This document shows, in pieces, positions 1-64,000 of a stretch of 64,000 bases of DNA. Within the stretch, counting starts at the first letter, position 1. Every line of letters starts with the position of its first letter. The DNA lies in the NCBI RefSeq assembly GCF_000955905.1, contig NZ_CP011097.1, forward strand, positions 956,582-1,020,581, given 5' to 3'. Source of the stretch: Candidatus Nitrosotenuis cloacae (GTDB taxonomy: Archaea; Thermoproteota; Nitrososphaeria; Nitrososphaerales; Nitrosopumilaceae). A model generated the notes under the pieces. That model had not been told where the DNA came from, made no database searches, and was given only the letters and a program-made list of their open reading frames with translations. The position numbers were made by a program, and so were the translations under genes.

Positions 1-193
1 CTTGTTCAAGCTTCATGGAATCCAAGGCTAGTGCACGACCTGCTGCCTGAGGCGAAATTATACCAGCATAACCCAAGAGATTATCACTCATTGTGGTTTT
101 TCCGTGGTCTACGTGAGCAATTACACCAAAGTTTCTAATGTTTTCCTTATTTTTGATGATCTTTAGGATCTGCTCAGTTGCCTTGTACTTCAT
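1..193 (-). CDS. fusA: Translation elongation factor EF-2, 5' end only (partial)
   Basis: The first 64 residues of archaeal/eukaryal-type EF-2, the GTPase that moves tRNA and mRNA through the ribosome after peptide transfer. The P-loop region is visible as IAHVDHGKTTMSDNLL near residues 25-40, followed by an AGIIS-type stretch as in aEF-2. The ATG is at 193-191, and the gene runs off the left edge of the window. A T-rich stretch upstream (around 215-260) separates it from the next gene on the same strand. The family call is firm; the rest of the protein is not visible. Confidence 0.93.
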   Translation of the reverse strand, partial: MKYKATEQILKIIKNKENIRNFGVIAHVDHGKTTMSDNLLGYAGIISPQAAGRALALDSMKLEQ

Positions 194-260
194 ATTTGAT
201 TGGAATTCTTTGAGGAGGGGTATTAAATCTTATTAAAAAAAGATCGATTTTTTGAAAAAA

Positions 261-1160
261 TTAGTAGATCATATCAGAGCTTGCAGCTCGCACATTCTTT
301 TGTGATATGAAATAACATTCCTTGATTCTTTTTTTACGTGCCATGTTCAGTGTAACAAACTGTGACACAAAAATGTAAAACAAGACCTGATCGATTTTGT
401 TCTTGGATTGAATAGATGGATTATACACATTCAGTCCAAGTTTTTTGAGATTTGATGATAAATGAGAGATGTAAGTATTCTTTGGTTCCAGTGTGATTAT
501 AGTATCACCGGATTTGGCAGTGAATAATCCCATGTGTGAGAACTGTTCAATTTTTTCATAGTGAGAATTCATTCCCAGTATTTCGCCAAGCTTGGCAGAC
601 ATGTACATTGCAATTGGATATGTGTGCTGGTTGCCAAGAATGTAGATTTGGTTGGACAGTGTGATTTTCTGGGATGCGGCCTTTGCTAAATTGAATATCC
701 TTTTTGGATTTTTTATTTTAAAATCATACACCAAAGAAATGCAGGTCAGCGCACTTGCCAAAAATCCAATGCTGCCGGCTGTTAGTACCTTGGAATCAGT
801 ATAATCAAGAGGAATTATTCCATCACAAGTCTTACCAAGCTTGCTGGTTGGATTCCTAGTTATTGCAATGGAATGCTTTGCTAGCTTGGCGGCATGAATG
901 TTTGATATTGTGTTGCCAGAAATGGACACAAAATAGGCACGACTAGTCCTTGCCAGTGTTTTGTTTTGTGTAAATTCCAAAGGATCACATGCCCTAACAG
1001 CATAGTCAGAGAATGCCTCGGCAAGCATTCCAGCACACAGCGAGTCACCACTACCACAAAATATCATATTTTTACCTAGCTTGCTCTTTTGTGATACAAA
1101 CTTTGCCAGATAATCAAGCTGCAAATACATATCATGTGTAAATGCATCAATCGTGTTCAT
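261..1160 (-). CDS. SIS-domain protein (sugar-phosphate isomerase-like)
   Basis: A 299-residue cytoplasmic protein with two SIS-type lobes. The first holds a GSGDS loop near residue 37 and an SISGNT phosphosugar-binding motif near residue 80. The second lobe begins near residue 170 (IYILGN) and has an E-K-I-E-x-F-S-H-M-G segment where related enzymes place catalytic Glu/His. Length and bi-lobed build resemble archaeal phosphoglucose/phosphomannose isomerases, but identity to that enzyme cannot be shown by eye; a regulatory sugar-phosphate binding role is equally possible. Transcribed away from the CBS-domain gene that starts at about 1211. Confidence 0.75.
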   Translation of the reverse strand: MNTIDAFTHDMYLQLDYLAKFVSQKSKLGKNMIFCGSGDSLCAGMLAEAFSDYAVRACDPLEFTQNKTLARTSRAYFVSISGNTISNIHAAKLAKHSIAITRNPTSKLGKTCDGIIPLDYTDSKVLTAGSIGFLASALTCISLVYDFKIKNPKRIFNLAKAASQKITLSNQIYILGNQHTYPIAMYMSAKLGEILGMNSHYEKIEQFSHMGLFTAKSGDTIITLEPKNTYISHLSSNLKKLGLNVYNPSIQSKNKIDQVLFYIFVSQFVTLNMARKKRIKECYFISQKNVRAASSDMIY

Positions 1161-1210
1161 TATACCATATCACATACACAAAGATATGTGCTTGATCATG
1201 AAATTTTTGT

Positions 1211-2080
1211 TTGGATAAAATGAACAGCCTACACTATATCGCCTGGATTAAAGCCAAGCTTGCATTGTTAAAGCAAAGATCACGCCACGAGTTCATCCCA
1301 ACCGCTGAAGACTTGATGAAATCACCAATATCGATTAATGAGAATTCTACCATCTACACTGCAGCAGATGAAATTCTAACCAGGGACATTTCCGGATTAA
1401 TCATACAATTGAGTCAGCCAAGGCACCTATCACAAAAAGGAATTGCAGAGGCCCTACTAACAGAGGAAAAAAGCATCAAAGACATTCCAGCCATCTCAAA
1501 GACAAGAGATCTGACCTTGGTGGACAGATTCGCCCCAGTATCAAACTGTGCAGAGCAAATGCTAAAGCTGAGAATCAACGCACTAGGTGTCAAGGACAAC
1601 AATCATCTAATTGGAATCATAACAAAGCACGACATTGTAAAATATTTTGAGCAAAACATGGTAGATGAGACCAAGCTATCAGAGATAATGTCAGTGGGTA
1701 GCTTTTTTGTCCCAGAGGAAACATCTCTGTATGACTCACTGCATAAAATGCTGGACAGTGGAATCTCTCGCTTGCTAGTCAAGGATTCTACAGGCACGCC
1801 CGTAGGCATAGTAACCTACAAGAGTTTTCTGAAAACCGCAATGTACCACACAAACCAATCAAGGGCTGAGACATTTGCCAAGGGGTTTGGCAGAACCTAC
1901 AAGATTGGCCAAATCATGACCAGACAAATAATTTCAGTATCAATTAACACCAGCATTGCCAAGGTAGCAAAAATCCTAATCGATTATCGAGTCCATGGTG
2001 TTGCTGTGACCCACAAGCAAAGAATAGTCGGCTTTGTAACAGAAAAAGACATTACACGACAGCTGGCAAAACTGTCCTAG
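1211..2080 (+). CDS. Four-CBS-domain protein
   Basis: A 289-residue soluble protein built of four CBS motifs (about residues 31-85, 95-150, 158-212, 232-287), which should pair into two Bateman modules. Such modules bind adenosyl ligands (AMP, ATP, SAM) and usually sense energy state. Repeated signature strings are GIITKHDI, GIVTYKSF and GFVTEKDI. No enzymatic or DNA-binding domain is attached, so it is probably a stand-alone regulator. Start is TTG at 1211 or the ATG at 1220. It lies just upstream of the MqnD-like gene on the same strand, with 35 nt between them. Confidence 0.85.
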   Translation: MDKMNSLHYIAWIKAKLALLKQRSRHEFIPTAEDLMKSPISINENSTIYTAADEILTRDISGLIIQLSQPRHLSQKGIAEALLTEEKSIKDIPAISKTRDLTLVDRFAPVSNCAEQMLKLRINALGVKDNNHLIGIITKHDIVKYFEQNMVDETKLSEIMSVGSFFVPEETSLYDSLHKMLDSGISRLLVKDSTGTPVGIVTYKSFLKTAMYHTNQSRAETFAKGFGRTYKIGQIMTRQIISVSINTSIAKVAKILIDYRVHGVAVTHKQRIVGFVTEKDITRQLAKLS

Positions 2081-2115
2081 CACATTATTATTACCATACC
2101 ATAAAATCCCAAATC

Positions 2116-2937
2116 ATGAAAATAACCATAGGCCACACCCCGGACTCGGACGATGCGTTCATGTTTTATGGAATGCTGACAGGTAAGGTACCATCAAATG
2201 ATTTCACGGTTAACCATGTAATAGCAGACATTGAGGAGCTAAACAGACGAGCACTGGATAATGACTTGGATGTGACTGCAGTATCAGTCCATGCATGCGC
2301 GTATCTGCCAAACCACACCATACTGCGAAGTGGTGGAAGCTTTGGTATTGGGTATGGTCCTATTGTGATAGCAAAGACAAATATCTCACCAGAGACATTG
2401 CCAAAATTAAAAATCGCCATTCCTGGAAAGATGACATCAGCATTTTTGCTCTTGCAACTAATGATTGGAAAATTTGATTATATCGAGATGAAGTTCAGCG
2501 ACATTCCAGCAGCAGTTCGAGACGGCAAAGTCGATGCAGGACTAGTCATTCATGAGACCCAGTTATCATACGAATCAGAAAACTTGATCAAAATCCTAGA
2601 TGTTGGAAAATGGTGGGACCAGTCCACAAACGGACTGCCCGTACCCCTAGGCACAAACGTCATGAGCAATAGATTTGACATTGAAACAATACGGAAATTT
2701 GACAAATACCTCCACGACTCTATTGCATATGGACTAGAGCACCAAAAAGAAGCACTAGACTATTCCATGCAGTATAGCCGTGGCAAGCCAGAAGCGCTGA
2801 TAGAAAAATTTGTCAAAATGTACGTAAATCCAATAACAGTAGATATGGGAAAACCAGGCGAGCAATCGATTAGGCATTTGTTTGATCTTGCCACCAAACA
2901 AGGACTGGTACAAAAATTCAACTTGCAAATCAGTTGA
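2116..2937 (+). CDS. mqnD: MqnD-like menaquinone biosynthesis protein (1,4-dihydroxy-6-naphthoate synthase family)
   Basis: 273 residues with the MqnA/MqnD periplasmic-binding-protein fold but no signal peptide, so a cytoplasmic enzyme. The N-terminus (ITIGHTPDSDDAFMFYGML) is the MqnD-type opening, and a later VDAGLVIHE segment matches the family. MqnD splits cyclic dehypoxanthine futalosine to 1,4-dihydroxy-6-naphthoate in the futalosine route to menaquinone. The presence of a clear MqnE gene 0.9 kb downstream supports this role. MqnA (chorismate dehydratase) is the main alternative since the two share the fold. ATG at 2116; family length is normal. Confidence 0.75.
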   Translation: MKITIGHTPDSDDAFMFYGMLTGKVPSNDFTVNHVIADIEELNRRALDNDLDVTAVSVHACAYLPNHTILRSGGSFGIGYGPIVIAKTNISPETLPKLKIAIPGKMTSAFLLLQLMIGKFDYIEMKFSDIPAAVRDGKVDAGLVIHETQLSYESENLIKILDVGKWWDQSTNGLPVPLGTNVMSNRFDIETIRKFDKYLHDSIAYGLEHQKEALDYSMQYSRGKPEALIEKFVKMYVNPITVDMGKPGEQSIRHLFDLATKQGLVQKFNLQIS

Positions 2938-2944
2938 GATAGGA

Positions 2945-3028
2945 GGAAGCTAGCACAAATGCGACAGAACAGGTTCGTCGCGGACTAGAAATACCGCCTT
3001 TGTGATATTTGCTAGCTTGTGTTAGCTT
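2945..3028. ncRNA. Candidate structured RNA or structured 3' region after mqnD
   Basis: The gap contains nested complementary segments: AGCTAG (2948-2953) with CTAGCT (3012-3017), CACAAA (2954-2959) with TTTGTG (2999-3004), GCGAC (2961-2965) with GTCGC (2977-2981), and GCGG (2980-2983) with CCGC (2994-2997; overlaps the previous stem by two bases). Together they can fold into a three-way junction on either strand. A second pairing, GAAGCTAGCACAA (2946 on) with TTGTGTTAGCTTC (to about 3028), competes with the outer stem. Read from the minus strand, a TATAATATAG-like box (about 3030-3042) sits just upstream. No known RNA family is recognised; strand and function are unknown. Confidence 0.35.
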
Positions 3029-3105
3029 CGTACTATATTATACAATTTTGCAACATAAAGATGATCAAGCCAAGACTTGAAATCTGTTTAATTATCATAC
3101 GATAC

Positions 3106-3163
3106 TCAAACAAATGTATTGGTATGATATGATATTATTCAGAAATTCTTTACATTTGTTTGA
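3106..3163. promoter_or_regulatory. Perfect 13-bp inverted repeat upstream of the 3206 gene
   Basis: TCAAACAAATGTA (3106-3118) is exactly complementary to TACATTTGTTTGA (3151-3163), separated by 32 bases. A TATA-like TTGTATAATAA (about 3172-3182) follows directly, about 28 nt before the GTG start at 3206. The arms could form a hairpin or be two operator halves; the position favours a regulatory site. Confidence 0.35.
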
Positions 3164-3205
3164 TGGCACGATTTGTATAATAATGATTAATGGTATAATA
3201 GAGCA

Positions 3206-3487
3206 GTGCTAATCGACAAGAAAATTCTCAGTGGCGGCCTTGCAATGTTGATTGTTGGGATGATTCTGATTGCATATCTAAATTCTGCTGTACCAATAGG
3301 ACAGGCAGGAATGACAGACGAGCAAGCACTTGATTTGATGAAAAGAGAAGTAGAGCACAAAAACTATTCCACGCTAGCTGCAATGCTTGCAGGAGTGGGC
3401 TTTTTGCTAGTCTTGATAAGCTTTGGTGCAAGAAGAAAAAAGGGCGGCGCAAAGACAATAGAAAAGAGACCACCAGAGGCATCCTAA
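3206..3487 (+). CDS. Small two-TM membrane protein
   Basis: 93 residues with two hydrophobic helices (about 10-28 and 57-75) separated by a charged extracytoplasmic or cytoplasmic loop of about 28 residues, and a basic tail rich in Arg/Lys (RRKKGG) that should stay inside. GTG start at 3206, supported by a TATA-like box about 28 nt upstream. No family recognised and no catalytic residues visible. It ends 31 nt before the thiamine-binding-type gene on the same strand and may be co-transcribed with it. Confidence 0.65.
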   Translation: MLIDKKILSGGLAMLIVGMILIAYLNSAVPIGQAGMTDEQALDLMKREVEHKNYSTLAAMLAGVGFLLVLISFGARRKKGGAKTIEKRPPEAS

Positions 3488-3518
3488 AGATTTTAACCGT
3501 TTTTGCACAACCAGAATA

Positions 3519-3830
3519 ATGGTCACAGCCGAAATCAGCCTGTATCCAGTAGGGACAGACTCGACAAGCCTTAGCTTCTATATCGCAAAATCAATCGAGT
3601 CCATCCAGAACATGACCAATCTATCACATCAGGTAACCCCGATGGGAACTATCCTAGAGTCAAATGATTTGGGAAAAATCTTTGAGGCCACAAAAACAAT
3701 GTCAGAGACAATCCACAGGCTGGGAGTAAAAAGAATTGAAATCATCCTAAAGATAGATTCCAGGACCGACAAATCCCAGACAGCAGATCAAAAAATGGAA
3801 TCTTTGAACAAGTACCTAAAAGGTGCGTAG
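3519..3830 (+). CDS. MTH1187/YkoF-family thiamine-binding protein
   Basis: 103 residues of the small ferredoxin-like fold family formerly UPF0045/DUF77. Recognisable points are the opening VTAEISLYPVGT, the T-P-M-G-T-I-L-E segment at about 40-47 and the late V-x-R-I-E-I-I-L-K-I-D strand. Family members bind thiamine or related ligands and form tetramers in the cytoplasm. The 3' end overlaps the convergent mqnE gene by 15 nt. Confidence 0.82.
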   Translation: MVTAEISLYPVGTDSTSLSFYIAKSIESIQNMTNLSHQVTPMGTILESNDLGKIFEATKTMSETIHRLGVKRIEIILKIDSRTDKSQTADQKMESLNKYLKGA

Positions 3831-4913
3831 TGTCTCAAAGAACGTGTTTCGTTGTGCAGGCTCTCGACCAATCTCTTTTACCATCGTAGCTAGTTCCATC
3901 ACGGATGAATTGGTTGGCTTGCCTGCTGCACGATAAATCTCCTCAGAAAATGCCGTACCTACTAGGTCACTTCCGCCATTAGACAGGGCAACCTGTGCAA
4001 GCTTTTTGCCCAAAGCAACCCAGTATACTGATATGTTGTTCAAAACGCCAGCTAACATTAGCCTGGATATTGCAATTATTTTGAGATCATAAATTGCGGA
4101 CGACTCGTGGTTTACAAGATTTTTCTGCTCCAGCTCTGTGTTGTCGAGTGAAAACTTTAATGGAATGAATGTAATGAATCCACCTGTTTTCTTTTGCAGC
4201 TCTCGCACCTTGATGAGATGATCTATGATGTGTTCCGGCTTTTCTATGTGCCCATACAGCATGGTGACATTGCTTTTGATTCCCAGATTGTGTGCTTGCT
4301 CTATTGTATCAAGCCATTCCTGTCCTGAGCACTTGCCACGGACTATTTGTCCTCTAATTTCAGGATGGAACAATTCTGCGCCCCCTCCAGGCATAGAGTC
4401 AAGGCCAGCAGACTTTAATCTAGATAGTATTTCCTTGACGGACGTCTTGGTTAGCTTTGATAAAAAGAAAATCTCTGCAGCAGTAAATGCTTTTACGGTC
4501 ATTTCTGGATGATTTTTCTTTATGATTTTCATCATGTTTTCATAATAGTCTAATTGCAAGCTAGGATGGAATCCGCCAACGATATGCACCTCGGTTGCAC
4601 CCATTGATTTTGCCGCAGCTACTCTTGCTTCGATTTGCTCAGGGCTCAGTGTATATGCATCTGATTCATCGCCCTTTCTGTAAAATGCACACATTTGGCA
4701 GCTTGCAGCGCACAGATTTGTATAGTTCATGTAGTATGATGCGGCAAATGTTACTTTGTTTCCGACCAGTCTTTTTCTTGCCAGATCAGCTGTTGCGCCA
4801 ACAACAAAAAGATTCTCTGAATTCATCAGCTCCATTCCATCATTGTATGATAGTTCTTCGCCAGATAACGATCTGTCAATTGCCTTAGAGTCTACTATGA
4901 TATCTCGAAGCAT
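3816..4913 (-). CDS. mqnE: Aminofutalosine synthase MqnE (radical SAM)
   Basis: 365 residues. A radical-SAM cluster motif C-x3-C-x2-C (CAASCQMC) lies near residue 69. Diagnostic MqnE segments are EVHIVGGFHP (about 107), the GLDSMPGGGAELF stretch (about 171) and MLYGHIE (about 220), which separate it from MqnC and CofH. MqnE joins SAM-derived adenosyl radical and the chorismate-derived enol ether to make 6-amino-6-deoxyfutalosine, the second step of the futalosine menaquinone pathway. The ATG at 4913 has a strong TATA box 24-31 nt upstream, consistent with a leaderless mRNA. Confidence 0.88.
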   Translation of the reverse strand: MLRDIIVDSKAIDRSLSGEELSYNDGMELMNSENLFVVGATADLARKRLVGNKVTFAASYYMNYTNLCAASCQMCAFYRKGDESDAYTLSPEQIEARVAAAKSMGATEVHIVGGFHPSLQLDYYENMMKIIKKNHPEMTVKAFTAAEIFFLSKLTKTSVKEILSRLKSAGLDSMPGGGAELFHPEIRGQIVRGKCSGQEWLDTIEQAHNLGIKSNVTMLYGHIEKPEHIIDHLIKVRELQKKTGGFITFIPLKFSLDNTELEQKNLVNHESSAIYDLKIIAISRLMLAGVLNNISVYWVALGKKLAQVALSNGGSDLVGTAFSEEIYRAAGKPTNSSVMELATMVKEIGREPAQRNTFFETLRTF

Positions 4914-4936
4914 GAGCTGGTTCTAAAAATTTGTAA

Positions 4937-4944
4937 ATATAAAA
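4937..4944 (-). promoter_or_regulatory. TATA box of mqnE
   Basis: On the minus strand the sequence CTTTTATATTTAC is centred about 27 nt before the mqnE ATG (4913). Spacing implies transcription starting at or next to the start codon (leaderless mRNA). Confidence 0.6.
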
Positions 4945-4978
4945 GAAACGTACCGAATAGACAATCTATTAGAATTAT

Positions 4979-5602
4979 CTATTTGCGGTTGTAGTGGATT
5001 TTGCCGTACTTGTCTTTTTTGATTTCTGATGCCTTTTGAGCTTCAGCCTTTTGTGCTTCTTCCTTTGCTTTTTGATCAGTTGCACCCAAGTCCTTTTGGG
5101 TCTTTGGTACTTTGACTGCCTCATCGAATGTTCTCTTTACATCCTTTTCAGGGGATTTTGGGAGATATTCTTTTTGGGCTTTGACCTTCATTGCAAATGC
5201 TTCTCGTTCTGATTCTAATGCAGTTTGTGATTCACTTGGGCCGCCTGATGACTTGCGTGCCTCGATTGCTGCCTTAGCCTCTTCTCTGAGCTTTGCCAGT
5301 ACATCTGCAGTTCTTGGGAGATCATCTTTTTTGATGGACTCGTTTCGAGCTGCGATTGCATCTTCGATGGCTTTGGCTGCTGCCATTTTCTTTGCCATCA
5401 TTTTTGCCTTGATGTCTGCTGCCATTTGCTTTTGGGACTCTAGTCTGTCTGCTCTCATTTGATCAAATGCGCTTCTGCCTTCATCGTGCTTTTCCTTTGC
5501 TGCAGCTGCGGTGTTCGCTGTCTGTGCATAGGATAATCCGATTGGGCCGATAACGACTGCGGTCAAAAGAAGTATTGAAGCTAGGATACCTAGTTTTTGC
5601 AT
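4979..5602 (-). CDS. Secreted Ala/Lys/Glu-rich coiled-coil protein A
   Basis: 207 residues: a signal peptide (about 1-27, hydrophobic core followed by SYAQT) and then a highly charged, Ala-rich, almost wholly helical body with a short C-terminal basic tail. No catalytic motif. The signal peptide begins MQKLGILASILLL, the same 13 residues as the gene at 6430-7092, whereas the mature parts differ. Probably an exported extended coiled coil of the cell envelope. First of three such genes lying in tandem on this strand, with about 75 nt between each. Confidence 0.75.
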   Translation of the reverse strand: MQKLGILASILLLTAVVIGPIGLSYAQTANTAAAAKEKHDEGRSAFDQMRADRLESQKQMAADIKAKMMAKKMAAAKAIEDAIAARNESIKKDDLPRTADVLAKLREEAKAAIEARKSSGGPSESQTALESEREAFAMKVKAQKEYLPKSPEKDVKRTFDEAVKVPKTQKDLGATDQKAKEEAQKAEAQKASEIKKDKYGKIHYNRK

Positions 5603-5675
5603 GTTTGTGGAACCAAGAAATCAATATAAAAATAATGCGACTGGATTCGGCGATTTTTAGGATACTTGGACTGGT

Positions 5676-6353
5676 TTATTCGGATTTTGATTCATTTGGG
5701 ACAGATTTCTTGGCTGTCTGAGCTGCCTTTGCCTGCTTTATCTTTTGAAGTTGTAATTCATAGTTTTTCTGCTCCTCGTCTTTTGCCTTTTGCTCAAGCG
5801 CCGCTCGCTCTTCCTTTAGTGCTTTTTCTGCAGCTTTTCTTTTTTGGTCCATCATCTTTTGGATCTCCTTTTGCTCAGAGAGCACTTTTTCTTTTGTCTT
5901 TTTTGCATCAGAGTCGATTGTGGATTTGGACTTGTCCAGGAATTCCTTGGTGTTTGCCCCCTTTTGCTCCAGTACGGCTTGTTCTCGCTTTAGTTTCATC
6001 TCTTCGACTTGGGCCTGAGCCTTTTCCTTTATTGCTTTGATTTCGTCCAGCTTTTGCTGTCTTTTCTGGATTACCTCTTGTCGCTTTGCCTCACTTGCTT
6101 CTTCGATTTCCTTACGCTTTGCCTCCAGCTCTTTTTGAGCCTGCTTTCTTTTATCTAGCGCTTCCTTTGTTTTGGCAGCCTCGTCTTTTAGTGAGTACTT
6201 ACGCTGTTCCTCGATTTTCTTTAACTTGTCTTCCTGTTCTTTTTCAAATTCCGCGATTCTCTCAGATGCTGTTTGTGCAAACGATTGAGAGTACGGCAGT
6301 ATGATAACAGAGGATAACAAAATCAATGCTGACAATATTGCAGTGTGATGCAT
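5676..6353 (-). CDS. Secreted coiled-coil protein B
   Basis: 225 residues, with a signal peptide (about 1-26, ending SFAQT) and a long uninterrupted heptad-like helix rich in Glu, Lys, Gln and Ala (about 28-215). Repeated K-x-x-E-E-x-R and E-Q-K segments suggest a rod. Its signal peptide (MHHTAILSALILL) differs in sequence from those of proteins A and C but the overall build is the same. Function unknown; presumably a structural envelope or surface protein. An AT-rich region with a TATCATGATA palindrome (6364-6373) precedes the ATG. Confidence 0.75.
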   Translation of the reverse strand: MHHTAILSALILLSSVIILPYSQSFAQTASERIAEFEKEQEDKLKKIEEQRKYSLKDEAAKTKEALDKRKQAQKELEAKRKEIEEASEAKRQEVIQKRQQKLDEIKAIKEKAQAQVEEMKLKREQAVLEQKGANTKEFLDKSKSTIDSDAKKTKEKVLSEQKEIQKMMDQKRKAAEKALKEERAALEQKAKDEEQKNYELQLQKIKQAKAAQTAKKSVPNESKSE

Positions 6354-6429
6354 GACAATATCATATCATGATACTATAAAATAATAACTAATGATTAATC
6401 CAAAAGAAAAAGAGATTAACTGTTCAGCC

Positions 6430-7092
6430 TTATGGAGTTGCGCCCGATGTAGCAGTGGAGTTTGTGCCAGTGCTGGCATCAGAATCAGAACCCGTTGAGC
6501 TAGAATCAGTGCTTGAACTATCTACTGGAGTCTCAGTTGTCGGTGCGCGCTTTGATTTGAGTTGGACTTTGGCGTCAAATTGTGCTTTTTTCTTTGCCAT
6601 CTTTTCATCAAATTTCTTTTTGGCATCGGCTTGTCGCTCTTCAAAGCTTGCTACCTTTTTGCTCATTTTCTCTTCAAATGAGGTTTTCTTGTCTGCAAGT
6701 CTTTTTTCTATTGCTGCTTTTCGATCTTCCATGTTTTGCTCCATCTTTTCTCCCTTCATTGCTCGTTTTTCCTCAAGGAATTTGGCTCGTTCTGCGAGTC
6801 TGTCGTCATATGTTTTGGATTTTTGCAGTGCACGTTCTTTGAGTTTTTGAATTTTCTCATCGACGTGTTTTGTCATCTTTGCTCTTTGCTCTGCAATTTT
6901 CATTTGGATTTTTTCCTCGTCGCTCAAGGGCTTGGTTGGCTTGGGAGCTGGTGGTGGAGTTGTTGTAGTATCTGGAGTCGTCTCTGTACTTGTCGAGTTG
7001 GTCTCTGTTGTCTGTGCAAATGAGAAACCGACTGGTCCGACCAGTGCAGCACTAAGTAGTAGTATAGATGCTAGGATTCCTAGTTTTTGCAT
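6430..7092 (-). CDS. Secreted coiled-coil protein C with Thr/Ser/Pro-rich linkers
   Basis: 220 residues: signal peptide (about 1-27, ending SFAQT), a Thr/Pro-rich linker (about 28-55), a Lys/Glu/Arg-rich coiled coil (about 56-180) with several R-x-A-x-x-x-E-K-x units, and a low-complexity Ser/Thr/Gly tail. The linkers look like glycosylated spacers of archaeal surface proteins. The signal peptide shares its first 13 residues with protein A. Probably the promoter-proximal member of the tandem set; no function can be assigned. Confidence 0.75.
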   Translation of the reverse strand: MQKLGILASILLLSAALVGPVGFSFAQTTETNSTSTETTPDTTTTPPPAPKPTKPLSDEEKIQMKIAEQRAKMTKHVDEKIQKLKERALQKSKTYDDRLAERAKFLEEKRAMKGEKMEQNMEDRKAAIEKRLADKKTSFEEKMSKKVASFEERQADAKKKFDEKMAKKKAQFDAKVQLKSKRAPTTETPVDSSSTDSSSTGSDSDASTGTNSTATSGATP

Positions 7093-7201
7093 ACCAAAAA
7101 TTCGATTTTGAGTATATTTAAGATTGTGGAACGATTTGTAAGTAGATTTGGTAATTCTACCATCTCAAAAAGTTTAGTTAGGCTCAAAACCACATCACAC
7201 C

Positions 7202-7372
7202 ATGGTGCTTCCTATTGTTGATGAGTACAAGCCAAAGTGCTATGTGTGCAATAATGCATTTGATACCATAGAATTGCTCAGAGAGCACCAAAAAACAAAG
7301 CATGCCGAATTTGTATCATACCATGAAAACCAAAAAAGAGAGCCAGCACCTGGCGACGTTACAGTATTTTAG
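7202..7372 (+). CDS. C2H2 zinc-finger microprotein
   Basis: A 56-residue ORF with one classical C2H2 finger: C13-x2-C16-x12-H29-x4-H34, preceded by a Tyr-Lys-Pro-Lys stretch and followed by a polar tail. Single-finger proteins of this kind may bind DNA, RNA or protein. ATG at 7202; a T/A-rich segment about 30 nt upstream (AAAAAGTTTAG) can serve as promoter. The stop is followed two bases later by the ATG of the TPR gene, so the two are very likely co-transcribed. Confidence 0.75.
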   Translation: MVLPIVDEYKPKCYVCNNAFDTIELLREHQKTKHAEFVSYHENQKREPAPGDVTVF

Positions 7373-7374
7373 AA

Positions 7375-7953
7375 ATGCCAGAAGACATCATAGAAAGGGC
7401 AAACCAGTTATTTTTGGCAAAAAGATTTGCCGAGTCCATCACACTGTATGACCAAGTCCTGGAAAAAACCCCAGACAATTTGAATGCGCTAAACAACAAA
7501 GGATACGCATTATCCAAGCTCAAACAACACCAAGACGCAATATCATGCTATGATCTGGCATTGCAAAAACACCCAAATGAAAAAACCATACTGACCAACA
7601 AGATCTCCTCCTTACGCAAGCTCAAATCCTACGATCTAGCACTAGACCATTGCAACCAGATCCTCAGCGAAGAACCACACAACAACATTATTCTATATCA
7701 TAAAGAAAGAATTCTCTCATCTGTTGGAGATTATTCCGGTGCAATAGAATGCTGTGATGTTATACTGAGTGATTATCCGCAAAATGCTGAAGTTCTGTTT
7801 GACAAAGCAGTAGCCCAGGCAAAATCAAACCGGGAATTTCTTTCCACACTAAATCAATCCATTATGTCTGATCAGAAAATGAAGATAAAGGCCAAAACAC
7901 ATAGTGCTTTTATCAACAATGCCACTCAAGACTTTTTACGAATCGTATCCTGA
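7375..7953 (+). CDS. TPR-repeat protein
   Basis: 192 residues containing about four tetratricopeptide repeats (about 5-38, 39-72, 73-106, 107-140) with the usual A-x-x-x-Y/F-D and N-x-x-x-L/I-x-x-K-G-x-A-L positions, then a non-repeat C-terminus. TPR arrays bind partner proteins. Begins two bases after the C2H2 microprotein. Its 3' end overlaps the convergent TPR gene by 28 nt. Confidence 0.82.
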   Translation: MPEDIIERANQLFLAKRFAESITLYDQVLEKTPDNLNALNNKGYALSKLKQHQDAISCYDLALQKHPNEKTILTNKISSLRKLKSYDLALDHCNQILSEEPHNNIILYHKERILSSVGDYSGAIECCDVILSDYPQNAEVLFDKAVAQAKSNREFLSTLNQSIMSDQKMKIKAKTHSAFINNATQDFLRIVS

Positions 7954-8447
7954 GATTCCTTGAGCAACTTTTCAGCAACATCTTTGCTGATTTGCGCCAT
8001 GTCATAGGTGTCATCAATTGCCAGGGCTTGCTTGAAGCAGTCCAAAGCGTCGGAGATCATCCCCTTTTCGCCAAGCGACAGACCCTTGTAGGCAAGCGCC
8101 ATTGCGCACTTGTCATCCAAAAATAATGCTTTCTCATATCTTATGATGGCATCATCAAATTTTCCCAAACCATGCAATGCCGTGCCCTCATTTAGCAGGG
8201 CAGTGACATTTTCTGGACTGAGTTCGGTTGCTTGCTGGAAGCACTTTAGTGCCAATTTGAATTTGCCGAGGTTTTGCAGTGCAACTCCCTTGTCGATTAG
8301 TGCATCCAGATGTTCAGGATTTGTGGATAAAATTTTGTCATATAACGTGATTGCCTCTTTGAATTCGCCCTCAAGGCATAGCTCCGTTGCCTGGTTTAGC
8401 ATTTTTTCCAAATCCTTCAATGGATTTACTTGTACTAGTATAGACAT
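7926..8447 (-). CDS. TPR-repeat protein
   Basis: 173 residues with four consecutive TPR units (about 10-43, 44-77, 78-111, 112-150); typical cores are DALIDKGVALQNLGKF and ALLNEGTALHGLGKFDDAI. Cytoplasmic scaffold of unknown partner. It faces another TPR gene and overlaps it by 28 nt at the 3' ends. The family is certain, the role is not. Confidence 0.82.
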   Translation of the reverse strand: MSILVQVNPLKDLEKMLNQATELCLEGEFKEAITLYDKILSTNPEHLDALIDKGVALQNLGKFKLALKCFQQATELSPENVTALLNEGTALHGLGKFDDAIIRYEKALFLDDKCAMALAYKGLSLGEKGMISDALDCFKQALAIDDTYDMAQISKDVAEKLLKESQDTIRKKS

Positions 8448-8828
8448 TAGTCTTGCTATGGATTGATTGCAGATCTAGTTATTGCTGCGTAAACCATCAA
8501 GTGTGAGTTAGCTGTGTTTGCATCAATTCCGTTTTATCCAAAACACCCATAGTCATTCCATGTCCAATCGATGTGCAAAGGGCAATCTCGATTTCTATTC
8601 TGTCATTGGATTAAACGCTCACATTGAGAGGACTCATAAAATAATAGAGCAAAATGACAACCGAGTGCTAGATTCCTTTACGTAAGCCATTGCACGATGA
8701 CAGTTGTTCCAAAAATATTTTAACTAGTGATTTTTAGTTTCCTCATAGCCTTGTCAGTATCTTTGATACTAACTTGGGTTTGAAAAACAACCCAAGCATT
8801 TTCATCATTCAATGCGTTTAGCATCAAG
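8448..8828. other. Gene-poor stretch
   Basis: About 380 bases without a convincing gene. It holds the promoter of the 7926-8447 gene at the left, one doubtful 41-residue ORF (8560-8685, plus strand, ATG start, no recognised motif), and a hairpin at 8773-8796. Otherwise nothing recognisable. Confidence 0.5.
8773..8796 (-). terminator. Possible terminator hairpin downstream of the 8829-9020 gene
   Basis: CTTGGGTT (8773-8780) pairs exactly with AACCCAAG (8789-8796) across an 8-base A-rich loop. It lies about 33 nt past the stop of the minus-strand zinc-ribbon gene. No strong T-run follows, so termination is only a possibility. Confidence 0.3.
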
Positions 8829-9020
8829 CTACACTGATAATATGGTCAGCGGCTCGTCGTTTGGGAGATCGTTTATTGATGGAAGTTTGTCTGCGTGTTT
8901 TGGAAGCAATTCCACGCAAATGCCGCACCGTGGGGAAATGATCTCGGCATCGTATGCCACCTCACCTATTGGGGCATCACAGTTTGAGCAATGAATCTGC
9001 TTGGTATCATAGATGTTCAA
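8829..9020 (-). CDS. Small zinc-ribbon protein
   Basis: 63 residues with two C-x2-C knuckles (CSNC at about 11-14 and CGIC at about 32-35), the arrangement of a zinc ribbon, then a Leu/Pro/Asp-rich tail. TTG start at 9018-9020. No enzymatic motif; such proteins are plentiful in this lineage and are generally uncharacterised. Confidence 0.55.
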   Translation of the reverse strand: MNIYDTKQIHCSNCDAPIGEVAYDAEIISPRCGICVELLPKHADKLPSINDLPNDEPLTILSV

Positions 9021-9154
9021 TGTGTCTCACTCCAATGTTGTACGGCATAGGCCTAACTAGGTGTTTTTACCCAATATTGATTTGCCTGTTAAGATCAAAC
9101 AAACAATCACTCAGATGGATCTACTAGAGGATATCAAGAATGTATAGTAAAATT

Positions 9155-10330
9155 CTAGGCATGTTTTTTGTATTTGCTTTTCAGAATATGCATAATGTTT
9201 TTTTGTAGTTTTTTGTTGCCAAGCTCAGGAATTATGTGAGATACATCAAGATCGTTTTTTGGAATGGTGTTTGCGATTGCAAGTGCGCTCAAATAGAGTA
9301 GTTTGTTGGTGATTTTTTTGATTCCCAGATCCAAAATAGCCCTCATCAGATATGGAAACACCACAGCATTGTTTACCTTGTTTTCAAACTCGTAGCTTCC
9401 AGTGCCAACTATTTTTGCACCGGCTTTTTTTGCAATATTTGGCGCTATCTCAGGGTCAGGGTTGGTCAGGGCAAGTACTATGGGATTTTTGCCCATGCTT
9501 TGTATCATGGTACCACTCACCAAGTTTTTTTGCCCAGAAACTCCGATGAATACGTCGGAATTTATCATCACATCAGATAGAGTTCCTTTTTGTTTTGATG
9601 GATTTGTAACTGTGGAAATCTCTTTTTTGTATTTATTCATGTTTTCCGTTCTGCCTTTGTAGATTGCTCCGCCAGAGTCAACTACTAGAATGTTTTTGCA
9701 TCCAGCATAAGATAACAACGATGAGATTCCATAGCCAGCAGAGCCAGCACCAGCAACCACAATCTTGACGGATGACAGGGATTGTTTTGTCAACTTTAGC
9801 GCATTTATCAAAGCAGCCAATGCGACAACTGCCGTGCCATGACGATCATCATGGAAAACAGGAATGGCAAGTCTTTTTTCGAGCTCAATTGATATGTCAA
9901 GTACTTTTGGAAATTCAATGTCTTCCAGATTGATTGCTCCAAAAACTGGCTCTATGGATAGAATTGTTTTTACTATTTCGGATTTTTTTGTGGTGCTCAA
10001 GCAAATCGGAAATGCACTTATTGCTCCAAAATGCCGATAAATCACCGATTTGCCCTCCATAACAGGCAATGCAGCATCTGGTCCAATGTCACCCAACCCA
10101 AGAATTCGCGTTCCATCGGTTATGATTGCCACATTGTTTGATTTTGATGTGAGTACAAATTTTGTAGACGGTACAGAGTGGATCTTTTTGCACACCTCTG
10201 CAACACCAGGCGTGTAGATCAATTGCAGATCACTGGGTCTTAGATTCGTGAGTTTGCTCTGAATTGCTATCTTGCCCCTTAATTTTTGGTGCAGTGAAAT
10301 AGCATTTTCTGCCAGATCCTTTTTTCTCAT
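9155..10330 (-). CDS. NAD(P)-dependent malic enzyme
   Basis: 391 residues; oxidative decarboxylation of malate to pyruvate and CO2, linking the C4 pool to pyruvate. The malic domain shows YTPGVAEVC (about 35), EFPKVLDI and FHDDRHGTA (about 160), and the Rossmann domain shows GAGSAGYG (about 192) and LTNPDPEI (about 290). It is the short bacterial/archaeal form without a phosphotransacetylase domain. ATG at 10330. A 7-bp-arm palindrome sits at 10360-10376, just beyond the expected TATA position. Confidence 0.92.
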   Translation of the reverse strand: MRKKDLAENAISLHQKLRGKIAIQSKLTNLRPSDLQLIYTPGVAEVCKKIHSVPSTKFVLTSKSNNVAIITDGTRILGLGDIGPDAALPVMEGKSVIYRHFGAISAFPICLSTTKKSEIVKTILSIEPVFGAINLEDIEFPKVLDISIELEKRLAIPVFHDDRHGTAVVALAALINALKLTKQSLSSVKIVVAGAGSAGYGISSLLSYAGCKNILVVDSGGAIYKGRTENMNKYKKEISTVTNPSKQKGTLSDVMINSDVFIGVSGQKNLVSGTMIQSMGKNPIVLALTNPDPEIAPNIAKKAGAKIVGTGSYEFENKVNNAVVFPYLMRAILDLGIKKITNKLLYLSALAIANTIPKNDLDVSHIIPELGNKKLQKNIMHILKSKYKKHA

Positions 10331-10357
10331 TTTACAGAATGATTAGACATTTGCTCG

Positions 10358-10378
10358 AGTTCACCCTATGGGTGAATT
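10358..10378. promoter_or_regulatory. Palindromic site upstream of malic enzyme
   Basis: TTCACCC-TAT-GGGTGAA (10360-10376) is a perfect inverted repeat, extended outward with one mismatch to GA/TC. It lies 30-48 nt upstream of the malic enzyme ATG, immediately beyond the place expected for the TATA box, a typical location for a regulator binding site. Confidence 0.4.
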
Positions 10379-10438
10379 CTCAAGTCTTTAACCATCAAAC
10401 TTTTTTAACAGATTACGATTGTAGGCATCGATATTCTG

Positions 10439-10663
10439 TCAGGAAGCAGTCTTGTCTGCAGGATCCAACTCTAGTGCACGATTAAAGCATTCCAGCGCAT
10501 CATCGTATCTTCCAAGGCTTCTTAGCGCCACTCCTTTTTGGTTCCAAATGTCGTGGTTTTTTGGCTCCAAGACCAACGCCTGCTCAAAGTACGATAACGC
10601 ATCATCAAAGTTGCCCTCATACAGCAAGTCTTTTCCCTTTTGGAGTAGTCCCGGAACATCCAT
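10439..10663 (-). CDS. Small TPR protein
   Basis: 74 residues with two TPR units (about 5-38 and 39-72): NFDDALSYFEQALVLEP and RYDDALECFNRALELDP are textbook. One of four TPR genes in 7.3-10.7 kb. Divergent from the response-regulator gene at 10759, sharing an intergenic region that contains a perfect 14-bp palindrome. A role as partner of the response regulator is possible but unproven. Confidence 0.78.
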   Translation of the reverse strand: MDVPGLLQKGKDLLYEGNFDDALSYFEQALVLEPKNHDIWNQKGVALRSLGRYDDALECFNRALELDPADKTAS

Positions 10664-10701
10664 GGATATTATACCAGTCCAAGGCTTTTGTTGCTTTCGT
10701 G

Positions 10702-10715
10702 TCTGTTTAAACAGA
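10702..10715. promoter_or_regulatory. Perfect palindrome TCTGTTTAAACAGA
   Basis: A 14-bp perfect palindrome in the 95-bp divergent region between the TPR and response-regulator genes, flanked by GTG on the left and ACA on the right. The half-site TGTCTGTT recurs in the palindrome at 26678-26696. Candidate operator serving one or both genes; alternatively its TTTAAA core is a TATA element. Confidence 0.4.
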
Positions 10716-10758
10716 ACACACGAGTGTTAATGCCCCATCCACATCATCCAAAATCAAA

Positions 10759-11139
10759 TTGAACATACTAATCGCAGAGGACAACCAGTTTACCGCAACC
10801 CAATATGACAGAATTCTAAAAAAATACGGTCACAGCATTACAATAACCAGAGACGGAACCGAATGCCTCCAAGCCTACCAAGACCAGCTAAAAAAGACCG
10901 AGTTTGACTCGCTGGACCAAAACCCATTTGATGTTGTGGTGTTGGACCAGTCCATGCCAAAGAAAAGCGGCTCTGATGTGGCAAGCGAAATTCTAAGTGT
11001 CAAGCCGACTCAAAAGATAATCTTTGCATCAGCATACGCATTAAGCGGAAGCTCAGATAGCAAGAACCTAGAAAACAAGGTGCAATATCTGCAAAAACCA
11101 TTCTCACTGAATGCATTTGTACAGAAAATCCAGAATTAG
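10759..11139 (+). CDS. Response regulator, receiver domain only
   Basis: 126 residues forming a single CheY-like receiver: acidic patch ILIAEDNQ (residues 3-10), phospho-acceptor Asp in VVLDQSMP (about 57), Thr/Ser-type switch in IFASAY and the conserved Lys in LQKPF (about 115). No output domain, so it works by protein contact. TTG start at 10759 with a GTTAAT box about 28 nt upstream. No histidine kinase nearby. Its stop interlocks with the convergent gene over TTAG. Confidence 0.87.
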   Translation: MNILIAEDNQFTATQYDRILKKYGHSITITRDGTECLQAYQDQLKKTEFDSLDQNPFDVVVLDQSMPKKSGSDVASEILSVKPTQKIIFASAYALSGSSDSKNLENKVQYLQKPFSLNAFVQKIQN

Positions 11140-11414
11140 GATTTTGTAAATTTCTCACAACCGCATTTGGCTACAAGGCACGACTCGTAGTTTCTTAGGT
11201 GATCATGCAATAAATGTCCGCAGGACGAGTTCTCGCAGGTTCTTGCCTTGATCTCTTTTTGTACCACCCTTTGTGCAATTTGGTTTGCCATCTCCTTTGG
11301 ATAGTGTTTTTTGTCCAGATAATACCTGACTATTCTGCCATACAATTTGTTAAAGTCAAATCGTGACTCTATCATCATACTAGAATACGCTTGGATGGAT
11401 TTATCATACATCAC
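11136..11414 (-). CDS. Conserved-looking Cys/His-rich protein
   Basis: 92 residues. The N-terminal half is helical and basic (YGRIVRYYLDKKHYP); the C-terminal third has CENSSCGHLLHDH, a further Cys and CGC, i.e. six Cys plus several His likely to bind zinc. No known family recognised. Convergent with the response regulator, sharing four bases of stop codons. Confidence 0.65.
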   Translation of the reverse strand: MMYDKSIQAYSSMMIESRFDFNKLYGRIVRYYLDKKHYPKEMANQIAQRVVQKEIKARTCENSSCGHLLHDHLRNYESCLVAKCGCEKFTKS

Positions 11415-11484
11415 ACAAAATCTGTAAATGTTTTTAAAAAATCAAGACAACCTTTAATATTTGTAAAGCAGATATTATACTGGA

Positions 11485-11928
11485 ATGATCCTAGATAAAA
11501 CAGACGTAAAGATTCTCAAAAATCTTCTAGTTGATGCCCGATTGTCCTCAAGACAGCTGGCACTCAAACTTGGCATGTCAACTGTTACCATCCTAACCAG
11601 AATCAAAAAGATGGAGCAGGAAAAGATAGTCAGGGGGTATACTGCAATAATAGACCATGAAAAACTTGGATATGACCTCACTGCAATAATTGAGGTCTTT
11701 ACCAAAAAGGGCAAAATGGTCGAAATCGAGCACGATATTGCGGGCCTTGAGAATGTCTGCGCCGTGTATGATGTGACCGGCGAGTCAGATACGGTAATTG
11801 TTGCCAAGTTCAAAAATAGGGACGAGCTGAGCAAATTTGTCAAGACGTTATCGTCCAAGCCAAATGTGGATAAGACCATCACCAATATTGTCCTAAATAC
11901 GGTAAAGGAAGACTTTAGACTGGTCTGA
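11485..11928 (+). CDS. Lrp/AsnC-family transcription regulator
   Basis: 147 residues: N-terminal winged helix (about 1-50, with SSRQLALKLGMSTVTILTRI as the HTH) and a C-terminal RAM ligand-binding domain (about 65-140). Archaeal Lrp proteins respond to amino acids and act as octamers on promoters. The RAM glycine region (VTGESDTVIVAKF) is intact. AT-rich leader with GATATTATAC box. Targets unknown; nothing in its neighbours points to a specific amino acid. Confidence 0.87.
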   Translation: MILDKTDVKILKNLLVDARLSSRQLALKLGMSTVTILTRIKKMEQEKIVRGYTAIIDHEKLGYDLTAIIEVFTKKGKMVEIEHDIAGLENVCAVYDVTGESDTVIVAKFKNRDELSKFVKTLSSKPNVDKTITNIVLNTVKEDFRLV

Positions 11929-11966
11929 AGCAATATTAATAAAATTTTGATAAAAACCACCAGAGT

Positions 11967-12548
11967 ATGATGAAACACCTTTGGATTCTGGCATTATTGC
12001 TAATACCGATATTATCATACGGCCAGCAACCAACCATCCTGGAAAAACCCAGAGGATCTGAAGAGATATCAGAATACTACAATCCAGAGGATGTCAAGCT
12101 TGCGATGATTGGCATTGCCGTAGCTGTCGTGATTTTGTTTCTGTATTTGGCACGCGATACAATATTACGAAAAAAATCAGAATATGAGAAAAAAGAGTTC
12201 GAGTCCAAGAAAGACCGCGACTATGAGAAATATCACTCAGAGTGGAACACCGAAGATGAGGACTTTTTTGGCGAACGAAAAAAATCAAAGGAATCCCAAG
12301 AGTTTCGCAAAATGATGCAGGATTCCAGCCTGCCAAACTATTATCATGTACTAGGGGTATCACAAGACGCAACCCAAGAAGAAATAAAATCAAAGTTCAG
12401 ACAGCTTGCAAAGGAGCACCACCCAGACAGAACCAAGGACCAAGGCAGTGCAGAAAGGTTTGCAGAGATCAACGAAGCATATGACACACTATCCGATGCA
12501 GAGACCAGGGCGGAATACGACAAGTACTACAAGGCATCATTTGGGTAG
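11967..12548 (+). CDS. Membrane-anchored J-domain protein
   Basis: 193 residues. A hydrophobic N-terminus (1-19), a second TM helix (about 45-63), a charged linker, then a C-terminal J domain (about 127-190) with the essential HPD motif in KEHHPDRTKD. J domains stimulate Hsp70/DnaK ATPase; here the domain should face the cytoplasm at the membrane. No Gly/Phe or zinc domain, so it is a type III J-protein. The 3' end overlaps the convergent gene by 12 nt. Confidence 0.87.
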   Translation: MMKHLWILALLLIPILSYGQQPTILEKPRGSEEISEYYNPEDVKLAMIGIAVAVVILFLYLARDTILRKKSEYEKKEFESKKDRDYEKYHSEWNTEDEDFFGERKKSKESQEFRKMMQDSSLPNYYHVLGVSQDATQEEIKSKFRQLAKEHHPDRTKDQGSAERFAEINEAYDTLSDAETRAEYDKYYKASFG

Positions 12549-12905
12549 TGTATCTACCAGTATCAAACTCAGATCATATCCTGTGCTTTTTTGCACATAG
12601 TTTGTCAGATTTGCAAATATTCGTATTGTATTATTTATGACAACCTCGATTTGTGCAAATTCTTGGTTTGGTCCAAGCATTGCTTTTGATAGTACCGCTG
12701 ATATGGAATGATCTGAGATTGTAGTGCGGGCCTTGAATGCCATCGTGTCGGTGTGATACACTCCACCACGAGTTGTAGGCCTATTCACTGGAACATCAGA
12801 GTAGGTTATCTCGGAATTATCCACGGCAAATGTCTTGTCCTGAATTATCACAGATTGTATGATGTTTTTCTCCTTTACCAGTCCCAAAAGGAATTCCTTA
12901 TTCAA
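12537..12905 (-). CDS. Conserved-looking hypothetical protein
   Basis: 122 residues, soluble, mixed alpha/beta appearance with no recognised motif; the centre (residues about 40-60) is Thr/Arg-rich and the C-terminal half alternates hydrophobic strands (EVVINNTIRIFANL). TTG start at 12903-12905. Short spacing (35 nt) to the upstream gene 12941-13168 on the same strand suggests a two-gene unit. Function unknown. Confidence 0.6.
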   Translation of the reverse strand: MNKEFLLGLVKEKNIIQSVIIQDKTFAVDNSEITYSDVPVNRPTTRGGVYHTDTMAFKARTTISDHSISAVLSKAMLGPNQEFAQIEVVINNTIRIFANLTNYVQKSTGYDLSLILVDTLPK

Positions 12906-12940
12906 TATAATAAAAAGAGGAAAAAATTGTAATTGAATCT

Positions 12941-13168
12941 TTAGAATTCAACCATTCCTGACTGTAAAGCCCTAAGCTTTAGCATCAAATCTATTTTGAC
13001 CTGTTTGCACGCAAGTCTTGCCTCGGACTGGGATATGCCAAACTCGGATTGTAGTTTTTTGTAGATCTTGGTCTTTTCCGTTATTCCCTCATCGAGGATA
13101 TTCATAATCGAAGATTTTATTTTGGCGTGGCTTTGTTTTGCACTCATTATACTAAACGATTCCAACAT
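12941..13168 (-). CDS. Small helical protein, possibly winged-helix-like
   Basis: 75 residues, or 68 if the second ATG (13147) is used. Content is helical with a KIYKKLQSEFGISQSEARLACK stretch that resembles a helix-turn-helix start; the evidence is too thin for a DNA-binding call. Basic N-terminus. Upstream partner of 12537-12905. Confidence 0.55.
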   Translation of the reverse strand: MLESFSIMSAKQSHAKIKSSIMNILDEGITEKTKIYKKLQSEFGISQSEARLACKQVKIDLMLKLRALQSGMVEF

Positions 13169-13357
13169 TCAGTACATGACTATGTGTGTGTGCACGCAAT
13201 CAAAAGCAGTGTTTGCAACAAAAAGACACACAGTACTCCAAATCAAACCAGACTCTGGTAGCCCTAAACCATTTTGAAAGATCTATACAAAATATTATAA
13301 TTATTACAAGAGTTTTCTAGCTACAGATTTAAAACTGTCAGGTCCATCAATACGCTA

Positions 13358-14683
13358 ATGCAGCTGTTTGCAAACCCACAGACATTACGCAGTGAAATTC
13401 TAAATCTGGCAGTATCGTGCGGTTTGGACAGCCCTTGTTATACCAAGATGCTAGACTATACCATCAAACTCTTTGAGAGTCAGGGTCTGGGCAAGGAGTA
13501 CTATGGGTACCACAACATCACACATGAGCTAGAGGTAACCTATGTCTCGCTGATTGTGCTGAAATGGAAAAGCATTCTTAATAACATCCGAGAGGAAGAC
13601 TTCAAGTATCTTTATGCAGCTGCTCTGTTTCATGATTTTGATCCTCAAAAAAGTGTAGACAAGCCACACGAGGACAATGTCATTAGATTTTTGACGCATG
13701 ATCAAAACGTAAGACAACTATGCCAAGACGCAAACCTGGACATTGATGTCATCAAGGTCTTGATTTTAAGAACCACATATCCATGGATTGGCCACTACAA
13801 AGAACACGCAGAAGAACAAATCATAGAGTGCTTTGCCAATTCTCCAATCACAAAGAACAACCAAGAAACACAGGACTATTACATGCGACTGGGCTGGCTA
13901 CTATCGGTAATCGATCGAGTGAGCGGATATGCATTGGGGGACTTTACAAAGGCAATGGACATGGCAAAGAAAAATGCGCATGCCCTGGCATGGCATCCAT
14001 CATATATTGTCAGACGCGCTGTTGGCTATTTTGAGGATCTGCTAAATGAAGAAGCAGAAATGTGCGATACTGTTTTGCGTGCACTACCAAAAGATATGAG
14101 AAAAAACTTTATGGACACGGTAACTGGATTTTTGAATCTACGACAACAAGAGATCAAGGTTCAATCCGATTATCTGTATGAGAATCTAAGGCTTGTTCCA
14201 AAAATAGAATCAATGCGCTCAAGAATAGATGTAGAGTTCCAAGGAGCACTCTTTGAGATATTCAATGAACTGCCAACACCACTCCAGATAAACCGAGAGA
14301 GTTTTGTTAAAACAGTACAAGACCCAAAAACCATACTGAACACTCTAAGGGTTGGCAGCTCCGATGGTCCAATCATTGGTTTTGCCAAGGGCGGACCATT
14401 GGAAAGTTATTCGCTAAGAGCAGAAATTGTTGATGAACACTTTGGTAAGCATAATACCGTATTTTTGGAGCCAATCGCACTAAAGATGGGTTATTGGGGC
14501 TTGCAGGGTGGAAGCGAGATGCGACATTTGTTTACAATGCAGGCTCATTCTATGAACTATCAGTATCTGACCAGCTTTGCTCTAAGGGATGTAATACAAA
14601 GAAGAATCGAAGGAAATGAAAAGGCAGAGTTTGTAACCAAGTTCGATCCCGAGCGCTGGGACTATTACAGAATCGAATTATAG
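13358..14683 (+). CDS. HD-domain protein with GNAT-like C-terminus
   Basis: 441 residues. The N-terminal half resembles an HD phosphohydrolase: YHNITHELEV (about 50), FHDFDPQ (about 91, the HD pair) and a late Asp in SVIDRVSG (about 184). The C-terminal 120 residues read like an acetyltransferase fold (GPIIGFAKGGPLE near 350, NTVFLEPIALKMGYWG near 378), but the acetyl-CoA loop is degenerate (LQGGSE). Substrate unknown. A GATTTAAAAC box about 27 nt before the ATG indicates a leaderless transcript. Confidence 0.7.
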   Translation: MQLFANPQTLRSEILNLAVSCGLDSPCYTKMLDYTIKLFESQGLGKEYYGYHNITHELEVTYVSLIVLKWKSILNNIREEDFKYLYAAALFHDFDPQKSVDKPHEDNVIRFLTHDQNVRQLCQDANLDIDVIKVLILRTTYPWIGHYKEHAEEQIIECFANSPITKNNQETQDYYMRLGWLLSVIDRVSGYALGDFTKAMDMAKKNAHALAWHPSYIVRRAVGYFEDLLNEEAEMCDTVLRALPKDMRKNFMDTVTGFLNLRQQEIKVQSDYLYENLRLVPKIESMRSRIDVEFQGALFEIFNELPTPLQINRESFVKTVQDPKTILNTLRVGSSDGPIIGFAKGGPLESYSLRAEIVDEHFGKHNTVFLEPIALKMGYWGLQGGSEMRHLFTMQAHSMNYQYLTSFALRDVIQRRIEGNEKAEFVTKFDPERWDYYRIEL

Positions 14684-14702
14684 GCAAACTCTTTAGTACT
14701 GT

Positions 14703-15146
14703 ATGTTTTTGTATTGTTTCGTGCTAAGAGTAGCTGCCATTTTTGCAGTGTGCGTTTTGTTTTCAGCCTCGCTATCCAGTGCGTTTGCCCTGGAGGGAAC
14801 CCAGCGTGCAGAAATCAAAAATCCACGCCTGGCAAACTCGTTTGGTGAGACAGTATCACAAAACGTCAATACGCATCAGCAGGTCCAGATTTCAGCAGAT
14901 GTGGCAAACAAGCAAACCACACCTCAGGTCTTTGTCTATATTGTACAGATTGAAGGAAGTAATGGTGTAACACACAAGCTGACCTGGATTTCAGCATCGC
15001 TAAATGCCGGCCAAACCCTATCGCCAGCAATATCTTGGACCCCAAACAGGCCGGGATCATATGTTGCAAACATGTACGTCTGGGATTCAATAAAGGATGC
15101 AAATGCACTAGCTGTTCCAATATCATACAAGATCACAGTGAGTTGA
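14703..15146 (+). CDS. Secreted Ig-like domain protein
   Basis: 147 residues with a signal peptide (about 1-28, ending SSAFALEG) and one beta-rich domain of Ig/CARDB type (about 45-145), ending in alternating strands SYKITVS. Exported and probably surface bound or free. It follows the HD-domain gene by 19 nt and may share its transcript. No ligand can be inferred. Confidence 0.7.
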   Translation: MFLYCFVLRVAAIFAVCVLFSASLSSAFALEGTQRAEIKNPRLANSFGETVSQNVNTHQQVQISADVANKQTTPQVFVYIVQIEGSNGVTHKLTWISASLNAGQTLSPAISWTPNRPGSYVANMYVWDSIKDANALAVPISYKITVS

Positions 15147-15183
15147 TTTTACAACTAAATAGTACTGGTGCGATTCCAAACCA

Positions 15184-16461
15184 GTGAGTCTTACAACCCA
15201 GCAGAAAAAAATTGCGTTTGGATCATTTTTGGGATGGTCGCTGGATGGATACGATATTGTATTGATGTTGTTAGTTATTCCATCAATTTCACAGTTGTTC
15301 TTTCCATCTGAAAACCCGGCATTTAGCATCATTGCGACATTTGCATCATATACCGTAACTTTGATAATGAGGCCGTTGGGTTCCGTAATTTTTGGAATCT
15401 ATGGTGACAAGTTTGGCAGAAAAAAATCAATGATTATTACAATCTTGGGATTTTCGATTGCAACATTTGCAGTCGGATTGCTTCCAACATATGCCGCAAT
15501 AGGAATCTTGGCGCCAATTTTACTAATTATGGTCAGATTAATCCAGGGAATCTTTGCAGGTGGTGAGTGGGGTAGTGGCGCAGTGCTCACAATAGAGAGC
15601 GTCCAAAAACAAAAGCGCGGACTAGTGTCAGGATTTTTACAGAGTGGGTTTTCATTTGGGTTTTTGCTTGCGGCAATCGCATTTCAAATCATCACCATAA
15701 CATTTCCAGGTCAGGCCTTTGAGGAATGGGGCTGGAGGATCTTGTTTTTCAGCGGAATAATTCCAGGCTTTGTGGCGCTTTTTGTGAGGTTTAGCATGGA
15801 CGAATCCCCATTATGGTTGGAAAAAAACAACAAAAAAAGCCTAGAGCGATCCCCACTTAGAAAAATAATATCAGGTGAGCACAAAAAAGAGTTCTTTTTG
15901 TGCGCAGCCATAATGACCGGGCTGGTCTACATGTACCATGGCTCTATCAGCATTTTGCCGACTTATCTTCAGCAGTTTGGAGGATTTGATAAAGGAGAAA
16001 TTGCACTAGTCATGATTTGCGCCACAGCATCATCCTGGCTTGGTATGATTTTTACTGGCTGGTTGTCACAAAAAATTGGTAGAAAAAAGGCAATCATCAT
16101 ATTTTGTATCTCATCCATCATAGTAATCATCCCACTTGCTGGAATTATCTTGCAAAAAACATACTTGTTATTTTTCTTCACAATATCATATGCTGTAATC
16201 ATATCTACCGCATCAGGCCCAATTCCCGCATTTTTCTCAGAGCGATTCCCAACCACTATGAGAAACAGTGCGGCCGGATTTTCATACAATGCAGGATTGA
16301 TCTTTGGATCATGGTCACCACTAATTGCATTACATTTAATGAATAGTGCACCAAGCCAAGTGATTCCAGTAATGCTTGGAATTAATGTGATGATTGGCGC
16401 AATCATTGTTATCATACCCACCATACTGAGCAAAGAGACCAAGGACTATGAGCTGACTTGA
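15184..16461 (+). CDS. MFS transporter, metabolite:H+ symporter type
   Basis: 425 residues with 12 predicted TM helices. The loop 2-3 signature GDKFGRKKS (about 76-84) and its repeat in loop 8-9 (SQKIGRKKA) mark the major facilitator superfamily; RLIQGIFAGGEWG in TM4 is typical of the metabolite:H+ symporter branch (proline/betaine, shikimate, alpha-ketoglutarate, sugar-acid carriers). Substrate cannot be told. GTG start at 15184. Confidence 0.85.
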   Translation: MSLTTQQKKIAFGSFLGWSLDGYDIVLMLLVIPSISQLFFPSENPAFSIIATFASYTVTLIMRPLGSVIFGIYGDKFGRKKSMIITILGFSIATFAVGLLPTYAAIGILAPILLIMVRLIQGIFAGGEWGSGAVLTIESVQKQKRGLVSGFLQSGFSFGFLLAAIAFQIITITFPGQAFEEWGWRILFFSGIIPGFVALFVRFSMDESPLWLEKNNKKSLERSPLRKIISGEHKKEFFLCAAIMTGLVYMYHGSISILPTYLQQFGGFDKGEIALVMICATASSWLGMIFTGWLSQKIGRKKAIIIFCISSIIVIIPLAGIILQKTYLLFFFTISYAVIISTASGPIPAFFSERFPTTMRNSAAGFSYNAGLIFGSWSPLIALHLMNSAPSQVIPVMLGINVMIGAIIVIIPTILSKETKDYELT

Positions 16462-16570
16462 TAAGCATTGCTTCCAAATGATCAGTGAAAGCAAGATCAC
16501 CACTCCACTATTCTGTTAAATAATTTTTACAGCCTTCCGCTAATAGAAGAACTGCACATCTGTGATTATC

Positions 16571-16711
16571 ATGATAGGCTATTGCGTAAAATGCAGAGCA
16601 AAACGAGAAATGGCAGGCTCAAAGCCGGTTACAATGAAGAACGGCAAGCCAGCGACAAAAGGAACATGTCCGTCATGTTCAACAGCTATATTTAGAATCG
16701 GAAAGGCATAA
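16571..16711 (+). CDS. DUF5679-type zinc microprotein
   Basis: 46 residues with two C-x2-C pairs (CVKC at 5-8 and CPSC at 33-36) flanking a basic loop with M-K-N-G-K-P-A-T-K-G, the hallmark of the DUF5679 family of tiny zinc-binding proteins. Function unknown in the family. ATG at 16571. Confidence 0.8.
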   Translation: MIGYCVKCRAKREMAGSKPVTMKNGKPATKGTCPSCSTAIFRIGKA

Positions 16712-16732
16712 GCCTTTTCTATCTTTTTTCAA

Positions 16733-16984
16733 TCAATAGTTCCATTCTGGAGTTAGCCCATTCCACAGTGATTTTAGCGGGCTAGGATCTATTCCTATTT
16801 CTTCGGTGATTCGGTTTTTGAGGGCAAAAAACATGTTTTCTAGTGCATCTGCCCCACCATCAGAGTATAGTTCATGGCCTATCTCAGTTATTCTTGATTT
16901 TTTTGCTGCAAGATCAGGCGAGGCCGGGTTTTGAAGACAAAACGTCAGCAGATCAATCATTTCCTCTTCCAGCATAAAGTCCAT
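16733..16984 (-). CDS. Small acidic hypothetical protein
   Basis: 83 residues, acidic, mainly helical, with no transmembrane segment and no Cys pair. Ends in a Trp-containing tail (SLWNGLTPEWNY). No family recognised. The promoter region (16985-17057) is shared with the divergent winged-helix gene at 17058. Confidence 0.6.
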   Translation of the reverse strand: MDFMLEEEMIDLLTFCLQNPASPDLAAKKSRITEIGHELYSDGGADALENMFFALKNRITEEIGIDPSPLKSLWNGLTPEWNY

Positions 16985-17057
16985 GGATGTTTTTTGTAAA
17001 AATTTCTATAAATAGTATTTTGAATCGATTTTATTTTGGATAGCCATACAAATATCA

Positions 17058-17618
17058 ATGAAGCTAGACCAGATTGATTTGGCGTTTTTGCACTTGGGCA
17101 TGACAAAAAACGGTTCATTCAATGAACAAGATCTGGCAGGATCAGACCTGGCATATTTGGGAGTTGGAAGAACGCTGGACAAAATAGCACATCTTAAGGA
17201 AAAAAATCTACTTAGTCTTGCTGGGGAAAGGTTCGCCCTCACTGATTCTGCCAAAAACATTTTTTGGTCAAAGGACACACCACTCCAAACAAGAATTCTA
17301 AGACTATTAGAGGTGAAATCATTTGAGGAATCGGACATTGCAAAATATTTACTAGAATCATACAATACCATATTATCCGAAGCCGAAAAGCTAAGATCAC
17401 AAGGCCTGCTGATACACGTCACAATAAACAAAGACGACAAAATAATCCGAGTCTGCGAGATAACCCAAGAAGGAATTGAATGTGCCAGTCAGGACTCGCA
17501 AAGACTGCAATTAAAAAAATTACTAGATGAGATTTACACCAAATCATCAAGTATGGATAATTCCAAAGTCACTGAAATCATAGAAAAGCTAAGAAAAGTA
17601 TCTACTGAGCTGGACTAG
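17058..17618 (+). CDS. Winged-helix-like protein
   Basis: 186 residues arranged as two small helical/beta-hairpin modules (about 10-70 and 78-135), each ending in a wing-like stretch (GERFALTDSAKNIFW; VCEITQEGIECA). This fits tandem winged-helix domains, but no named family was recognised. The C-terminal 45 residues form a helix. The last 17 nt overlap the convergent SNF2 gene. Confidence 0.6.
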   Translation: MKLDQIDLAFLHLGMTKNGSFNEQDLAGSDLAYLGVGRTLDKIAHLKEKNLLSLAGERFALTDSAKNIFWSKDTPLQTRILRLLEVKSFEESDIAKYLLESYNTILSEAEKLRSQGLLIHVTINKDDKIIRVCEITQEGIECASQDSQRLQLKKLLDEIYTKSSSMDNSKVTEIIEKLRKVSTELD

Positions 17619-20613
17619 GCATTGCGCGAAGTATGGACTTTACCTTGTCCTGAATTTGTGCCAGTATGAGTTCTGCTTTTTCCTTGTTCTCAAATGACTC
17701 AACCTTGTTGTCCATGATTGCATCGATTTCATAGCTTTTATCCACCAAAACTCGCGCTACATGCTCATCCAGTGTTCCATTTCCAATCAGATAATACGCA
17801 AAGACGGTATTTTTTTGGCCGATTCGGTGAAGTCTGTCCTCTGCCTGCAGGTGGATGGCCGGACTCCAGTCCAGCTCTGCAAATATTACATATTTTGCAC
17901 GAGTCAGGTTGATTCCGACGTTTCCTGCACGAAGTCCTGCAATCATCAGTTTGGTTTGGCCACCCTGGAATGCATCAATGCTATCTTGTCTTTGTTTGTC
18001 TGATTGTCCGCCAATTATAGAGGCGGGCTTGAACTCGGATAGACTCTCATGCAGTAAGGAGTGAATGGATTTGTGGTGACAAAACACAACTACACTTTCC
18101 TCGATTTCCATTATGTTTTTGACAAAGTTGATCACGTGTGGTAGTTTTGCCGCACCTGCCGCCTGCCTTTCACTTTGTATGGCTCTCTGATATGCAGATG
18201 ATGCATCAAATGCGGTTTGCGCCTCTTTGCGTTCGTCTTCTAGTTTTTTCCAGATTCGCTCCAGTTCTTTGTTATAGTAGTTGATATCAGAATCGATGAT
18301 TTCCTTGTAGCGGATTTTCTCTTTTAGCTCAGATAGTACATCGCTTTTTTTGCGCCTAAGCATCACATGTTTTTGAAGCATGTTTCGGAGAGATTCACGT
18401 TTGTTTTCCAATACGATTGCCTTTCCTTTTTCGTTGATATAGCAGAAATATTCGCAAAACTCCCTGAAACTGCCCAAAAGGCCAGGCCTCAAAATATCCA
18501 CAATTGGCCAAATCTCCGAGCCTCGATTATAGATTGGAGTGCCGGACAATCCAACTCGATATCTTACAGATTCTAGTGCTGCGAGTTTTTTGATTGCGTG
18601 ATATTTTTGGGTGGTCTTTGATCGTAGGTTTTGCACCTCATCGCATACAATGGCTCTAAGGTTTAGTTTTGCCAAGTCCTTGTAGCGTTTGAATAATAAC
18701 TCGTAGTTTATGATGTAAAAATCATATTTGCCAAGGTCTTCTGATTTTCCAACCCGAATAATAGTGGATGTTGGCGGTTGGTCCTCAACTAGTCTGCCGT
18801 TTCTACTTTTTCGCATCATGAATTTTTCAATTTCTCGCTGCCAGTTCTGTAATGTAACTAGCGGTGCCACTATCAGAACGGGAAACGCGTTTTTTTCTGA
18901 TGCCAAATATGATAATGATTGGACCGTATTATGGGAGATGATCCCATTTACGATGTAATTGTGTGTCTGGGGAACAGACAGATCATATACAAATCCATCG
19001 TGATTTTTGGTTGTAATTGATTTTATTTTGCACCAATTGATTGATTCTATTGCGATTTGTCGCAGCTCATCCGCAAGTAGGGTTTGGTTTGCAGATTCGA
19101 GCTTGTCAATTACAAGATATGCCAAACTCTTGCTCATTCCCTGTGTGTATTTGTATGGAGTAAAGAGATTCAAGGATCGAAGTGAGATTCCAGAATTTGC
19201 AATTTTCTGAACTATTTTTTGGGATGGAATTCCTTCAATGTTGGTATTGTGTGTCTTTTTTGCAAGCTCTTCCAGTGCATATTGTTTTCTTGGAGTCAAA
19301 AGTTTGAATTGTGTAACAAATCTCTCAATAGAGTTTCCACCAAAAGTACACACATAGTACGGTCTTTTGATATTGGTGCCATTACTTGCAGCCTTCATTG
19401 CTATTCGGATTCTAACCCACACACCAAAATGACGCAAAACGTTTCTCATGCCGTATGCTATGCTATGGCTTGCAGTGACAAACTCACAATGAGTTTTACC
19501 CACATGTCCTTCCGCATCAAACATTGCTTGGACAAATGCTTTTTGTGATTCCAGTGAAGATTCAAAGATGCATTGTGGGATGATTTTTCCAGAGGATTTG
19601 TTTCCCCAAGAATAGCCCCATTTTGTGAATAATTTGCAAAGTTTTGTAGTGTGAATTACAGATGTAGTTTTTTCTTTTTTTGCAGGCAGTAAGGATATGT
19701 CATTTTTGTGTGCCAGATCAATTACTCTTCTCAGAGTAAGATCATCAGAGTTGTAGAATCGCCCATGAGCATACTTGCCCTCAAAGTACTCGTAGCCTTC
19801 AGCAAGCTGCCAAGCCATTAGTTCTGCTAATTCAGGAGCAAGATCATTTTTTGCCACATGTATGGTTTGTGATGGAACTGCAACCTTGTCATCTAATTCT
19901 AATTCTCCTGCTTTTTTCCACCCATCCACAGTCAGAAATTGGTGACGTTTTGTGCATTCTACTATAGAGCCGTCCCAAAGTGTAAGTGTGATAATGTTTT
20001 CGTTGATCTTTTGCTGAAATATCTTGTCGACTTTTTTTGTGGTGATTTTTTTGCCATTAAATGTCTGAACCATAATAGGATGATTCAGTTTTGCCCATGA
20101 TTCATTGCCATTTTTCTCAGTTATGATGGAATCATTCCATAAATCTTGGATTTGTATCTGGCCAGAGTCGGTTTGTATTATGGAATCTCCCATTACGCAT
20201 TTTCCCAAACCCATTTCGTCTGCAAGCAATGCGTTTCCTGCAGATTTTAGCAAAAAGTCAAGGCCCTCTCGCTGAAAATTAAGTAGATTTCCCTTGAACT
20301 GTTTGCCGGGATTTGCCAGTTGTAATCGTTCTGTTTTCTTTGGTTTTTTTGGGACAACCTTGGCAGATGGTGGAAGTTTTTTCTGCCAGACATTTTTTGA
20401 TAATATTTCGAGTGGGTATCTGTCCATAATCCATTTTATTTGGGCCACATTTTTTGGATCGTCTGGAACTATTGCCTCATACTCGCCATCCCCGTACCAT
20501 GACTGGGGTATTATACGAGACACCATGGCAACTGCCCGCTCGCCTGTTACCTTCCAGCTCCATGTGCCAGAAAACTTGTCCATTACATATTCTAGAGTAC
20601 CAAAATTAGTCAT
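17602..20613 (-). CDS. SNF2-family helicase interrupted by an intein
   Basis: 1003-residue precursor; removing the 424-residue intein (139-562) leaves a 579-residue SNF2/Swi2 ATPase. Extein motifs: Walker A ADEMGLGK joined to TVQSLSYLA after splicing, motif II DEVQ, motif III LSGTPIYNRG, and the C-terminal helicase lobe with RAGNVGINL and EDRLHRIGQ (arginine fingers). SNF2 proteins translocate on duplex DNA, remodel nucleoprotein or act in fork repair; the small size and N-terminal extension resemble archaeal and SMARCAL1-like members. ATPase activity must depend on splicing because the P-loop is split between Lys and Thr. ATG at 20613. Confidence 0.92.
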   Translation of the reverse strand: MTNFGTLEYVMDKFSGTWSWKVTGERAVAMVSRIIPQSWYGDGEYEAIVPDDPKNVAQIKWIMDRYPLEILSKNVWQKKLPPSAKVVPKKPKKTERLQLANPGKQFKGNLLNFQREGLDFLLKSAGNALLADEMGLGKCVMGDSIIQTDSGQIQIQDLWNDSIITEKNGNESWAKLNHPIMVQTFNGKKITTKKVDKIFQQKINENIITLTLWDGSIVECTKRHQFLTVDGWKKAGELELDDKVAVPSQTIHVAKNDLAPELAELMAWQLAEGYEYFEGKYAHGRFYNSDDLTLRRVIDLAHKNDISLLPAKKEKTTSVIHTTKLCKLFTKWGYSWGNKSSGKIIPQCIFESSLESQKAFVQAMFDAEGHVGKTHCEFVTASHSIAYGMRNVLRHFGVWVRIRIAMKAASNGTNIKRPYYVCTFGGNSIERFVTQFKLLTPRKQYALEELAKKTHNTNIEGIPSQKIVQKIANSGISLRSLNLFTPYKYTQGMSKSLAYLVIDKLESANQTLLADELRQIAIESINWCKIKSITTKNHDGFVYDLSVPQTHNYIVNGIISHNTVQSLSYLASEKNAFPVLIVAPLVTLQNWQREIEKFMMRKSRNGRLVEDQPPTSTIIRVGKSEDLGKYDFYIINYELLFKRYKDLAKLNLRAIVCDEVQNLRSKTTQKYHAIKKLAALESVRYRVGLSGTPIYNRGSEIWPIVDILRPGLLGSFREFCEYFCYINEKGKAIVLENKRESLRNMLQKHVMLRRKKSDVLSELKEKIRYKEIIDSDINYYNKELERIWKKLEDERKEAQTAFDASSAYQRAIQSERQAAGAAKLPHVINFVKNIMEIEESVVVFCHHKSIHSLLHESLSEFKPASIIGGQSDKQRQDSIDAFQGGQTKLMIAGLRAGNVGINLTRAKYVIFAELDWSPAIHLQAEDRLHRIGQKNTVFAYYLIGNGTLDEHVARVLVDKSYEIDAIMDNKVESFENKEKAELILAQIQDKVKSILRAMPSPAQ
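18928..20199 (-). mobile_element. Intein with LAGLIDADG homing endonuclease, in the SNF2 Walker A motif
   Basis: Precursor residues 139-562. It begins with Cys139 directly after GLGK and ends SHN with Thr563 as the +1 nucleophile, the canonical class 1 junctions. Block B is T-x-x-H (TKRH, about 221-224); block F is near VYDLSVPQTHNYIVNG. The homing endonuclease has two DOD motifs, LMAWQLAEGY (about 265-274) and FVQAMFDAEGHV (about 360-371), each with its acidic residue, so the endonuclease looks intact and the element potentially mobile. 1272 bp, in frame, with no stop. Confidence 0.93.
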
Positions 20614-20821
20614 AGGCCTTGTCGATCCCCGTTGGGTTGTTTTTTTCCTTTATGAATCTTCAGTTAGATGATCGACGATTAAGCATGGTTTTGCAAAATA
20701 ATTTGTCAATTCCACACATGATACAATTAATTTTACACAAAAAAGAATGGTTTTGATTATTATTCCAAGATTAAACCAGTCTTTGCCAAAGTTTTAATCA
20801 ACTGTACACACAAGCAAGCTA

Positions 20822-21520
20822 TTGAAGTTCACACAAAGCTCCGAGCCTGCAGTAGAAAAACCATTGATCATTGCAGCGCTCCAAGACATGGGAAATGTCG
20901 GAAACATTGTAATTGATTTTTTGAACAAATCAAAAAAAACGTCACCGTTCAGACGTGCAGAGTCAACCGAGCTATCATATGTGTTGGACAAGGGCGGCCA
21001 CATTGAGATCCCAAAGGAATGCTGGGATTATAGATATAGCAAAAATCTGATAATCTTTGGAGGCGGTGCAGGACAACCAAAAACATCCGAAGAACTACAC
21101 GAGCTATGCCAAGATGTCATTAATGTGGCAAAAAAATATGAGGTAAAATTCATCTATACAGTTGGCGGATTCCATACATCCAAGATAATCCAAGATGAAC
21201 CAAAGGCCTACATCACCACAACTTCACAGGAATTATCAAAGCAATTAGAAAAACTCGATGTATCCATGACGCCAACCAGATCAGTCATCACTGGATTTAA
21301 TGGGTTAATCCTAGGATATGCCAAGCTAAACAACATTTACGGCATCGGGTTATACGGCGAGATAAATGAGCCATCGATTCCCCAGTACCGATCCGCAAAA
21401 AGCGTCATCAAAACACTGGAAAAGCTCACATACCAGAACTTTGGCTCGACTCAGGAACTGGATGTGCTGGCAAGCGATGTTGAGAAAAAGCTTCGATCCG
21501 ACTGGAAAGTGGACTACTAG
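20822..21520 (+). CDS. PAC2-family protein
   Basis: 232 residues of the PAC2 fold found in the eukaryal proteasome assembly chaperone PSMG2 and in many archaeal proteins. Family marks: opening A-L-x-D-M-G-N-V-G, a Gly/Gln-rich loop (IFGGGAGQP, about 78), YTVGGFHTS (about 112) and a T-G-F-N-G-L-I-L-G segment (about 160). Archaeal members are thought, by homology, to assist assembly of complexes, possibly the proteasome. TTG start at 20822 with AAGTTTTAATC about 27 nt upstream. Its stop interlocks with a convergent microprotein gene. Confidence 0.83.
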   Translation: MKFTQSSEPAVEKPLIIAALQDMGNVGNIVIDFLNKSKKTSPFRRAESTELSYVLDKGGHIEIPKECWDYRYSKNLIIFGGGAGQPKTSEELHELCQDVINVAKKYEVKFIYTVGGFHTSKIIQDEPKAYITTTSQELSKQLEKLDVSMTPTRSVITGFNGLILGYAKLNNIYGIGLYGEINEPSIPQYRSAKSVIKTLEKLTYQNFGSTQELDVLASDVEKKLRSDWKVDY

Positions 21521-21663
21521 TGCTTGTGCATCTCAGAATTTAGGTGGCAATCACACGTGCACAGCTCAGTTTTATGGTTGTTTTGGCAGTCAATGCATTC
21601 ATAGTGCTTGTGTTTCTCACAGCTAGAACAGATCATCTTTGATGTAGGGTTGGTGTCGGTCAT
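21517..21663 (-). CDS. Cys/His-rich zinc microprotein
   Basis: 48 residues with eight Cys in the pattern CSSC, CIDC, CTCDC plus eight His, giving two likely zinc sites; the arrangement recalls a B-box or treble-clef finger but is not a sure match. ATG at 21661-21663. Convergent with the PAC2 gene (four shared bases, CTAG) and 14 nt downstream of the 21678-22337 gene on the same strand, so probably co-transcribed with it. Confidence 0.65.
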   Translation of the reverse strand: MTDTNPTSKMICSSCEKHKHYECIDCQNNHKTELCTCDCHLNSEMHKH

Positions 21664-21677
21664 ATTTTAGCACTGCG

Positions 21678-22337
21678 TCACAAATCAATTTCGCTTTTTT
21701 CCAAAATAGACGCAGTAAGGGAATAATATGTGGATGGGTTGATTTCCTTTGCAAAGCCCTTGTCTATATTTATCAGATAAATCGAGTCAAGCTTGGCATT
21801 TGCAATATCATCATGCTCAATTGGTGGATTTTTGTAAAACCCATCACAGAATGATTTTATCTTTTTTATTTCTGATTGTGGTCTTTGCGAGGGCAAATTC
21901 AGAAATACTTTGTGGATTGGAAGCATGCCAATTACCGGTGTCGCCAGTGAGAACTCGTCGCAATATTTAGAGTATCGCGCAATCTTGCTGATTATTCGGG
22001 ATACGTAATAGTCGATTGTATCCAGTGCATGTTCTGGTGGCGTAAAGCCAGTCTCTATTTCTACTATTACGGTTTTGTTGTCTTTTTTCCCATATAGATC
22101 ACATACCAACGAGTTGGTCAGTGGTTTTTCAACATCGACTGCAAATCCCTTTGCTACCAGGTTTGCAGCACATATTAGTTCCAAAACAGAGTGGTTGATT
22201 TTGACCAAGTTTTGCTGATATAGTTCTATTAGTCGTTGTCTGACAAAGTTTAGTTTTGGGACGTCATCTTTGTTGAGGTTTTGTGCAAGACGGTTTGTTA
22301 TGGTGTAGACGTCGTCCTGAAATTTCTCTAAATCCAA
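21678..22337 (-). CDS. Hypothetical protein with nuclease-like core
   Basis: 219 residues. The middle (about 75-100) reads hydrophobic-S-L-V-C-D-L-Y-G then VIVEIETG, close to the D-(X)n-(D/E)-X-K core of restriction-endonuclease-like folds, though Glu replaces the usual Lys. N- and C-terminal parts are helical. It could be an inactive or unusual member of that fold. No partner methylase nearby. ATG near 22337. Confidence 0.55.
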   Translation of the reverse strand: MDLEKFQDDVYTITNRLAQNLNKDDVPKLNFVRQRLIELYQQNLVKINHSVLELICAANLVAKGFAVDVEKPLTNSLVCDLYGKKDNKTVIVEIETGFTPPEHALDTIDYYVSRIISKIARYSKYCDEFSLATPVIGMLPIHKVFLNLPSQRPQSEIKKIKSFCDGFYKNPPIEHDDIANAKLDSIYLINIDKGFAKEINPSTYYSLTASILEKSEIDL

Positions 22338-22397
22338 AATTCACTGATTGTATGGTGTGGTAGGTTTATGAATTTGATGTAAAATTGAAAAAGAGAA

Positions 22398-24536
22398 TTA
22401 TTGTGCTTCTCTTACTGTCTTGACTTTGGCAATTGCAGTTGGTGCGCCGTTGATTGGCTCAACAATTACAGTTACACTGTCCTTTGCAGTTCTGCCAGTT
22501 CCATCGCTTACGGTGATTTCAAAGGTTAGTGTCTTTGTTTCACCGTTTGCTACTTCTGGTGCCACAAATGATGGCTTGGCAATGTCTGCTGCAGATAATT
22601 CTACAGATTCACCGCCTACTTGTCTCCAGTTGTAGGATAGCACGTTCTTTAGTGGATCCTTGCCGGAGCCAAACAGAGTCACATCAGAGTGTTCTGGTAC
22701 TCGTTGGTCTTTGCCAGCATATGCAGTGATTGCCTTTGCTAGTGTGCCTTTTACCACAACATCTACTGTGTCTGGTTCGCTGTCTTCTTGTCCGTCATTT
22801 GCAATTAATTGGAATGTTAGTACTGTGTCAACCTCCACCTTTGGTGCCACAAATGAGGTCTCTAGGTCAGTTGATGTAGATAACTCAACTGTGTTGCCAG
22901 AGATTTGGTTCCACAGATAGGTGAGTGGTTCTTCATCATCATCAGATGCACTTCCTGCTAGTGATACTGTTGCACCAATGTCGACTTCTTGGTCTTCACC
23001 TGCGTCAACTACTGGTGGTGTGTTTACTGGTAATACTGTGACTTTGGCTACATCCTTGGTTGGGAAGCCATTTTCATCTGCTACACGTAGCTCAAAGACA
23101 AGAATCTTGACTTTGCCGTTTGCGACTACTGGTGCAGTAAAGGTTGGTTCTGCCTCATCTGTTGATGACAACTCTACTGCTTCTCCACCTACTTGTTTCC
23201 AAGAGAAGGTGATCTCTTCGCTGTCTGGGTCAGAGCCAGAGCCTGCTAGTGTGACTTCGGTTTGCTCATCTACTACTTGGTCAGAGCCAGCGTCTGCTGA
23301 TGCTCTAACATTATCAGATACTACGGTTACCATCATAGTGTCGGTGTCTTCACCGCCATATGGATCGGTAACGGTTAATTCAAATTCTAATTCGGTCGAT
23401 GCGCCACCTGAAACCTCTGGTGCCTTGAATCTTGCCTCAGGGCTTGTTGGGTGTGCAATTACTACGTCGTCACCGCCAACTTGTTTCCAGGTGTACTTTA
23501 TGATGTCCCCGTCTGGGTCAGAGCCAGAGCCTGCAAGATATACAAATCTATTTGATGCAGTGTTCTTGTCTGGACCTGCGTCTGCTAGTGGATCATCATT
23601 AATTGGTCTAACTCTAACAATGACTACGTCTGTTGCTGTTCCGCCGCCATCAACGGTACATGTAAGTCTGAATGCAGTTGGAACAATAGAACCATTTGGA
23701 ATCTCTGGTGCTGTGAATGTTGGGTCTGGGTCAGCGTTTGATGACAATTCTACAAATGGTCCAAGTGTTTGAACCCAAGAGTAGTTTGTCTCTCTGTCTA
23801 GTTTATCTGAACATACTCCTTCTAGTTGGACTGTCTCCCCCTCATCTACGATTTGATCAGGGCCTGCTGCAGCAGAAATTAGTGTCGGTTTGCCTGCAGT
23901 CATTTTTATAATTACTGTGTCTCTGGCCATTCCGCCAAAGCCGTCAAATACTGATAATTGGAATCTGAAAATTCCGGTACTTCTAGTTACTCCGGATGTG
24001 TCAAAGGATGGGTTTTGTGATGAGGGGTCATCCAGTTCTACTACTGGGCCATCGATTTGTGACCAATGATATGTGAGAAAGTCTCCGTCTGGGTCTGTGC
24101 CTGAACCATCTAGTGTTACTTCATCGCCTTTTTCTACAGTCTGGTCCATACCGGCATCTGCAGTTGGCGGTTGGTTTCTTGGCATGATTGTAACTTTTAC
24201 TAGGTCGGTGTCGATTTCACCATAAGGATCTTCTACTGTTAATTCAAATGTTAGAATTTTGACTTTGCCATTTTCTACTTCTGGTGCTTTGAAGGTTGGC
24301 TCTGCAACGGTGTTTGATGGGGTTAGTTCTACTTCTTCTCCGCCGACTTGGGCCCAAGAGATTGTCAGGGAGTCATCATCAGGATCGATGCCTTCTCCAG
24401 TCAAGGTTACAAAGTCGCCGGATTTCGCAATGTTTTGGACGTTTTCTTTAGATGGTGTGACTGCAGCAAATGCTGGAGAAACCACCATGCTTACAACAAG
24501 TAGTGCCATCAAAACAGTGGAGTATTTTAGTTGCAA
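22398..24536 (-). CDS. Large secreted PKD/Ig-like repeat surface protein
   Basis: 712 residues from the preferred TTG start (24534-24536), or 734 from TTG 24602. A signal peptide (LMALLVVSMVVSPAFAA) is followed by seven repeats of about 90-95 residues, each with D-A-G-x-D-Q, G-S-G-x-D-P-D and S-W-x-Q-V-G-G-E-x-V-E-L elements, then a short tail ending at residue R-E-A-Q. These are PKD/K319L-like beta sandwiches of extracellular adhesion or coat proteins. The inner start is chosen because a CTTTTAAT box lies about 25 nt before it and it gives a normal signal peptide. No membrane anchor is seen at the end. Confidence 0.85.
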   Translation of the reverse strand: MQLKYSTVLMALLVVSMVVSPAFAAVTPSKENVQNIAKSGDFVTLTGEGIDPDDDSLTISWAQVGGEEVELTPSNTVAEPTFKAPEVENGKVKILTFELTVEDPYGEIDTDLVKVTIMPRNQPPTADAGMDQTVEKGDEVTLDGSGTDPDGDFLTYHWSQIDGPVVELDDPSSQNPSFDTSGVTRSTGIFRFQLSVFDGFGGMARDTVIIKMTAGKPTLISAAAGPDQIVDEGETVQLEGVCSDKLDRETNYSWVQTLGPFVELSSNADPDPTFTAPEIPNGSIVPTAFRLTCTVDGGGTATDVVIVRVRPINDDPLADAGPDKNTASNRFVYLAGSGSDPDGDIIKYTWKQVGGDDVVIAHPTSPEARFKAPEVSGGASTELEFELTVTDPYGGEDTDTMMVTVVSDNVRASADAGSDQVVDEQTEVTLAGSGSDPDSEEITFSWKQVGGEAVELSSTDEAEPTFTAPVVANGKVKILVFELRVADENGFPTKDVAKVTVLPVNTPPVVDAGEDQEVDIGATVSLAGSASDDDEEPLTYLWNQISGNTVELSTSTDLETSFVAPKVEVDTVLTFQLIANDGQEDSEPDTVDVVVKGTLAKAITAYAGKDQRVPEHSDVTLFGSGKDPLKNVLSYNWRQVGGESVELSAADIAKPSFVAPEVANGETKTLTFEITVSDGTGRTAKDSVTVIVEPINGAPTAIAKVKTVREAQ

Positions 24537-24596
24537 CGTTTTTATCGTAAAAATTACGGCGATTAAAAGCTTTCGTTCAAATCGGGACACTTTTTG

Positions 24597-24752
24597 GATC
24601 AATTTTTTGTTTATAGATCATTTGTTTTGTGATCTGTCCGAAATGTGATCAGATGTCGATCTTTTGATCTGATCTTATACTTTTGGATCAGTTTTCCCAA
24701 AAACGATCAAAATTCGTCCTAGGATCATAAAACTGCTCAAAAATAACTGATC
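24597..24752. promoter_or_regulatory. Cluster of eleven GATC sites between divergent surface-protein genes
   Basis: GATC occurs at 24597, 24616, 24631, 24647, 24658, 24666, 24671, 24686, 24705, 24723 and 24749, i.e. 11 times in 156 bp where fewer than one is expected by chance. Many are in a TGATC or GGATCA context, and TTTTGGATCA followed by A/G-TTTT occurs twice (24592 and 24682). The array sits in the intergenic region shared by the PKD protein and the 24811 gene. It may be a multi-site operator or a methylation-sensitive region. Confidence 0.55.
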
Positions 24753-24810
24753 TAAAACTTGTTACAAGTTGATTTTGGAGCTTTAACAAAAATCACACAA
24801 AACCAAATCA

Positions 24811-25725
24811 TTGAGATATAGTATAATTTCCATAGCATTGGCAGCAATTCTTGTTTTTGGCACCACCACATCCTTTGCGGCAAAGCCATGGGATTTGGTA
24901 ATAAAGGCTCAATTTGAGGAAGACCAAATCGAGGCAAATCAAAAGCCGGTAATCTACGGCAGTGTAACAGACCAAGTAGGTAGGCCTGTCTCTGGGGTCG
25001 AGCTCAAGATTCGCTTTGCGGATAACTCCATAACCACCACAACAGATGAAGAGGGCAATTTCAGGCACGAGTTCGGCGAGCAGACATCACAGGGAATATT
25101 TTCTGTCAATATCTCTGCTACATTGTATGACCTCAAAGGGTTTGCCAGCACTACACTAAAGGTTGGAAAGACAGTCAGCACGTTTGATGACATTTACTAT
25201 ACCAAGGATTTTGATAAAGATCTCAAAAATGACCCATACAAGGCACTAAAGCAAAAACAATACCAAAAGTTCATCGAGGATCAAAACAAGCGCAAACTAA
25301 AACAAAACGAAATCGAGGCAAAAAAGATGGCACTCCAAGACAAGCGAGATACGGCAAGCCAAAAAAGAAGTGATGCAATAAACGCAACCAAGCCAGGCGC
25401 CGGTGTTTACTCGTATGATGAGCAAAACAAATACATCTCAAAGATAGACCCGCGCGCCAAGGACACAATACGAGCCCAGATGGACTATACTAGGCAAGTA
25501 TACGAGGAGGCAAAATACGAGATGCAAAAGGTCCTAGAGAATGGAGGTTCGCTTGCCGATGCAAAAAAGGCCTACTTTGATAAAATAGCAAGCACCCAGA
25601 ACGAGATTGGCGATGTCGGAAGTGCAAACAATACAGAGAATCACTCCAAGATAAAAAAGCACCAAGACTCTAAAATAAACAGCAAAAAGGTCAAGGGCCT
25701 AACATATAACAAAAATCTCAAATAA
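24811..25725 (+). CDS. Secreted protein: carboxypeptidase-regulatory-like domain plus coiled coil
   Basis: 304 residues: signal peptide (about 1-23, ending SFAAK), a beta-sandwich domain like CarboxypepD-regulatory/transthyretin-like folds (about 35-115, with PVIYGSVTDQVGRPVSGV), then a long Lys/Glu/Gln/Ala-rich coiled coil (about 130-300). Extracytoplasmic rod with a globular head. TTG start with CTTTAACA about 25 nt upstream. Divergent from the PKD protein across the GATC cluster, which suggests shared control. Confidence 0.75.
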   Translation: MRYSIISIALAAILVFGTTTSFAAKPWDLVIKAQFEEDQIEANQKPVIYGSVTDQVGRPVSGVELKIRFADNSITTTTDEEGNFRHEFGEQTSQGIFSVNISATLYDLKGFASTTLKVGKTVSTFDDIYYTKDFDKDLKNDPYKALKQKQYQKFIEDQNKRKLKQNEIEAKKMALQDKRDTASQKRSDAINATKPGAGVYSYDEQNKYISKIDPRAKDTIRAQMDYTRQVYEEAKYEMQKVLENGGSLADAKKAYFDKIASTQNEIGDVGSANNTENHSKIKKHQDSKINSKKVKGLTYNKNLK

Positions 25726-25803
25726 CTATCCAAAATATCAGGTTCCACTTTGGAACTGGAAAAGCCGATCAAGTTCCGCCGTAGATATAATCGAACCTAA
25801 AGC

Positions 25804-26052
25804 ATGGCGGGCATGATGTCCACAAGCATCAGTCTAGGCAAGGGAATAGGCAGGCACCTATCATCAATATTGGTTGATGAGGAAGGCGTCTCGCTTGAGA
25901 ACATTTGGCAGACCATTACGGATTTTGGCATAAACAGAGATGATCTCAAAAAAATAGACCCCACATACAAGGAACTCTTTGAGATCTATTCGGCCATCCG
26001 GGCATACCGAATAAGCGTCAAGTACCTCAAGGACCTAAAGACCAAGATCTAG
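25804..26052 (+). CDS. Hypothetical 82-residue protein
   Basis: Soluble and helical, with no recognised motif. The N-terminus is Met/Gly/Ser-rich and the remainder is amphipathic helix (WQTITDFGINRDDLKKI). ATG at 25804; a GGTTCCACTTTGGAACTGG inverted repeat (GTTCCA/TGGAAC) lies about 45-60 nt upstream. Directly upstream of the membrane protein gene at 26073, possibly the same transcript. Confidence 0.55.
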   Translation: MAGMMSTSISLGKGIGRHLSSILVDEEGVSLENIWQTITDFGINRDDLKKIDPTYKELFEIYSAIRAYRISVKYLKDLKTKI

Positions 26053-26072
26053 TTAGAATCAGGTGCGATATT

Positions 26073-26669
26073 ATGGACTGGATGGACCTGAGAGAAAAAT
26101 TTGTGATTTTGGGCTTTACGATGGCCATATTTTTGCCAATACGGCTATTGGCAGGGCAGTTCTTTTTGGACAACTGGTTTGGCATGCTTGGTGTTGCCTC
26201 TGCCATTTCCATATCTTTGGTGATTTTAGTAAAAAAGGAAAAACTAGGTAGGTTTGGAAGGATCTTCAAAAAACAGATGATAAAATCACTCTGGGGCAGG
26301 CCTGCAAAATTCATAATTTTAGCGCTGGTTTTATTTTCCGCATATTTCGGTGCAACCATACTACTAGTAGAGCGAGGCAACGAACTATACTTACACGACA
26401 AACAAATCATTGCAGAAAACTTTGCCAAAAAGAGTTTCGATAAAGATGTAATATCGCAATTAGTAGGTCCTCAAATCCAAGACACTCAAGGATTAGCACA
26501 AATCCAATATCTGGAATATTTTCTTGCAATATCATATGCAATGCTAAATGACACCACAGGTGGCTGGCTTGTCAACATGCATGTGATTTTGCTAATAGAA
26601 CAACTTGAAGCATTGGGATTGTTGTGGTTCTACAGGCATTCATTCAAGCCCCAAATGATTGTAAAATGA
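26073..26669 (+). CDS. Membrane protein, about four TM helices
   Basis: 198 residues with hydrophobic segments at about 9-28, 35-52, 76-98 and 160-185 and a loop of about 60 residues between the last two. Basic cytoplasmic stretch at 53-72 (KKEKLGRFGRIFKK). No transport or enzyme signature. Its TGA is followed directly by the GTG of the cupredoxin frame. Confidence 0.65.
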   Translation: MDWMDLREKFVILGFTMAIFLPIRLLAGQFFLDNWFGMLGVASAISISLVILVKKEKLGRFGRIFKKQMIKSLWGRPAKFIILALVLFSAYFGATILLVERGNELYLHDKQIIAENFAKKSFDKDVISQLVGPQIQDTQGLAQIQYLEYFLAISYAMLNDTTGGWLVNMHVILLIEQLEALGLLWFYRHSFKPQMIVK

Positions 26670-27644
26670 GTGGTGTTTGTCTGTTATGAACAGACAAATT
26701 CAGAAAATCATATCAACAAAGAATACGTGTTGCAAGCATCATATGTAATACTAGGGCTAGCACTGTTTGGCGTATTACAATATGTACACGCTGAAAGCTA
26801 CCAAGTCACCATATTACCTGGAACCTCGGAACAAAGTCTTGGCCTCAAACTATATCCAGAGATTTTACCATTCAAGGACGATGATACCATTGTTTGGAAA
26901 AACGAGGATTCTGTACCACACAAAATGACAAGCGGAATAGGTGCACATCCTGAATATTCTGGCAAGTTCTTCAAGACCAGTGAGATCTTGCCTGGAAAGA
27001 CAGGCAAGACAAAGTTTGATGTCAAGGGCAATTTTGCATTTTACTATTTCTGTGAACTACACCCATGGTTGTCCGGAAAACTTGTAGTTGAAACAGCAGT
27101 GGAATCACAACCAGAAACCACAAACCCATTGACTGCAAGCAAAGACGAAGGCGTGGTTCTCATTTCAGGCCAAGAACATCACGATTTTAGAAAGACTGCA
27201 TATGACATTCTGATATATCATGGCGATGAGCTGGTAAAATCAAAGAGCGGGTTATTGGATGAGACGGGTGCATTCGCAGAGACCATTCCTACAGAGATGA
27301 TTGGTCCTGGAAAATATACAATCAAGGCAGTGTATGGCTTGCCAACGCAGGTAGCCATAACAAACATCGAATTAAGCTCAGAAACAACTATTCCAAAATG
27401 GATCAGAACCGACGCAAAATGGTGGGCAGATGGCACCATTACAGATTCCGAGTTTGTCAAGGCAATCGAATATTTGGCAAAAGAAAAAATAATCAAGATT
27501 CAAAAAAGTGACCCCGCAAATAGTAAGGTCATCCCAGCTTGGCTCAAGTCCAGCGCAGGTTGGTGGGCAAGTGGCCAGATAACGGATTCCGAGTTTACAA
27601 AAAGTCTGCAATACCTAAGCAATGCCGGAATAATTCAGATCTAG
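26670..27644 (+). CDS. Exported cupredoxin with two C-terminal W-W repeats
   Basis: 324 residues from GTG 26670; GTG 26727 or TTG 26730 give a more usual signal peptide (VILGLALFGVLQYVHAE). A plastocyanin/amicyanin-like domain (about 42-140) carries His84, Cys128 and His131 (CELHP) for type 1 copper, but the axial position is Leu134 rather than Met. A second beta domain spans about 158-235. Two repeats of about 36 residues (241-277, 289-324) with I-P-x-W, W-W and I-x-Y-L positions close the protein; the same repeat ends the 35763-38432 protein. Likely an extracytoplasmic electron carrier or copper protein. Confidence 0.82.
   Translation: MVFVCYEQTNSENHINKEYVLQASYVILGLALFGVLQYVHAESYQVTILPGTSEQSLGLKLYPEILPFKDDDTIVWKNEDSVPHKMTSGIGAHPEYSGKFFKTSEILPGKTGKTKFDVKGNFAFYYFCELHPWLSGKLVVETAVESQPETTNPLTASKDEGVVLISGQEHHDFRKTAYDILIYHGDELVKSKSGLLDETGAFAETIPTEMIGPGKYTIKAVYGLPTQVAITNIELSSETTIPKWIRTDAKWWADGTITDSEFVKAIEYLAKEKIIKIQKSDPANSKVIPAWLKSSAGWWASGQITDSEFTKSLQYLSNAGIIQI
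26678..26696. promoter_or_regulatory. Perfect palindrome TGTCTGTT-ATG-AACAGACA
   Basis: Two 8-bp arms with a 3-base centre. If translation of the cupredoxin starts at 26727 or 26730, the site lies 31-52 nt upstream and could be an operator. Its half-site matches the palindrome at 10702-10715. Confidence 0.35.
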
Positions 27645-27937
27645 CCCTGTAGAAATATTCTTACGGCTTCCAGATGCGAGCAGTTTGCCTTTAATCCCTT
27701 GCCGTGGTGAAATTTATAGAAGTTCTTGTAGCCAAGGCAATCGCAGGAATCCAGCGTAACCATGTATGACTTTTCAGGATCTGATGAAGAACGGACCTGA
27801 AATAATTCGTCATCTATTTTGATCACATTACCCTCTTCGACCAGCTTTTTTGCCTTGCGAACGGTGCTTGCACTCATCATATGAAATTGATCGCAGAGAT
27901 TAGAATAGATTGCGATCAGTGCATGTTTTTTGTGCAA
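27641..27937 (-). CDS. SWIM zinc-finger protein
   Basis: 98 residues. The C-terminal SWIM motif C-x-C-x(n)-C-x-H is visible as CDCLGY ... ANCSHLEA (about 65-92). SWIM fingers bind DNA or mediate protein contacts, for example in recombination mediators and SNF2 helicases. N-terminal helical part (about 20-40) is Lys/Glu-rich. Convergent with the cupredoxin gene, sharing CTAG. Confidence 0.78.
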   Translation of the reverse strand: MHKKHALIAIYSNLCDQFHMMSASTVRKAKKLVEEGNVIKIDDELFQVRSSSDPEKSYMVTLDSCDCLGYKNFYKFHHGKGLKANCSHLEAVRIFLQG

Positions 27938-27994
27938 AAAATTTACTCATAGAGCACATAAGGAATATCAACTGAGTTTTGATTTGACTATCAA

Positions 27995-28309
27995 GTGGAG
28001 CGAAAATTCAACCAAACACCCGGGGACACAAATGTTGCCATCCTAGGATATCTAACAAAGGTTGGAACATGGATGAATCTACGCCAAATCACTACCGGAA
28101 CTCCAGGCTCTGACCTAAACCGGGAAAGGCTGAGAATGATTTTAGAGAGTTTCTCAAAAAAGGGATTTGTGGAAATTCGCGAAAGCCAAAATCCAAAGGC
28201 AAAATTTGAATACAAAATTACAGAAAAAGGCAAGAACACATTTCTAAAGTGCACCGACTTTGACCCAGACGTAAGATATGTGATGGGTTTGCGCGACTAC
28301 AAGGATTAG
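27995..28309 (+). CDS. Winged-helix protein
   Basis: 104 residues: helix-turn-helix region about 20-65 followed by a wing (EYKITEKGKNTFL) and short tail, as in MarR/PadR-like or phage-type wHTH proteins. Probably a DNA-binding regulator, target unknown. GTG start at 27995. The end interlocks with the convergent membrane protein gene over TTAG. Confidence 0.68.
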   Translation: MERKFNQTPGDTNVAILGYLTKVGTWMNLRQITTGTPGSDLNRERLRMILESFSKKGFVEIRESQNPKAKFEYKITEKGKNTFLKCTDFDPDVRYVMGLRDYKD

Positions 28310-29148
28310 TTTATCCACAACATGGAATAGCCTTGATCATCCTCAAAAATTAAGTCCATATCAAAGTCCAGATTCAGATTCTGCATTATGGTTGCAAGCT
28401 TGGCAGACTGTAATTCATCATCAAAGTTTTTTGATAGGCACAGTACTCTGAATAATGGCTTGCCAGACTTGGAGAGATTGTTTGCAAATTGCTCCAATGT
28501 TTGCGCATTCACATTATCAAAGAACTTGACTGTAAAATAGCCCTTTTTTGTCGATACTACAACATCCATAGTTTCACTTCCAATGGATTGGTTTTGCTTG
28601 TAGGGTAGCTTTTTTCCTTCCGGCTTTACTTTGCGCAAAATTGCCTGTAGTTCTGGAAACACCAAACTGGAATGATTTAAGATTTTGTCAGTCCTAGTTT
28701 CGCCTTCTGGAAGTGATGTCTCAAAATTTACCAAGTATGATTGTCGGATTAATTGTCCTTCGATTGACTTTAGCTCTTTTTTGTATGACTGACCACGTGA
28801 TGTAATCCACAAAAACAAAAACGACAACAATCCAATTACCACGCCATTACTTGCCATCAGCCAGACTTGTGTGGTATATAGTTTCAGAACGCTGTCGGTG
28901 GAAAATATCTCATCAGTGTCTGGAACAAATGCAAGTCCGATTTGGCCTGTCTTTTCATCCTTGATTTCCTTTATTTCTCCATGCTTGTTAATCTCTTCTT
29001 GGAAATGATACTGTGATAGCGATATCACAACAGATAATGACAATAATCCGATGATAACCATGATTAGAGTTACCCTATACCAAGTTGAGAGGTTTTCAAT
29101 TGCCGCGTCGAGCTTTTCTGCCAGAGACCTGTCGCCATTTTGAGACAA
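28306..29148 (-). CDS. Two-TM membrane protein with cytoplasmic C-terminal domain
   Basis: 280 residues from TTG 29148 (303 if TTG 29217 is used). TM helices at about 25-45 and 95-115 (shorter numbering) frame a 50-residue external loop; the C-terminal 150 residues form a soluble domain that looks like a degenerate restriction-endonuclease/Mrr-like fold (TMDVVVSTKKGYFTVKF), uncertain. The inner start is preferred because a CATTAAATAC box lies about 26 nt upstream of it and the 17-bp palindrome at 29184 would then be outside the gene. Confidence 0.6.
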   Translation of the reverse strand: MSQNGDRSLAEKLDAAIENLSTWYRVTLIMVIIGLLSLSVVISLSQYHFQEEINKHGEIKEIKDEKTGQIGLAFVPDTDEIFSTDSVLKLYTTQVWLMASNGVVIGLLSFLFLWITSRGQSYKKELKSIEGQLIRQSYLVNFETSLPEGETRTDKILNHSSLVFPELQAILRKVKPEGKKLPYKQNQSIGSETMDVVVSTKKGYFTVKFFDNVNAQTLEQFANNLSKSGKPLFRVLCLSKNFDDELQSAKLATIMQNLNLDFDMDLIFEDDQGYSMLWIN

Positions 29149-29183
29149 CGCCCATTTTGGATTTTTGTGCGTATTTAATGACT

Positions 29184-29200
29184 TGTTACAAATTGTAACA
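29184..29200. promoter_or_regulatory. 17-bp perfect palindrome TGTTACAAATTGTAACA
   Basis: Arms TGTTACAA and TTGTAACA around one base, in the divergent region between the membrane protein (28306-29148) and the PIN gene (29250). It lies just upstream of the TATA-like box of the former and about 23 bp from the TATA box of the latter. Strong candidate operator for a dimeric regulator. Confidence 0.5.
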
Positions 29201-29222
29201 TGATACAGTTTTTGCAAAATCG

Positions 29223-29230
29223 CTTTTATA
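29223..29230 (+). promoter_or_regulatory. TATA box of the PIN-domain gene
   Basis: CTTTTATA lies 20-27 nt before the ATG at 29250, matching archaeal promoters that yield leaderless mRNA. Confidence 0.6.
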
Positions 29231-29249
29231 GCTGAGGCTAACCATATTC

Positions 29250-29669
29250 ATGGAATCATTACAGACAGTAGTGCTGGACACAAATGTAATCATAAAAGAG
29301 ATCCAAGAAGGCCGAATCCTAAAACCAATTGCAAAAAGAATGAAAAAATACAAGTCGAAGCTTGTAATGCCAGAAATCATTTTGGGCGAGGTAGGAAAAG
29401 TTACGGGTTCTGATCCAATAACTACGATGGAGCGAGTCTACCAATATTGTAAACATCCAATCATGATGGACAAGACAAATGAGATTTTATCTGAATCACA
29501 AAGAATTACCGAAAAATATTACGAATGCCACAGATCTGATAGTCTGATTTTGGCTACTGCAAAAGTAACCGGTTCTACTTTGGTCAGCTTTGATAGGGAC
29601 TTACTACAGACAGCAAAGATGGAAGGCGTCCAAGCATTTTTGCCAAGAAACTACATCAGGTGGGGATGA
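29250..29669 (+). CDS. PIN-domain ribonuclease-like protein
   Basis: 139 residues forming one PIN domain. The acidic metal-binding set is present: Asp10 (VVLDTNVII), Glu47 (ILGEVG), Asp97 (RSDSLILATA) and Asp115 (SFDRD). PIN enzymes cut RNA; VapC toxins are the best known. No antitoxin-like gene precedes it; instead a pseudo-receiver gene overlaps its stop (ATGA). It may be a toxin-like or a housekeeping RNase. Confidence 0.83.
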   Translation: MESLQTVVLDTNVIIKEIQEGRILKPIAKRMKKYKSKLVMPEIILGEVGKVTGSDPITTMERVYQYCKHPIMMDKTNEILSESQRITEKYYECHRSDSLILATAKVTGSTLVSFDRDLLQTAKMEGVQAFLPRNYIRWG

Positions 29670-30043
29670 AAAAGATGAAGGCATTGGTTTTAGAGCAAAA
29701 CGAGAGAATAGTCCAATTATACAAGTCCATTTTCATGCAGCAAAAATGCGAAGCAGAGTTTGTCTCAGATTCACTATCATGCATTGACAAATTTGCCACA
29801 AAAACCAGCCAATATGATCTGGTCATATTGGAAAAGCCAACAAAAACAGACATTGACACCAATCTAGAAGATGAGATAAGAGCAGCAAGTCCTACTCAGA
29901 GAGTCTTTTTCCTATCCCCATACATGACGCCAAGAGAGGAAGAGTTTGATTCAGTCAAGGAAACACTAGATTTGATCGACAAGCCATTTGCGATGGTGAA
30001 TCTTTTGTCGCAGTTGGCAGTCAAGCCAACACTTGGGAAATAA
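29666..30043 (+). CDS. Pseudo-receiver (degenerate response regulator)
   Basis: About 125 residues with the CheY-like fold but lacking the phosphorylation pocket: the phospho-acceptor Asp is Glu in VILEKP, and the acidic pair is replaced by LEQNE. The conserved Lys in IDKPF remains. It probably works without phosphorylation, as a constitutive protein-binding domain. The ATG at 29666 overlaps the PIN stop (ATGA), so translation is likely coupled; an in-frame GTG occurs at 29660. Confidence 0.75.
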   Translation: MKKMKALVLEQNERIVQLYKSIFMQQKCEAEFVSDSLSCIDKFATKTSQYDLVILEKPTKTDIDTNLEDEIRAASPTQRVFFLSPYMTPREEEFDSVKETLDLIDKPFAMVNLLSQLAVKPTLGK

Positions 30044-30074
30044 GATTTTAAGCTAATCGCTCAAGATCATACCA

Positions 30075-31127
30075 ATGGGCCTCAAGCGCTATTTTGCCAA
30101 ACGTGGCGCAATTTTGTTTGGAGTTCTCATGGTAACTTTGTTTTTGACTGTGATTCTGGTTGGCTCTAACATGGACGCAATACTCAAAAAAGGAATTGCC
30201 ATTCAGGTAAGGGCAGAAATAGTAGAAAACAAGGACCTAGTGGCAGGATTTGCGGGAACGGATGAGCTAAATTCATACATTTCCAACCAAATAGAGCAGC
30301 GAACCAAGACATTGGGTCTTGATGCTCCATGGTATTCGCCTAACAGAATAGGCCTTGCAATGTACAAGATTCTGGTTTTGGACTTTGGACATTCTGCATT
30401 TTTGACAAGCGATTCTGGCTCGACTGCAGTAGGTGACATAATACTTGAAAAACTCCCAAGAACTATACTGTTATTCACAACTGCAACCATCATAATTTCC
30501 ATAATCGGAATATTTGTTGGTGCAATATCTGGAAGCAGGATTGGTTCTAAAACCGACAAGGTCACATCCGCATTTGCCATAATCAGCAGTAGTTTTCCGG
30601 TTTGGTGGATTGGTCTTATTATGATTTTCACATTTGCGTTCTCGTATAGTATTTTTCCGGCAAGGGCAACACCGCCAATACCGCCAAGTGATCCAGGCTA
30701 TGCTGTTGCTTTACTATACCACATGACCCTACCAATCATCACAATCGTCTTGATTGGATTTGGAACATGGGCGTATTTGGTGAGAAACTTTATGGCCGGA
30801 ATAATGCAAGAAGACTTCATCTTTGTCAAAAAGACAATAGGCCTAAAGCGCAGAAAGATAATCTTTGGAAGCGCACTAAAAAATGCCGCACCACCAATTG
30901 TTACCATACTAGCACTGAGTCTTTCAGGCTCACTTGGAGGAGCGATAATCACAGAGGCAGTCTTTGATTGGCCTGGAATGGGAAGACTGTACTTTGAGGC
31001 AATCACACTAATGGATTTACCAGTCATAATTGGCGCCACCTATGTTCTGACGGTGTTCTTTTTGGTGAGCATCTTTGTCTCGGATTTACTGTATGGGTAC
31101 TTGGATCCTAGGATCAGAACAACATGA
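30075..31127 (+). CDS. ABC transporter permease, DppB/OppB type
   Basis: 350 residues with about six TM helices. The cytoplasmic EAA-like loop with G-L-K-R-R-K-I-I-F-G-S-A-L-K-N-A appears near residue 265 and the family ending G-x-x-x-x-Y-L-D-P-R-I-R is intact. Transports oligopeptides, nickel or similar solutes when paired with DppC, ATPases and a binding protein. The stop overlaps the next permease (ATGA). No ATPase or substrate-binding gene is adjacent. Confidence 0.88.
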   Translation: MGLKRYFAKRGAILFGVLMVTLFLTVILVGSNMDAILKKGIAIQVRAEIVENKDLVAGFAGTDELNSYISNQIEQRTKTLGLDAPWYSPNRIGLAMYKILVLDFGHSAFLTSDSGSTAVGDIILEKLPRTILLFTTATIIISIIGIFVGAISGSRIGSKTDKVTSAFAIISSSFPVWWIGLIMIFTFAFSYSIFPARATPPIPPSDPGYAVALLYHMTLPIITIVLIGFGTWAYLVRNFMAGIMQEDFIFVKKTIGLKRRKIIFGSALKNAAPPIVTILALSLSGSLGGAIITEAVFDWPGMGRLYFEAITLMDLPVIIGATYVLTVFFLVSIFVSDLLYGYLDPRIRTT

Positions 31128-32479
31128 CGGATTATTCTGAGATCAAGTCTAGTTTCACAAAAAGCAGAATAGGTCTTGCAGGCATTGCCATGCTAGTAAT
31201 ACTGGTTGGGCTGTCTGTATTTACTGCCACTGCCATACCTGTAGAGACCTACAAGCAATGGAACAATCCGGCTAGCTGGACTGAGCTGCCAAAGTCTGCG
31301 CTGCCAATCTGGGTCAACTGGTTCTCTGAGAAAAAAATACCAGAGCACAAAATACTGGATGTTTCACAGTCCACACTCAAAAAGAGCAGCTCCGAGAACA
31401 TCATCACACAGAGATTTACCGATGATTATTCCTATGACTATTTCCCAAACGAGTTTCTGCTCCAGTTTGATGCCCAGTATTCCGGCTCACCGGTGCTAAA
31501 AATCACAGCAATCAGGCCAGACCAGACAACATTGGAATTATTATCTACAGCATTACCTCACTCATCTCAGACATCAGATTATACTGACAAGATTTTTTCA
31601 ACCAATGAATCCATTAGAAAAAATCTCAGGCTGGAATCACAAAAATTCTCATACCCAATACAGTCCTTGACTGCAAAGGAGATAATTTTTGCAAAAACCA
31701 CTCAACATGAACTGCTAAAGGGAAAATACGAGTTTGTAATTACTCTATCTGGAAAAAACATCGAGTCATTTGACTCCAAGATGATCCTCGGTGGAAAGGC
31801 ATTTGGTGCGATTGGAACCGATGAGTTGAGGCGAGACTTGGCAATTGGACTGCTCTGGGGAACACCGGTTGCACTATTCATCGGTGTGGTGGTGGCATTT
31901 GGCTCAGTCATATCTGGATTGGTCTTTGGTGTTTATGCTGGCTACAAGGGTGGGAAAACGGACGAGTCCATGATGCGACTAAATGATGTAATCTATGCAC
32001 TACCGGCATTGCCGTTTTTGATCATTCTTTCTGTCACTACATCAAATAGCATATTTTTGCTAATCGGGTTTTTGATGTTGTTTGGTTGGGTTGGGATTGC
32101 CAAGGTCTCAAGAAGCATGTCGCTGCAGATCAAGACTCGCCAGTTTGTTGATGCGGCAAAGACGATGGGCCAAAAGGACTCCAAGATTATTTTCCGCCAT
32201 ATCATTCCACAGATAATGCCATATGCCCTTGCAAGCATCGCAATTTCGGTTCCCGCCGCAATAACTACAGAGGCGGGCCTTAGCTTTTTGGGCCTAGGTG
32301 ATCCGACATATCCAACGTGGGGCCAAATCCTTCATGATGCCAAATCCCACGGGGCGGCTGCTCGAGGATTGTGGTGGTGGATAATACCGCCAGGGGTGAT
32401 GGTTGCAATAACTGGTCTTGCCTTTGTCTTTATTGGTAATTCCTTGGAATCCATAGTGAATCCAAAGCTAAGACGTTAG
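31124..32479 (+). CDS. ABC transporter permease, DppC/OppC type, with large external insertion
   Basis: 451 residues, about 150 longer than usual. An N-terminal TM (about 15-35) is followed by an insert of about 180 residues that is beta-rich and presumably outside the cell, then the normal TM core (about 235-445) with the EAA loop (VDAAKTMGQKDSKIIFRHIIP). C-terminal E-S-I-V-N-P-K-L-R-R is family-like. Partner of the DppB-type gene. The external part could replace or assist a separate substrate-binding protein, which is inference only. Its stop interlocks with the next gene on TTAG. Confidence 0.87.
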   Translation: MTDYSEIKSSFTKSRIGLAGIAMLVILVGLSVFTATAIPVETYKQWNNPASWTELPKSALPIWVNWFSEKKIPEHKILDVSQSTLKKSSSENIITQRFTDDYSYDYFPNEFLLQFDAQYSGSPVLKITAIRPDQTTLELLSTALPHSSQTSDYTDKIFSTNESIRKNLRLESQKFSYPIQSLTAKEIIFAKTTQHELLKGKYEFVITLSGKNIESFDSKMILGGKAFGAIGTDELRRDLAIGLLWGTPVALFIGVVVAFGSVISGLVFGVYAGYKGGKTDESMMRLNDVIYALPALPFLIILSVTTSNSIFLLIGFLMLFGWVGIAKVSRSMSLQIKTRQFVDAAKTMGQKDSKIIFRHIIPQIMPYALASIAISVPAAITTEAGLSFLGLGDPTYPTWGQILHDAKSHGAAARGLWWWIIPPGVMVAITGLAFVFIGNSLESIVNPKLRR

Positions 32480-32799
32480 TTTTCTAGCTTGAAATCTCGG
32501 ATTATTTTGAGGGCCTGATCGTTTAGCTTTATGGTGTAGGCCGCAGCGTTTGGGTCGGTAAGCTGGGCTAGAATCTCTGCAAACTTGGACTTGTCCTTTC
32601 CTCGCTCATACATACCACCAGTTTCTTTGATACATAGTGGGAATTTTTTGAGGTTCAATCCATTCTGCAAAAGATGTGCAATGAATTTTTTATAGTGCTC
32701 GGTTTCGTACCAGTCTATCTTTTTTTCATCGCATGCGGCAATCCAAGTGTCAATCGAATTCTGGTAAATTGCCTTTGTCCTCAGATCTTCAAGTGACAT
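32476..32799 (-). CDS. Hypothetical 107-residue protein
   Basis: Soluble, helical, with Trp/Tyr in the middle (KIDWYETEHYKKFIAHLL) and a C-terminal helix. No recognised domain. Four nt after the zinc-ribbon membrane gene on the same strand (stop 32804, start 32799), so probably co-transcribed with it. Confidence 0.6.
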   Translation of the reverse strand: MSLEDLRTKAIYQNSIDTWIAACDEKKIDWYETEHYKKFIAHLLQNGLNLKKFPLCIKETGGMYERGKDKSKFAEILAQLTDPNAAAYTIKLNDQALKIIRDFKLEN

Positions 32800-32803
32800 G
32801 TAA

Positions 32804-33145
32804 CTAGAAATCAGCGCGTTTCATCTTGGAGCCACATCTAGGACAGGTTGCTCCCTTGAATTTGTGATTGCATGTGAGGCATACATACTTGACTCCTCCC
32901 CCACCTTCAGAATTAAAGCCAAAGAATCCACCTCCAGACGACTCGCCTCCATAGCCACGCATCTTGCTCATTTGACTTCGTCTAATCCAAATTGGCAATA
33001 AGATGAACACTGCCAGTGCCACTGCCAATCCCGTAAATGGTGGGAACCCTAGATATTGGAATAAGATTTGAATACCGATGCTAAATGCAAGGGATGCAAA
33101 TAGGTAAATCAGATATTTTCTATAACCTGGATACAACACAATCAT
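32804..33145 (-). CDS. Two-TM protein with C-terminal zinc ribbon
   Basis: 113 residues: two hydrophobic helices (about 9-27, 33-50), a basic/Gly-rich linker (GGESSGGGFFGF) and a C-terminal zinc ribbon with CLTC and CPRC knuckles (about 89-107). The ribbon should face the cytoplasm. Role unknown. Lies between the JAMM gene and the 32476 gene in a same-strand run starting at 34875. Confidence 0.7.
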   Translation of the reverse strand: MIVLYPGYRKYLIYLFASLAFSIGIQILFQYLGFPPFTGLAVALAVFILLPIWIRRSQMSKMRGYGGESSGGGFFGFNSEGGGGVKYVCLTCNHKFKGATCPRCGSKMKRADF

Positions 33146-33172
33146 TGCCTTAAAAAAGGATTTAAAGTTTTG

Positions 33173-33586
33173 TCAGTTTTTCTGCGCATCATCTGACTCG
33201 AATGTTATTGGGATTGAGTTTGCATTGGAATCCCACGCAAAGATATCGTCTGTGCTATCATATGGAGATTGGATGATTATTGAGACCAGACCAAAAAAGT
33301 TGTGCAAATCTGTAACCGATGGCTCTGCAGAACCGCTTGGGTGAGAATGTGCAGTTCCAACATATGACAGATCCAGCGGCAAAAATGATTGCGGAAATCC
33401 TGCAAATGTTTGATCACTATACGAAAACGGCGGAATTGTCAGGCCGTCAATGGTGATTATTCCTTTCTTTGATTTTCCCTTTAGTATTAGGATTCCTTCG
33501 GAGGGATGCTTCATCTTACAAAATGACAAGATGCCGTTCCAGACGTCTTTTTTTAGTATTACTTTGCGCTCTAGCTTTTGTACCAT
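33173..33586 (-). CDS. JAMM/MPN-domain metallopeptidase
   Basis: About 137 residues forming a minimal JAB1/MPN domain. The zinc motif H-x-H-x7-S-x2-D is complete (HSHPSGSAEPSVTD, about 80-93), with the upstream catalytic Glu in HPSEGILILKG. Family members remove ubiquitin-like or SAMP proteins from targets or process sulfur-carrier proteins. ATG at 33586, two bases after the stop of the upstream coiled-coil gene (a TTG at 33592 overlaps that stop). No ubiquitin-like gene was seen in the window. Confidence 0.85.
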   Translation of the reverse strand: MVQKLERKVILKKDVWNGILSFCKMKHPSEGILILKGKSKKGIITIDGLTIPPFSYSDQTFAGFPQSFLPLDLSYVGTAHSHPSGSAEPSVTDLHNFFGLVSIIIQSPYDSTDDIFAWDSNANSIPITFESDDAQKN

Positions 33587-33588
33587 GA

Positions 33589-34875
33589 TCAATCCAGGAC
33601 GATTTGGTATTTTGTACCTAGTCTTTCCAAGGCAGATTCCAGATCAGAGACAAGTTTTTGTTTTTGTAGTGTTTTCTGTGCAAACTCAGACTTGAGGGCC
33701 TTTATTTTGGATTCCGAGTCTTCCGCATCAGATTTGGATTTTGCCTGTTGTTTTCCTAGGGATTCGAGTTTCTTATAATCAAATTTGGTGATTTGTTGCT
33801 CCAGATCCTGAATTTGGGTTTTGATGTTGTTTTTCTTTGAGATCATTGTATCCAGCGAAGATATGATTGATGTGATATTATCTACTGACTTGTCCGTCTC
33901 CTTGACAGACACGGTGCCAGATACAATTCCTTTCATACATGATTCAAGGATTGTTACTATCGAGTCTCGGCTCTCTGACATTATGACTGCGGATGGCCTC
34001 TCAACTAGTCTTTCCAGGATTGATTTTAGTGATTTGTCCAAGGATGTGACATAGACGTATTTACCAAGTGGGCGAGACACCTTGGAGAACTCGTCGTCAA
34101 TTTCTTTGTCTAGTTTTTCCTCTTGTGATTTTACTTGCTTAATTTTGTCTTGGAGTTGTAAAAAGCCGGCATGCTCAGGCGAGGCTCGAATCTCAGCTAG
34201 ATGTTTTTGTGTTGCCTGATGTGAGGATTCTGCTGTATCTTTTGACTCATGTAGTTTTGCAATGTGGTGATCAATTTCTTTGAGTTCTTGTGAGGACTCG
34301 GTTATTTTCTTGACCGTTTCTTTGATCATATCAGATGATGACTCCAGTGACGAATAATCTGAGAGCATTTTTCTTATTATGACATTGTTTTTTGTCACAA
34401 GCTCCAGATGATCCTTGAGGTCTTGGGCGTATTTTTTTGCAAACACGTGAATGATTCTGCTATGTTTGCCCAAAACATCGCCGATTTTTTTTAATGTGTG
34501 TGATGCAGCATCTGCTGTTTTTAGTACATCGTCATAATTAGATACGGAAGGTAGAGATTTTTTTGATTCTTTTGATATTACGTCGATTACCTCGGTTTTG
34601 CTTCTGACCACCAAAACTCTCAGGATTTTTTCAATGTCATCCACCTTGAGGTCGTCGTTTTTTAGGTGATCAATTATTTTGTATATGGAGTTCAGTTCTT
34701 CTTGCATCTCGGAAAATAACGGCTTGGACTGGGTGACGATTTTTTTTCTTTTTTCTTCCTTTAGTGATGACAAGACAGATTCAATCTGGTCTAGGTCAAG
34801 CGTGTTTTTTGTCTGTGATATTGAGTCTTGTTCCTCTTGCTTTTTTTTGCCCCACCCAAAAACCATCTCTGGCAT
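33589..34875 (-). CDS. Long coiled-coil protein upstream of JAMM
   Basis: 428 residues from ATG 34875 (the reading frame is open 19 codons further). N-terminus F-G-W-G-K-K-K-Q, then several coiled coils (about 20-60, 165-290, 355-420) around less regular segments at about 85-150 and 295-340. No Walker motifs. The start is chosen because GATATACAT lies about 25 nt before it. Translationally close to the JAMM gene, suggesting the products act together. Divergent from 34950, with promoters overlapping. Confidence 0.7.
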   Translation of the reverse strand: MPEMVFGWGKKKQEEQDSISQTKNTLDLDQIESVLSSLKEEKRKKIVTQSKPLFSEMQEELNSIYKIIDHLKNDDLKVDDIEKILRVLVVRSKTEVIDVISKESKKSLPSVSNYDDVLKTADAASHTLKKIGDVLGKHSRIIHVFAKKYAQDLKDHLELVTKNNVIIRKMLSDYSSLESSSDMIKETVKKITESSQELKEIDHHIAKLHESKDTAESSHQATQKHLAEIRASPEHAGFLQLQDKIKQVKSQEEKLDKEIDDEFSKVSRPLGKYVYVTSLDKSLKSILERLVERPSAVIMSESRDSIVTILESCMKGIVSGTVSVKETDKSVDNITSIISSLDTMISKKNNIKTQIQDLEQQITKFDYKKLESLGKQQAKSKSDAEDSESKIKALKSEFAQKTLQKQKLVSDLESALERLGTKYQIVLD

Positions 34876-34949
34876 AATACCAGAATAAGCAAATGTATAT
34901 CTGTCGAATCTTCTAAAATTTAAAAACCACATGCCATACCGTCCAGTAA

Positions 34950-35426
34950 ATGAGCAAAACTGTTCTTAGCCACAACAAAAATGGCAGTTTTTCCGGAATG
35001 GTCAGCCAATCCATTACAATTAACGTGTCTGTGTCCACACTCTGGAAAGAAGTAGGCAATTTTGGTGGGCTTTCAGACTGGGTGTTGGATGTGAAAAAGA
35101 CCGAGTTTCTATCCAAGATAAAAAACGATGTCGGGGCTGCAAGAAAGATAATGTTTTCAGACGGGAGCACAGTCATTGAATATGCAGTGGGTTGGAAGGA
35201 AAAGGAATACCTATCATATATCGCCACAAGCGGACTACCATTGGATGGATATCATGCAACACTATCCATCACACCAAAAGGGAAATCATGCAATCTTGGA
35301 TGGTCATCATTTCTTATCAGTCAAGACTCGGACAAAAAGAAATTTGAAGAGTTTTTGACCTTTATGGAGTCATTTTATTCAAAATCTCTAGAGACCCTAA
35401 AAGAAAATCTGGAAAAAGCAACATAA
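34950..35426 (+). CDS. SRPBCC (START-like/polyketide-cyclase) protein
   Basis: 158 residues. Typical marks are V-S-V-S-T-L-W-K-E-V-G-N-F near residue 27, SDWV near 42, GAARKIMF near 62 and a long C-terminal helix (about 125-155). The fold has a hydrophobic cavity for small ligands; function varies. A TTTAAAAACC box about 25 nt upstream indicates a leaderless mRNA. Confidence 0.8.
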   Translation: MSKTVLSHNKNGSFSGMVSQSITINVSVSTLWKEVGNFGGLSDWVLDVKKTEFLSKIKNDVGAARKIMFSDGSTVIEYAVGWKEKEYLSYIATSGLPLDGYHATLSITPKGKSCNLGWSSFLISQDSDKKKFEEFLTFMESFYSKSLETLKENLEKAT

Positions 35427-35448
35427 GTCACTATTCCACACCATACTC

Positions 35449-35766
35449 ATGAGTGATATCAGATTTACATTAATTGGAATTGGGTTTATTTTTGCAGGAT
35501 TTTTAGTTCTAGGAGTTTTTGGCCAGGACCACTACAATTTTGCCATACAAGCCCAAGAATTTGGCGATTGCTACAAGTTTATGGACGGAAAACAAGTTGA
35601 GGTGAGTTGCTCTGATGTGATGCAGGAAAGAGCAGTGTTTTTCGGTATTGTGGTATCATTGATTGGAGCTGGCGTATTTTTCCTGATCAGGGGAGTTCGC
35701 GGCAAGTGGGACCAAGACGTAAAGCCAGAAGATAAGGTTGGGCCGGACTCTAGCTTTCCAAGTTAG
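35449..35766 (+). CDS. Small two-TM membrane protein
   Basis: 105 residues with TM helices at about 7-27 and 63-82, an external loop with two Cys (GDCYKF, VSCSD) that could form a disulfide, and a polar tail. Not assigned to a family. Follows the SRPBCC gene by 22 nt and interlocks with the convergent deacetylase-like gene over TTAG. Confidence 0.65.
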   Translation: MSDIRFTLIGIGFIFAGFLVLGVFGQDHYNFAIQAQEFGDCYKFMDGKQVEVSCSDVMQERAVFFGIVVSLIGAGVFFLIRGVRGKWDQDVKPEDKVGPDSSFPS

Positions 35767-38432
35767 ACTACGATAATTCCATTTTGTACCAGATACTGAA
35801 TTCCCTTGACAAAGTCACCATTTCCAATTTTACCTTCTGACCACCACTTGGCGTTGTTTTTGATCCAATCAGGAATTTTCTGTGTTGGTGAGCCCGGTGC
35901 GGTCTGAGGGATTTTTATCACATCTTGCTCAATTAGATATTGCAATCCCTTTGTGAAGTCGGAATTTCCAATTTTACCTTCTGACCACCACTTGGCGTTG
36001 TTTTTGATCCAATCAGGAATCACTATCACATCAAGAGAATCCGGAATTGATTCAAGCATGACAGTATTGATTTGATTTGATTTTAGGTCAGATAAAATCG
36101 CCTTTAGCAGTTCTAGATTCTCAGAATTTATCTCATTTTTGAAAGCATCTGTTTTTACTGCCAGATCAGATGGCTGCAGGCTAATTACAGCAAACCCATA
36201 TTGCTTGATGCTTGCCTGAATTTTTGCTTGTGCCTTTTGAGGAATTGTTCCAGAATAAAATGGATCATCGTCGATCAGATTGGTAAAAGACAATGTGTTC
36301 GGTATGTGTTTTATTGAATCAGTTGGGAACGGTTGCGGATCCTTTGTGATGCTTGAGCTAAAGTAGATGATTTTTGATTCTCTTGCCGCATCAAGTGTGT
36401 CTTTGTTGAATGTATCATAGGGAGGGCTGAACACGATATTGTTTTTTCCAAAGATTTTTTTGATTTTATCATTTGTTTGCTTGATGCTTGCCTTTTGTTT
36501 TTCCTTGTCATACGAGGTATGATCTACATATTCCCAGCCTTTACTTGCGATTCGAATCTGCGACTTGGTCTCAAATTTTTCCTTGATGTGACCAACTGCT
36601 TTTGGATCATCGCCAATGAACTTGCCAATCACTGCAAATGTAAGCGGGGTTTTGCTCTGATCAAATGTATCAAATATTGTGTTTTGGACGTCATTTAGCC
36701 AAAAGTCCTGCACATTATCAAGCCTAAAGGCGACACAGTTACAGTTTTGAGTCCCTTCCGGCTTTGGCTCTTCGGTTTTTGTTGATGTGGGCTTGTCAAA
36801 GTTTTGGATATCCCCTATTGTTACAATTTTGAGGTTTTGTGATTTGATTACATCGATTAAGGATTCCAGCTCGGCAATTTTTGTTGCGTTTACCTTGTTG
36901 ACATAATATCCGTTCTCAAACAGCGAGAACTCGTAAGGATGCATCATCACAACGACATAGCCATATTCAAATATGCTCTCGTCAATTTTTTCCAGAATTT
37001 TGGAATTATTAACAGCAACCCAATATCCGGTTTGTGCGTTTAGATTCGCAGTGGATGGTAAAATTGGAAAGTGGTAGAATGATGATTTTTTGAATAATGG
37101 TGGCTCCACCGTGCTTGCATCATAGCTTATGTGTGTAAAGCCACGAGTCTTTAGAATATTCAGGGTGTCATTGTTGAATTTATTCTCTGGTGGGATGAAT
37201 GTGGTTGGTGTTACGCCAAATATTTTGTTGATTTTTTCGTTGGTATCTTGGATTAGTTTGTCTTGGTCTGCCTTTGGAACGGTAGCAACCACACGGTTGT
37301 TCCAGCTGTGATTTGCCACTTCTATTGGGCTTTTGGCCACAAGTCCGTTTTTGACTGTAGTGACTATTCTTTGGTCTTCACCGATTACACCGCCAATAAT
37401 CCCCACAGTCAACGGTGTTTCTTTTTTGCCAAAAGTTGAGATTATCTCGATTTGTGCAGGTGCAAGATAATAGTCCTGAATGTCATCCAATCGGAAGGCC
37501 ACACAATTACAGTTCAGATACGGATTATTCATCTCTGGATTATTCAGGTATATTTTCAGGGTTTCAATTTCGTCGGTTATTGTTATTTTTTTGCTGGCAA
37601 GTGACTTTGTCTGGGCAGTACTGTCTTTTTGTTTTATGTGTAAAGCATAGTTTCCAATCTTTAGCTTGGAAAAGTGTGCCAAACCTTTGTCAGTGACAAG
37701 GGTTTCGGCAACCTTGTTCTTTTTAGAATCAAACAATTGAGCAATGAAGGCACCATCTTGTTTTGTGACCTTGTTTTTTGTGGAATTATAGACCTCAACT
37801 GTTATGAGCTTGTCCACAATCGTGGGCCACTTTGTGACGATTTTGAATTCCTGTGCAAGGTTTGGCTGGAGTCTTATTGGAGAGTAGACATACTTGATGT
37901 TGCTGCCAATTGAGATCTCTGCAATGTAAAAATCACCCTCCTTGACGCTTGGATATAGCCATTTTCGTATGGTTTGGCCGTTTTGATCTGTTTCAGTATA
38001 ATCCCATTGTTTTCCATCGTGTGATTTTATGAGTACCTTTGCACCTGCCAGCGGAGTTTCCGAATCCTTATAGAATATGTTGAGGCGCATTCCTCCAAGA
38101 TTCTTTATTGTGATTTCCAGTGTTTCTTTTTCTTTTTTCACATCCACAAAACCGGTGCTCGCATACATGCTGTTCATGTAGACTTCGACTTTGTATCGAT
38201 GGTTTAATGCTAGTGAGGATATAGTGAATGGATTGTTCTCAAAGGACTGAATTTCTTGGATTGGTTTTGTGCCCAAGTCTTGGTATACTTTGATAGATAT
38301 GCCCTGTGGGTATAGTCTGTCGTTGTTTTCGGTTTTAATGAAAACATCCAGTGAACCAGTTTTTTCCTGTGCAAATGCCTGCGGTATAATTACACAAAAC
38401 ATTGCCAAAACTACAATCAATGCAAACTTCAT
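35763..38432 (-). CDS. Secreted protein with two polysaccharide-deacetylase-like domains and W-W repeats
   Basis: 889 residues: signal peptide (1-21), beta-sandwich modules (about 25-295), a first NodB-like domain (about 307-545) with RLDD (metal Asp 316/317), ANHSWNN (His375) and MMHPYEF (His498), and a second copy (about 564-795) where these become RLDN, ASKGW and SLQPSDL, so the second copy has probably lost metal. Two C-terminal repeats (805-841, 853-889) match those of the cupredoxin. NodB enzymes remove acetyl groups from GlcNAc polymers. It abuts the glycosyltransferase gene and likely modifies its product outside the cell. Full H-x3-H is not seen, so activity of even domain 1 is uncertain. 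Confidence 0.8.
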   Translation of the reverse strand: MKFALIVVLAMFCVIIPQAFAQEKTGSLDVFIKTENNDRLYPQGISIKVYQDLGTKPIQEIQSFENNPFTISSLALNHRYKVEVYMNSMYASTGFVDVKKEKETLEITIKNLGGMRLNIFYKDSETPLAGAKVLIKSHDGKQWDYTETDQNGQTIRKWLYPSVKEGDFYIAEISIGSNIKYVYSPIRLQPNLAQEFKIVTKWPTIVDKLITVEVYNSTKNKVTKQDGAFIAQLFDSKKNKVAETLVTDKGLAHFSKLKIGNYALHIKQKDSTAQTKSLASKKITITDEIETLKIYLNNPEMNNPYLNCNCVAFRLDDIQDYYLAPAQIEIISTFGKKETPLTVGIIGGVIGEDQRIVTTVKNGLVAKSPIEVANHSWNNRVVATVPKADQDKLIQDTNEKINKIFGVTPTTFIPPENKFNNDTLNILKTRGFTHISYDASTVEPPLFKKSSFYHFPILPSTANLNAQTGYWVAVNNSKILEKIDESIFEYGYVVVMMHPYEFSLFENGYYVNKVNATKIAELESLIDVIKSQNLKIVTIGDIQNFDKPTSTKTEEPKPEGTQNCNCVAFRLDNVQDFWLNDVQNTIFDTFDQSKTPLTFAVIGKFIGDDPKAVGHIKEKFETKSQIRIASKGWEYVDHTSYDKEKQKASIKQTNDKIKKIFGKNNIVFSPPYDTFNKDTLDAARESKIIYFSSSITKDPQPFPTDSIKHIPNTLSFTNLIDDDPFYSGTIPQKAQAKIQASIKQYGFAVISLQPSDLAVKTDAFKNEINSENLELLKAILSDLKSNQINTVMLESIPDSLDVIVIPDWIKNNAKWWSEGKIGNSDFTKGLQYLIEQDVIKIPQTAPGSPTQKIPDWIKNNAKWWSEGKIGNGDFVKGIQYLVQNGIIVV
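35820..35876 (-). repeat. 57-bp exact direct repeat, copy 1
   Basis: Identical base for base to 35964-36020, offset 144 bp. Encodes the core of the second W-W repeat in the 35763-38432 protein. Exact identity points to recent duplication or gene conversion. Confidence 0.85.
35964..36020 (-). repeat. 57-bp exact direct repeat, copy 2
   Basis: Partner of 35820-35876; encodes the core of the first W-W repeat of the same protein. Confidence 0.85.
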
Positions 38433-40289
38433 TTACTGCTTTACCCTCTTTGCGCTAGTCCATATTGCTTTTTTGCCAAGCACTTCTTCAATCACTGCTT
38501 TGATCTGCATCCAATCAATTATCTGCTTGTAGCCAACCACCATGAACACAGAATAGAGTATCATCTTTTTGTCATCGCCGTCCATCCGTATAGCCATTGC
38601 CGATAAAAGATACTGGAGTGTTATGTATAGACCCAAAGTGTATGCGACAAACAGGTACTCACCTAGAATAAGCTGGTATGCTGCAAAGATCCACACCAGT
38701 AAGCTAGCAAATGGAATCACAAGCATATGGATTGCCATTAATGGGTATGAGAGTTTGTGCAGATAACCAAATCTTGGGTTGAGCAAAATATCAGAATGGC
38801 GTCTTAGGACCTGTAGGTTTCCCCTATACCAGCGCTTGCGTTGTCTGTAAAAATCGGCAAATGCTTGTGGAGCTTGTGTGTATGCTATGGACTTGTTGCT
38901 TCCATTAACTATCATGCCAGAACGCAAGACCTTCATGGTAGCATCAAAGTCTTCCACTAGCGTTTCTTTGTGGTATGTTCCTGCCTCCTCAAGTTTTTTC
39001 TTTTTGAATGCACCAAGCGCACCAGGAACTATGGTGATTGCGCCAAAATAATCAAGGCCCCTCCTCATTATCTGAATGCCAGAGAGATATTCCAGAGACT
39101 GGCACCATGTAAGCCAGTTGATCTTGTTGCGGACTTTGATGTTACCTGCAACTGCAGCTACATTTTCTTCAGTCATGGACCTTGCAATGTGCTTTAGCGA
39201 GGAATGGCCAATTATTGTGTCGGCATCAACTATAGTAACTATGTCACCGGTCACATACAACAATCCTTGATTTAGTGCAGATGCCTTGCCACCATTTTCT
39301 TTGTGGATTACTTTGATCTGATCCTTGAATTGTGATGCGATTGCCAGAGTGTTATCTTTGCTACCATCATCAACCATTATGATTTCCTTGTCTGGATAAT
39401 CAGTAGAAAGTAAGGATTTGATGGTAGTTTCGATTACTTTTTCCTCATTGTATGCCGGAACGATTACGCTGATTTTTGGCCATACTTGTGGGTCCTTGAG
39501 CTGTGATTCACGTGTAACGCTGCGAATTGCAAGTGGCACAAAAAGCATCGTCTGCCAAAACGACAAAGTAAGCGACCACACAAAAATCGCCTGAATTATT
39601 GCCATTGCACTACGTTGCCCATCCAGTTGGTTTATTGAGTCAAATATCGTATTTTGATTTAGAATCTGGTATTTTTCCAATCCTGTAAATGGCTCAAATG
39701 CACCAATCGCATCTATTGCGTTAATTACTCCAAATGCAAATGGCATCACCAATATGGCAATAGAGTAAAACGATGCTCCCTTTGCCTTATACTGGTATTG
39801 CGTGTGTGGATCCTTTCTGGATAAGATATGGTAAAATGCAATGATTCCTGCAATGCCAATTGATAGTACGCTGAGCAGCGTGTAAATTGAATATGCAGCA
39901 AAAAAGAGCAATGAGAAAATTGTAACTGCCAAAACTATGAGGACTGGATCTGGACGCATTTTTTGTGCAGATTTCAGTTTTGATGGAGATGTAGGTGTCT
40001 TTGAGCGAATTGGTTCAGGTTTTGGTTCTTGAGTCGGTTTTGGCGGCTCCTCTGTTTTGGGCGTGGATATTTTTTGTATCTGTTTTGTTTGATAGGTCTG
40101 CTCAGACAGTATGACTGCCTTGTATAGGGTCTGGCTTATCTTTGATGGTTCTGGTGATTTTTCCTTTGAGAGTATGCTCTGCTTGAAGCAATATGCATGG
40201 AACCACTTGTCTTGGTATCGAATGGATTTTTGGTCCAGTCGCATCTCTGTCTTACATGTGGTACACTTTGCCAGCCTAAAATTATCCAA
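38433..40289 (-). CDS. Processive family-2 glycosyltransferase with N-terminal zinc finger
   Basis: 618 residues. A C-x2-C-x18-H-x2-C finger (C9, C12, H31, C34), a Pro/Lys-rich linker, TM helices (about 115-150, 172-195, 230-255), a GT-A domain (about 272-490) and three or four C-terminal TMs. Catalytic set of processive synthases is complete: DDG (307), DAD (355), VEDFD (445) and QRKRW (483-487). Similar in build to PgaC/IcaA, hyaluronan and cellulose synthases: polymerises and exports a polysaccharide. The stop is directly followed by the deacetylase gene start, so the two form an operon. TTG start with CAAAATTTTAG about 25 nt upstream. Confidence 0.87.
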   Translation of the reverse strand: MDNFRLAKCTTCKTEMRLDQKSIRYQDKWFHAYCFKQSILSKEKSPEPSKISQTLYKAVILSEQTYQTKQIQKISTPKTEEPPKPTQEPKPEPIRSKTPTSPSKLKSAQKMRPDPVLIVLAVTIFSLLFFAAYSIYTLLSVLSIGIAGIIAFYHILSRKDPHTQYQYKAKGASFYSIAILVMPFAFGVINAIDAIGAFEPFTGLEKYQILNQNTIFDSINQLDGQRSAMAIIQAIFVWSLTLSFWQTMLFVPLAIRSVTRESQLKDPQVWPKISVIVPAYNEEKVIETTIKSLLSTDYPDKEIIMVDDGSKDNTLAIASQFKDQIKVIHKENGGKASALNQGLLYVTGDIVTIVDADTIIGHSSLKHIARSMTEENVAAVAGNIKVRNKINWLTWCQSLEYLSGIQIMRRGLDYFGAITIVPGALGAFKKKKLEEAGTYHKETLVEDFDATMKVLRSGMIVNGSNKSIAYTQAPQAFADFYRQRKRWYRGNLQVLRRHSDILLNPRFGYLHKLSYPLMAIHMLVIPFASLLVWIFAAYQLILGEYLFVAYTLGLYITLQYLLSAMAIRMDGDDKKMILYSVFMVVGYKQIIDWMQIKAVIEEVLGKKAIWTSAKRVKQ

Positions 40290-40321
40290 GTGTTTGATCT
40301 AAAATTTTGTAATTGTTGTGC

Positions 40322-40338
40322 ATTATTGTCACAATAAT
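40322..40338. promoter_or_regulatory. 17-bp perfect palindrome ATTATTGTCACAATAAT
   Basis: Arms ATTATTGT and ACAATAAT around one base, 33-49 nt upstream of the glycosyltransferase start and immediately beyond its TATA-like box. Candidate operator for the exopolysaccharide operon. Confidence 0.5.
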
Positions 40339-40378
40339 TGACTCCAGAGATCAAAGATGTGTATAGATCAGTTCGATG

Positions 40379-41092
40379 TTATGAGTGGCCTTCAGGGTTG
40401 ATCTTCTTTGAGAGGGATTCTAGTGCCTTTGCGATGCTTCCCGAGTCGTCGTGTATTCCAAGCTTTTTGAGCTCATACTTTATGGTAAGGATTGGATCGT
40501 CTGGAATTTGTTCTTTTTTCTGCTTTTGTGTGATGTATGATAATTCTTCTTTTAGCTGCTCTATTTGTTGACGTTTTGTCTGTAACTGATTCTTTGTCTT
40601 TTCTATTACAGATTGCTCATGTTCTAAGCGCATCTGCGTTTTGGAATAGTCTTCTTCCAGATTTTTGACTAGAGTGGTAGCGTCTGATTCCTTGATGTAT
40701 TTTGGGTTAATTTTTTCAAGTTCAGGTCTGACTTTGATCGTATCTTGGAAAAAGCTCATTTCTTCGGCGAATTTTTTTTCAGCATCCAACATTTTTTTAA
40801 CGTTTTTTACTTTTTCTTGAAGCAAAACATTGACAAATTTTTGATACTGGTGAGTATTATTCATGTCTTCTTTGAATTCATTAGATTTTTCTTGTACGAT
40901 CTCTTGTTTTGTTTGGAATTGTGGTTTGTTTGAGAAAAAGATTGCTCTATCAGTAACATCCATTGCATCGTGAGAATCTATTTTAGAACCAACACCAGTA
41001 ATGTGCGACCATTCATCTGCAGCATCGGTGTTTTGATTATAATGCTTCTTTAGATCTTCTTCCTTTGATACACGACTGATGTGCTTGACCAA
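40379..41092 (-). CDS. Coiled-coil protein
   Basis: 237 residues: polar N-terminal part (about 1-60) and a long coiled coil (about 80-205) rich in Gln, Lys and Glu, followed by a short C-terminal helical module (about 200-237). No nucleotide-binding motif. Downstream of the ParB-like gene on the same strand (90 nt gap). Role unknown; structural or chromosome-associated functions are only guesses. Confidence 0.7.
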   Translation of the reverse strand: MVKHISRVSKEEDLKKHYNQNTDAADEWSHITGVGSKIDSHDAMDVTDRAIFFSNKPQFQTKQEIVQEKSNEFKEDMNNTHQYQKFVNVLLQEKVKNVKKMLDAEKKFAEEMSFFQDTIKVRPELEKINPKYIKESDATTLVKNLEEDYSKTQMRLEHEQSVIEKTKNQLQTKRQQIEQLKEELSYITQKQKKEQIPDDPILTIKYELKKLGIHDDSGSIAKALESLSKKINPEGHS

Positions 41093-41181
41093 CTATTTTG
41101 TGGGGGTTTTTGTAAATATGATACCTTTGGTGAGCGAATTAAACAAACAAATTTTTCAAAATTGGATAAGATGGTATGATA

Positions 41182-41988
41182 TTATCGCTTTCTCTTTGAT
41201 AGCCAAGATACTACAATCTGCTGGGCCAATGTCTCTGGGTCCTCCTCTCTATACAGCGAGATGCGCTCTAGTCGCTTGGCATACGTCTTGGGTAGGGTGA
41301 CAGGCACAGTCTGTCTGACTGCTAGTAATCGTGCCTGTCGTAGGAGAGTAGTATGGTTTGCGCGTGGATGCCTTGCCAGTGCCTTGAGGTATGCATTCTG
41401 GGTTCTGGCATCAAGCCTTGCTATTCGATGTGCTATTTTGATTGATTTCTTGACGTTTGGTACGATTTCGTGCAGTCTTATTGCAACACTGCTAGAAATG
41501 GTTCCTGGAACCATACTTTTGATTGGTCCTGGCAATGCCGCAAATCCCACATATTTTTTGAATGTCTTTCTGGAGATTCCTAGTGAGCTTGCACCTTTTG
41601 ATACGCCCATCTTTTCTGCCAAAAAGCTACAAGAGTGAGCCATGTCTTTTGGATTCATGCTTTTTCGGTGTAGATTTTCAATGACTGATGCTGCTTTGGC
41701 GTTTTCCAAGTCGTATCCTTTGGTTAATACCAGAACGGGGATCTTTTTTGCTCTGAGGCGTTTTAGAGCTGCCAGTCTTCTTTGACCAGACATTAGCAAA
41801 AACTGGCCCTTGCCATTTTTTTGAACCATTGGTGGGTTTTGAAGTCCTTCGTTTTTAATTGATTTTGCCAGCTCTGCAATACCTTCTCGATCAAGGGATC
41901 TTGCCTGAGCTTCGTCCCAAACGTGAATCTTTTTGATTGGAATAACCTTTACGCGATAATGAATTTTTTGTCGATATCTTTGAGACAT
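41182..41988 (-). CDS. ParB-like protein
   Basis: 268 residues. The ParB/Srx N-terminal domain (about 12-105) contains SIKNEGLQNPP and SGQRRLAALKRL, corresponding to the CTPase GERR box, and ENLHRKSMNP. A helix-turn-helix follows (about 120-150, KMGVSKGASSLGISRKTFKKY), then a basic C-terminus. In bacteria ParB loads on parS and spreads; archaeal homologues are often orphan, as here, with no ParA nearby. DNA segregation, partition or transcription roles are possible. Confidence 0.83.
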   Translation of the reverse strand: MSQRYRQKIHYRVKVIPIKKIHVWDEAQARSLDREGIAELAKSIKNEGLQNPPMVQKNGKGQFLLMSGQRRLAALKRLRAKKIPVLVLTKGYDLENAKAASVIENLHRKSMNPKDMAHSCSFLAEKMGVSKGASSLGISRKTFKKYVGFAALPGPIKSMVPGTISSSVAIRLHEIVPNVKKSIKIAHRIARLDARTQNAYLKALARHPRANHTTLLRQARLLAVRQTVPVTLPKTYAKRLERISLYREEDPETLAQQIVVSWLSKRKR

Positions 41989-42099
41989 CAGTTGACGTTA
42001 TGATAGAAAAGAAGCTAGTAAAGGGGTTGGTTAAATTGAATTTGCCTTTGTGTGATGAATTTTTCTCTGAATTTCGTACAAGATGGATCGGAAAAAGAG

Positions 42100-42197
42100 C
42101 GCCGGGTAAGGGATTCGAACCCCTGAGTGCGAATGCACAACCGCTATCCAGTGAGAATGATCTCGAGGCGGTCGCCGTACCACTAGGCTAACCCGGC
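42100..42197 (-). tRNA. tRNA-Ser (anticodon CGA), with intron
   Basis: Acceptor stem GCCGGGT (42197-42191) pairs with ACCCGGC (42107-42101); D arm 42188-42174; anticodon stem ACCGC/GCGGT; long variable arm GTGC-ATTC-GCAC; T arm GGGGTTCGAATCCC. The long variable arm and discriminator G (42100) fit serine. With a 16-nt intron removed from the position after base 37, the loop reads C-T-CGA-G-A, anticodon CGA. The CCA end is not encoded. Confidence 0.9.
42146..42161 (-). other. 16-nt intron in tRNA-Ser(CGA)
   Basis: The anticodon loop region is 23 nt instead of 7. Placing the intron at the canonical 37/38 position removes ATCATTCTCACTGGAT and restores a normal loop. Short complementary stretches GAG/CTC across the junction could make the bulge-helix-bulge cut by archaeal splicing endonuclease. 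Confidence 0.75.
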
Positions 42198-42274
42198 ACC
42201 ACAATTACAAATTGAACAGTCCCTAATATAGCAAATCGCACAATACAAAAACAAGCAAAATCAAATCAATACTA

Positions 42275-43300
42275 ATGGGCTTAGACCTAAAGGGACTAAT
42301 CACAAAGGAGAAGACCACATTAGAATCGTTTGCATCCAAAGTGATTGCAATTGATGCATACAATACAATTTACCAATTTCTCTCAATAATTCGCGGACCT
42401 GATGGAATGCTATTATCAGATTCTCAGGGAAGAGTAACTAGCCATCTTTCAGGATTGTTCTATAGGAACATCAATTTTTTGTCCTTGGGAATAAAACCAG
42501 TCTATGTCTTTGATGGCAAATCGCCAACACTCAAGGCAGCCGAAGTAGAGCGAAGGCGCCAGATAAAAAAAGAAGCCACCATCAGATACGAAAAAGCTTT
42601 GGCTGAGGGCAACATGGAGGATGTTCGAAAATACGCCCAGCAGACCACATCCATGCAGGATGGAATGGTAGAAGATGCAAAGAAGCTTTTGGGATTATTT
42701 GGCATACCATACATCCAGGCACCATCGGAAGGCGAGGCAACGGCAGCTCACCTTACCAAGACAGGCCTTGCATATGCCTCGGCAAGCCAAGACTATGACT
42801 CGATATTGTTTGGGGCAAAAAAGCTAGTCCGCAACTTTACAAATTCCGGCAGAAGAAAATTACCCAGCCGAAACACCTACATCGAAATCGAGCCGGAAAT
42901 AATCGACACCAGCAAAGTGTTATCCGATCTTGGAGTCACGCCAGAACAGCTAGTGGACATTGGGATCTTGATTGGAACCGACTTTAATCCGGACGGGTTT
43001 GAGAGAATCGGCCCAAAGACTGCTCTAAAGATGATCAAAGAACACGGCAGACTAGAAGATGTACCACAAATTCAGGACAAGCTTGTATCCATTCCATATG
43101 ATGAGATACGCAAGATCTTTTTGAATCCGCAGGTAGCCGAGGTAAGTGAGATAAAGTTTGGTGAGCCAGACTATATTGGAATAGTGAAATACCTATCAGA
43201 TGAGCGAAGCTTTTCTCGTGATAGAGCCGAATCATCGTTGAATAGGCTGCAAAAAAGCACCATAAAGCGCAGCCATACCCTTGAGCAGTGGTTTACCTAA
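42275..43300 (+). CDS. fen: Flap endonuclease 1 (FEN1)
   Basis: 341 residues, usual archaeal length. N-domain begins GLDLKGLI with metal Asp in AIDAYN; VFDG at about 84; I-domain PSEGEATAA (about 150) and [10 protein letters not shown] (about 170), then GTDFNPDG (about 232) in the helix-hairpin-helix region. The end HTLEQWF is a PCNA-interacting PIP box. Cuts 5' flaps during Okazaki-fragment maturation and repair. Divergent from the tRNA. Confidence 0.95.
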
Positions 43301-43354
43301 CCATTGGTATGATTGATAAGTAATATTTTTTAATCATATCAAAAGTTTCAGATC

Positions 43355-43702
43355 ATGAAGACGCTACTGATTGCAATTACCATACTGACGGTGTTACTGG
43401 TTTCAGTCACCATATCAGGCGATGCCCTGGCTCAAAAGTCAGGCAAAGAAGAGGTAAAAAGCATCATGACTGCCTACCAAAAGGCAATCCACAAGGCTCA
43501 ATCTGACTTCAAGGCAGCAATTGAAAAGGCAAACTCTGATGCACGGGCTGCAATCTCAAAGAACATCCCAACAGATCAGATAAACGCCGAATCAAAGGCA
43601 GCCATTGCAAAGGCACGAATAGACCTAAAGGCAGCAAAGGACTTGGCCCAAAAAGAGGCAAAGAGCAACCTGGCAAAACTAAAGGCAGCGATTCAGCCTT
43701 AA
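43355..43702 (+). CDS. Small secreted Ala/Lys-rich coiled-coil protein
   Basis: 115 residues: signal peptide (about 1-26, ending GDALAQ) and one Ala/Lys/Asp helix with repeated S-K-A-A-I-x-K-A units (about 35-112). Same general type as the coiled-coil set at 4979-7092, but a different signal sequence. Exported; role unknown. A TTTTTAATCAT box lies about 25 nt before the ATG. Confidence 0.72.
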   Translation: MKTLLIAITILTVLLVSVTISGDALAQKSGKEEVKSIMTAYQKAIHKAQSDFKAAIEKANSDARAAISKNIPTDQINAESKAAIAKARIDLKAAKDLAQKEAKSNLAKLKAAIQP

Positions 43703-43706
43703 TCTA

Positions 43707-43985
43707 TTATTTTCTTGCTTCACAAATTACACATTTTAGGCCGCGCGTAAAGCTGCCGCATTTCGTGCAGTGTAGGGTGAACTTGTCATATTTTCCAACA
43801 TGGCTTGACTTGTAATATCCGTATAATGTCACCAAAAACATTCCACCCAGCACCAAAAACGGTACAATATCTGCTGGTGCTCCGACTTTGTAGTGAACGT
43901 CATGGAGTGATTTGGTAAGAGCAAATACATCTAGCGGCACAAAAAGAACACACCCAACCACAATTAGAAAAAGTGCTAGCCTCAT
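43707..43985 (-). CDS. Small membrane protein with zinc knuckle
   Basis: 92 residues: N-terminal hydrophobic segment (about 3-22), a second TM (about 42-60), then a short cytoplasmic zinc ribbon with CTKC and CVIC (about 73-89). Comparable to the 32804-33145 protein in plan (membrane helices plus ribbon). No assigned function. Confidence 0.65.
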   Translation of the reverse strand: MRLALFLIVVGCVLFVPLDVFALTKSLHDVHYKVGAPADIVPFLVLGGMFLVTLYGYYKSSHVGKYDKFTLHCTKCGSFTRGLKCVICEARK

Positions 43986-44046
43986 AGTACGATAGTACTA
44001 CGCATAAAGTTTAATCACTTGTTTGTTTGAAAAGCACAACAAGCAC

Positions 44047-45939
44047 TTAATGTATTTGTTTTTTTAGATCATCAAACGCAATCTGGATTTCAGATACTGC
44101 GGCGCCATCTTCCAGAGTACTAACATCGCCGATTTTCTCATTGGATGCAATTGCTTTTAAGAGTCTCCTCATTATCTTGCCGCTCCTAGTCTTTGGTAAT
44201 TTGGATACAAAATAGATGGCCTGTGGTGTTGCGATTGCGCCAATGTCTTTACGTATTGTTTCTATGATTGCTGCCTTTAGTGAATCATTAACAGATACGC
44301 CATCCTTTGGAACCAAAAATGCAATGATTACTTCGCCCTTGATATCATCAGGTATGCCACAAACGGCTGCCTCCGATATGGAATGGTTTGATACAAGACT
44401 GCTTTCAATCTCTGCAGTTCCTATTCTATGTCCTGCTACCTTTAGTACATCATCTGCTCTTCCCAAGAGCCAAAAGTATCCATCCTTGTCTTGAACGGCA
44501 TAATCCCCAGTATAATACGAGTTGGGATATTTTGACCAGTATACGGTTTTGTATTTTTCATCATCGCCCCACAGTGTGGTCAGTATTCCAGGCCAGGGCT
44601 TACGAATTATCAGGTATCCCTTGGTGTCAGGTGTGACTGGATTGCCAGATTCATCGACTATGCCCAAATCCACGCCAGGTATGGCAAATGCTCCAGAGCC
44701 CGGCTTTAGGGGAATGGTCTCAAGGCCTGGTAGCGGTGAGATCATCATGCCCCCGGTTTCTGTCTGCCACCACGTATCTATGATTGGACATTTTGATTTG
44801 CCGATTGTGGTGTAGTACCATTTCCAGACCTCTGGATTGATTGGCTCACCAACGCTTCCAAGCAGCCTCAGTGATGAGAGATCATGCGAGTTTGGGATTG
44901 CATCGCCAAATTTCATGAACATTCGCAGGGCAGTTGGTGTGGTGTATAGTATGGTGATTTTATATCGTTGGACTAAATCCCACATTCTTGCAGGGCTTGG
45001 ATAGTCTGGTGCACCCTCATACATTACCTGAGTTGCGCCACAAATCAGAGGACCATATGCCACATAACTATGTCCTGTGACCCAGCCAATGTCGGCTGAG
45101 CAAAAATAAACATCGGAATCCTTGACATCAAATGCCCACCTAAATGTCGCAGAGATATGAGTTAGGTATCCACCAGTATCGTGTAAAACACCTTTTGGTT
45201 TTCCTGTTGTTCCCGAGGTATACAAAATGTACAACGGATGAGTCCCATCTAGTGGTTCTGCAGGACAGGTATTGGATGCGCTTTGCATTATTTCATCCCA
45301 GAATAAATCCCTACTTTGGGTGGAAATCGGATTGCCTGCTCTTTTTAGTACTATGACATTTTGGACAAAACTCAAATCACACACAGCAGAGTCAATCATG
45401 TCCTTTAGCTTGACAATGTTTCCACGTCGATACCCACCATCTGCAGTTATGATTATCTTTGATTGAGAGTCAATCACCCTGTCCTTGATGGATTGGGCCG
45501 AAAAGCCTGAAAATATCACGGTGTGAATTGCCCCAATTCTTGCACATGCCAAAACCGATACAATTAGCTCCGGCACCATTGGGAGGTATATTGTGATTCT
45601 ATCACCGGCTTTGATTCCAAGTGACTTTAGGGCATTTGCCAGCCTTTGGGTCTGGTCCAATAATTCTCCATATGTGATGGTTCGGCGCTCTTGGTTTTCC
45701 CCCTCCCAAAATATGGCAGTCTTGGCTGGGTTTTGCACATCCAGTGCATTGTATGATGCGTTGAGCTTGCCCCCAACAAACCATTTTGCAAAGGGTGGAT
45801 TCCACTGGAGAGGTATTGTCCAGAGCTCAAACCAGTGCAGTTTTTGTGCCTGCGACTCCCAGAATTTCACATAATCAATTGATGCTTCTTTGCGGGTTTT
45901 GATGTCATTGTTGCCAAGGCCGATAAAATAAGAATCCAC
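44047..45939 (-). CDS. acs: Acetyl-CoA synthetase (AMP-forming)
   Basis: 630 residues, normal for Acs. Motifs: adenylate-forming core YTSGTTGKPKG (about 240-250), DTWWQTETGG (about 390), GRADDVLKVAGHRIG (about 505) and the lysine that is acetyl-regulated in bacteria within RSGKIMRR (about 590). Activates acetate to acetyl-CoA; close relatives activate propionate or 3-hydroxypropionate, so exact substrate is open. Single gene, with the cdvA gene upstream on the same strand. Confidence 0.92.
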   Translation of the reverse strand: MDSYFIGLGNNDIKTRKEASIDYVKFWESQAQKLHWFELWTIPLQWNPPFAKWFVGGKLNASYNALDVQNPAKTAIFWEGENQERRTITYGELLDQTQRLANALKSLGIKAGDRITIYLPMVPELIVSVLACARIGAIHTVIFSGFSAQSIKDRVIDSQSKIIITADGGYRRGNIVKLKDMIDSAVCDLSFVQNVIVLKRAGNPISTQSRDLFWDEIMQSASNTCPAEPLDGTHPLYILYTSGTTGKPKGVLHDTGGYLTHISATFRWAFDVKDSDVYFCSADIGWVTGHSYVAYGPLICGATQVMYEGAPDYPSPARMWDLVQRYKITILYTTPTALRMFMKFGDAIPNSHDLSSLRLLGSVGEPINPEVWKWYYTTIGKSKCPIIDTWWQTETGGMMISPLPGLETIPLKPGSGAFAIPGVDLGIVDESGNPVTPDTKGYLIIRKPWPGILTTLWGDDEKYKTVYWSKYPNSYYTGDYAVQDKDGYFWLLGRADDVLKVAGHRIGTAEIESSLVSNHSISEAAVCGIPDDIKGEVIIAFLVPKDGVSVNDSLKAAIIETIRKDIGAIATPQAIYFVSKLPKTRSGKIMRRLLKAIASNEKIGDVSTLEDGAAVSEIQIAFDDLKKQIH

Positions 45940-45998
45940 GAAATAAAATACAGCTTTGGTGGTTTCTAAATTTTTAGAAAAAAGGGATTTTGTGCCCC

Positions 45999-46907
45999 TT
46001 ACTGTGCTTCCATGCCTGCAAACCAGTCTGATCTCTCAGTTGTTTTTACAGCTGCGTTTGTCGTCGGTGGCTGAGGCAAATTCGCACTAGCTACTTCTTC
46101 CCTATTTTCGGCCGGAGAAGGTGTAGAATGTGCAAAGATTGGCTGAACCTGTGAAGGTGCGCTGTGGTTTGCTTGCTCTGAAGGTTGTACTTCAGGTGAA
46201 TAGGAAGGTGCACTTGGAGTTGGCTCTACTTGTTGTCCCTGTGTTGTGTTTGTAACAAGATATGAAACTGCGGATTGTTGGATTTGGACTTGCTGGTTCA
46301 CATCAGTGCGAACTCCATCCAAGGAAAGATCCGTTATTCTGCGCTGAATGTTTAGGATCTCTGCCTTTTCATGGTCGATGTGTTCCATTATCTCTCCAGT
46401 GTGTGTCTTTATGAGATCATATTTTGCTTCAGAGATTTCGTTGCTCTTGAACTGTACCTTTGCGTCAAACAACAATGTCTTTACAGTCTTTAGCTGCAGT
46501 CCTAGCTCTTCGAGACGTGAGCCAAGTGCCGAGGCGATTTGCTTTTCTGCTTCCTCTAGCGTTAGCAGTTTTGACTTGTATTTTTCGTGGATGATTTCTG
46601 CATCATCTTTCATTTCGTCGTTTTCTGAGACAATGTCGATTAACGCCTTTAGTCGTCTTATTGTGAGTCCTTTTTCTCTGAGGAATCGTTGTGCGTCGAG
46701 TCTCCATTTCGGTATGTAGATTACGACTTCGCCTTGAACAACTAGTTGCTCAAATGGGACTTGAGTTAGTCCTTGCAGACCACAATCAACGCCCACAGTC
46801 TGTATGGAGCCATCAATGTCGGTTATAGTACCGATGACCTTACCCATTTGGGTGCCATACATGTCTTTGACTTGCTTGCCAATAATCTCTACTTCGTCCT
46901 TGTTCAT
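45999..46907 (-). CDS. cdvA: CdvA cell-division protein
   Basis: 302 residues from ATG 46907. A PRC-barrel-like N-terminal domain (about 1-75; GKVIGTITDIDGSI, PFEQLVVQ) leads into a coiled coil beginning IPKWRLDAQRFLREKGLT and continuing to about residue 200, then a Pro/Ser/Gln-rich linker and a short conserved-looking tail (DWFAG). This order is that of CdvA, which recruits ESCRT-III-like CdvB to the membrane at mid-cell. The track-like longer start (46940) is rejected because a TTATATG box lies about 22 nt before ATG 46907. CdvB and CdvC are not in the window. Confidence 0.82.
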   Translation of the reverse strand: MNKDEVEIIGKQVKDMYGTQMGKVIGTITDIDGSIQTVGVDCGLQGLTQVPFEQLVVQGEVVIYIPKWRLDAQRFLREKGLTIRRLKALIDIVSENDEMKDDAEIIHEKYKSKLLTLEEAEKQIASALGSRLEELGLQLKTVKTLLFDAKVQFKSNEISEAKYDLIKTHTGEIMEHIDHEKAEILNIQRRITDLSLDGVRTDVNQQVQIQQSAVSYLVTNTTQGQQVEPTPSAPSYSPEVQPSEQANHSAPSQVQPIFAHSTPSPAENREEVASANLPQPPTTNAAVKTTERSDWFAGMEAQ

Positions 46908-46925
46908 TGGTAAAACTTGAGCGGA

Positions 46926-46933
46926 ACATATAA
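46926..46933 (-). promoter_or_regulatory. TATA box of cdvA
   Basis: On the minus strand GGTTATATGTTC ends about 20 nt before the ATG at 46907, which supports a leaderless transcript and the inner start codon. Confidence 0.5.
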
Positions 46934-47032
46934 CCGGCAAAATGTTAACAAGTCTTCTAGTTTTGGTAAGAAGAAGTTAACCTAGTCAATTTGGGCGCAA
47001 TTTTAAAATTTGATTTGTTTTGGAGTGGTATC

Positions 47033-47311
47033 ATGCTGGACAAAGACGGCTTGGACCAAATCCTAAATTTTGTCTCAAAGCGCTGGATTGAGCTGTCGCG
47101 AGACCCAAAGAACAAGGCACTGCAGAATTTGCCATCTGACTTTTGGATGAACTCGGTTGGCGGAAAAGCAGGTGAGAAAGGACATTGGATGACCATGTTG
47201 CTATACACAGAAAATGAGGCCGACGCAGCTGCCCTAAAGGAGGTCTTGCTGAGATGGCAATCAAAGGGATCCACTCCAAAGACAGATCTCATACAAATAA
47301 AACGAAAATAG
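47033..47311 (+). CDS. Hypothetical 92-residue protein
   Basis: Soluble alpha/beta protein with a Lys-Gly-His-W-M-x-M-L-L-Y segment in the centre and a basic tail. The ATG at 47033 is preferred over an in-frame TTG at 46991 because TTTTAAAAT lies about 25 nt upstream of it. Divergent from cdvA; followed 30 nt later by the ThyX-like gene and probably co-transcribed. No family recognised. Confidence 0.6.
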   Translation: MLDKDGLDQILNFVSKRWIELSRDPKNKALQNLPSDFWMNSVGGKAGEKGHWMTMLLYTENEADAAALKEVLLRWQSKGSTPKTDLIQIKRK

Positions 47312-47341
47312 TTTATTTAGATTTGAGAAAACCAAATCATA

Positions 47342-48955
47342 TTGAGTGAGTTTACTCCAGAGCAAAAAGAAAAGCTATCAAAGCATTTTTCAAACTCTGA
47401 TGATTCAGTGTTTGCAATCATAACTCCGCGACAGGTAGACCGCGGAGCACTCATGTCTCGCTATTCCAGAACAGACAAAAGCATGCGCAGAATTTTTCTG
47501 GACGAGTTTTTATCAAATGAAAACCGCGGAGAAGAATTTTACAACAAAGTTTTGATCGAGTATGGTGATGATTCTGTTGCAGAACTGGGTATTGCGCAGA
47601 TTGCCATTGAAGGAATATCAAACATTGCAGTAAAAAAAATTGAGGATCGCAGAATCGGGTTATCATATTTAGAGAAATCATCTCGATATGTCTCGTGGGG
47701 CAACAAGGTAAACGGAGAGTACAAGTTTTTGCGAGAAAAGACAATCATGCAATCAAAGTTTGCTGATTCATACCTACAAGCGTGTAATCTGGACTTTGAT
47801 GTTTATTCTAAAAACATAGAGCCAATGCTCAAAATGGTGCGGGAAAAAGAGCCAATTGAAAAGCTAAAGTTCAAGGACTCGGAATCCGGCAAAGAGATTT
47901 CATTTGGCAATCTGAAAATTGAATCCGATAGAAAGTCTGCAACATTCATCTATAATGCATCCACAAAGGCAAAGGCACTAGACATTCTACGTGGACTGCT
48001 GCCAGCCTCGACTCTGACCAATGTTGGCGTATCAGGAAATGGGCGTGCATTTGAGTATCTTTTGACCATACTGTTAGGCTCGGAACTAGGGGAAGAGCGT
48101 GCAATTGCGCACAAAATCAAGCATGAGCTTGATACCACAATCCAGTCCTTTGTGAGACGCGCCACTGACAAGTATGGGGTAGCAATGCAAAACTATCTGA
48201 AATCACTACAAAAAACATCTTACTCATTATCAAAAAAGTATCATGCCAGACCAAAACATTCCGGACCATTGGTAAGTCTGGTTGATTATGAATCGGAATC
48301 AAAAGCTCAAGACAAGATCGTTTCTGCCATTTTGTATGAATCAAAAACAATCCCATATGGCGAGATTTTGCGTATGGTTAAAAAACTCAGCAAAACTGCA
48401 AAATCAAAAATAATATCAGACTATGCCAAGCTTCGAGAAAACAGAAGGCACCGGCCGCCAAGGGCATTTGAGATGACAAACTATACCTTTGATGTAATAG
48501 GAAACTTTGGAATGTTTCGTGATCTGCACAGACATCGAGTCCTAACAATGGAGCGACAATTACTAACCACGGATCATGGATTTGTCATGCCAAAGGAAAT
48601 AGTCGAGCTTGGCATACAATCAGAATACCAAAATTGTATGAAGAACACCAAGTCAGTATTTGATGGTATGAGGGCAAAGATGCCGCAACAAGCGCAGTAT
48701 GTTGTGAATTTTGCATACAACTATCCGTTCTTTATGAGCATGAATCTGCGAGAAGCAACACATCTAATCGAATTAAGAACAATACCGCAAGGCCACATTG
48801 ACTACAGGCAAGTAGCTCAAAAGATGTTTTTGGCAATCCAAAAAAAGCATCCAAACATATCCAAGATAATCAAGTTTGCTGACCTCAAATCATATGATCT
48901 GGAAAGATTCGAGTCGGAAAAGAAAATAGAAGAAAAACGTAAATCATCCAAATAG
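47342..48955 (+). CDS. FAD-dependent thymidylate synthase-like protein, double-domain form
   Basis: 537 residues, more than twice classical ThyX. The N-terminal half has [10 protein letters not shown] (about 74) and [17 protein letters not shown] (about 100), a degenerate form of the ThyX R-H-R-x7-S motif; the C-terminal half has [15 protein letters not shown] (about 397) and a late [10 protein letters not shown] helix (about 480). This matches the long ThyX-like family of some bacteria and archaea. ThyX makes dTMP using FAD, NADPH and methylene-tetrahydrofolate. Whether both halves or only one is catalytic cannot be told. TTG start. Confidence 0.8.
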
Positions 48956-48992
48956 GAATAATCCTATAATATCACACCTCACAATCACACCC

Positions 48993-49400
48993 ATGGAAAA
49001 GATAGAAAAATCAACCGAACAGTGGAGACAAGAGCTGACCCAAGATGAATTTGAGGTATGCCGACTAAAGGGAACCGAGCCTCCATTTACTGGAAAATAC
49101 ACCTACTCTAAGGAAGATGGAATTTATCGCTGCAAGTGTTGTGGGAATGAGCTGTTCAGATCATCCACCAAATATGATTCTGGTTCTGGCTGGCCAAGCT
49201 TTTGGGAGCCAATCAGTGAAAATAATGTCAGATACGAGCGAGACACCAAGTACGGGATGGTTCGCACCGAGGTAATGTGTGCAAGGTGTGATGCGCATTT
49301 GGGCCATGTCTTTGAGGATGGTCCAAACCCAACAGGAAATCGATTTTGTATCAATTCCGTATCACTCAATCTGGAAAAATCACAAGCTGAACATCATTAA
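48993..49400 (+). CDS. msrB: Peptide methionine (R)-S-oxide reductase MsrB
   Basis: 135 residues, complete. Zinc-binding pairs C47/C50 and C96/C99; substrate motif SGSGWPSFW (about 63-71); catalytic Cys119 in RFCIN. Reduces the R epimer of oxidised methionine in proteins. ATG at 48993; separate from its neighbours by 33-37 nt on the same strand. Confidence 0.95.
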   Translation: MEKIEKSTEQWRQELTQDEFEVCRLKGTEPPFTGKYTYSKEDGIYRCKCCGNELFRSSTKYDSGSGWPSFWEPISENNVRYERDTKYGMVRTEVMCARCDAHLGHVFEDGPNPTGNRFCINSVSLNLEKSQAEHH

Positions 49401-49433
49401 TAAATCAGGATTAAACCAAGTCTGAAGTAGAAA

Positions 49434-50444
49434 ATGAGAATCATACTATGTGGATTTGGAACCGTTGCCCAGAGCCTGGCAAAACTTTTGGTATCAAGGT
49501 CCGATGATCTGTACGCAAAATACGGAATAATGCCAAGAATTGTCGGTGCATTTGATACCCATGGTGGAGCAGTAGAACAATCAGGCCTAGACCTAAACAG
49601 ACTAGTAGAGATCAAAAAGAAATTTGGCTCTATCAAACATTACGATAAATCAAAAAAGAAATGGTCTGGCCTTGAGATAATAAAAAACGTAGATGCCGAT
49701 GTCCTAATTGAGACTACTGCCAGCAACTATCATGACGCAGAGCCCGGCATGTCTCACATCATAACTGCAATGAAGCGTGGAATGCATGTCATTTCTGTGA
49801 ACAAGGGACCGCTGGCAATTGCTTTTCCATCACTAATGGAGCTTGCCACATACAACCAGGTCCAGTTTAGATTTTCAGGAACCGTAGGCGGTGGAACGCC
49901 AATCCTAGATTATGCAAAGAACAGCTTGCAGGGCGAGCAGATTGTATCATTTGCTGGCATACTAAATGGTACGACAAATTACATTCTAACCAACATGTCA
50001 CACGGCATGAGCTTTGCCCAAGCACTCAAAGATGCCAAGTCACGAGGATATGTTGAAGCAGACGAATCGCTAGACTTGGATGGATTTGATGCGGCTGCAA
50101 AGCTAGTCATTTTGGCAAACTGGATAATGGGGATGAAGGTTACAATGCCCGACATTAATCGAACCGGCATACGAAAGGTAACCAGTGAGGATGTCAAAAA
50201 GGCAGCCAAAAAGAAAATGGCAATCAAATTGATTGCATCCTGTGATAAGGAACTGGTTGTTGCTCCAAAGGAAATTCCAATTGATGATCCACTTTGTGTC
50301 AATGGAACGCTAAATGCAATTTCATTTACATCAGAGCATTCTGGCACACAGACCATCATAGGAAAAGGGGCTGGTGGAACTGAAACTGCCAGCGCAATAT
50401 TGCGAGACTTGCTTGATATCAGAAAGGAAATCCTGCGAGATTGA
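49434..50444 (+). CDS. hom: Homoserine dehydrogenase
   Basis: 336 residues. Rossmann start ILCGFGTVAQSL, SVNKGPLA near 122 and the family signature AGILNGTTNYILTNM (about 178) with GGGTPI before it. Converts aspartate semialdehyde to homoserine for threonine and methionine. No regulatory ACT domain. The TGA overlaps the TTG of the next gene (TTGA). Confidence 0.94.
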   Translation: MRIILCGFGTVAQSLAKLLVSRSDDLYAKYGIMPRIVGAFDTHGGAVEQSGLDLNRLVEIKKKFGSIKHYDKSKKKWSGLEIIKNVDADVLIETTASNYHDAEPGMSHIITAMKRGMHVISVNKGPLAIAFPSLMELATYNQVQFRFSGTVGGGTPILDYAKNSLQGEQIVSFAGILNGTTNYILTNMSHGMSFAQALKDAKSRGYVEADESLDLDGFDAAAKLVILANWIMGMKVTMPDINRTGIRKVTSEDVKKAAKKKMAIKLIASCDKELVVAPKEIPIDDPLCVNGTLNAISFTSEHSGTQTIIGKGAGGTETASAILRDLLDIRKEILRD

Positions 50445-50914
50445 AGTCCAATCTCATATCAAAGACAGAAACTGCCGAGGTGCTAAAGCAAATCATCACA
50501 CAGTGGAAGGTGGAGCTACCAAAAATAAAAAACCTCAAAATCTACGAGCTTGAAGAAGGGCAAATCATAGTCGGCGAAGGCCTGACTGCAATCAAAATTG
50601 GAGAGAACTATTTGCCATTCCTATCAGATGCTGCAACTCTGGCAAAGTTCCCAAGTGTCATGGTGGATATGGGTGCAGTCAAGTTCATGTGTAACGGTGC
50701 AAATGTCATGCGACCTGGCATTCGAAGCTTTGGCGAATTTGAAGCAGGCCAAATTGTATGCATCATAGAAGAATCTCAGAAAAAATCACTTGCAGTAGGA
50801 CGATCTTTAGTATCAAGTAAAGAGATGGTAGACATGAACAAGGGAATCGTGATTGAGAATCTGCACTATATTTCAGACAAGTACTGGGAAGCTAAAAAGT
50901 CGATTAAAGACTAG
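50441..50914 (+). CDS. PUA-domain RNA-binding protein
   Basis: 157 residues. The C-terminal half is a PUA domain (about 75-150; VMVDMGAVKFMCNGANVMRPGI and AVGRSLVSS) preceded by an N-terminal domain, as in archaeal relatives of MCT-1/MCTS1 and tRNA-modifying enzymes. Likely binds RNA, perhaps in translation. Translationally coupled to the homoserine dehydrogenase gene, with no evident metabolic link. Its stop interlocks with the next gene over CTAG. Confidence 0.85.
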   Translation: MKSNLISKTETAEVLKQIITQWKVELPKIKNLKIYELEEGQIIVGEGLTAIKIGENYLPFLSDAATLAKFPSVMVDMGAVKFMCNGANVMRPGIRSFGEFEAGQIVCIIEESQKKSLAVGRSLVSSKEMVDMNKGIVIENLHYISDKYWEAKKSIKD

Positions 50915-51564
50915 TTGATTATTATTGGAATTCCAATTGCTGCAAATCTATCACAGCCAGATATTCCCCCAGCTGGGTGTATTGTCCACAGGTAATACTC
51001 GCCTGGCGAGCCACGGAAAAATACAGAGCCTTCCCAACCTGCCTGACCGTCAAGCTCCGGAATGCTTTGTTTGTGGATAAATGAGCCTCGTTTCTTGTCA
51101 TTGTTTTGTATAACATCATCTCCGCTAGTAGGGAATGGAATCGGTAATTGTCCGTGAGTCAAGGAGACAAGATCGACTCGTTTGTTGCTATCATTGGATT
51201 TGAACCATTGTGTCCAGACATCAAAATTAGTAAACCAGGTTCTGTCAAAAAAGAAAATATCGGTTGTAGAAAATCCAAGCTTTAGTGTTGCATCGCCATA
51301 TGTGCTCCCGTCTACGCATTCATCAATGAGTTTGTAATCAACCTTGTAGACTTGGTTTGAATTACCAGTATAATGGGCCCTAAAGTAATAGTCCACCAGA
51401 GCATCATTGTTAAGATCATAGTCATCCGCACTCTTGTCAGACACATAAATTGGCGCGTGCCCCTTTCCCAGAATCGTAATATCTGCATTGGATAAGCCAG
51501 CGGAGCTAATCATTATTGTCAGACTAACCAGAATAATTGCTAAAAGCGACCTGGCATTCATCAT
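50911..51564 (-). CDS. Secreted hypothetical protein
   Basis: 217 residues: signal peptide (about 1-27, ending SNADI) and a beta-rich extracellular domain rich in Asp, Asn, Gly and aromatics, with two Cys in the mature part (about 83 and 203) that may form a disulfide. No family recognised. Confidence 0.65.
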   Translation of the reverse strand: MMNARSLLAIILVSLTIMISSAGLSNADITILGKGHAPIYVSDKSADDYDLNNDALVDYYFRAHYTGNSNQVYKVDYKLIDECVDGSTYGDATLKLGFSTTDIFFFDRTWFTNFDVWTQWFKSNDSNKRVDLVSLTHGQLPIPFPTSGDDVIQNNDKKRGSFIHKQSIPELDGQAGWEGSVFFRGSPGEYYLWTIHPAGGISGCDRFAAIGIPIIIN

Positions 51565-51709
51565 AGTATAATGTGTATTATTGTATAAAAAAACTATTAT
51601 CTAAAATTGTATGATCATATTGTAAAACGGACTCTTCGATTTAACGGAAAATGAAAACAGTCAGAATTAAGTAATCTTGGATCAAATGAAATCAAACATT
51701 TAGAGACAT

Positions 51710-51886
51710 ATGAAAAATAATCTACAAATTCAAGGTAAGAGAGGTACTATGATACGATCTTTCATATTGCAAGATTCAATTAGTGACGTTGGGAAGATCA
51801 GAGAATTTGAAAGAGGAGTCGTAATACAGACAGAAAAAGACCTACAACTCGGTACGATTGAACGAATGGCTTCTGACACTGAATGA
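51710..51886 (+). CDS. Small ORF upstream of the alarmone synthetase
   Basis: 58 residues, ATG start, basic, no motif seen. It lies 52 nt before the RelA/SpoT-domain gene on the same strand in the same A+T-rich patch, so it could be a partner or leader peptide, or chance. Low confidence. Confidence 0.35.
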   Translation: MKNNLQIQGKRGTMIRSFILQDSISDVGKIREFERGVVIQTEKDLQLGTIERMASDTE

Positions 51887-51938
51887 ATCCATGCCAACAT
51901 CATTAAATCATTTCACTAAAATACAAATTTAGAGAAAT

Positions 51939-52973
51939 TTGTCACAACCACCAATACATGATATAAATTGGTATAGAGAAAATAGATCTATTTATCAAGA
52001 ACTTGCAGACAGGGTCGCAAAAATCTTGACTGAAATTTTAAATCTAAATAAAATAAACTACGCACTAATCCAATTCAGGGCAAAAAGTATAGAGAGCCTT
52101 CAAAACAAGACAAAAGATCCGAAATATGCATCTAGGACCTTGTTTGATTTAGCTGGAATTAGAGCAGTAGGTTATGTTAGAGACGATGTAGATAAGATCG
52201 TTAAAACTATAAAAGAAAATTTTGATGTTGACGATGCCAAATCTAAAGACAAATCATCTGAGTTACCACCAGATCGATTTGGTTACAGAGCAATTCACCT
52301 TATTTGTAAGATTCCTACGCAAAGATTGGCCTTGCCCGAATACAAAAAATTTAACAGTCTTTACTTCGAAATACAAATTAAAACAATTCTTGAACATGCA
52401 TGGGCAGAAATTGAACATGATAGAAATTACAAGTACAAAGGACTTTCTGATGATATTAAACGAGATTTTTATCTAACAGCAGGACTGCTAGAAAATGCGG
52501 ATAATCAGTTTGATCTGATCACAAAAAGAATTGATACAAACATTGATCGGATAACACAAAAAACAAAAGAAGGTAAATTTGCTGAAATCGAAATAGATCC
52601 TGCCACATTAAAACTACATCTAAGCCTGAAGTTTGCAGGATTAAAGAGTCTGAAACCATCTTATGGATTTGACGGAACAGGTAAGATCGAAGTTAATGAA
52701 TTATCACAGATGGGCATTCAGAATTTATCACAACTTGAGAATATCATTTCGGCAGATTTCATGGCAATTTTTCTATTCCAATATGAGAAATATGACCGAC
52801 AGACTATTCATAACCTAACTTCGATCGTCTTTGCGATTTTAATTATTCATTTTAGAGACAAATATCGTGAAGTCGCTGTAAAACTAAGAGATATGATTCC
52901 ATCAACTTTCGATACTTATTTACTTGAATATGATTTCGCTGTAAATGAAATTAGGAAAAAAATTTCCAACTAA
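51939..52973 (+). CDS. RelA/SpoT-domain (p)ppGpp synthetase-like protein
   Basis: 344 residues. The synthetase domain (about 40-215) shows RAKSIESLQNK, DLAGIRAVGY (substrate-binding Arg and acidic residue), FGYRAIHL (about 112) and EIQIKTILEHAWAEIEHD (about 145-162), all marks of RelA/SpoT nucleotidyltransferases. There is no HD hydrolase or TGS domain, so it is like a small alarmone synthetase with a long helical C-terminus. Such genes are scarce in archaea. TTG start. By hand counts the gene is near 33% G+C compared with 40-48% in several flanking lines, suggesting transfer. Confidence 0.87.
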   Translation: MSQPPIHDINWYRENRSIYQELADRVAKILTEILNLNKINYALIQFRAKSIESLQNKTKDPKYASRTLFDLAGIRAVGYVRDDVDKIVKTIKENFDVDDAKSKDKSSELPPDRFGYRAIHLICKIPTQRLALPEYKKFNSLYFEIQIKTILEHAWAEIEHDRNYKYKGLSDDIKRDFYLTAGLLENADNQFDLITKRIDTNIDRITQKTKEGKFAEIEIDPATLKLHLSLKFAGLKSLKPSYGFDGTGKIEVNELSQMGIQNLSQLENIISADFMAIFLFQYEKYDRQTIHNLTSIVFAILIIHFRDKYREVAVKLRDMIPSTFDTYLLEYDFAVNEIRKKISN

Positions 52974-53036
52974 TCATATCGTACAACATGCTGTGAAGCT
53001 AGAAGTTTTTTGTGCGTAAGAGGGGGTGTTCTATTT

Positions 53037-53630
53037 TTATAATTTTTCTGTAAACTCTTTTGCACCTTGCTTTGTTATAACAAGAACATCAATTCCATCA
53101 CCAGAAAATGAATCCCTCATGGTTGCTGCCTTGACTGACTTTATTGCAAGATCAGTTGCGTCTTTTTCTGACATGTTTTCTTTGAATTGATGATCTAAAA
53201 CACCCAGTGCCATTTCTGCACCGGTTCCAACTGCAGCATATTCATCAGGTAAAACAGAGCCCAATGGGTCCAAGGTATAGATTGTTGGCTTGCCAACCAC
53301 ACCACCCACAATAACCTGAGTCAAAAGTGGAAAGAATCTCCTCTCATACATCATGTTTGACATCATCTTTGCAATAGAATTCTGTGGTACATCGCGTTTT
53401 AGCTCCATTTTGCGGATTTTTGCCAGTGCCTTGATTTGTAAAACCAAAATCTGCATGTCTGCAACCAAGCCTGCAACGCTTGTGCCAACCTTATCGGTTA
53501 GTGTGAATGTCTTTTTTGTAGTCTTTGATACCAAGAAATTGCCATACGCGATTCTTTTTTCGCTTGCAAACACTACACCGCCATCAAATGTGATTCCGAC
53601 CGCGGTTGCACCTGGCATGTACATTGACAT
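53037..53630 (-). CDS. psmB: Proteasome beta subunit, probably non-catalytic
   Basis: 197 residues of 20S beta fold, with Gly before the mature N-terminus (PG-ATAVGI). The active-site Thr1 is Ala here, and position 17 is Glu (ASEKR), while Lys33 is kept. It should sit in the beta ring without cleaving peptide bonds. Archaea with two beta paralogues often have one such subunit; the active copy is outside this window. ATG at 53630. Confidence 0.9.
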   Translation of the reverse strand: MSMYMPGATAVGITFDGGVVFASEKRIAYGNFLVSKTTKKTFTLTDKVGTSVAGLVADMQILVLQIKALAKIRKMELKRDVPQNSIAKMMSNMMYERRFFPLLTQVIVGGVVGKPTIYTLDPLGSVLPDEYAAVGTGAEMALGVLDHQFKENMSEKDATDLAIKSVKAATMRDSFSGDGIDVLVITKQGAKEFTEKL

Positions 53631-53681
53631 GTTTTGCTTTGATTTAGATGCACTTTAAAGTCTTTTCTGGGTGATACAGGC

Positions 53682-55025
53682 TCAGAATTTATCCAGAATA
53701 TGACACATACACTTTGTGGTTTTTTTGAGCAGATCGATTCTTGCAAATTCATTTGGCGAATGAATCCTAGCAAACATGTAAGTCGATCCAATGGAAATGC
53801 AGGGTGCCTTGAGCACACTTGCAAAGGAGTGCATCGGTCCGGTTCCGGCATTTGATACATTTACGATATAGCTGCCAAAGGAGGATTTTGCTGCTGCTTT
53901 GACATTTTCCACAAATGGGCTGACAGGATCAGTTCGAGATGCTGCCTCACCATGATACATCTTGATTTGAATGTCTGAAAAACCGTGTTTTTTTAGGTGT
54001 GATCTTAGTCGTGCCATCTGTTTTTTTGGGTCCATCTTTGGAACCAACCTGAAATCGATTTTGACCATTGCTGATGATGGCAATACGGTCTTTGCGCCTT
54101 GTAAGGTATAGCCAGAGATCATGCCAGCAATATTACATGTAGGATCACCTGCAAGTGCTTTTTTGACTCCAATTCCTTTTTTGTTATTTACAAATTCCGA
54201 TATTCTGTATTCAGACTTGAATCCGGATTCATCAAATGGTTCCTTTGATAATAGTTCCAGATCAGATTTGCTAAATGGCGTTACTTCTTTGTACCAGTCT
54301 TTTATCAGAATCTTGCCAGAAGAATCCCGCAGTGTCTTTAGCGCATCAACTAGTCTCCATGCTGGGTTTTTGATTATCACTGCCAGACTAGAATGAGCAT
54401 CGCGGATAGACTCCTTTGCAGTTAGCTCAACATATAGCAATCCCTTCATGCCAAGACCGATTATTGGCCTGTTTTTTGCATCAACATAGCCAAACTCCCA
54501 GATCACGCCATCGCATGCAAATTTTTTCTGGTATTTTTTCAGATATTGTTCAATGTGTGCGCTTCCAATCTCCTCTTCCCCTTCAATTACAAACTTTACA
54601 TTACAGGGGACATCTCCTGTTTGCTGCAAGAATGCCTCCACTGCCTTTATTCTGGTGATTAGTTCTCCCTTGTCATCGGTAGAGCCCCTACCAAAGATCT
54701 TGTTGCCCTTTACTACACCACTAAACGGTGGATCATCCCACAGATCAAAAGGTTCTGCTGGCTGCACATCATAATGATTGTAAAACAGAATGGCCTTGTT
54801 TGGATTTTTCTTTGATTTTATCTCGCCATAGACTAGCGGGGCTACTCCCCTTAGCCTCAGAATCTCGGATTTTATTCCAGATTTTTTTAGCATATTTGCA
54901 ACTAGTCTTGCGCATTGCTCAATTCCCTCGTTTTTTGCAGAAACACTTGGCTGTCTGATCAGTGTTTGAAGATCTGAGACAAGGCTTGGCATGGTGTGAT
55001 CTATGTGTTGCAGTATTTTTTTCAT
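53682..55025 (-). CDS. M20-family peptidase/dipeptidase
   Basis: 447 residues. Metal-site segments: NHYDVQP (about 83-89), GRGSTDDKGE (about 112-121) with bridging Asp, EGEEEIGS (about 148-155) and a late HSFAS site (about 418). The dimerisation domain is in the middle. Closest in style to carnosinase-like M20 dipeptidases and succinyl-diaminopimelate desuccinylases. The ATG overlaps the stop of the NnrD gene (ATGA). Confidence 0.9.
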   Translation of the reverse strand: MKKILQHIDHTMPSLVSDLQTLIRQPSVSAKNEGIEQCARLVANMLKKSGIKSEILRLRGVAPLVYGEIKSKKNPNKAILFYNHYDVQPAEPFDLWDDPPFSGVVKGNKIFGRGSTDDKGELITRIKAVEAFLQQTGDVPCNVKFVIEGEEEIGSAHIEQYLKKYQKKFACDGVIWEFGYVDAKNRPIIGLGMKGLLYVELTAKESIRDAHSSLAVIIKNPAWRLVDALKTLRDSSGKILIKDWYKEVTPFSKSDLELLSKEPFDESGFKSEYRISEFVNNKKGIGVKKALAGDPTCNIAGMISGYTLQGAKTVLPSSAMVKIDFRLVPKMDPKKQMARLRSHLKKHGFSDIQIKMYHGEAASRTDPVSPFVENVKAAAKSSFGSYIVNVSNAGTGPMHSFASVLKAPCISIGSTYMFARIHSPNEFARIDLLKKTTKCMCHILDKF

Positions 55026-55885
55026 TTAATCACTTTATCAAATGGCTTCATAGCAGATGAAATGTTATCAATCAGATCAGTTGCCACAATATGAAAGCCG
55101 TGATTTCTTTGTGCTAGTTTTCCTGCCATGCCATTGACATATGATGCCGCGGTTGCTGATTCTATTGCGTTTCTGTTTTTTGATAACAATCCAGCCACCA
55201 AACCAGACAAAACATCGCCGGTTCCGCCAACAGTCATTGATGCAAGATTCTTTGGGTTGATGTAGGTTTGATTGCCATTTGATATCACATCTGTGGCACC
55301 CTTGAGAAGTATGGTGGTTTGATGTTCCTTGGCAAATCTTTCCACCAGTGTAATTCTCTCTTTGATTTTGTTTGATGGCAAGACCCCAAACAGTCTTTGA
55401 AATTCGCCTGCATGTGGTGTTAACACCACGTTTTTGCCGGAAATAATCGGTAAAATAGCGCCAATCAATGCGCTTGCATCAAGTGATAATCTGACATCTT
55501 GGTCAAGCAATGACTTTACCAGGTTTTTGAGGCCTTCTTCATCTGCAATAGCAAGTCCCATTCCTATTGTTGCAGAATCCAGTCCGGACTGGACCTGACC
55601 TAACAGCTTGTTTGCAGAGCCACGTGTAAGCTTGGCATCAACCATTGGTATGACTATCAAATTAGGAGAAATTGCACGAGTGGCAGATGCGTTGATCTTT
55701 GGAACTGCCGTATACACCAGATCAGTTCCCACCCGCAATGCGGCAAGTGATGCCAAGACTGGTGCTCCATGATACATGTAGCTTCCGCCAACAACTAGGA
55801 CCTTGCCGTTTTGTCCCTTGCGAGAGTCTTGTTTTCTGCCTAGGATGAATTTTCTTACTAGAATGGGAGTTAGTTTTTGGGCCAC
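55022..55885 (-). CDS. nnrD: ADP-dependent NAD(P)H-hydrate dehydratase
   Basis: 287 residues of the CARKD/YjeF C-terminal domain: GKVLVVGGSYMYHGAPVL (about 27), VLTPHAGEF (about 155) and the nucleotide loop GGTGDVLSGLVAGLL (about 226). Repairs hydrated NADH and NADPH; the epimerase domain is not fused here. First gene of a two-gene unit with the M20 peptidase. Confidence 0.9.
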   Translation of the reverse strand: MAQKLTPILVRKFILGRKQDSRKGQNGKVLVVGGSYMYHGAPVLASLAALRVGTDLVYTAVPKINASATRAISPNLIVIPMVDAKLTRGSANKLLGQVQSGLDSATIGMGLAIADEEGLKNLVKSLLDQDVRLSLDASALIGAILPIISGKNVVLTPHAGEFQRLFGVLPSNKIKERITLVERFAKEHQTTILLKGATDVISNGNQTYINPKNLASMTVGGTGDVLSGLVAGLLSKNRNAIESATAASYVNGMAGKLAQRNHGFHIVATDLIDNISSAMKPFDKVIK

Positions 55886-55922
55886 TATACCACTAGATGT
55901 GATTTGGATAAATTTTCTTCGA

Positions 55923-56438
55923 TTACTGCGAGGCTTGCTTTGATTCGTCTTGTATCATTTGGCGGATAGTATCAAGTACTTCTTTAGACTTTTTCTCTAC
56001 TTGTTGTGCAAGCCAGTCTCGTTCCAGTCGTAGTTGTTCCTCTGAGCTTTGCAGTTTTAGTAGGGTTTCCTGTAGTTTTTTGTTTAGCTCATCAGATCTT
56101 GCCTTTTCTTCTGATATTGTCTTGTTTGCTTTTTCTAGTTGAATGATCTTTGAGTTTAGCTCAGAGTTTAGTCTTTGTAGTACGGATTCCTTCCACTTGT
56201 CCTCTTGCTCGATTTTTTCAAATTCCCGAATCCTATCATTGAGTAAACATGACAAATCTTCCAGCATCTTTTCTCTTTGGATTGATTTCATTTTTCTAAT
56301 ATCGTCCGCAAAGCCAAGTTTTTCAATGTCTTGTTTTGTTACATGGTTCTCTGGATGTAGTACGCCAAGATTTTCCATGTTCTTGCGTGCCTCATCTAGG
56401 TGTAGTTTTTTTTCGGACTTTTTGTGCTGGGATAGCAA
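55923..56438 (-). CDS. Coiled-coil protein
   Basis: 171 residues. After a basic N-terminus comes a short helical section (about 15-50) and a long coiled coil (about 60-160) rich in Glu, Lys and Leu. No enzymatic motif, no signal peptide. Function unknown; located between TrmI and NnrD genes on the same strand. Confidence 0.68.
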   Translation of the reverse strand: MLSQHKKSEKKLHLDEARKNMENLGVLHPENHVTKQDIEKLGFADDIRKMKSIQREKMLEDLSCLLNDRIREFEKIEQEDKWKESVLQRLNSELNSKIIQLEKANKTISEEKARSDELNKKLQETLLKLQSSEEQLRLERDWLAQQVEKKSKEVLDTIRQMIQDESKQASQ

Positions 56439-56508
56439 TTCGGAACACTATATCCAAATCTAAAAAAGACTATTAGATCGTGTTTGTGCGCTTAGAGCGA
56501 ACAGCGCA

Positions 56509-57330
56509 CTAGTCAGATTCTGGCTTTTCCTCAGGAGTTTCTTTTTTGGACTTTCTATCATAGAAGGCCTTTCTTGCAAAGGCAACGTATGTCGTGTGGC
56601 CAATACCATAGAAAGAGTGTCTTGTCTTGCCCTCCCGAGCTTCTATTGTTCTTAGAATGTGCTCAGAGCACTCGATATCGGTAAACTCGTTCTCAACTAG
56701 AGCAGTTGTGAGCTTTTCAAGCTGGTTCATGGTAGGACAGATTGCAATAAACGCGCCAGACCCCTTGAGCATCTTTCTTACCTGAGGGACTACTGTCCAC
56801 GGATCACCCAAATCCACTACTGCCATGTCCATCTCAGATAATGGCATTTTTTTTGCCACTTTGAGGTCCATTTCGTGCATTGTAATGTACTTTAGCATAC
56901 CGGCGCGCGTGATGTTCTTTTTTGCAATTGCCATAAAGTCAGGTGCCACATCAAATGTGTAGACGTGTCCCCGTGGCTTTACAATACTGGCAAGAAATGT
57001 AGTCAGAGCACCGCTTCCGGTTCCGATTTCGACTATTTTCTGTCCTGACTGGACTCCAGCGCGTGCTGCAATGTATCCCAAGTCCTTTGGATAGACAATC
57101 TGCGTTCCATGTTGGCTCCTCATTACAAAGTCATGGACAGTGGGCTCCAAAAGATAGACATACTTGTCCTTGTTAGTGCGCAACCTAGAGCCATACTCCT
57201 TTCCTATGGCGTCCTTGTGTTTTATCACACCAACATGAGTGTGTAGTGATTGCTTTCTGTCTATTTTGTTTAGCCATTTTTTAGAGTCATTATAGAAAAA
57301 CAGAACGTAAGAATTGTTTTTTATCTTCAT
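56509..57330 (-). CDS. trmI: tRNA (adenine-N1)-methyltransferase TrmI
   Basis: 273 residues. N-terminal small domain, then the SAM-binding core VEIGTGSGALTTFLA (about 97) and the acidic strand TFDVAPDF (about 124), VDLGDPW (about 166, catalytic region). Methylates A57/A58 in the T loop of tRNA, which stabilises tRNA. Family length is normal; C-terminal basic/acidic tail is extra. Confidence 0.92.
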   Translation of the reverse strand: MKIKNNSYVLFFYNDSKKWLNKIDRKQSLHTHVGVIKHKDAIGKEYGSRLRTNKDKYVYLLEPTVHDFVMRSQHGTQIVYPKDLGYIAARAGVQSGQKIVEIGTGSGALTTFLASIVKPRGHVYTFDVAPDFMAIAKKNITRAGMLKYITMHEMDLKVAKKMPLSEMDMAVVDLGDPWTVVPQVRKMLKGSGAFIAICPTMNQLEKLTTALVENEFTDIECSEHILRTIEAREGKTRHSFYGIGHTTYVAFARKAFYDRKSKKETPEEKPESD

Positions 57331-57364
57331 GATCTGGCACTTGGGAAATCGAATAATAAGCTAT

Positions 57365-57862
57365 CTAGAAGGTCTTTGCCTTTTGGATCTTGCGCAGTGC
57401 CTCAAGATAGTCACGAATTTGCGCATGAGTTGGATTGAGGTCCATCAAGTTTTGCACGTTTACGTTTAGCTTGGCCAACTCTTCATAGATGTTTTTGTCC
57501 TCGATGGTGTCAACCAATGCTTGCAGTGAGAACGGTTTTTGCAGCAACTCTACTATCTGCTTTAGATTTTTGATTGAATCAACCAATGTTTCCTGCACAT
57601 ATGCTGATGCAAAAATAATTCTCTGTGATGGATTTAGGCCCAAGATTTCTTTTGCCGTTTGCAGTCCGTTTAATTTTGGCATTGAGTAATCCAATACAAC
57701 AGCATCAAACGGATTTTCATGATTTTGTGTCATGGCTTTGGAATATTCCAAAACGCAGGACTCACCATCAAGTGTTGTTATGATTTGGTGATCACGGTCT
57801 TCAAGAATAGTCCTATATTGTGAAAGCAAGTCAGGCTCATCGTCTGCAATTAGTATTTTCAT
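57365..57862 (-). CDS. Response regulator with helical tail
   Basis: 165 residues: receiver (1-120) with ILIADDEP, phospho-acceptor in VVLDYSMP (about 57) and Lys in LQKPF (about 106), then an added helical stretch of about 45 residues (NVQNLMDLNPTHAQIRDYLEA). Similar to the regulator at 10759, including the same DxSMP and LQKPF context. No cognate kinase near. Confidence 0.87.
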   Translation of the reverse strand: MKILIADDEPDLLSQYRTILEDRDHQIITTLDGESCVLEYSKAMTQNHENPFDAVVLDYSMPKLNGLQTAKEILGLNPSQRIIFASAYVQETLVDSIKNLKQIVELLQKPFSLQALVDTIEDKNIYEELAKLNVNVQNLMDLNPTHAQIRDYLEALRKIQKAKTF

Positions 57863-57894
57863 AGCATATCATCAAAATCCGACAAATATAGCAT

Positions 57895-58275
57895 TTATTG
57901 CGTTACTGTGAGGGTTTGCTTGTAGACTTTGTGGATTGTATCAATTACGCTATCGATTTCATATGGCTTGTAGATTACTGCCGATGCGTTAAGGTCCTTT
58001 AGCTTTTTCTCTGTATCAAAGGTAAGGTCTGCAGTCACCATGATTATTTTGGCATCTGGATTGATGTTTTTGATATTTTCCAGTCCGAAAAACCCATCAT
58101 ATTCTGGCATCATCACATCAAGCAGTGCAATATCGGGGCGGTATTTTTCATACAACTCTACAGCAGTCTTGCCATTATAGCCACGACCCACAACTGTGAT
58201 GTCCTTGATTTCCAAATATTCGCAAAATACCTCTACTGTATCTACGTCGTCATCAATCACTATTACTTTGACCAT
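57895..58275 (-). CDS. Response regulator, receiver domain only
   Basis: 126 residues from ATG 58275 (an in-frame GTG lies at 58284). Standard CheY-like set: IVIDDDVD, LLDVMMPEYDG (Asp near 55) and YKPYE. Overlaps by 23 nt the upstream zinc-finger microprotein gene, so translation may be coupled. Its phospho-acceptor context differs from the other two regulators. Confidence 0.87.
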   Translation of the reverse strand: MVKVIVIDDDVDTVEVFCEYLEIKDITVVGRGYNGKTAVELYEKYRPDIALLDVMMPEYDGFFGLENIKNINPDAKIIMVTADLTFDTEKKLKDLNASAVIYKPYEIDSVIDTIHKVYKQTLTVTQ

Positions 58276-58408
58276 TTTTACCACCTAATTCCCAGCACTT
58301 TTGGTGATACCATTTTTTGTCATACAGTACTGCGCCTTCGGCTATTTCCACTGTATTTCGGCAGACCGTACATTTGCTGTCTAGATGATTATCACATACT
58401 TGTGCCAT
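58253..58408 (-). CDS. Half-LIM-like zinc-finger microprotein
   Basis: 51 residues with C13-x2-C16-x18-H35-x2-C38, the same spacing as the N-terminal finger of the 38433-40289 glycosyltransferase, plus upstream Cys5 and His8. Single LIM-like zinc site. ATG at 58408; the 3' end overlaps the response regulator start by 23 nt. Possibly a signalling partner of the regulator, but that is inference. Confidence 0.65.
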   Translation of the reverse strand: MAQVCDNHLDSKCTVCRNTVEIAEGAVLYDKKWYHQKCWELGGKNGQSNSD

Positions 58409-58468
58409 ACGAATAATGATTTTTGTGGTGATTCGATATTATTCCCTAGTTTGTTCAAAACAAACGAA

Positions 58469-60346
58469 CTACATCCTAGATGGGGTGCCTATACCAACTA
58501 GTGCCAATGCTTTTTGTAGACAGGACTGGAATGCATATACAAGACAGATTCTTGCATTGAGCAAGTCTGACGTAGCATCCAAAACCCGGACATGTTCATA
58601 AAACGCATTAAACGATACCGCCAGTGAATAGCAATATTTTGCAATTACTTTGGGGGACAGATTATTTGCAGCATCCTGCACTGCCAAGTCTAGTCTGCCA
58701 ATTGCCTTGACCAGATTAAACTCGTGCTGATCGGTTAGCAGATCATATCTGGCATCAAAATTCGGAGTCGTGTTTGATTTTTCTATTATTCTGCTTGCCC
58801 TAGCATATGCATATTGGATGTATGGTGCAGTATCGCCCTCAAGGCTGAGAGATTTTGTGGTATCAAATGTTATTATTTTGTCCAAGTCTTGCTTTATCAT
58901 CTCATACCGTAGGGTGGCAACGGCCACATTTTGCGCAATTTGATGCAAGACTTGTTCAGATAGTTCGGGATTGCGCTTTTTTGTCTCATCCAAGGTTTTC
59001 TGCTCCAATGTGTCCAGTATCTTGTCTGCGTTTACGTATAGGCCCTTTCTGCCAGACATTTGCGCGGATTTTCCGCCAGTTTCCAGTCCTAGCGAATTTG
59101 CAGTATCAGAGGATAACGTTACAGACTCGTAGCTGAGGTGAATGTATTCTTTTTTGCCTGCTTCAAACTTTTGCATCAGGGTTGTGATTATGTTTTGGAG
59201 TCGGGCTTGTCGTGAATCAATCACTGTAATGACTCGATCTGAGGAATAGTTGCGCTTGGGGGAATTGTTTGGCTCCAGTGTTGTTTGGTGCAAAACTTTG
59301 TTGTTTGGCTGCATGGCATATTCTTTGTAGTAGAATGGATCATCGACCAAACCTAACTTCCATGTTGCATATGGAATATCTTTTGCAATATAGGTAGCAG
59401 TCCCATTGCTTCTAACCAAGACCTTGTCCTCTTCACCATCTGCAATTATGACCCAGCAGTCCTTGTTTTTCCCATCTGACTCGAACTTTATCAGATTCAT
59501 CTGCTTTAGTTTATCAAAGATTTGCGGCCACAACTTTGAGCGAACAATTTCGGACTCGAAATTCAGACAGTCATACGATGCACCCAGTCTCCAACACGTC
59601 TTTAGCTGCTCAGACAAAACCCTCGTAGTAATTTTTGATGCAAATTTGGCAGTCTCGGAATTTCCTTCTTCTATTTCTTTTAGTATTTTGTTTCTAATCT
59701 CTTGGAGTTCTGGTGAGCTTTGATATTTTTCGGTAGTCTTGACATAGACTTCGTCTCCGCAATAATGATCAAATTTCTGTCCCACTGGTGGCTCTTGCGA
59801 GAATCCAAGATGAGTAAAGCCAAGCAAAATGTCTGCCACCTGCAAGCCAGAGTCATCGATGTAGTTTAAGGTCTGAACAAAATAGCCTGCCTTGCGCAGT
59901 ATCCTAACCATCGAGTCGCCAACCACCACGTTTCTGACATGGCCGATGTGCAGTGCCTTGTTCGGATTAACACTTGTATGCTCTAGTGTTATTTTTGAGC
60001 CATCACCAACATTGATAGAGCCATAATCATCTTGTTGGGATTGTCTGATTACAATTTCTGCCAGCTTGCCAGAGTCTGCGTAAAAATTCACATAGCCTGA
60101 TGGATGCGCCTCGACTCTGAAGACCAGTCCGCCGAGAAATTTTTCATACGATGATGTGATTATTTGCGCTATCTCGTTTGGTCTTTTCTTTAGCGATTTT
60201 GCTGCCAAAAACGCAACATTGCACGAGACATCCCCAAAGCCCTCCTTTGCAGGCTCTAGTGAAAATGCAAGATCAGAGATCTTTTGCTCTTGTAATATTA
60301 CAAGCAGATTCTTTTTGATTTCATCTAGTAAAACTCTAAAGCTCAT
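58469..60346 (-). CDS. argS: Arginyl-tRNA synthetase
   Basis: 625 residues. N-terminal Add-1 domain, HIGH motif as HIGHVRNV (133-140), the ArgS-type MSGRKG loop (about 430) in place of KMSKS, and a C-terminal DALR anticodon domain (about 500-625). Charges tRNA-Arg. The next gene upstream ends two bases before its start. Confidence 0.94.
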   Translation of the reverse strand: MSFRVLLDEIKKNLLVILQEQKISDLAFSLEPAKEGFGDVSCNVAFLAAKSLKKRPNEIAQIITSSYEKFLGGLVFRVEAHPSGYVNFYADSGKLAEIVIRQSQQDDYGSINVGDGSKITLEHTSVNPNKALHIGHVRNVVVGDSMVRILRKAGYFVQTLNYIDDSGLQVADILLGFTHLGFSQEPPVGQKFDHYCGDEVYVKTTEKYQSSPELQEIRNKILKEIEEGNSETAKFASKITTRVLSEQLKTCWRLGASYDCLNFESEIVRSKLWPQIFDKLKQMNLIKFESDGKNKDCWVIIADGEEDKVLVRSNGTATYIAKDIPYATWKLGLVDDPFYYKEYAMQPNNKVLHQTTLEPNNSPKRNYSSDRVITVIDSRQARLQNIITTLMQKFEAGKKEYIHLSYESVTLSSDTANSLGLETGGKSAQMSGRKGLYVNADKILDTLEQKTLDETKKRNPELSEQVLHQIAQNVAVATLRYEMIKQDLDKIITFDTTKSLSLEGDTAPYIQYAYARASRIIEKSNTTPNFDARYDLLTDQHEFNLVKAIGRLDLAVQDAANNLSPKVIAKYCYSLAVSFNAFYEHVRVLDATSDLLNARICLVYAFQSCLQKALALVGIGTPSRM

Positions 60347-60348
60347 AC

Positions 60349-61044
60349 CTATAGTTCCGATAAGGTTGGGGCTAATTTGTCTAGTGCCTCAATTACGCCA
60401 TCGCCGGCATGAGCTGAAACCACCATGCTTGCGTGTGATTTTACATCATCAAATGCATTGCCCACTGCAATGCTGTATTTTGCCAGCTTGAATAGCGGAA
60501 CATCTGTTTCACTGTCCCCAATCGCAATTACATCCTCTGGTTTGATGTCCATCTTTTTCATTACCTCTTTGAATCCAGTTGTCTTGTCTATGCCAGCAGA
60601 GTTTATGTGGATTGCATATTGGCTGTCTGCCAACACAACATCAAGTGATGTGCTTTGGATTATTTTTTGTGCGTCCGATATGTCAAATGTTCTCTCCAAA
60701 ACAACCTCAGTCATTCGTGGAAAGACTGGCTTTTCTGTGACATTTTGGATTTTTGTGCGAATTATTCCCAGTGCTTCTACACATTGTTGCTTGTTGCCAA
60801 GCAAGGTGTGATCATTGGACCCATATGTGATGCATCCGCCGTTTTCCCCAACACCTATTGTATCCAGTCCGCCAAAAACCCCAAGCAGGTAAGCTTCAAT
60901 TGATGATCTTCCAGAAACCAAAATCACATTGTGTCCCAATCTTTTCATGTGACGCAAAGAATTGAGTGCGCCCAAATGGATTCTTCCTCCACCATTTTCT
61001 GTTATGGTGCCATCAATGTCAACGGCAAAGGTCTTGCGCCTCAT
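60349..61044 (-). CDS. Phosphoglycolate phosphatase (HAD superfamily)
   Basis: 231 residues from ATG 61044. HAD motif I DIDGTITENGGG (about 8-19), motif II VSGRSS, motif IV IAIGDSETDVPLF (about 178). The cap is the C2 type seen in archaeal phosphoglycolate phosphatase and sucrose-phosphatase-like enzymes. Clears 2-phosphoglycolate or a related phosphate. The in-frame ATG at 61083 is less likely since the extension looks like upstream leader. Confidence 0.85.
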   Translation of the reverse strand: MRRKTFAVDIDGTITENGGGRIHLGALNSLRHMKRLGHNVILVSGRSSIEAYLLGVFGGLDTIGVGENGGCITYGSNDHTLLGNKQQCVEALGIIRTKIQNVTEKPVFPRMTEVVLERTFDISDAQKIIQSTSLDVVLADSQYAIHINSAGIDKTTGFKEVMKKMDIKPEDVIAIGDSETDVPLFKLAKYSIAVGNAFDDVKSHASMVVSAHAGDGVIEALDKLAPTLSEL

Positions 61045-61124
61045 GTGGTGGTTTGAGACAAAGCCTAGATAATAATCAATCAAAAGATTTTATTGACAAA
61101 CCAGACTCTCTTAATTGAAACCAA

Positions 61125-62228
61125 ATGGGAATTCCTGAAAAAATTAAAGCTATTCAAGATCAGATACATTCAACTCAGCTGAACAAGGCAACAGAGCACC
61201 ACGTCGGTTTACTCAAAGCAAAGATTGCCAAGCTAAAGCGAGAGCAGGAAACCAATCAGGCAAAAAAATCCGGCATCAGCTCCGATGGATTTGATGTAAA
61301 AAGATCAGGCGATGCAACCGTTGTGTTTATTGGATTACCCAGTGTTGGAAAATCAACCCTACTTAACAAGCTGACAGGCTCCAAGTCCGCCGTTGCAGCA
61401 TATCAATTCACAACACTAACGGTAGTGCCTGGCATGTTGGAGTATAGAGGAGCTAGGATCCAAGTCTTGGACTTGCCTGGAATCATCGAAGGTGCATCAA
61501 GAGGAAAAGGCCTTGGGAAAAGAATTCTCTCGGTTGCAAGAAGCGCAGACTTGGTAATCTTGGTTTTGGATGTTTTTCAACCATACCATGAAAATGTGCT
61601 AAGAACAGAGCTTGGCAATATCGGCATAAGACTGGACCAAAAACCCCCAAACATAGTAGTAGAAAAGGCGGCAATTGGAGGCGTGGCAGTAGCCCAGCAG
61701 GTAAAGCTAACCTCAATGTCTGAAAAACTGGTGCGTGAAATACTAAACGTGTATGGCATTACCAGCGCCAGGGTAGTAATACGCGAAGATATTACCTCAG
61801 AGCAGCTAGTGGATCATCTAACAGGTGATAAAAGCTATGCAGAATCGCTTACCATCCTAAACAAGATAGATCTGGTAGATCCAAAGTTTGTCAAAGAGGT
61901 AAAGACCAAGGTAAAATCCGAGGTCATACCAATATCTGCAGACTCGGGACTCAACATAGAGATGGTTAAGGAAAAAATCTACGAAAAACTTGACTTTATT
62001 CGATTATACATGAGACCAAAAGGCGGCGAGACAGATTTCAAAGAACCATTAATCATTAGACGAAACTCTACAATTGAAGATGTCTGCAACAAATTGCATC
62101 GAAGCTTGAAAAAAGAATTTCGCTATGGCTTGGTTTGGGGAAAGAGTGTCAAGTTTGGCGGACAACGAGTTGGATTACAGCATGTTCTACAAGATGAAGA
62201 TGTGTTGACAATTATCAAGACAAGATAG
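61125..62228 (+). CDS. DRG-family GTPase with TGS domain
   Basis: 367 residues. N-terminal helical domain (1-62), G domain with Walker A GLPSVGKST (70-78), G3 DLPG (about 117) and G4 NKID (about 246), an inserted S5D2L-like part, and a C-terminal TGS domain (about 293-365). DRG proteins bind GTP and the ribosome or mRNA; archaeal members associate with translation. Complete and conserved in look. Confidence 0.93.
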   Translation: MGIPEKIKAIQDQIHSTQLNKATEHHVGLLKAKIAKLKREQETNQAKKSGISSDGFDVKRSGDATVVFIGLPSVGKSTLLNKLTGSKSAVAAYQFTTLTVVPGMLEYRGARIQVLDLPGIIEGASRGKGLGKRILSVARSADLVILVLDVFQPYHENVLRTELGNIGIRLDQKPPNIVVEKAAIGGVAVAQQVKLTSMSEKLVREILNVYGITSARVVIREDITSEQLVDHLTGDKSYAESLTILNKIDLVDPKFVKEVKTKVKSEVIPISADSGLNIEMVKEKIYEKLDFIRLYMRPKGGETDFKEPLIIRRNSTIEDVCNKLHRSLKKEFRYGLVWGKSVKFGGQRVGLQHVLQDEDVLTIIKTR

Positions 62229-62233
62229 ATCAC

Positions 62234-62410
62234 ATGGATCAAGAAACAGAAAACCGTTGGTGCAAATATTGTATGAGTAAAACAAAACAAGAGATTGTTT
62301 TCATTGCAATTAATGCAACTTACAAGCGCAGAAGACAATACAAATGCACAATTTGCAATCACACAAGTTGGTTGCAAGGAAAAAGACCGTCAGCTGAAAG
62401 TGTTTATTGA
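62234..62410 (+). CDS. Zinc-ribbon microprotein
   Basis: 58 residues with C-x2-C pairs (CKYC at 10-13, CTIC at 38-41) around a basic loop (YKRRRQYK), typical of small archaeal zinc ribbons. ATG six nt after the DRG stop, so very likely the same transcript and perhaps linked to the GTPase function. Confidence 0.72.
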   Translation: MDQETENRWCKYCMSKTKQEIVFIAINATYKRRRQYKCTICNHTSWLQGKRPSAESVY

Positions 62411-62525
62411 AATTTTTGCGATCAGAAATTTTTTTGCAATAAAAAAATCGTGTACAATATGTAATCAGTTGGTGTAATTTTGTTTAGTATTACTATAGAA
62501 AAACAAGCAATCAGCACTTTTTGTA

Positions 62526-62654
62526 ATGGCTACTAAACGTAAAGCAGCAGCTAAACGTAAAGCACCAAAGCGAAAGGCAGCTTCAAAGAAGAAGGCAGCT
62601 CCAAAACGCAAGGCAGCTAAGCGAAAGGCTCCAGCAAAAAAGCGACGACGATAA
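62526..62654 (+). CDS. Lys/Ala/Arg-rich basic microprotein
   Basis: 42 residues made almost wholly of Lys, Arg, Ala and Pro with repeated K-R-K-A and A-A-x-K-R-K units, like the C-terminal tail of histone H1 or bacterial Hc1-like proteins. Expected to bind DNA or RNA unspecifically and to be unstructured. TACTATAG upstream, and a strong hairpin with a T-run follows the stop, framing it as a single transcript. Confidence 0.75.
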   Translation: MATKRKAAAKRKAPKRKAASKKKAAPKRKAAKRKAPAKKRRR

Positions 62655-62665
62655 GAAATCGCACC

Positions 62666-62702
62666 GCGTCAATCTAATGATTGACGCAAATTTACTTTTT
62701 CT
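62666..62702 (+). terminator. Hairpin with T-rich tail
   Basis: GCGTCAATC (62666-62674) and GATTGACGC (62679-62687), a perfect 9-bp stem with a TAAT loop, followed by AAATTTACTTTTT. It lies 12 nt after the stop of the basic microprotein gene and in front of a convergent gene. Confidence 0.55.
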
Positions 62703-62724
62703 AGATTAATTTCTAAACTAAATT

Positions 62725-63009
62725 TTAACTGAACATTTGACTTGGTGGTGGCGGTGATTGTTTATCTTTGAGACTTTTCTCAACTGAAAACTTTCTATCA
62801 TTTGGTATGATAGATATCTTGACGGATGTATTGATTGCATAATGTGGGGTACCGTCTGGATTTCTATGATTGGTTGCAATGCCAACTCTATCCAGATCAA
62901 CTTTTACCTTGACTAGTGCACCATCTTCCAGCTTGAATGCAACAAAGTCTCCGCCGACTCGCTCATAGTCAAGCATTTTAAAATCAATTTTATTTTTGGA
63001 TTCGCTCAT
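62725..63009 (-). CDS. Hypothetical protein downstream of the collagen-like gene
   Basis: 94 residues, soluble, beta-rich core (about 17-70; DFVAFKLEDGALVKVKVDLD) with a polar/Pro tail (PPPPSQMF). No family recognised. ATG at 63009, eight nt after the stop of the collagen-like gene, so co-transcribed and perhaps a partner of it. Confidence 0.62.
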   Translation of the reverse strand: MSESKNKIDFKMLDYERVGGDFVAFKLEDGALVKVKVDLDRVGIATNHRNPDGTPHYAINTSVKISIIPNDRKFSVEKSLKDKQSPPPPSQMFS

Positions 63010-63017
63010 TTTTCACT

Positions 63018-64000
63018 CTAGTATAGGTAGCTCATCAGTTTTATCTGCTCTTCAGTAGAGATGATGTTTTTTGCAGTGAGAACCTCAAGTAGTTCCTTGA
63101 AGAGTGCCTTTTGCTCATCAGACATGCCAGCTGCCCCCGGTGGACCTGGTGGACCTGGTGGACCCCTCGGACCCTTATCACCCGATGGACCCTGCGGACC
63201 TAGCGTTCCCTTATCACCCGAGGGACCCTTAGGACCTGCAGGACCACGCTCGCCTTGCGGGCCTTGGATTCCTTGAGGGCCTTGCGGGCCTTTCTCTCCG
63301 GGCAGTCCTTGTGGTCCTGGCTCGCCTTGCGGTCCTTGTGGACCAGATGGTCCTTTATCGCCAGGTGTGCCAGTAGGTCCTGTTAGTCCCTTTTCTCCAG
63401 CAGGGCCTTGAGGACCACGCGGACCACGCTCGCCTTGCGGGCCTGGAACCCCAGTTAATCCTTTTTCACCTGCTGGGCCTTGCGGACCTTGAGGACCTTT
63501 ATCACCAATATCGCCTTGTGGTCCCTTTGGACCTTTATCACCCGGTGCTCCCGGTGGGCCTAGTGGACCATTATCACCTGCAGGGCCCTGTGGTCCTCTT
63601 GGACCGCGCTCTCCGATCGGTCCTTGAATCCCTTTGTCGCCAGGTGGTCCGTTGGGGCCAGTAGGGCCCTTGTCACCAACAGGACCGGGCGGTCCGATTA
63701 CTCCTTTATCACCAATAATTCCTTGAATGCCAGTTGGTCCTTTCTCACCTTGCTGGCCTGGCGGACCAGTGACTCCTTTGTCGCCAGATTGTCCGATTGG
63801 GCCCTTGTCACCTTTATCACCAGGCGGTCCTGGTGGGCCCTTGTCGCCCTTGTCTCCTTTATCGCCAGTTAATCCTTTGTCACCCTTGTCACCTTTATCG
63901 CCAGGTGGGCCCTTGTCGCCTTTGTCTCCTTTATCGCCAGTTAATCCTTTGTCGCCTTTTTCTCCCTTGTCACCAGACGGGCCGATTGGGCCTCGGTCAC
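63018..64000 (-). CDS. Collagen-like protein, 3' part (partial)
   Basis: 327 visible codons; the 5' end is beyond the window. About 97 uninterrupted G-x-y triplets (63126-64000), with [12 protein letters not shown] and G-L-T common, then a 35-residue C-terminal helical domain ([17 protein letters not shown]). Gly-x-y repeats form trimeric collagen triple helices; here charged Asp-Lys pairs and Pro give stability without hydroxylation. The C-terminal domain may drive trimer registration. Collagen-like proteins are rare in archaea; the start and any signal peptide are not visible. Confidence 0.88.

Follow-up and report, generated by a model that had tools for sequence, protein, structure and literature searches.

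A lone RelA/SpoT alarmone synthetase gene of bacterial type in the genome of an ammonia-oxidising archaeon raises the questions of how it arrived there and what its product does. The gene lies in a 64,000-nucleotide stretch of DNA (hereafter the window, to whose positions coordinates refer) in a host genome of one 1.62-Mb contig. An archaeal host, supposed in a preliminary description made from the sequence alone, agreed with the archaeal proteasome and EF-2 genes and with the Thaumarchaeota casposons in its family. The synthetase was almost certainly cargo of a decayed family-1 casposon, a context that the preliminary description missed, with the right terminal inverted repeat (TIR) still at the 3' end of psmB (Table 1).

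Table 1. Coordinates of the insertion, its parts and its flanking genes in the window.
Feature	Position	Strand	Description
Left flanking gene	50911-51564	-	217 aa without a Pfam match; also found beside the empty site in the sister genome
Whole insertion	51607-53038		About 1.43 kb, GC 0.33; replaces about 25 bp of sister genome G013
Decayed casposon pPolB 3' end	51637-51932	+	Residues 462-564 and TAG stop, in three frames
58-aa ORF of the preliminary description	51710-51883	+	Not a gene; the middle one of the three polB scrap frames
Alarmone synthetase ORF	51939-52973	+	TTG start, 344 aa; PF04607 and PDC-S33 matches; RelQ/RelP fold predicted by AF2
Casposon right TIR	52974-53039	+	66 bp; ends GGGGGTGTTCTATTTTTA, supplies the psmB stop codon
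psmB, proteasome beta subunit gene	53037-53630	-	PF00227 at 1.7e-48; its 3' end is the integration target

Results

Insertion and Target Site

The empty counterpart of the insertion was found in a sister genome (G013), where blastn against locus L036 joined window position 51606 to 53038 with 25 bp between them. The flanks in G013 were 87-90% identical to the window at the DNA level, and the proteasome protein was identical. Fifteen further genomes of the genus had a close psmB orthologue (85-100% identity) and lacked the window's insertion. The 217-aa neighbour gene was also variable: in several genomes of the genus it was missing and the upstream gene was joined to psmB, which marks the locus as prone to insertion. 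Direct repeats of the att type around the insertion occurred at chance level only. Integration linked to a tRNA was rejected, the window containing zero tRNA.

The right TIR directly abutted the synthetase stop, and the motif GGGGGTGTTCTATTTTTA ended exactly on the psmB stop codon. The exact motif occurred once in the window (53022-53039), with 0.03 occurrences expected at up to two mismatches for a pattern whose two free positions were chosen after the window had been seen. The TIR aligned with seven other right TIRs and matched those of intact casposons at EF-2. Intact casposons (G008, G169) had perfect TIRs of 69-78 bp, the right one ending in ...GGGGGGATTCTATTTTTA, or a variant of it, directly on EF-2. 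EF-2 ends in E-F-I-D-K-E and PsmB in E-F-T-E-K-L, and both share E-F-x-[DE]-K-x-stop at a fixed distance from the stop. By this likeness, the EF-2-like end of psmB would account for the targeting.

Remnant of the Casposon

The polB tail aligned by blastx (51551-51990 against the G008 PolB) in colinear pieces covering residues 462-488, 500-547 and 547-564 (combined E 5e-11), and carried an in-frame TGA and two frameshifts within its last approximately 103 codons. Its TAG stop (51930-51932) ended 6 bp upstream of the synthetase start, from which spacing it follows that polB and the synthetase were once adjacent, operon-like genes. The 58-aa ORF was 39% identical to residues 496-546 of a 565-aa PolB, and in a search of 61 genomes its sequence recurred within frames of 597-622 aa that were PF03175 DNA polymerases of the PHROG viral type. 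Judged by these alignments, the ORF is a pseudogene fragment of a family-1 casposon PolB and not the partner or antitoxin of the synthetase.

The PolB family was present in 55 of 400 genomes of the class, accompanied by Cas1 (PF01867, 2.5e-48) and often located beside the 3' end of EF-2. Family-1 casposons carry a protein-primed PolB and target EF-2 (PMC4046053, PMC6563490), and casposons have been published for Thaumarchaeota (PMC6563490). The left TIR, cas1 and 5' polB were missing from the window element, the right TIR and polB tail being left, and there was zero PF01867 anywhere in the window's genome; since Cas1 was absent from the genome, the element is a dead remnant and not an active casposon. 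Like the window remnant, the published family-1 casposons (NitAR1-C1, NitNF5-C1/C2 and others; PMC4046053, PMC6563490) are Cas1-linked elements with pPolB, TIR and element-specific genes, inserted at the 3' end of a gene that is left undisrupted. The remnant differs from them in consisting of the right end only, in having an alarmone synthetase as cargo, and in its target, which was psmB as compared with EF-2, purD or intergenic sites (PMC4046053, PMC6563490).

A second casposon scar occurred in the same genome about 2.7 kb left of the window (L133:5907-6585, G000:C1), with polB residues 526-564, a 143-aa ORF on the opposite strand, and a TIR end at EF-2.

Sequence, Composition and Fold of the Synthetase

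The 344-aa protein matched PF04607 (RelA_SpoT; E 2.9e-20, residues 47-167), which was its sole Pfam match at E up to 1; HD, TGS and ACT were absent, in agreement with the lone synthetase without HD or TGS domains described previously. The NCBIfam YjbM model matched the protein below the model's own cut-off only, and its relatives of solved structure, by sequence, were YjbM, YwaC and RelP. In an alignment of 21 relatives, R47, K49, K57, D70, R75, G115, Y116, E144, Q146 and Y164, among others, were invariant, and S53 and H120 were kept in > 90% of the relatives. With the catalytic residues retained and the catalytic motifs complete, the protein classifies as a single-synthetase RelA/SpoT protein (SAS type) of predicted activity.

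The GC content of the synthetase gene was 0.327, about 4 SD below that of 47 other window ORFs (0.417±0.022), and GC3 was 0.25, about 4.7 SD below (0.416±0.035) and the lowest of the 48 ORFs. The A+T-rich patch noticed earlier was thereby confirmed. The codon adaptation index (rank 39 of 48 in the window) gave no foreign signal, so that the gene looks foreign by GC and GC3 but not by codon adaptation.

The AF2 model of the protein (pLDDT 85) had two parts, a synthetase domain (residues about 9-198) and a C-terminal region (199-344) that was all helical. Modelled residues 9-201 matched RelQ/RelP (YjbM, YwaC, SAS1/SAS2) with Z of 16.7-18.8 and 23-26% identity, compared with Z of 12.9 for CapRel, 10 for Tas1 and 7.0 for FaRel2. 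As modelled, the fold is nearer to that of housekeeping RelQ/RelP than to that of CapRel or FaRel2, which counts against a role as immune effector, as does the TTG start codon. Identity to the nearest relative (L009) was 26% in the C-terminal region vs. 49% in the N-domain, and the C-terminal region thus appears to be fast-evolving. Modelled alone, this region reached a pLDDT of 69 (low confidence) and gave no fold match, the CapRel antitoxin domain included. Residues 11-192 matched PADLOC PDC-S33, a candidate defence family, at E 3.5e-19, with the C-terminal part of the profile unmatched in the window protein. Genomic embedding is the basis on which PDCs were nominated as candidates, and they have been tested partly or not at all (PMC12988326).

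Distribution and Relatives

PF04607 was present in 8 of 398 genomes of the phylum and in 2 of 17 of the genus, the second copy within the genus (one further genome) being very distant from the window synthetase. The nearest relatives, about 39-40% identical, were found in Methanoperedens (L009), in a genome of the same family (G617), and on plasmids of Lysinibacillus and Cetobacterium. In the tree, which was a quick one with several long branches, the window protein fell into a set of six rows (SH-aLRT 98) that held Methanoperedens alongside Cetobacterium, Acinetobacter, Ruegeria and Leisingera, and the other nitrifier synthetases fell elsewhere. This scattered placement and the patchy occurrence point to independent acquisitions, without vertical descent. 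The patchiness in the phylum and the mixed bacterial and archaeal tree set bore out the earlier suggestion of a gene uncommon in archaea and horizontally acquired; wide vertical distribution with normal composition was not seen.

Relatives of the synthetase occurred as lone cargo genes, with no partner, in a phage-plasmid of Bacteroides, a prophage of M. abscessus, an inovirus of Vibrio and a 3.5-kb plasmid of Klebsiella. A pattern scan of IMG/VR viral contigs found no direct relatives of the synthetase, and a scan of IMG/VR for PolB gave no match either. A casposon link for the other archaeal synthetases was rejected, none of them having polB, cas1 or the TIR motif nearby.

Cargo Genes of Other Casposons

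The first genes after polB elsewhere included Dsr1-like (L132), AAA_15/OLD-like (L126), type II restriction (L122), DUF4062 with or without an NTPase domain/NACHT (L120, L127), Schlafen AlbA_2 (L134) and HD-CE (L150) genes, and one polB tail was followed, 0.6 kb downstream, by a SIR2/ThsA-like gene (L136). Roughly half of the post-polB genes scanned had no family at all. Among the loci scanned, genes just downstream of casposon polB were often defence-like. The window layout (polB tail, one ORF, TIR) was repeated at L134, L137 and L147, among others. Scored PolB fragments, from L134, L137, L147 and about 40 further places, comprised 43 with the C-terminal end and 2 with the N-terminal end, a bias that fits retention of the cargo end and also fits protection of the end abutting an essential gene.

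It is tentatively proposed, at somewhat less than even confidence, that family-1 casposons of ammonia-oxidising archaea shuttle single-gene antiviral systems in a dedicated slot bounded by polB and the right TIR, that once an element dies its host retains the slot gene, scarred by the adjoining polB tail and TIR, and that the window synthetase is the first archaeal alarmone-based immune effector, which a Cas1 transposon brought to the proteasome gene as a new target. In the literature covered, mostly outside subscription journals, no paper was found that connects casposons to alarmone synthetases or describes a polB-TIR slot.

Discussion

Proposed History and Function

A family-1 casposon with the order left end, cas1, small genes, polB, synthetase and right TIR would have integrated at the 3' end of psmB, Cas1 accepting this end through its likeness to the usual EF-2 3'-end target. 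Afterwards, the left TIR, cas1 and most of polB would have been deleted and the polB tail would have decayed, the synthetase staying intact. Over its roughly 103 codons the polB tail had at least 3 lesions, against 0 over the 344 codons of the synthetase, where about 10 would naively be expected if equal rates, equal age and neutrality are presumed. Because it is intact while the element has decayed, the synthetase was probably kept to the host's benefit.

The C-terminal region of CapRel serves as antitoxin as well as sensor, and no other part of that protein is less conserved (PMC9712102). An autoinhibited, infection-triggered synthetase is favoured by analogy, since the C-terminal region of CapRel is likewise variable. 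The RelQ/RelP-like domain would be held in check, probably by the variable C-terminal region, until a viral trigger releases it; pyrophosphate would then move from ATP to a nucleotide (or to a tRNA 3' end), and this transfer would halt growth and viral replication. The product may be a nucleotide alarmone or pyrophosphorylated tRNA, the modelled fold leaning to nucleotides. A stand-alone immune effector is likely on these grounds, together with the conserved active site, the PDC-S33 match, the relatives carried as lone cargo, the defence-like genes found at the same position in other casposons and the lack of an HD_4 hydrolase, and the whole chain, from casposon delivery to an infection-triggered effector with a C-terminal sensor, is judged fairly probable. 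We know of no activity, toxicity or antiviral assay for any member of the synthetase's clade, nor of any experimental test of PDC-S33.

Other Explanations

A synthetase domesticated by the host as a (p)ppGpp-like regulator of nutrient stress, that is, an archaeal stringent response, would suit the closeness of the fold to RelQ/RelP. RelQ/RelP synthetases make (p)ppGpp. A SpoT/RelA-like gene of Nitrososphaera viennensis, moreover, was reported to be up-regulated under carbon limitation (PMC12542715). However, no HD_4-type hydrolase was found in the window's genome, which disfavours a balanced canonical (p)ppGpp stringent response, and carriage by a mobile element, occurrence in only one further, distant case among the 17 genomes of the genus, and relatives that are lone cargo genes also weigh against such a regulator, which is considered unlikely. 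Of the two functions envisaged in the preliminary description, the toxin-like effector remains plausible, and canonical (p)ppGpp signalling is not supported, given the lack of the hydrolase.

Alternatively, the synthetase could be an addiction or superinfection-exclusion factor that served the casposon rather than the host and has merely not decayed so far, as its intact ORF in a dead element and its operon-like position behind polB would allow. No element is left to benefit, however, the lesion counts differ between polB and the synthetase, and the antitoxin gene that addiction calls for is absent, making a factor in the service of the casposon improbable. The 58-aa ORF had been put forward as a possible partner on account of its position directly upstream of the synthetase, which would make the two a type II toxSAS toxin-antitoxin pair. 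But the same PolB that aligns to the ORF continues in two other frames, and this three-frame alignment ruled out the ORF as partner or antitoxin; profile searches gave the ORF no family match, antitoxin families included, and no short partner gene was found fixed beside annotated relatives of the synthetase. A pair of this kind is thus hardly credible, the supposed partner being a scrap of casposon DNA polymerase.

Related Systems and Implications

The window protein has the synthetase fold and motifs of RelQ/RelP (YjbM, YwaC, SAS1/SAS2) in common, and differs from them in its extra approximately 145-residue C-terminal region, its status as mobile-element cargo, its archaeal host and its lack of a hydrolase partner. 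CapRel-SJ46 and other fused toxSAS (PMC9712102) are likewise single-gene synthetases with a variable C-terminal region on mobile elements; the catalytic domain of CapRel-SJ46 is more distant, and the low-confidence C-terminal model gave no match to its antitoxin domain. The divRel of Methanosarcina acetivorans (PMC3153485) is likewise a lone synthetase in an archaeon without SAH, explained by HGT, but a mobile vehicle was identified for the window synthetase and none for the Methanosarcina acetivorans gene (PMC3153485).

The locus shows a route by which a lone alarmone synthetase reached an archaeon, namely a Cas1-driven transposon, and adds to casposons a new cargo, a new target gene (psmB) and a concrete candidate target motif. 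Cas1-driven transposons are the element class thought to be ancestral to CRISPR adaptation. If the proposed cargo slot exists, casposons, already proposed as the ancestors of adaptive immunity, would serve as carriers of innate immunity too.

The nearest nitrifier relative (G617) was located in a different kind of mobile element, with a truncated phage-integrase domain and a RelA_SpoT domain fused in one 405-aa frame (L077:3356-4573), a fusion that is perhaps a recombination scar.
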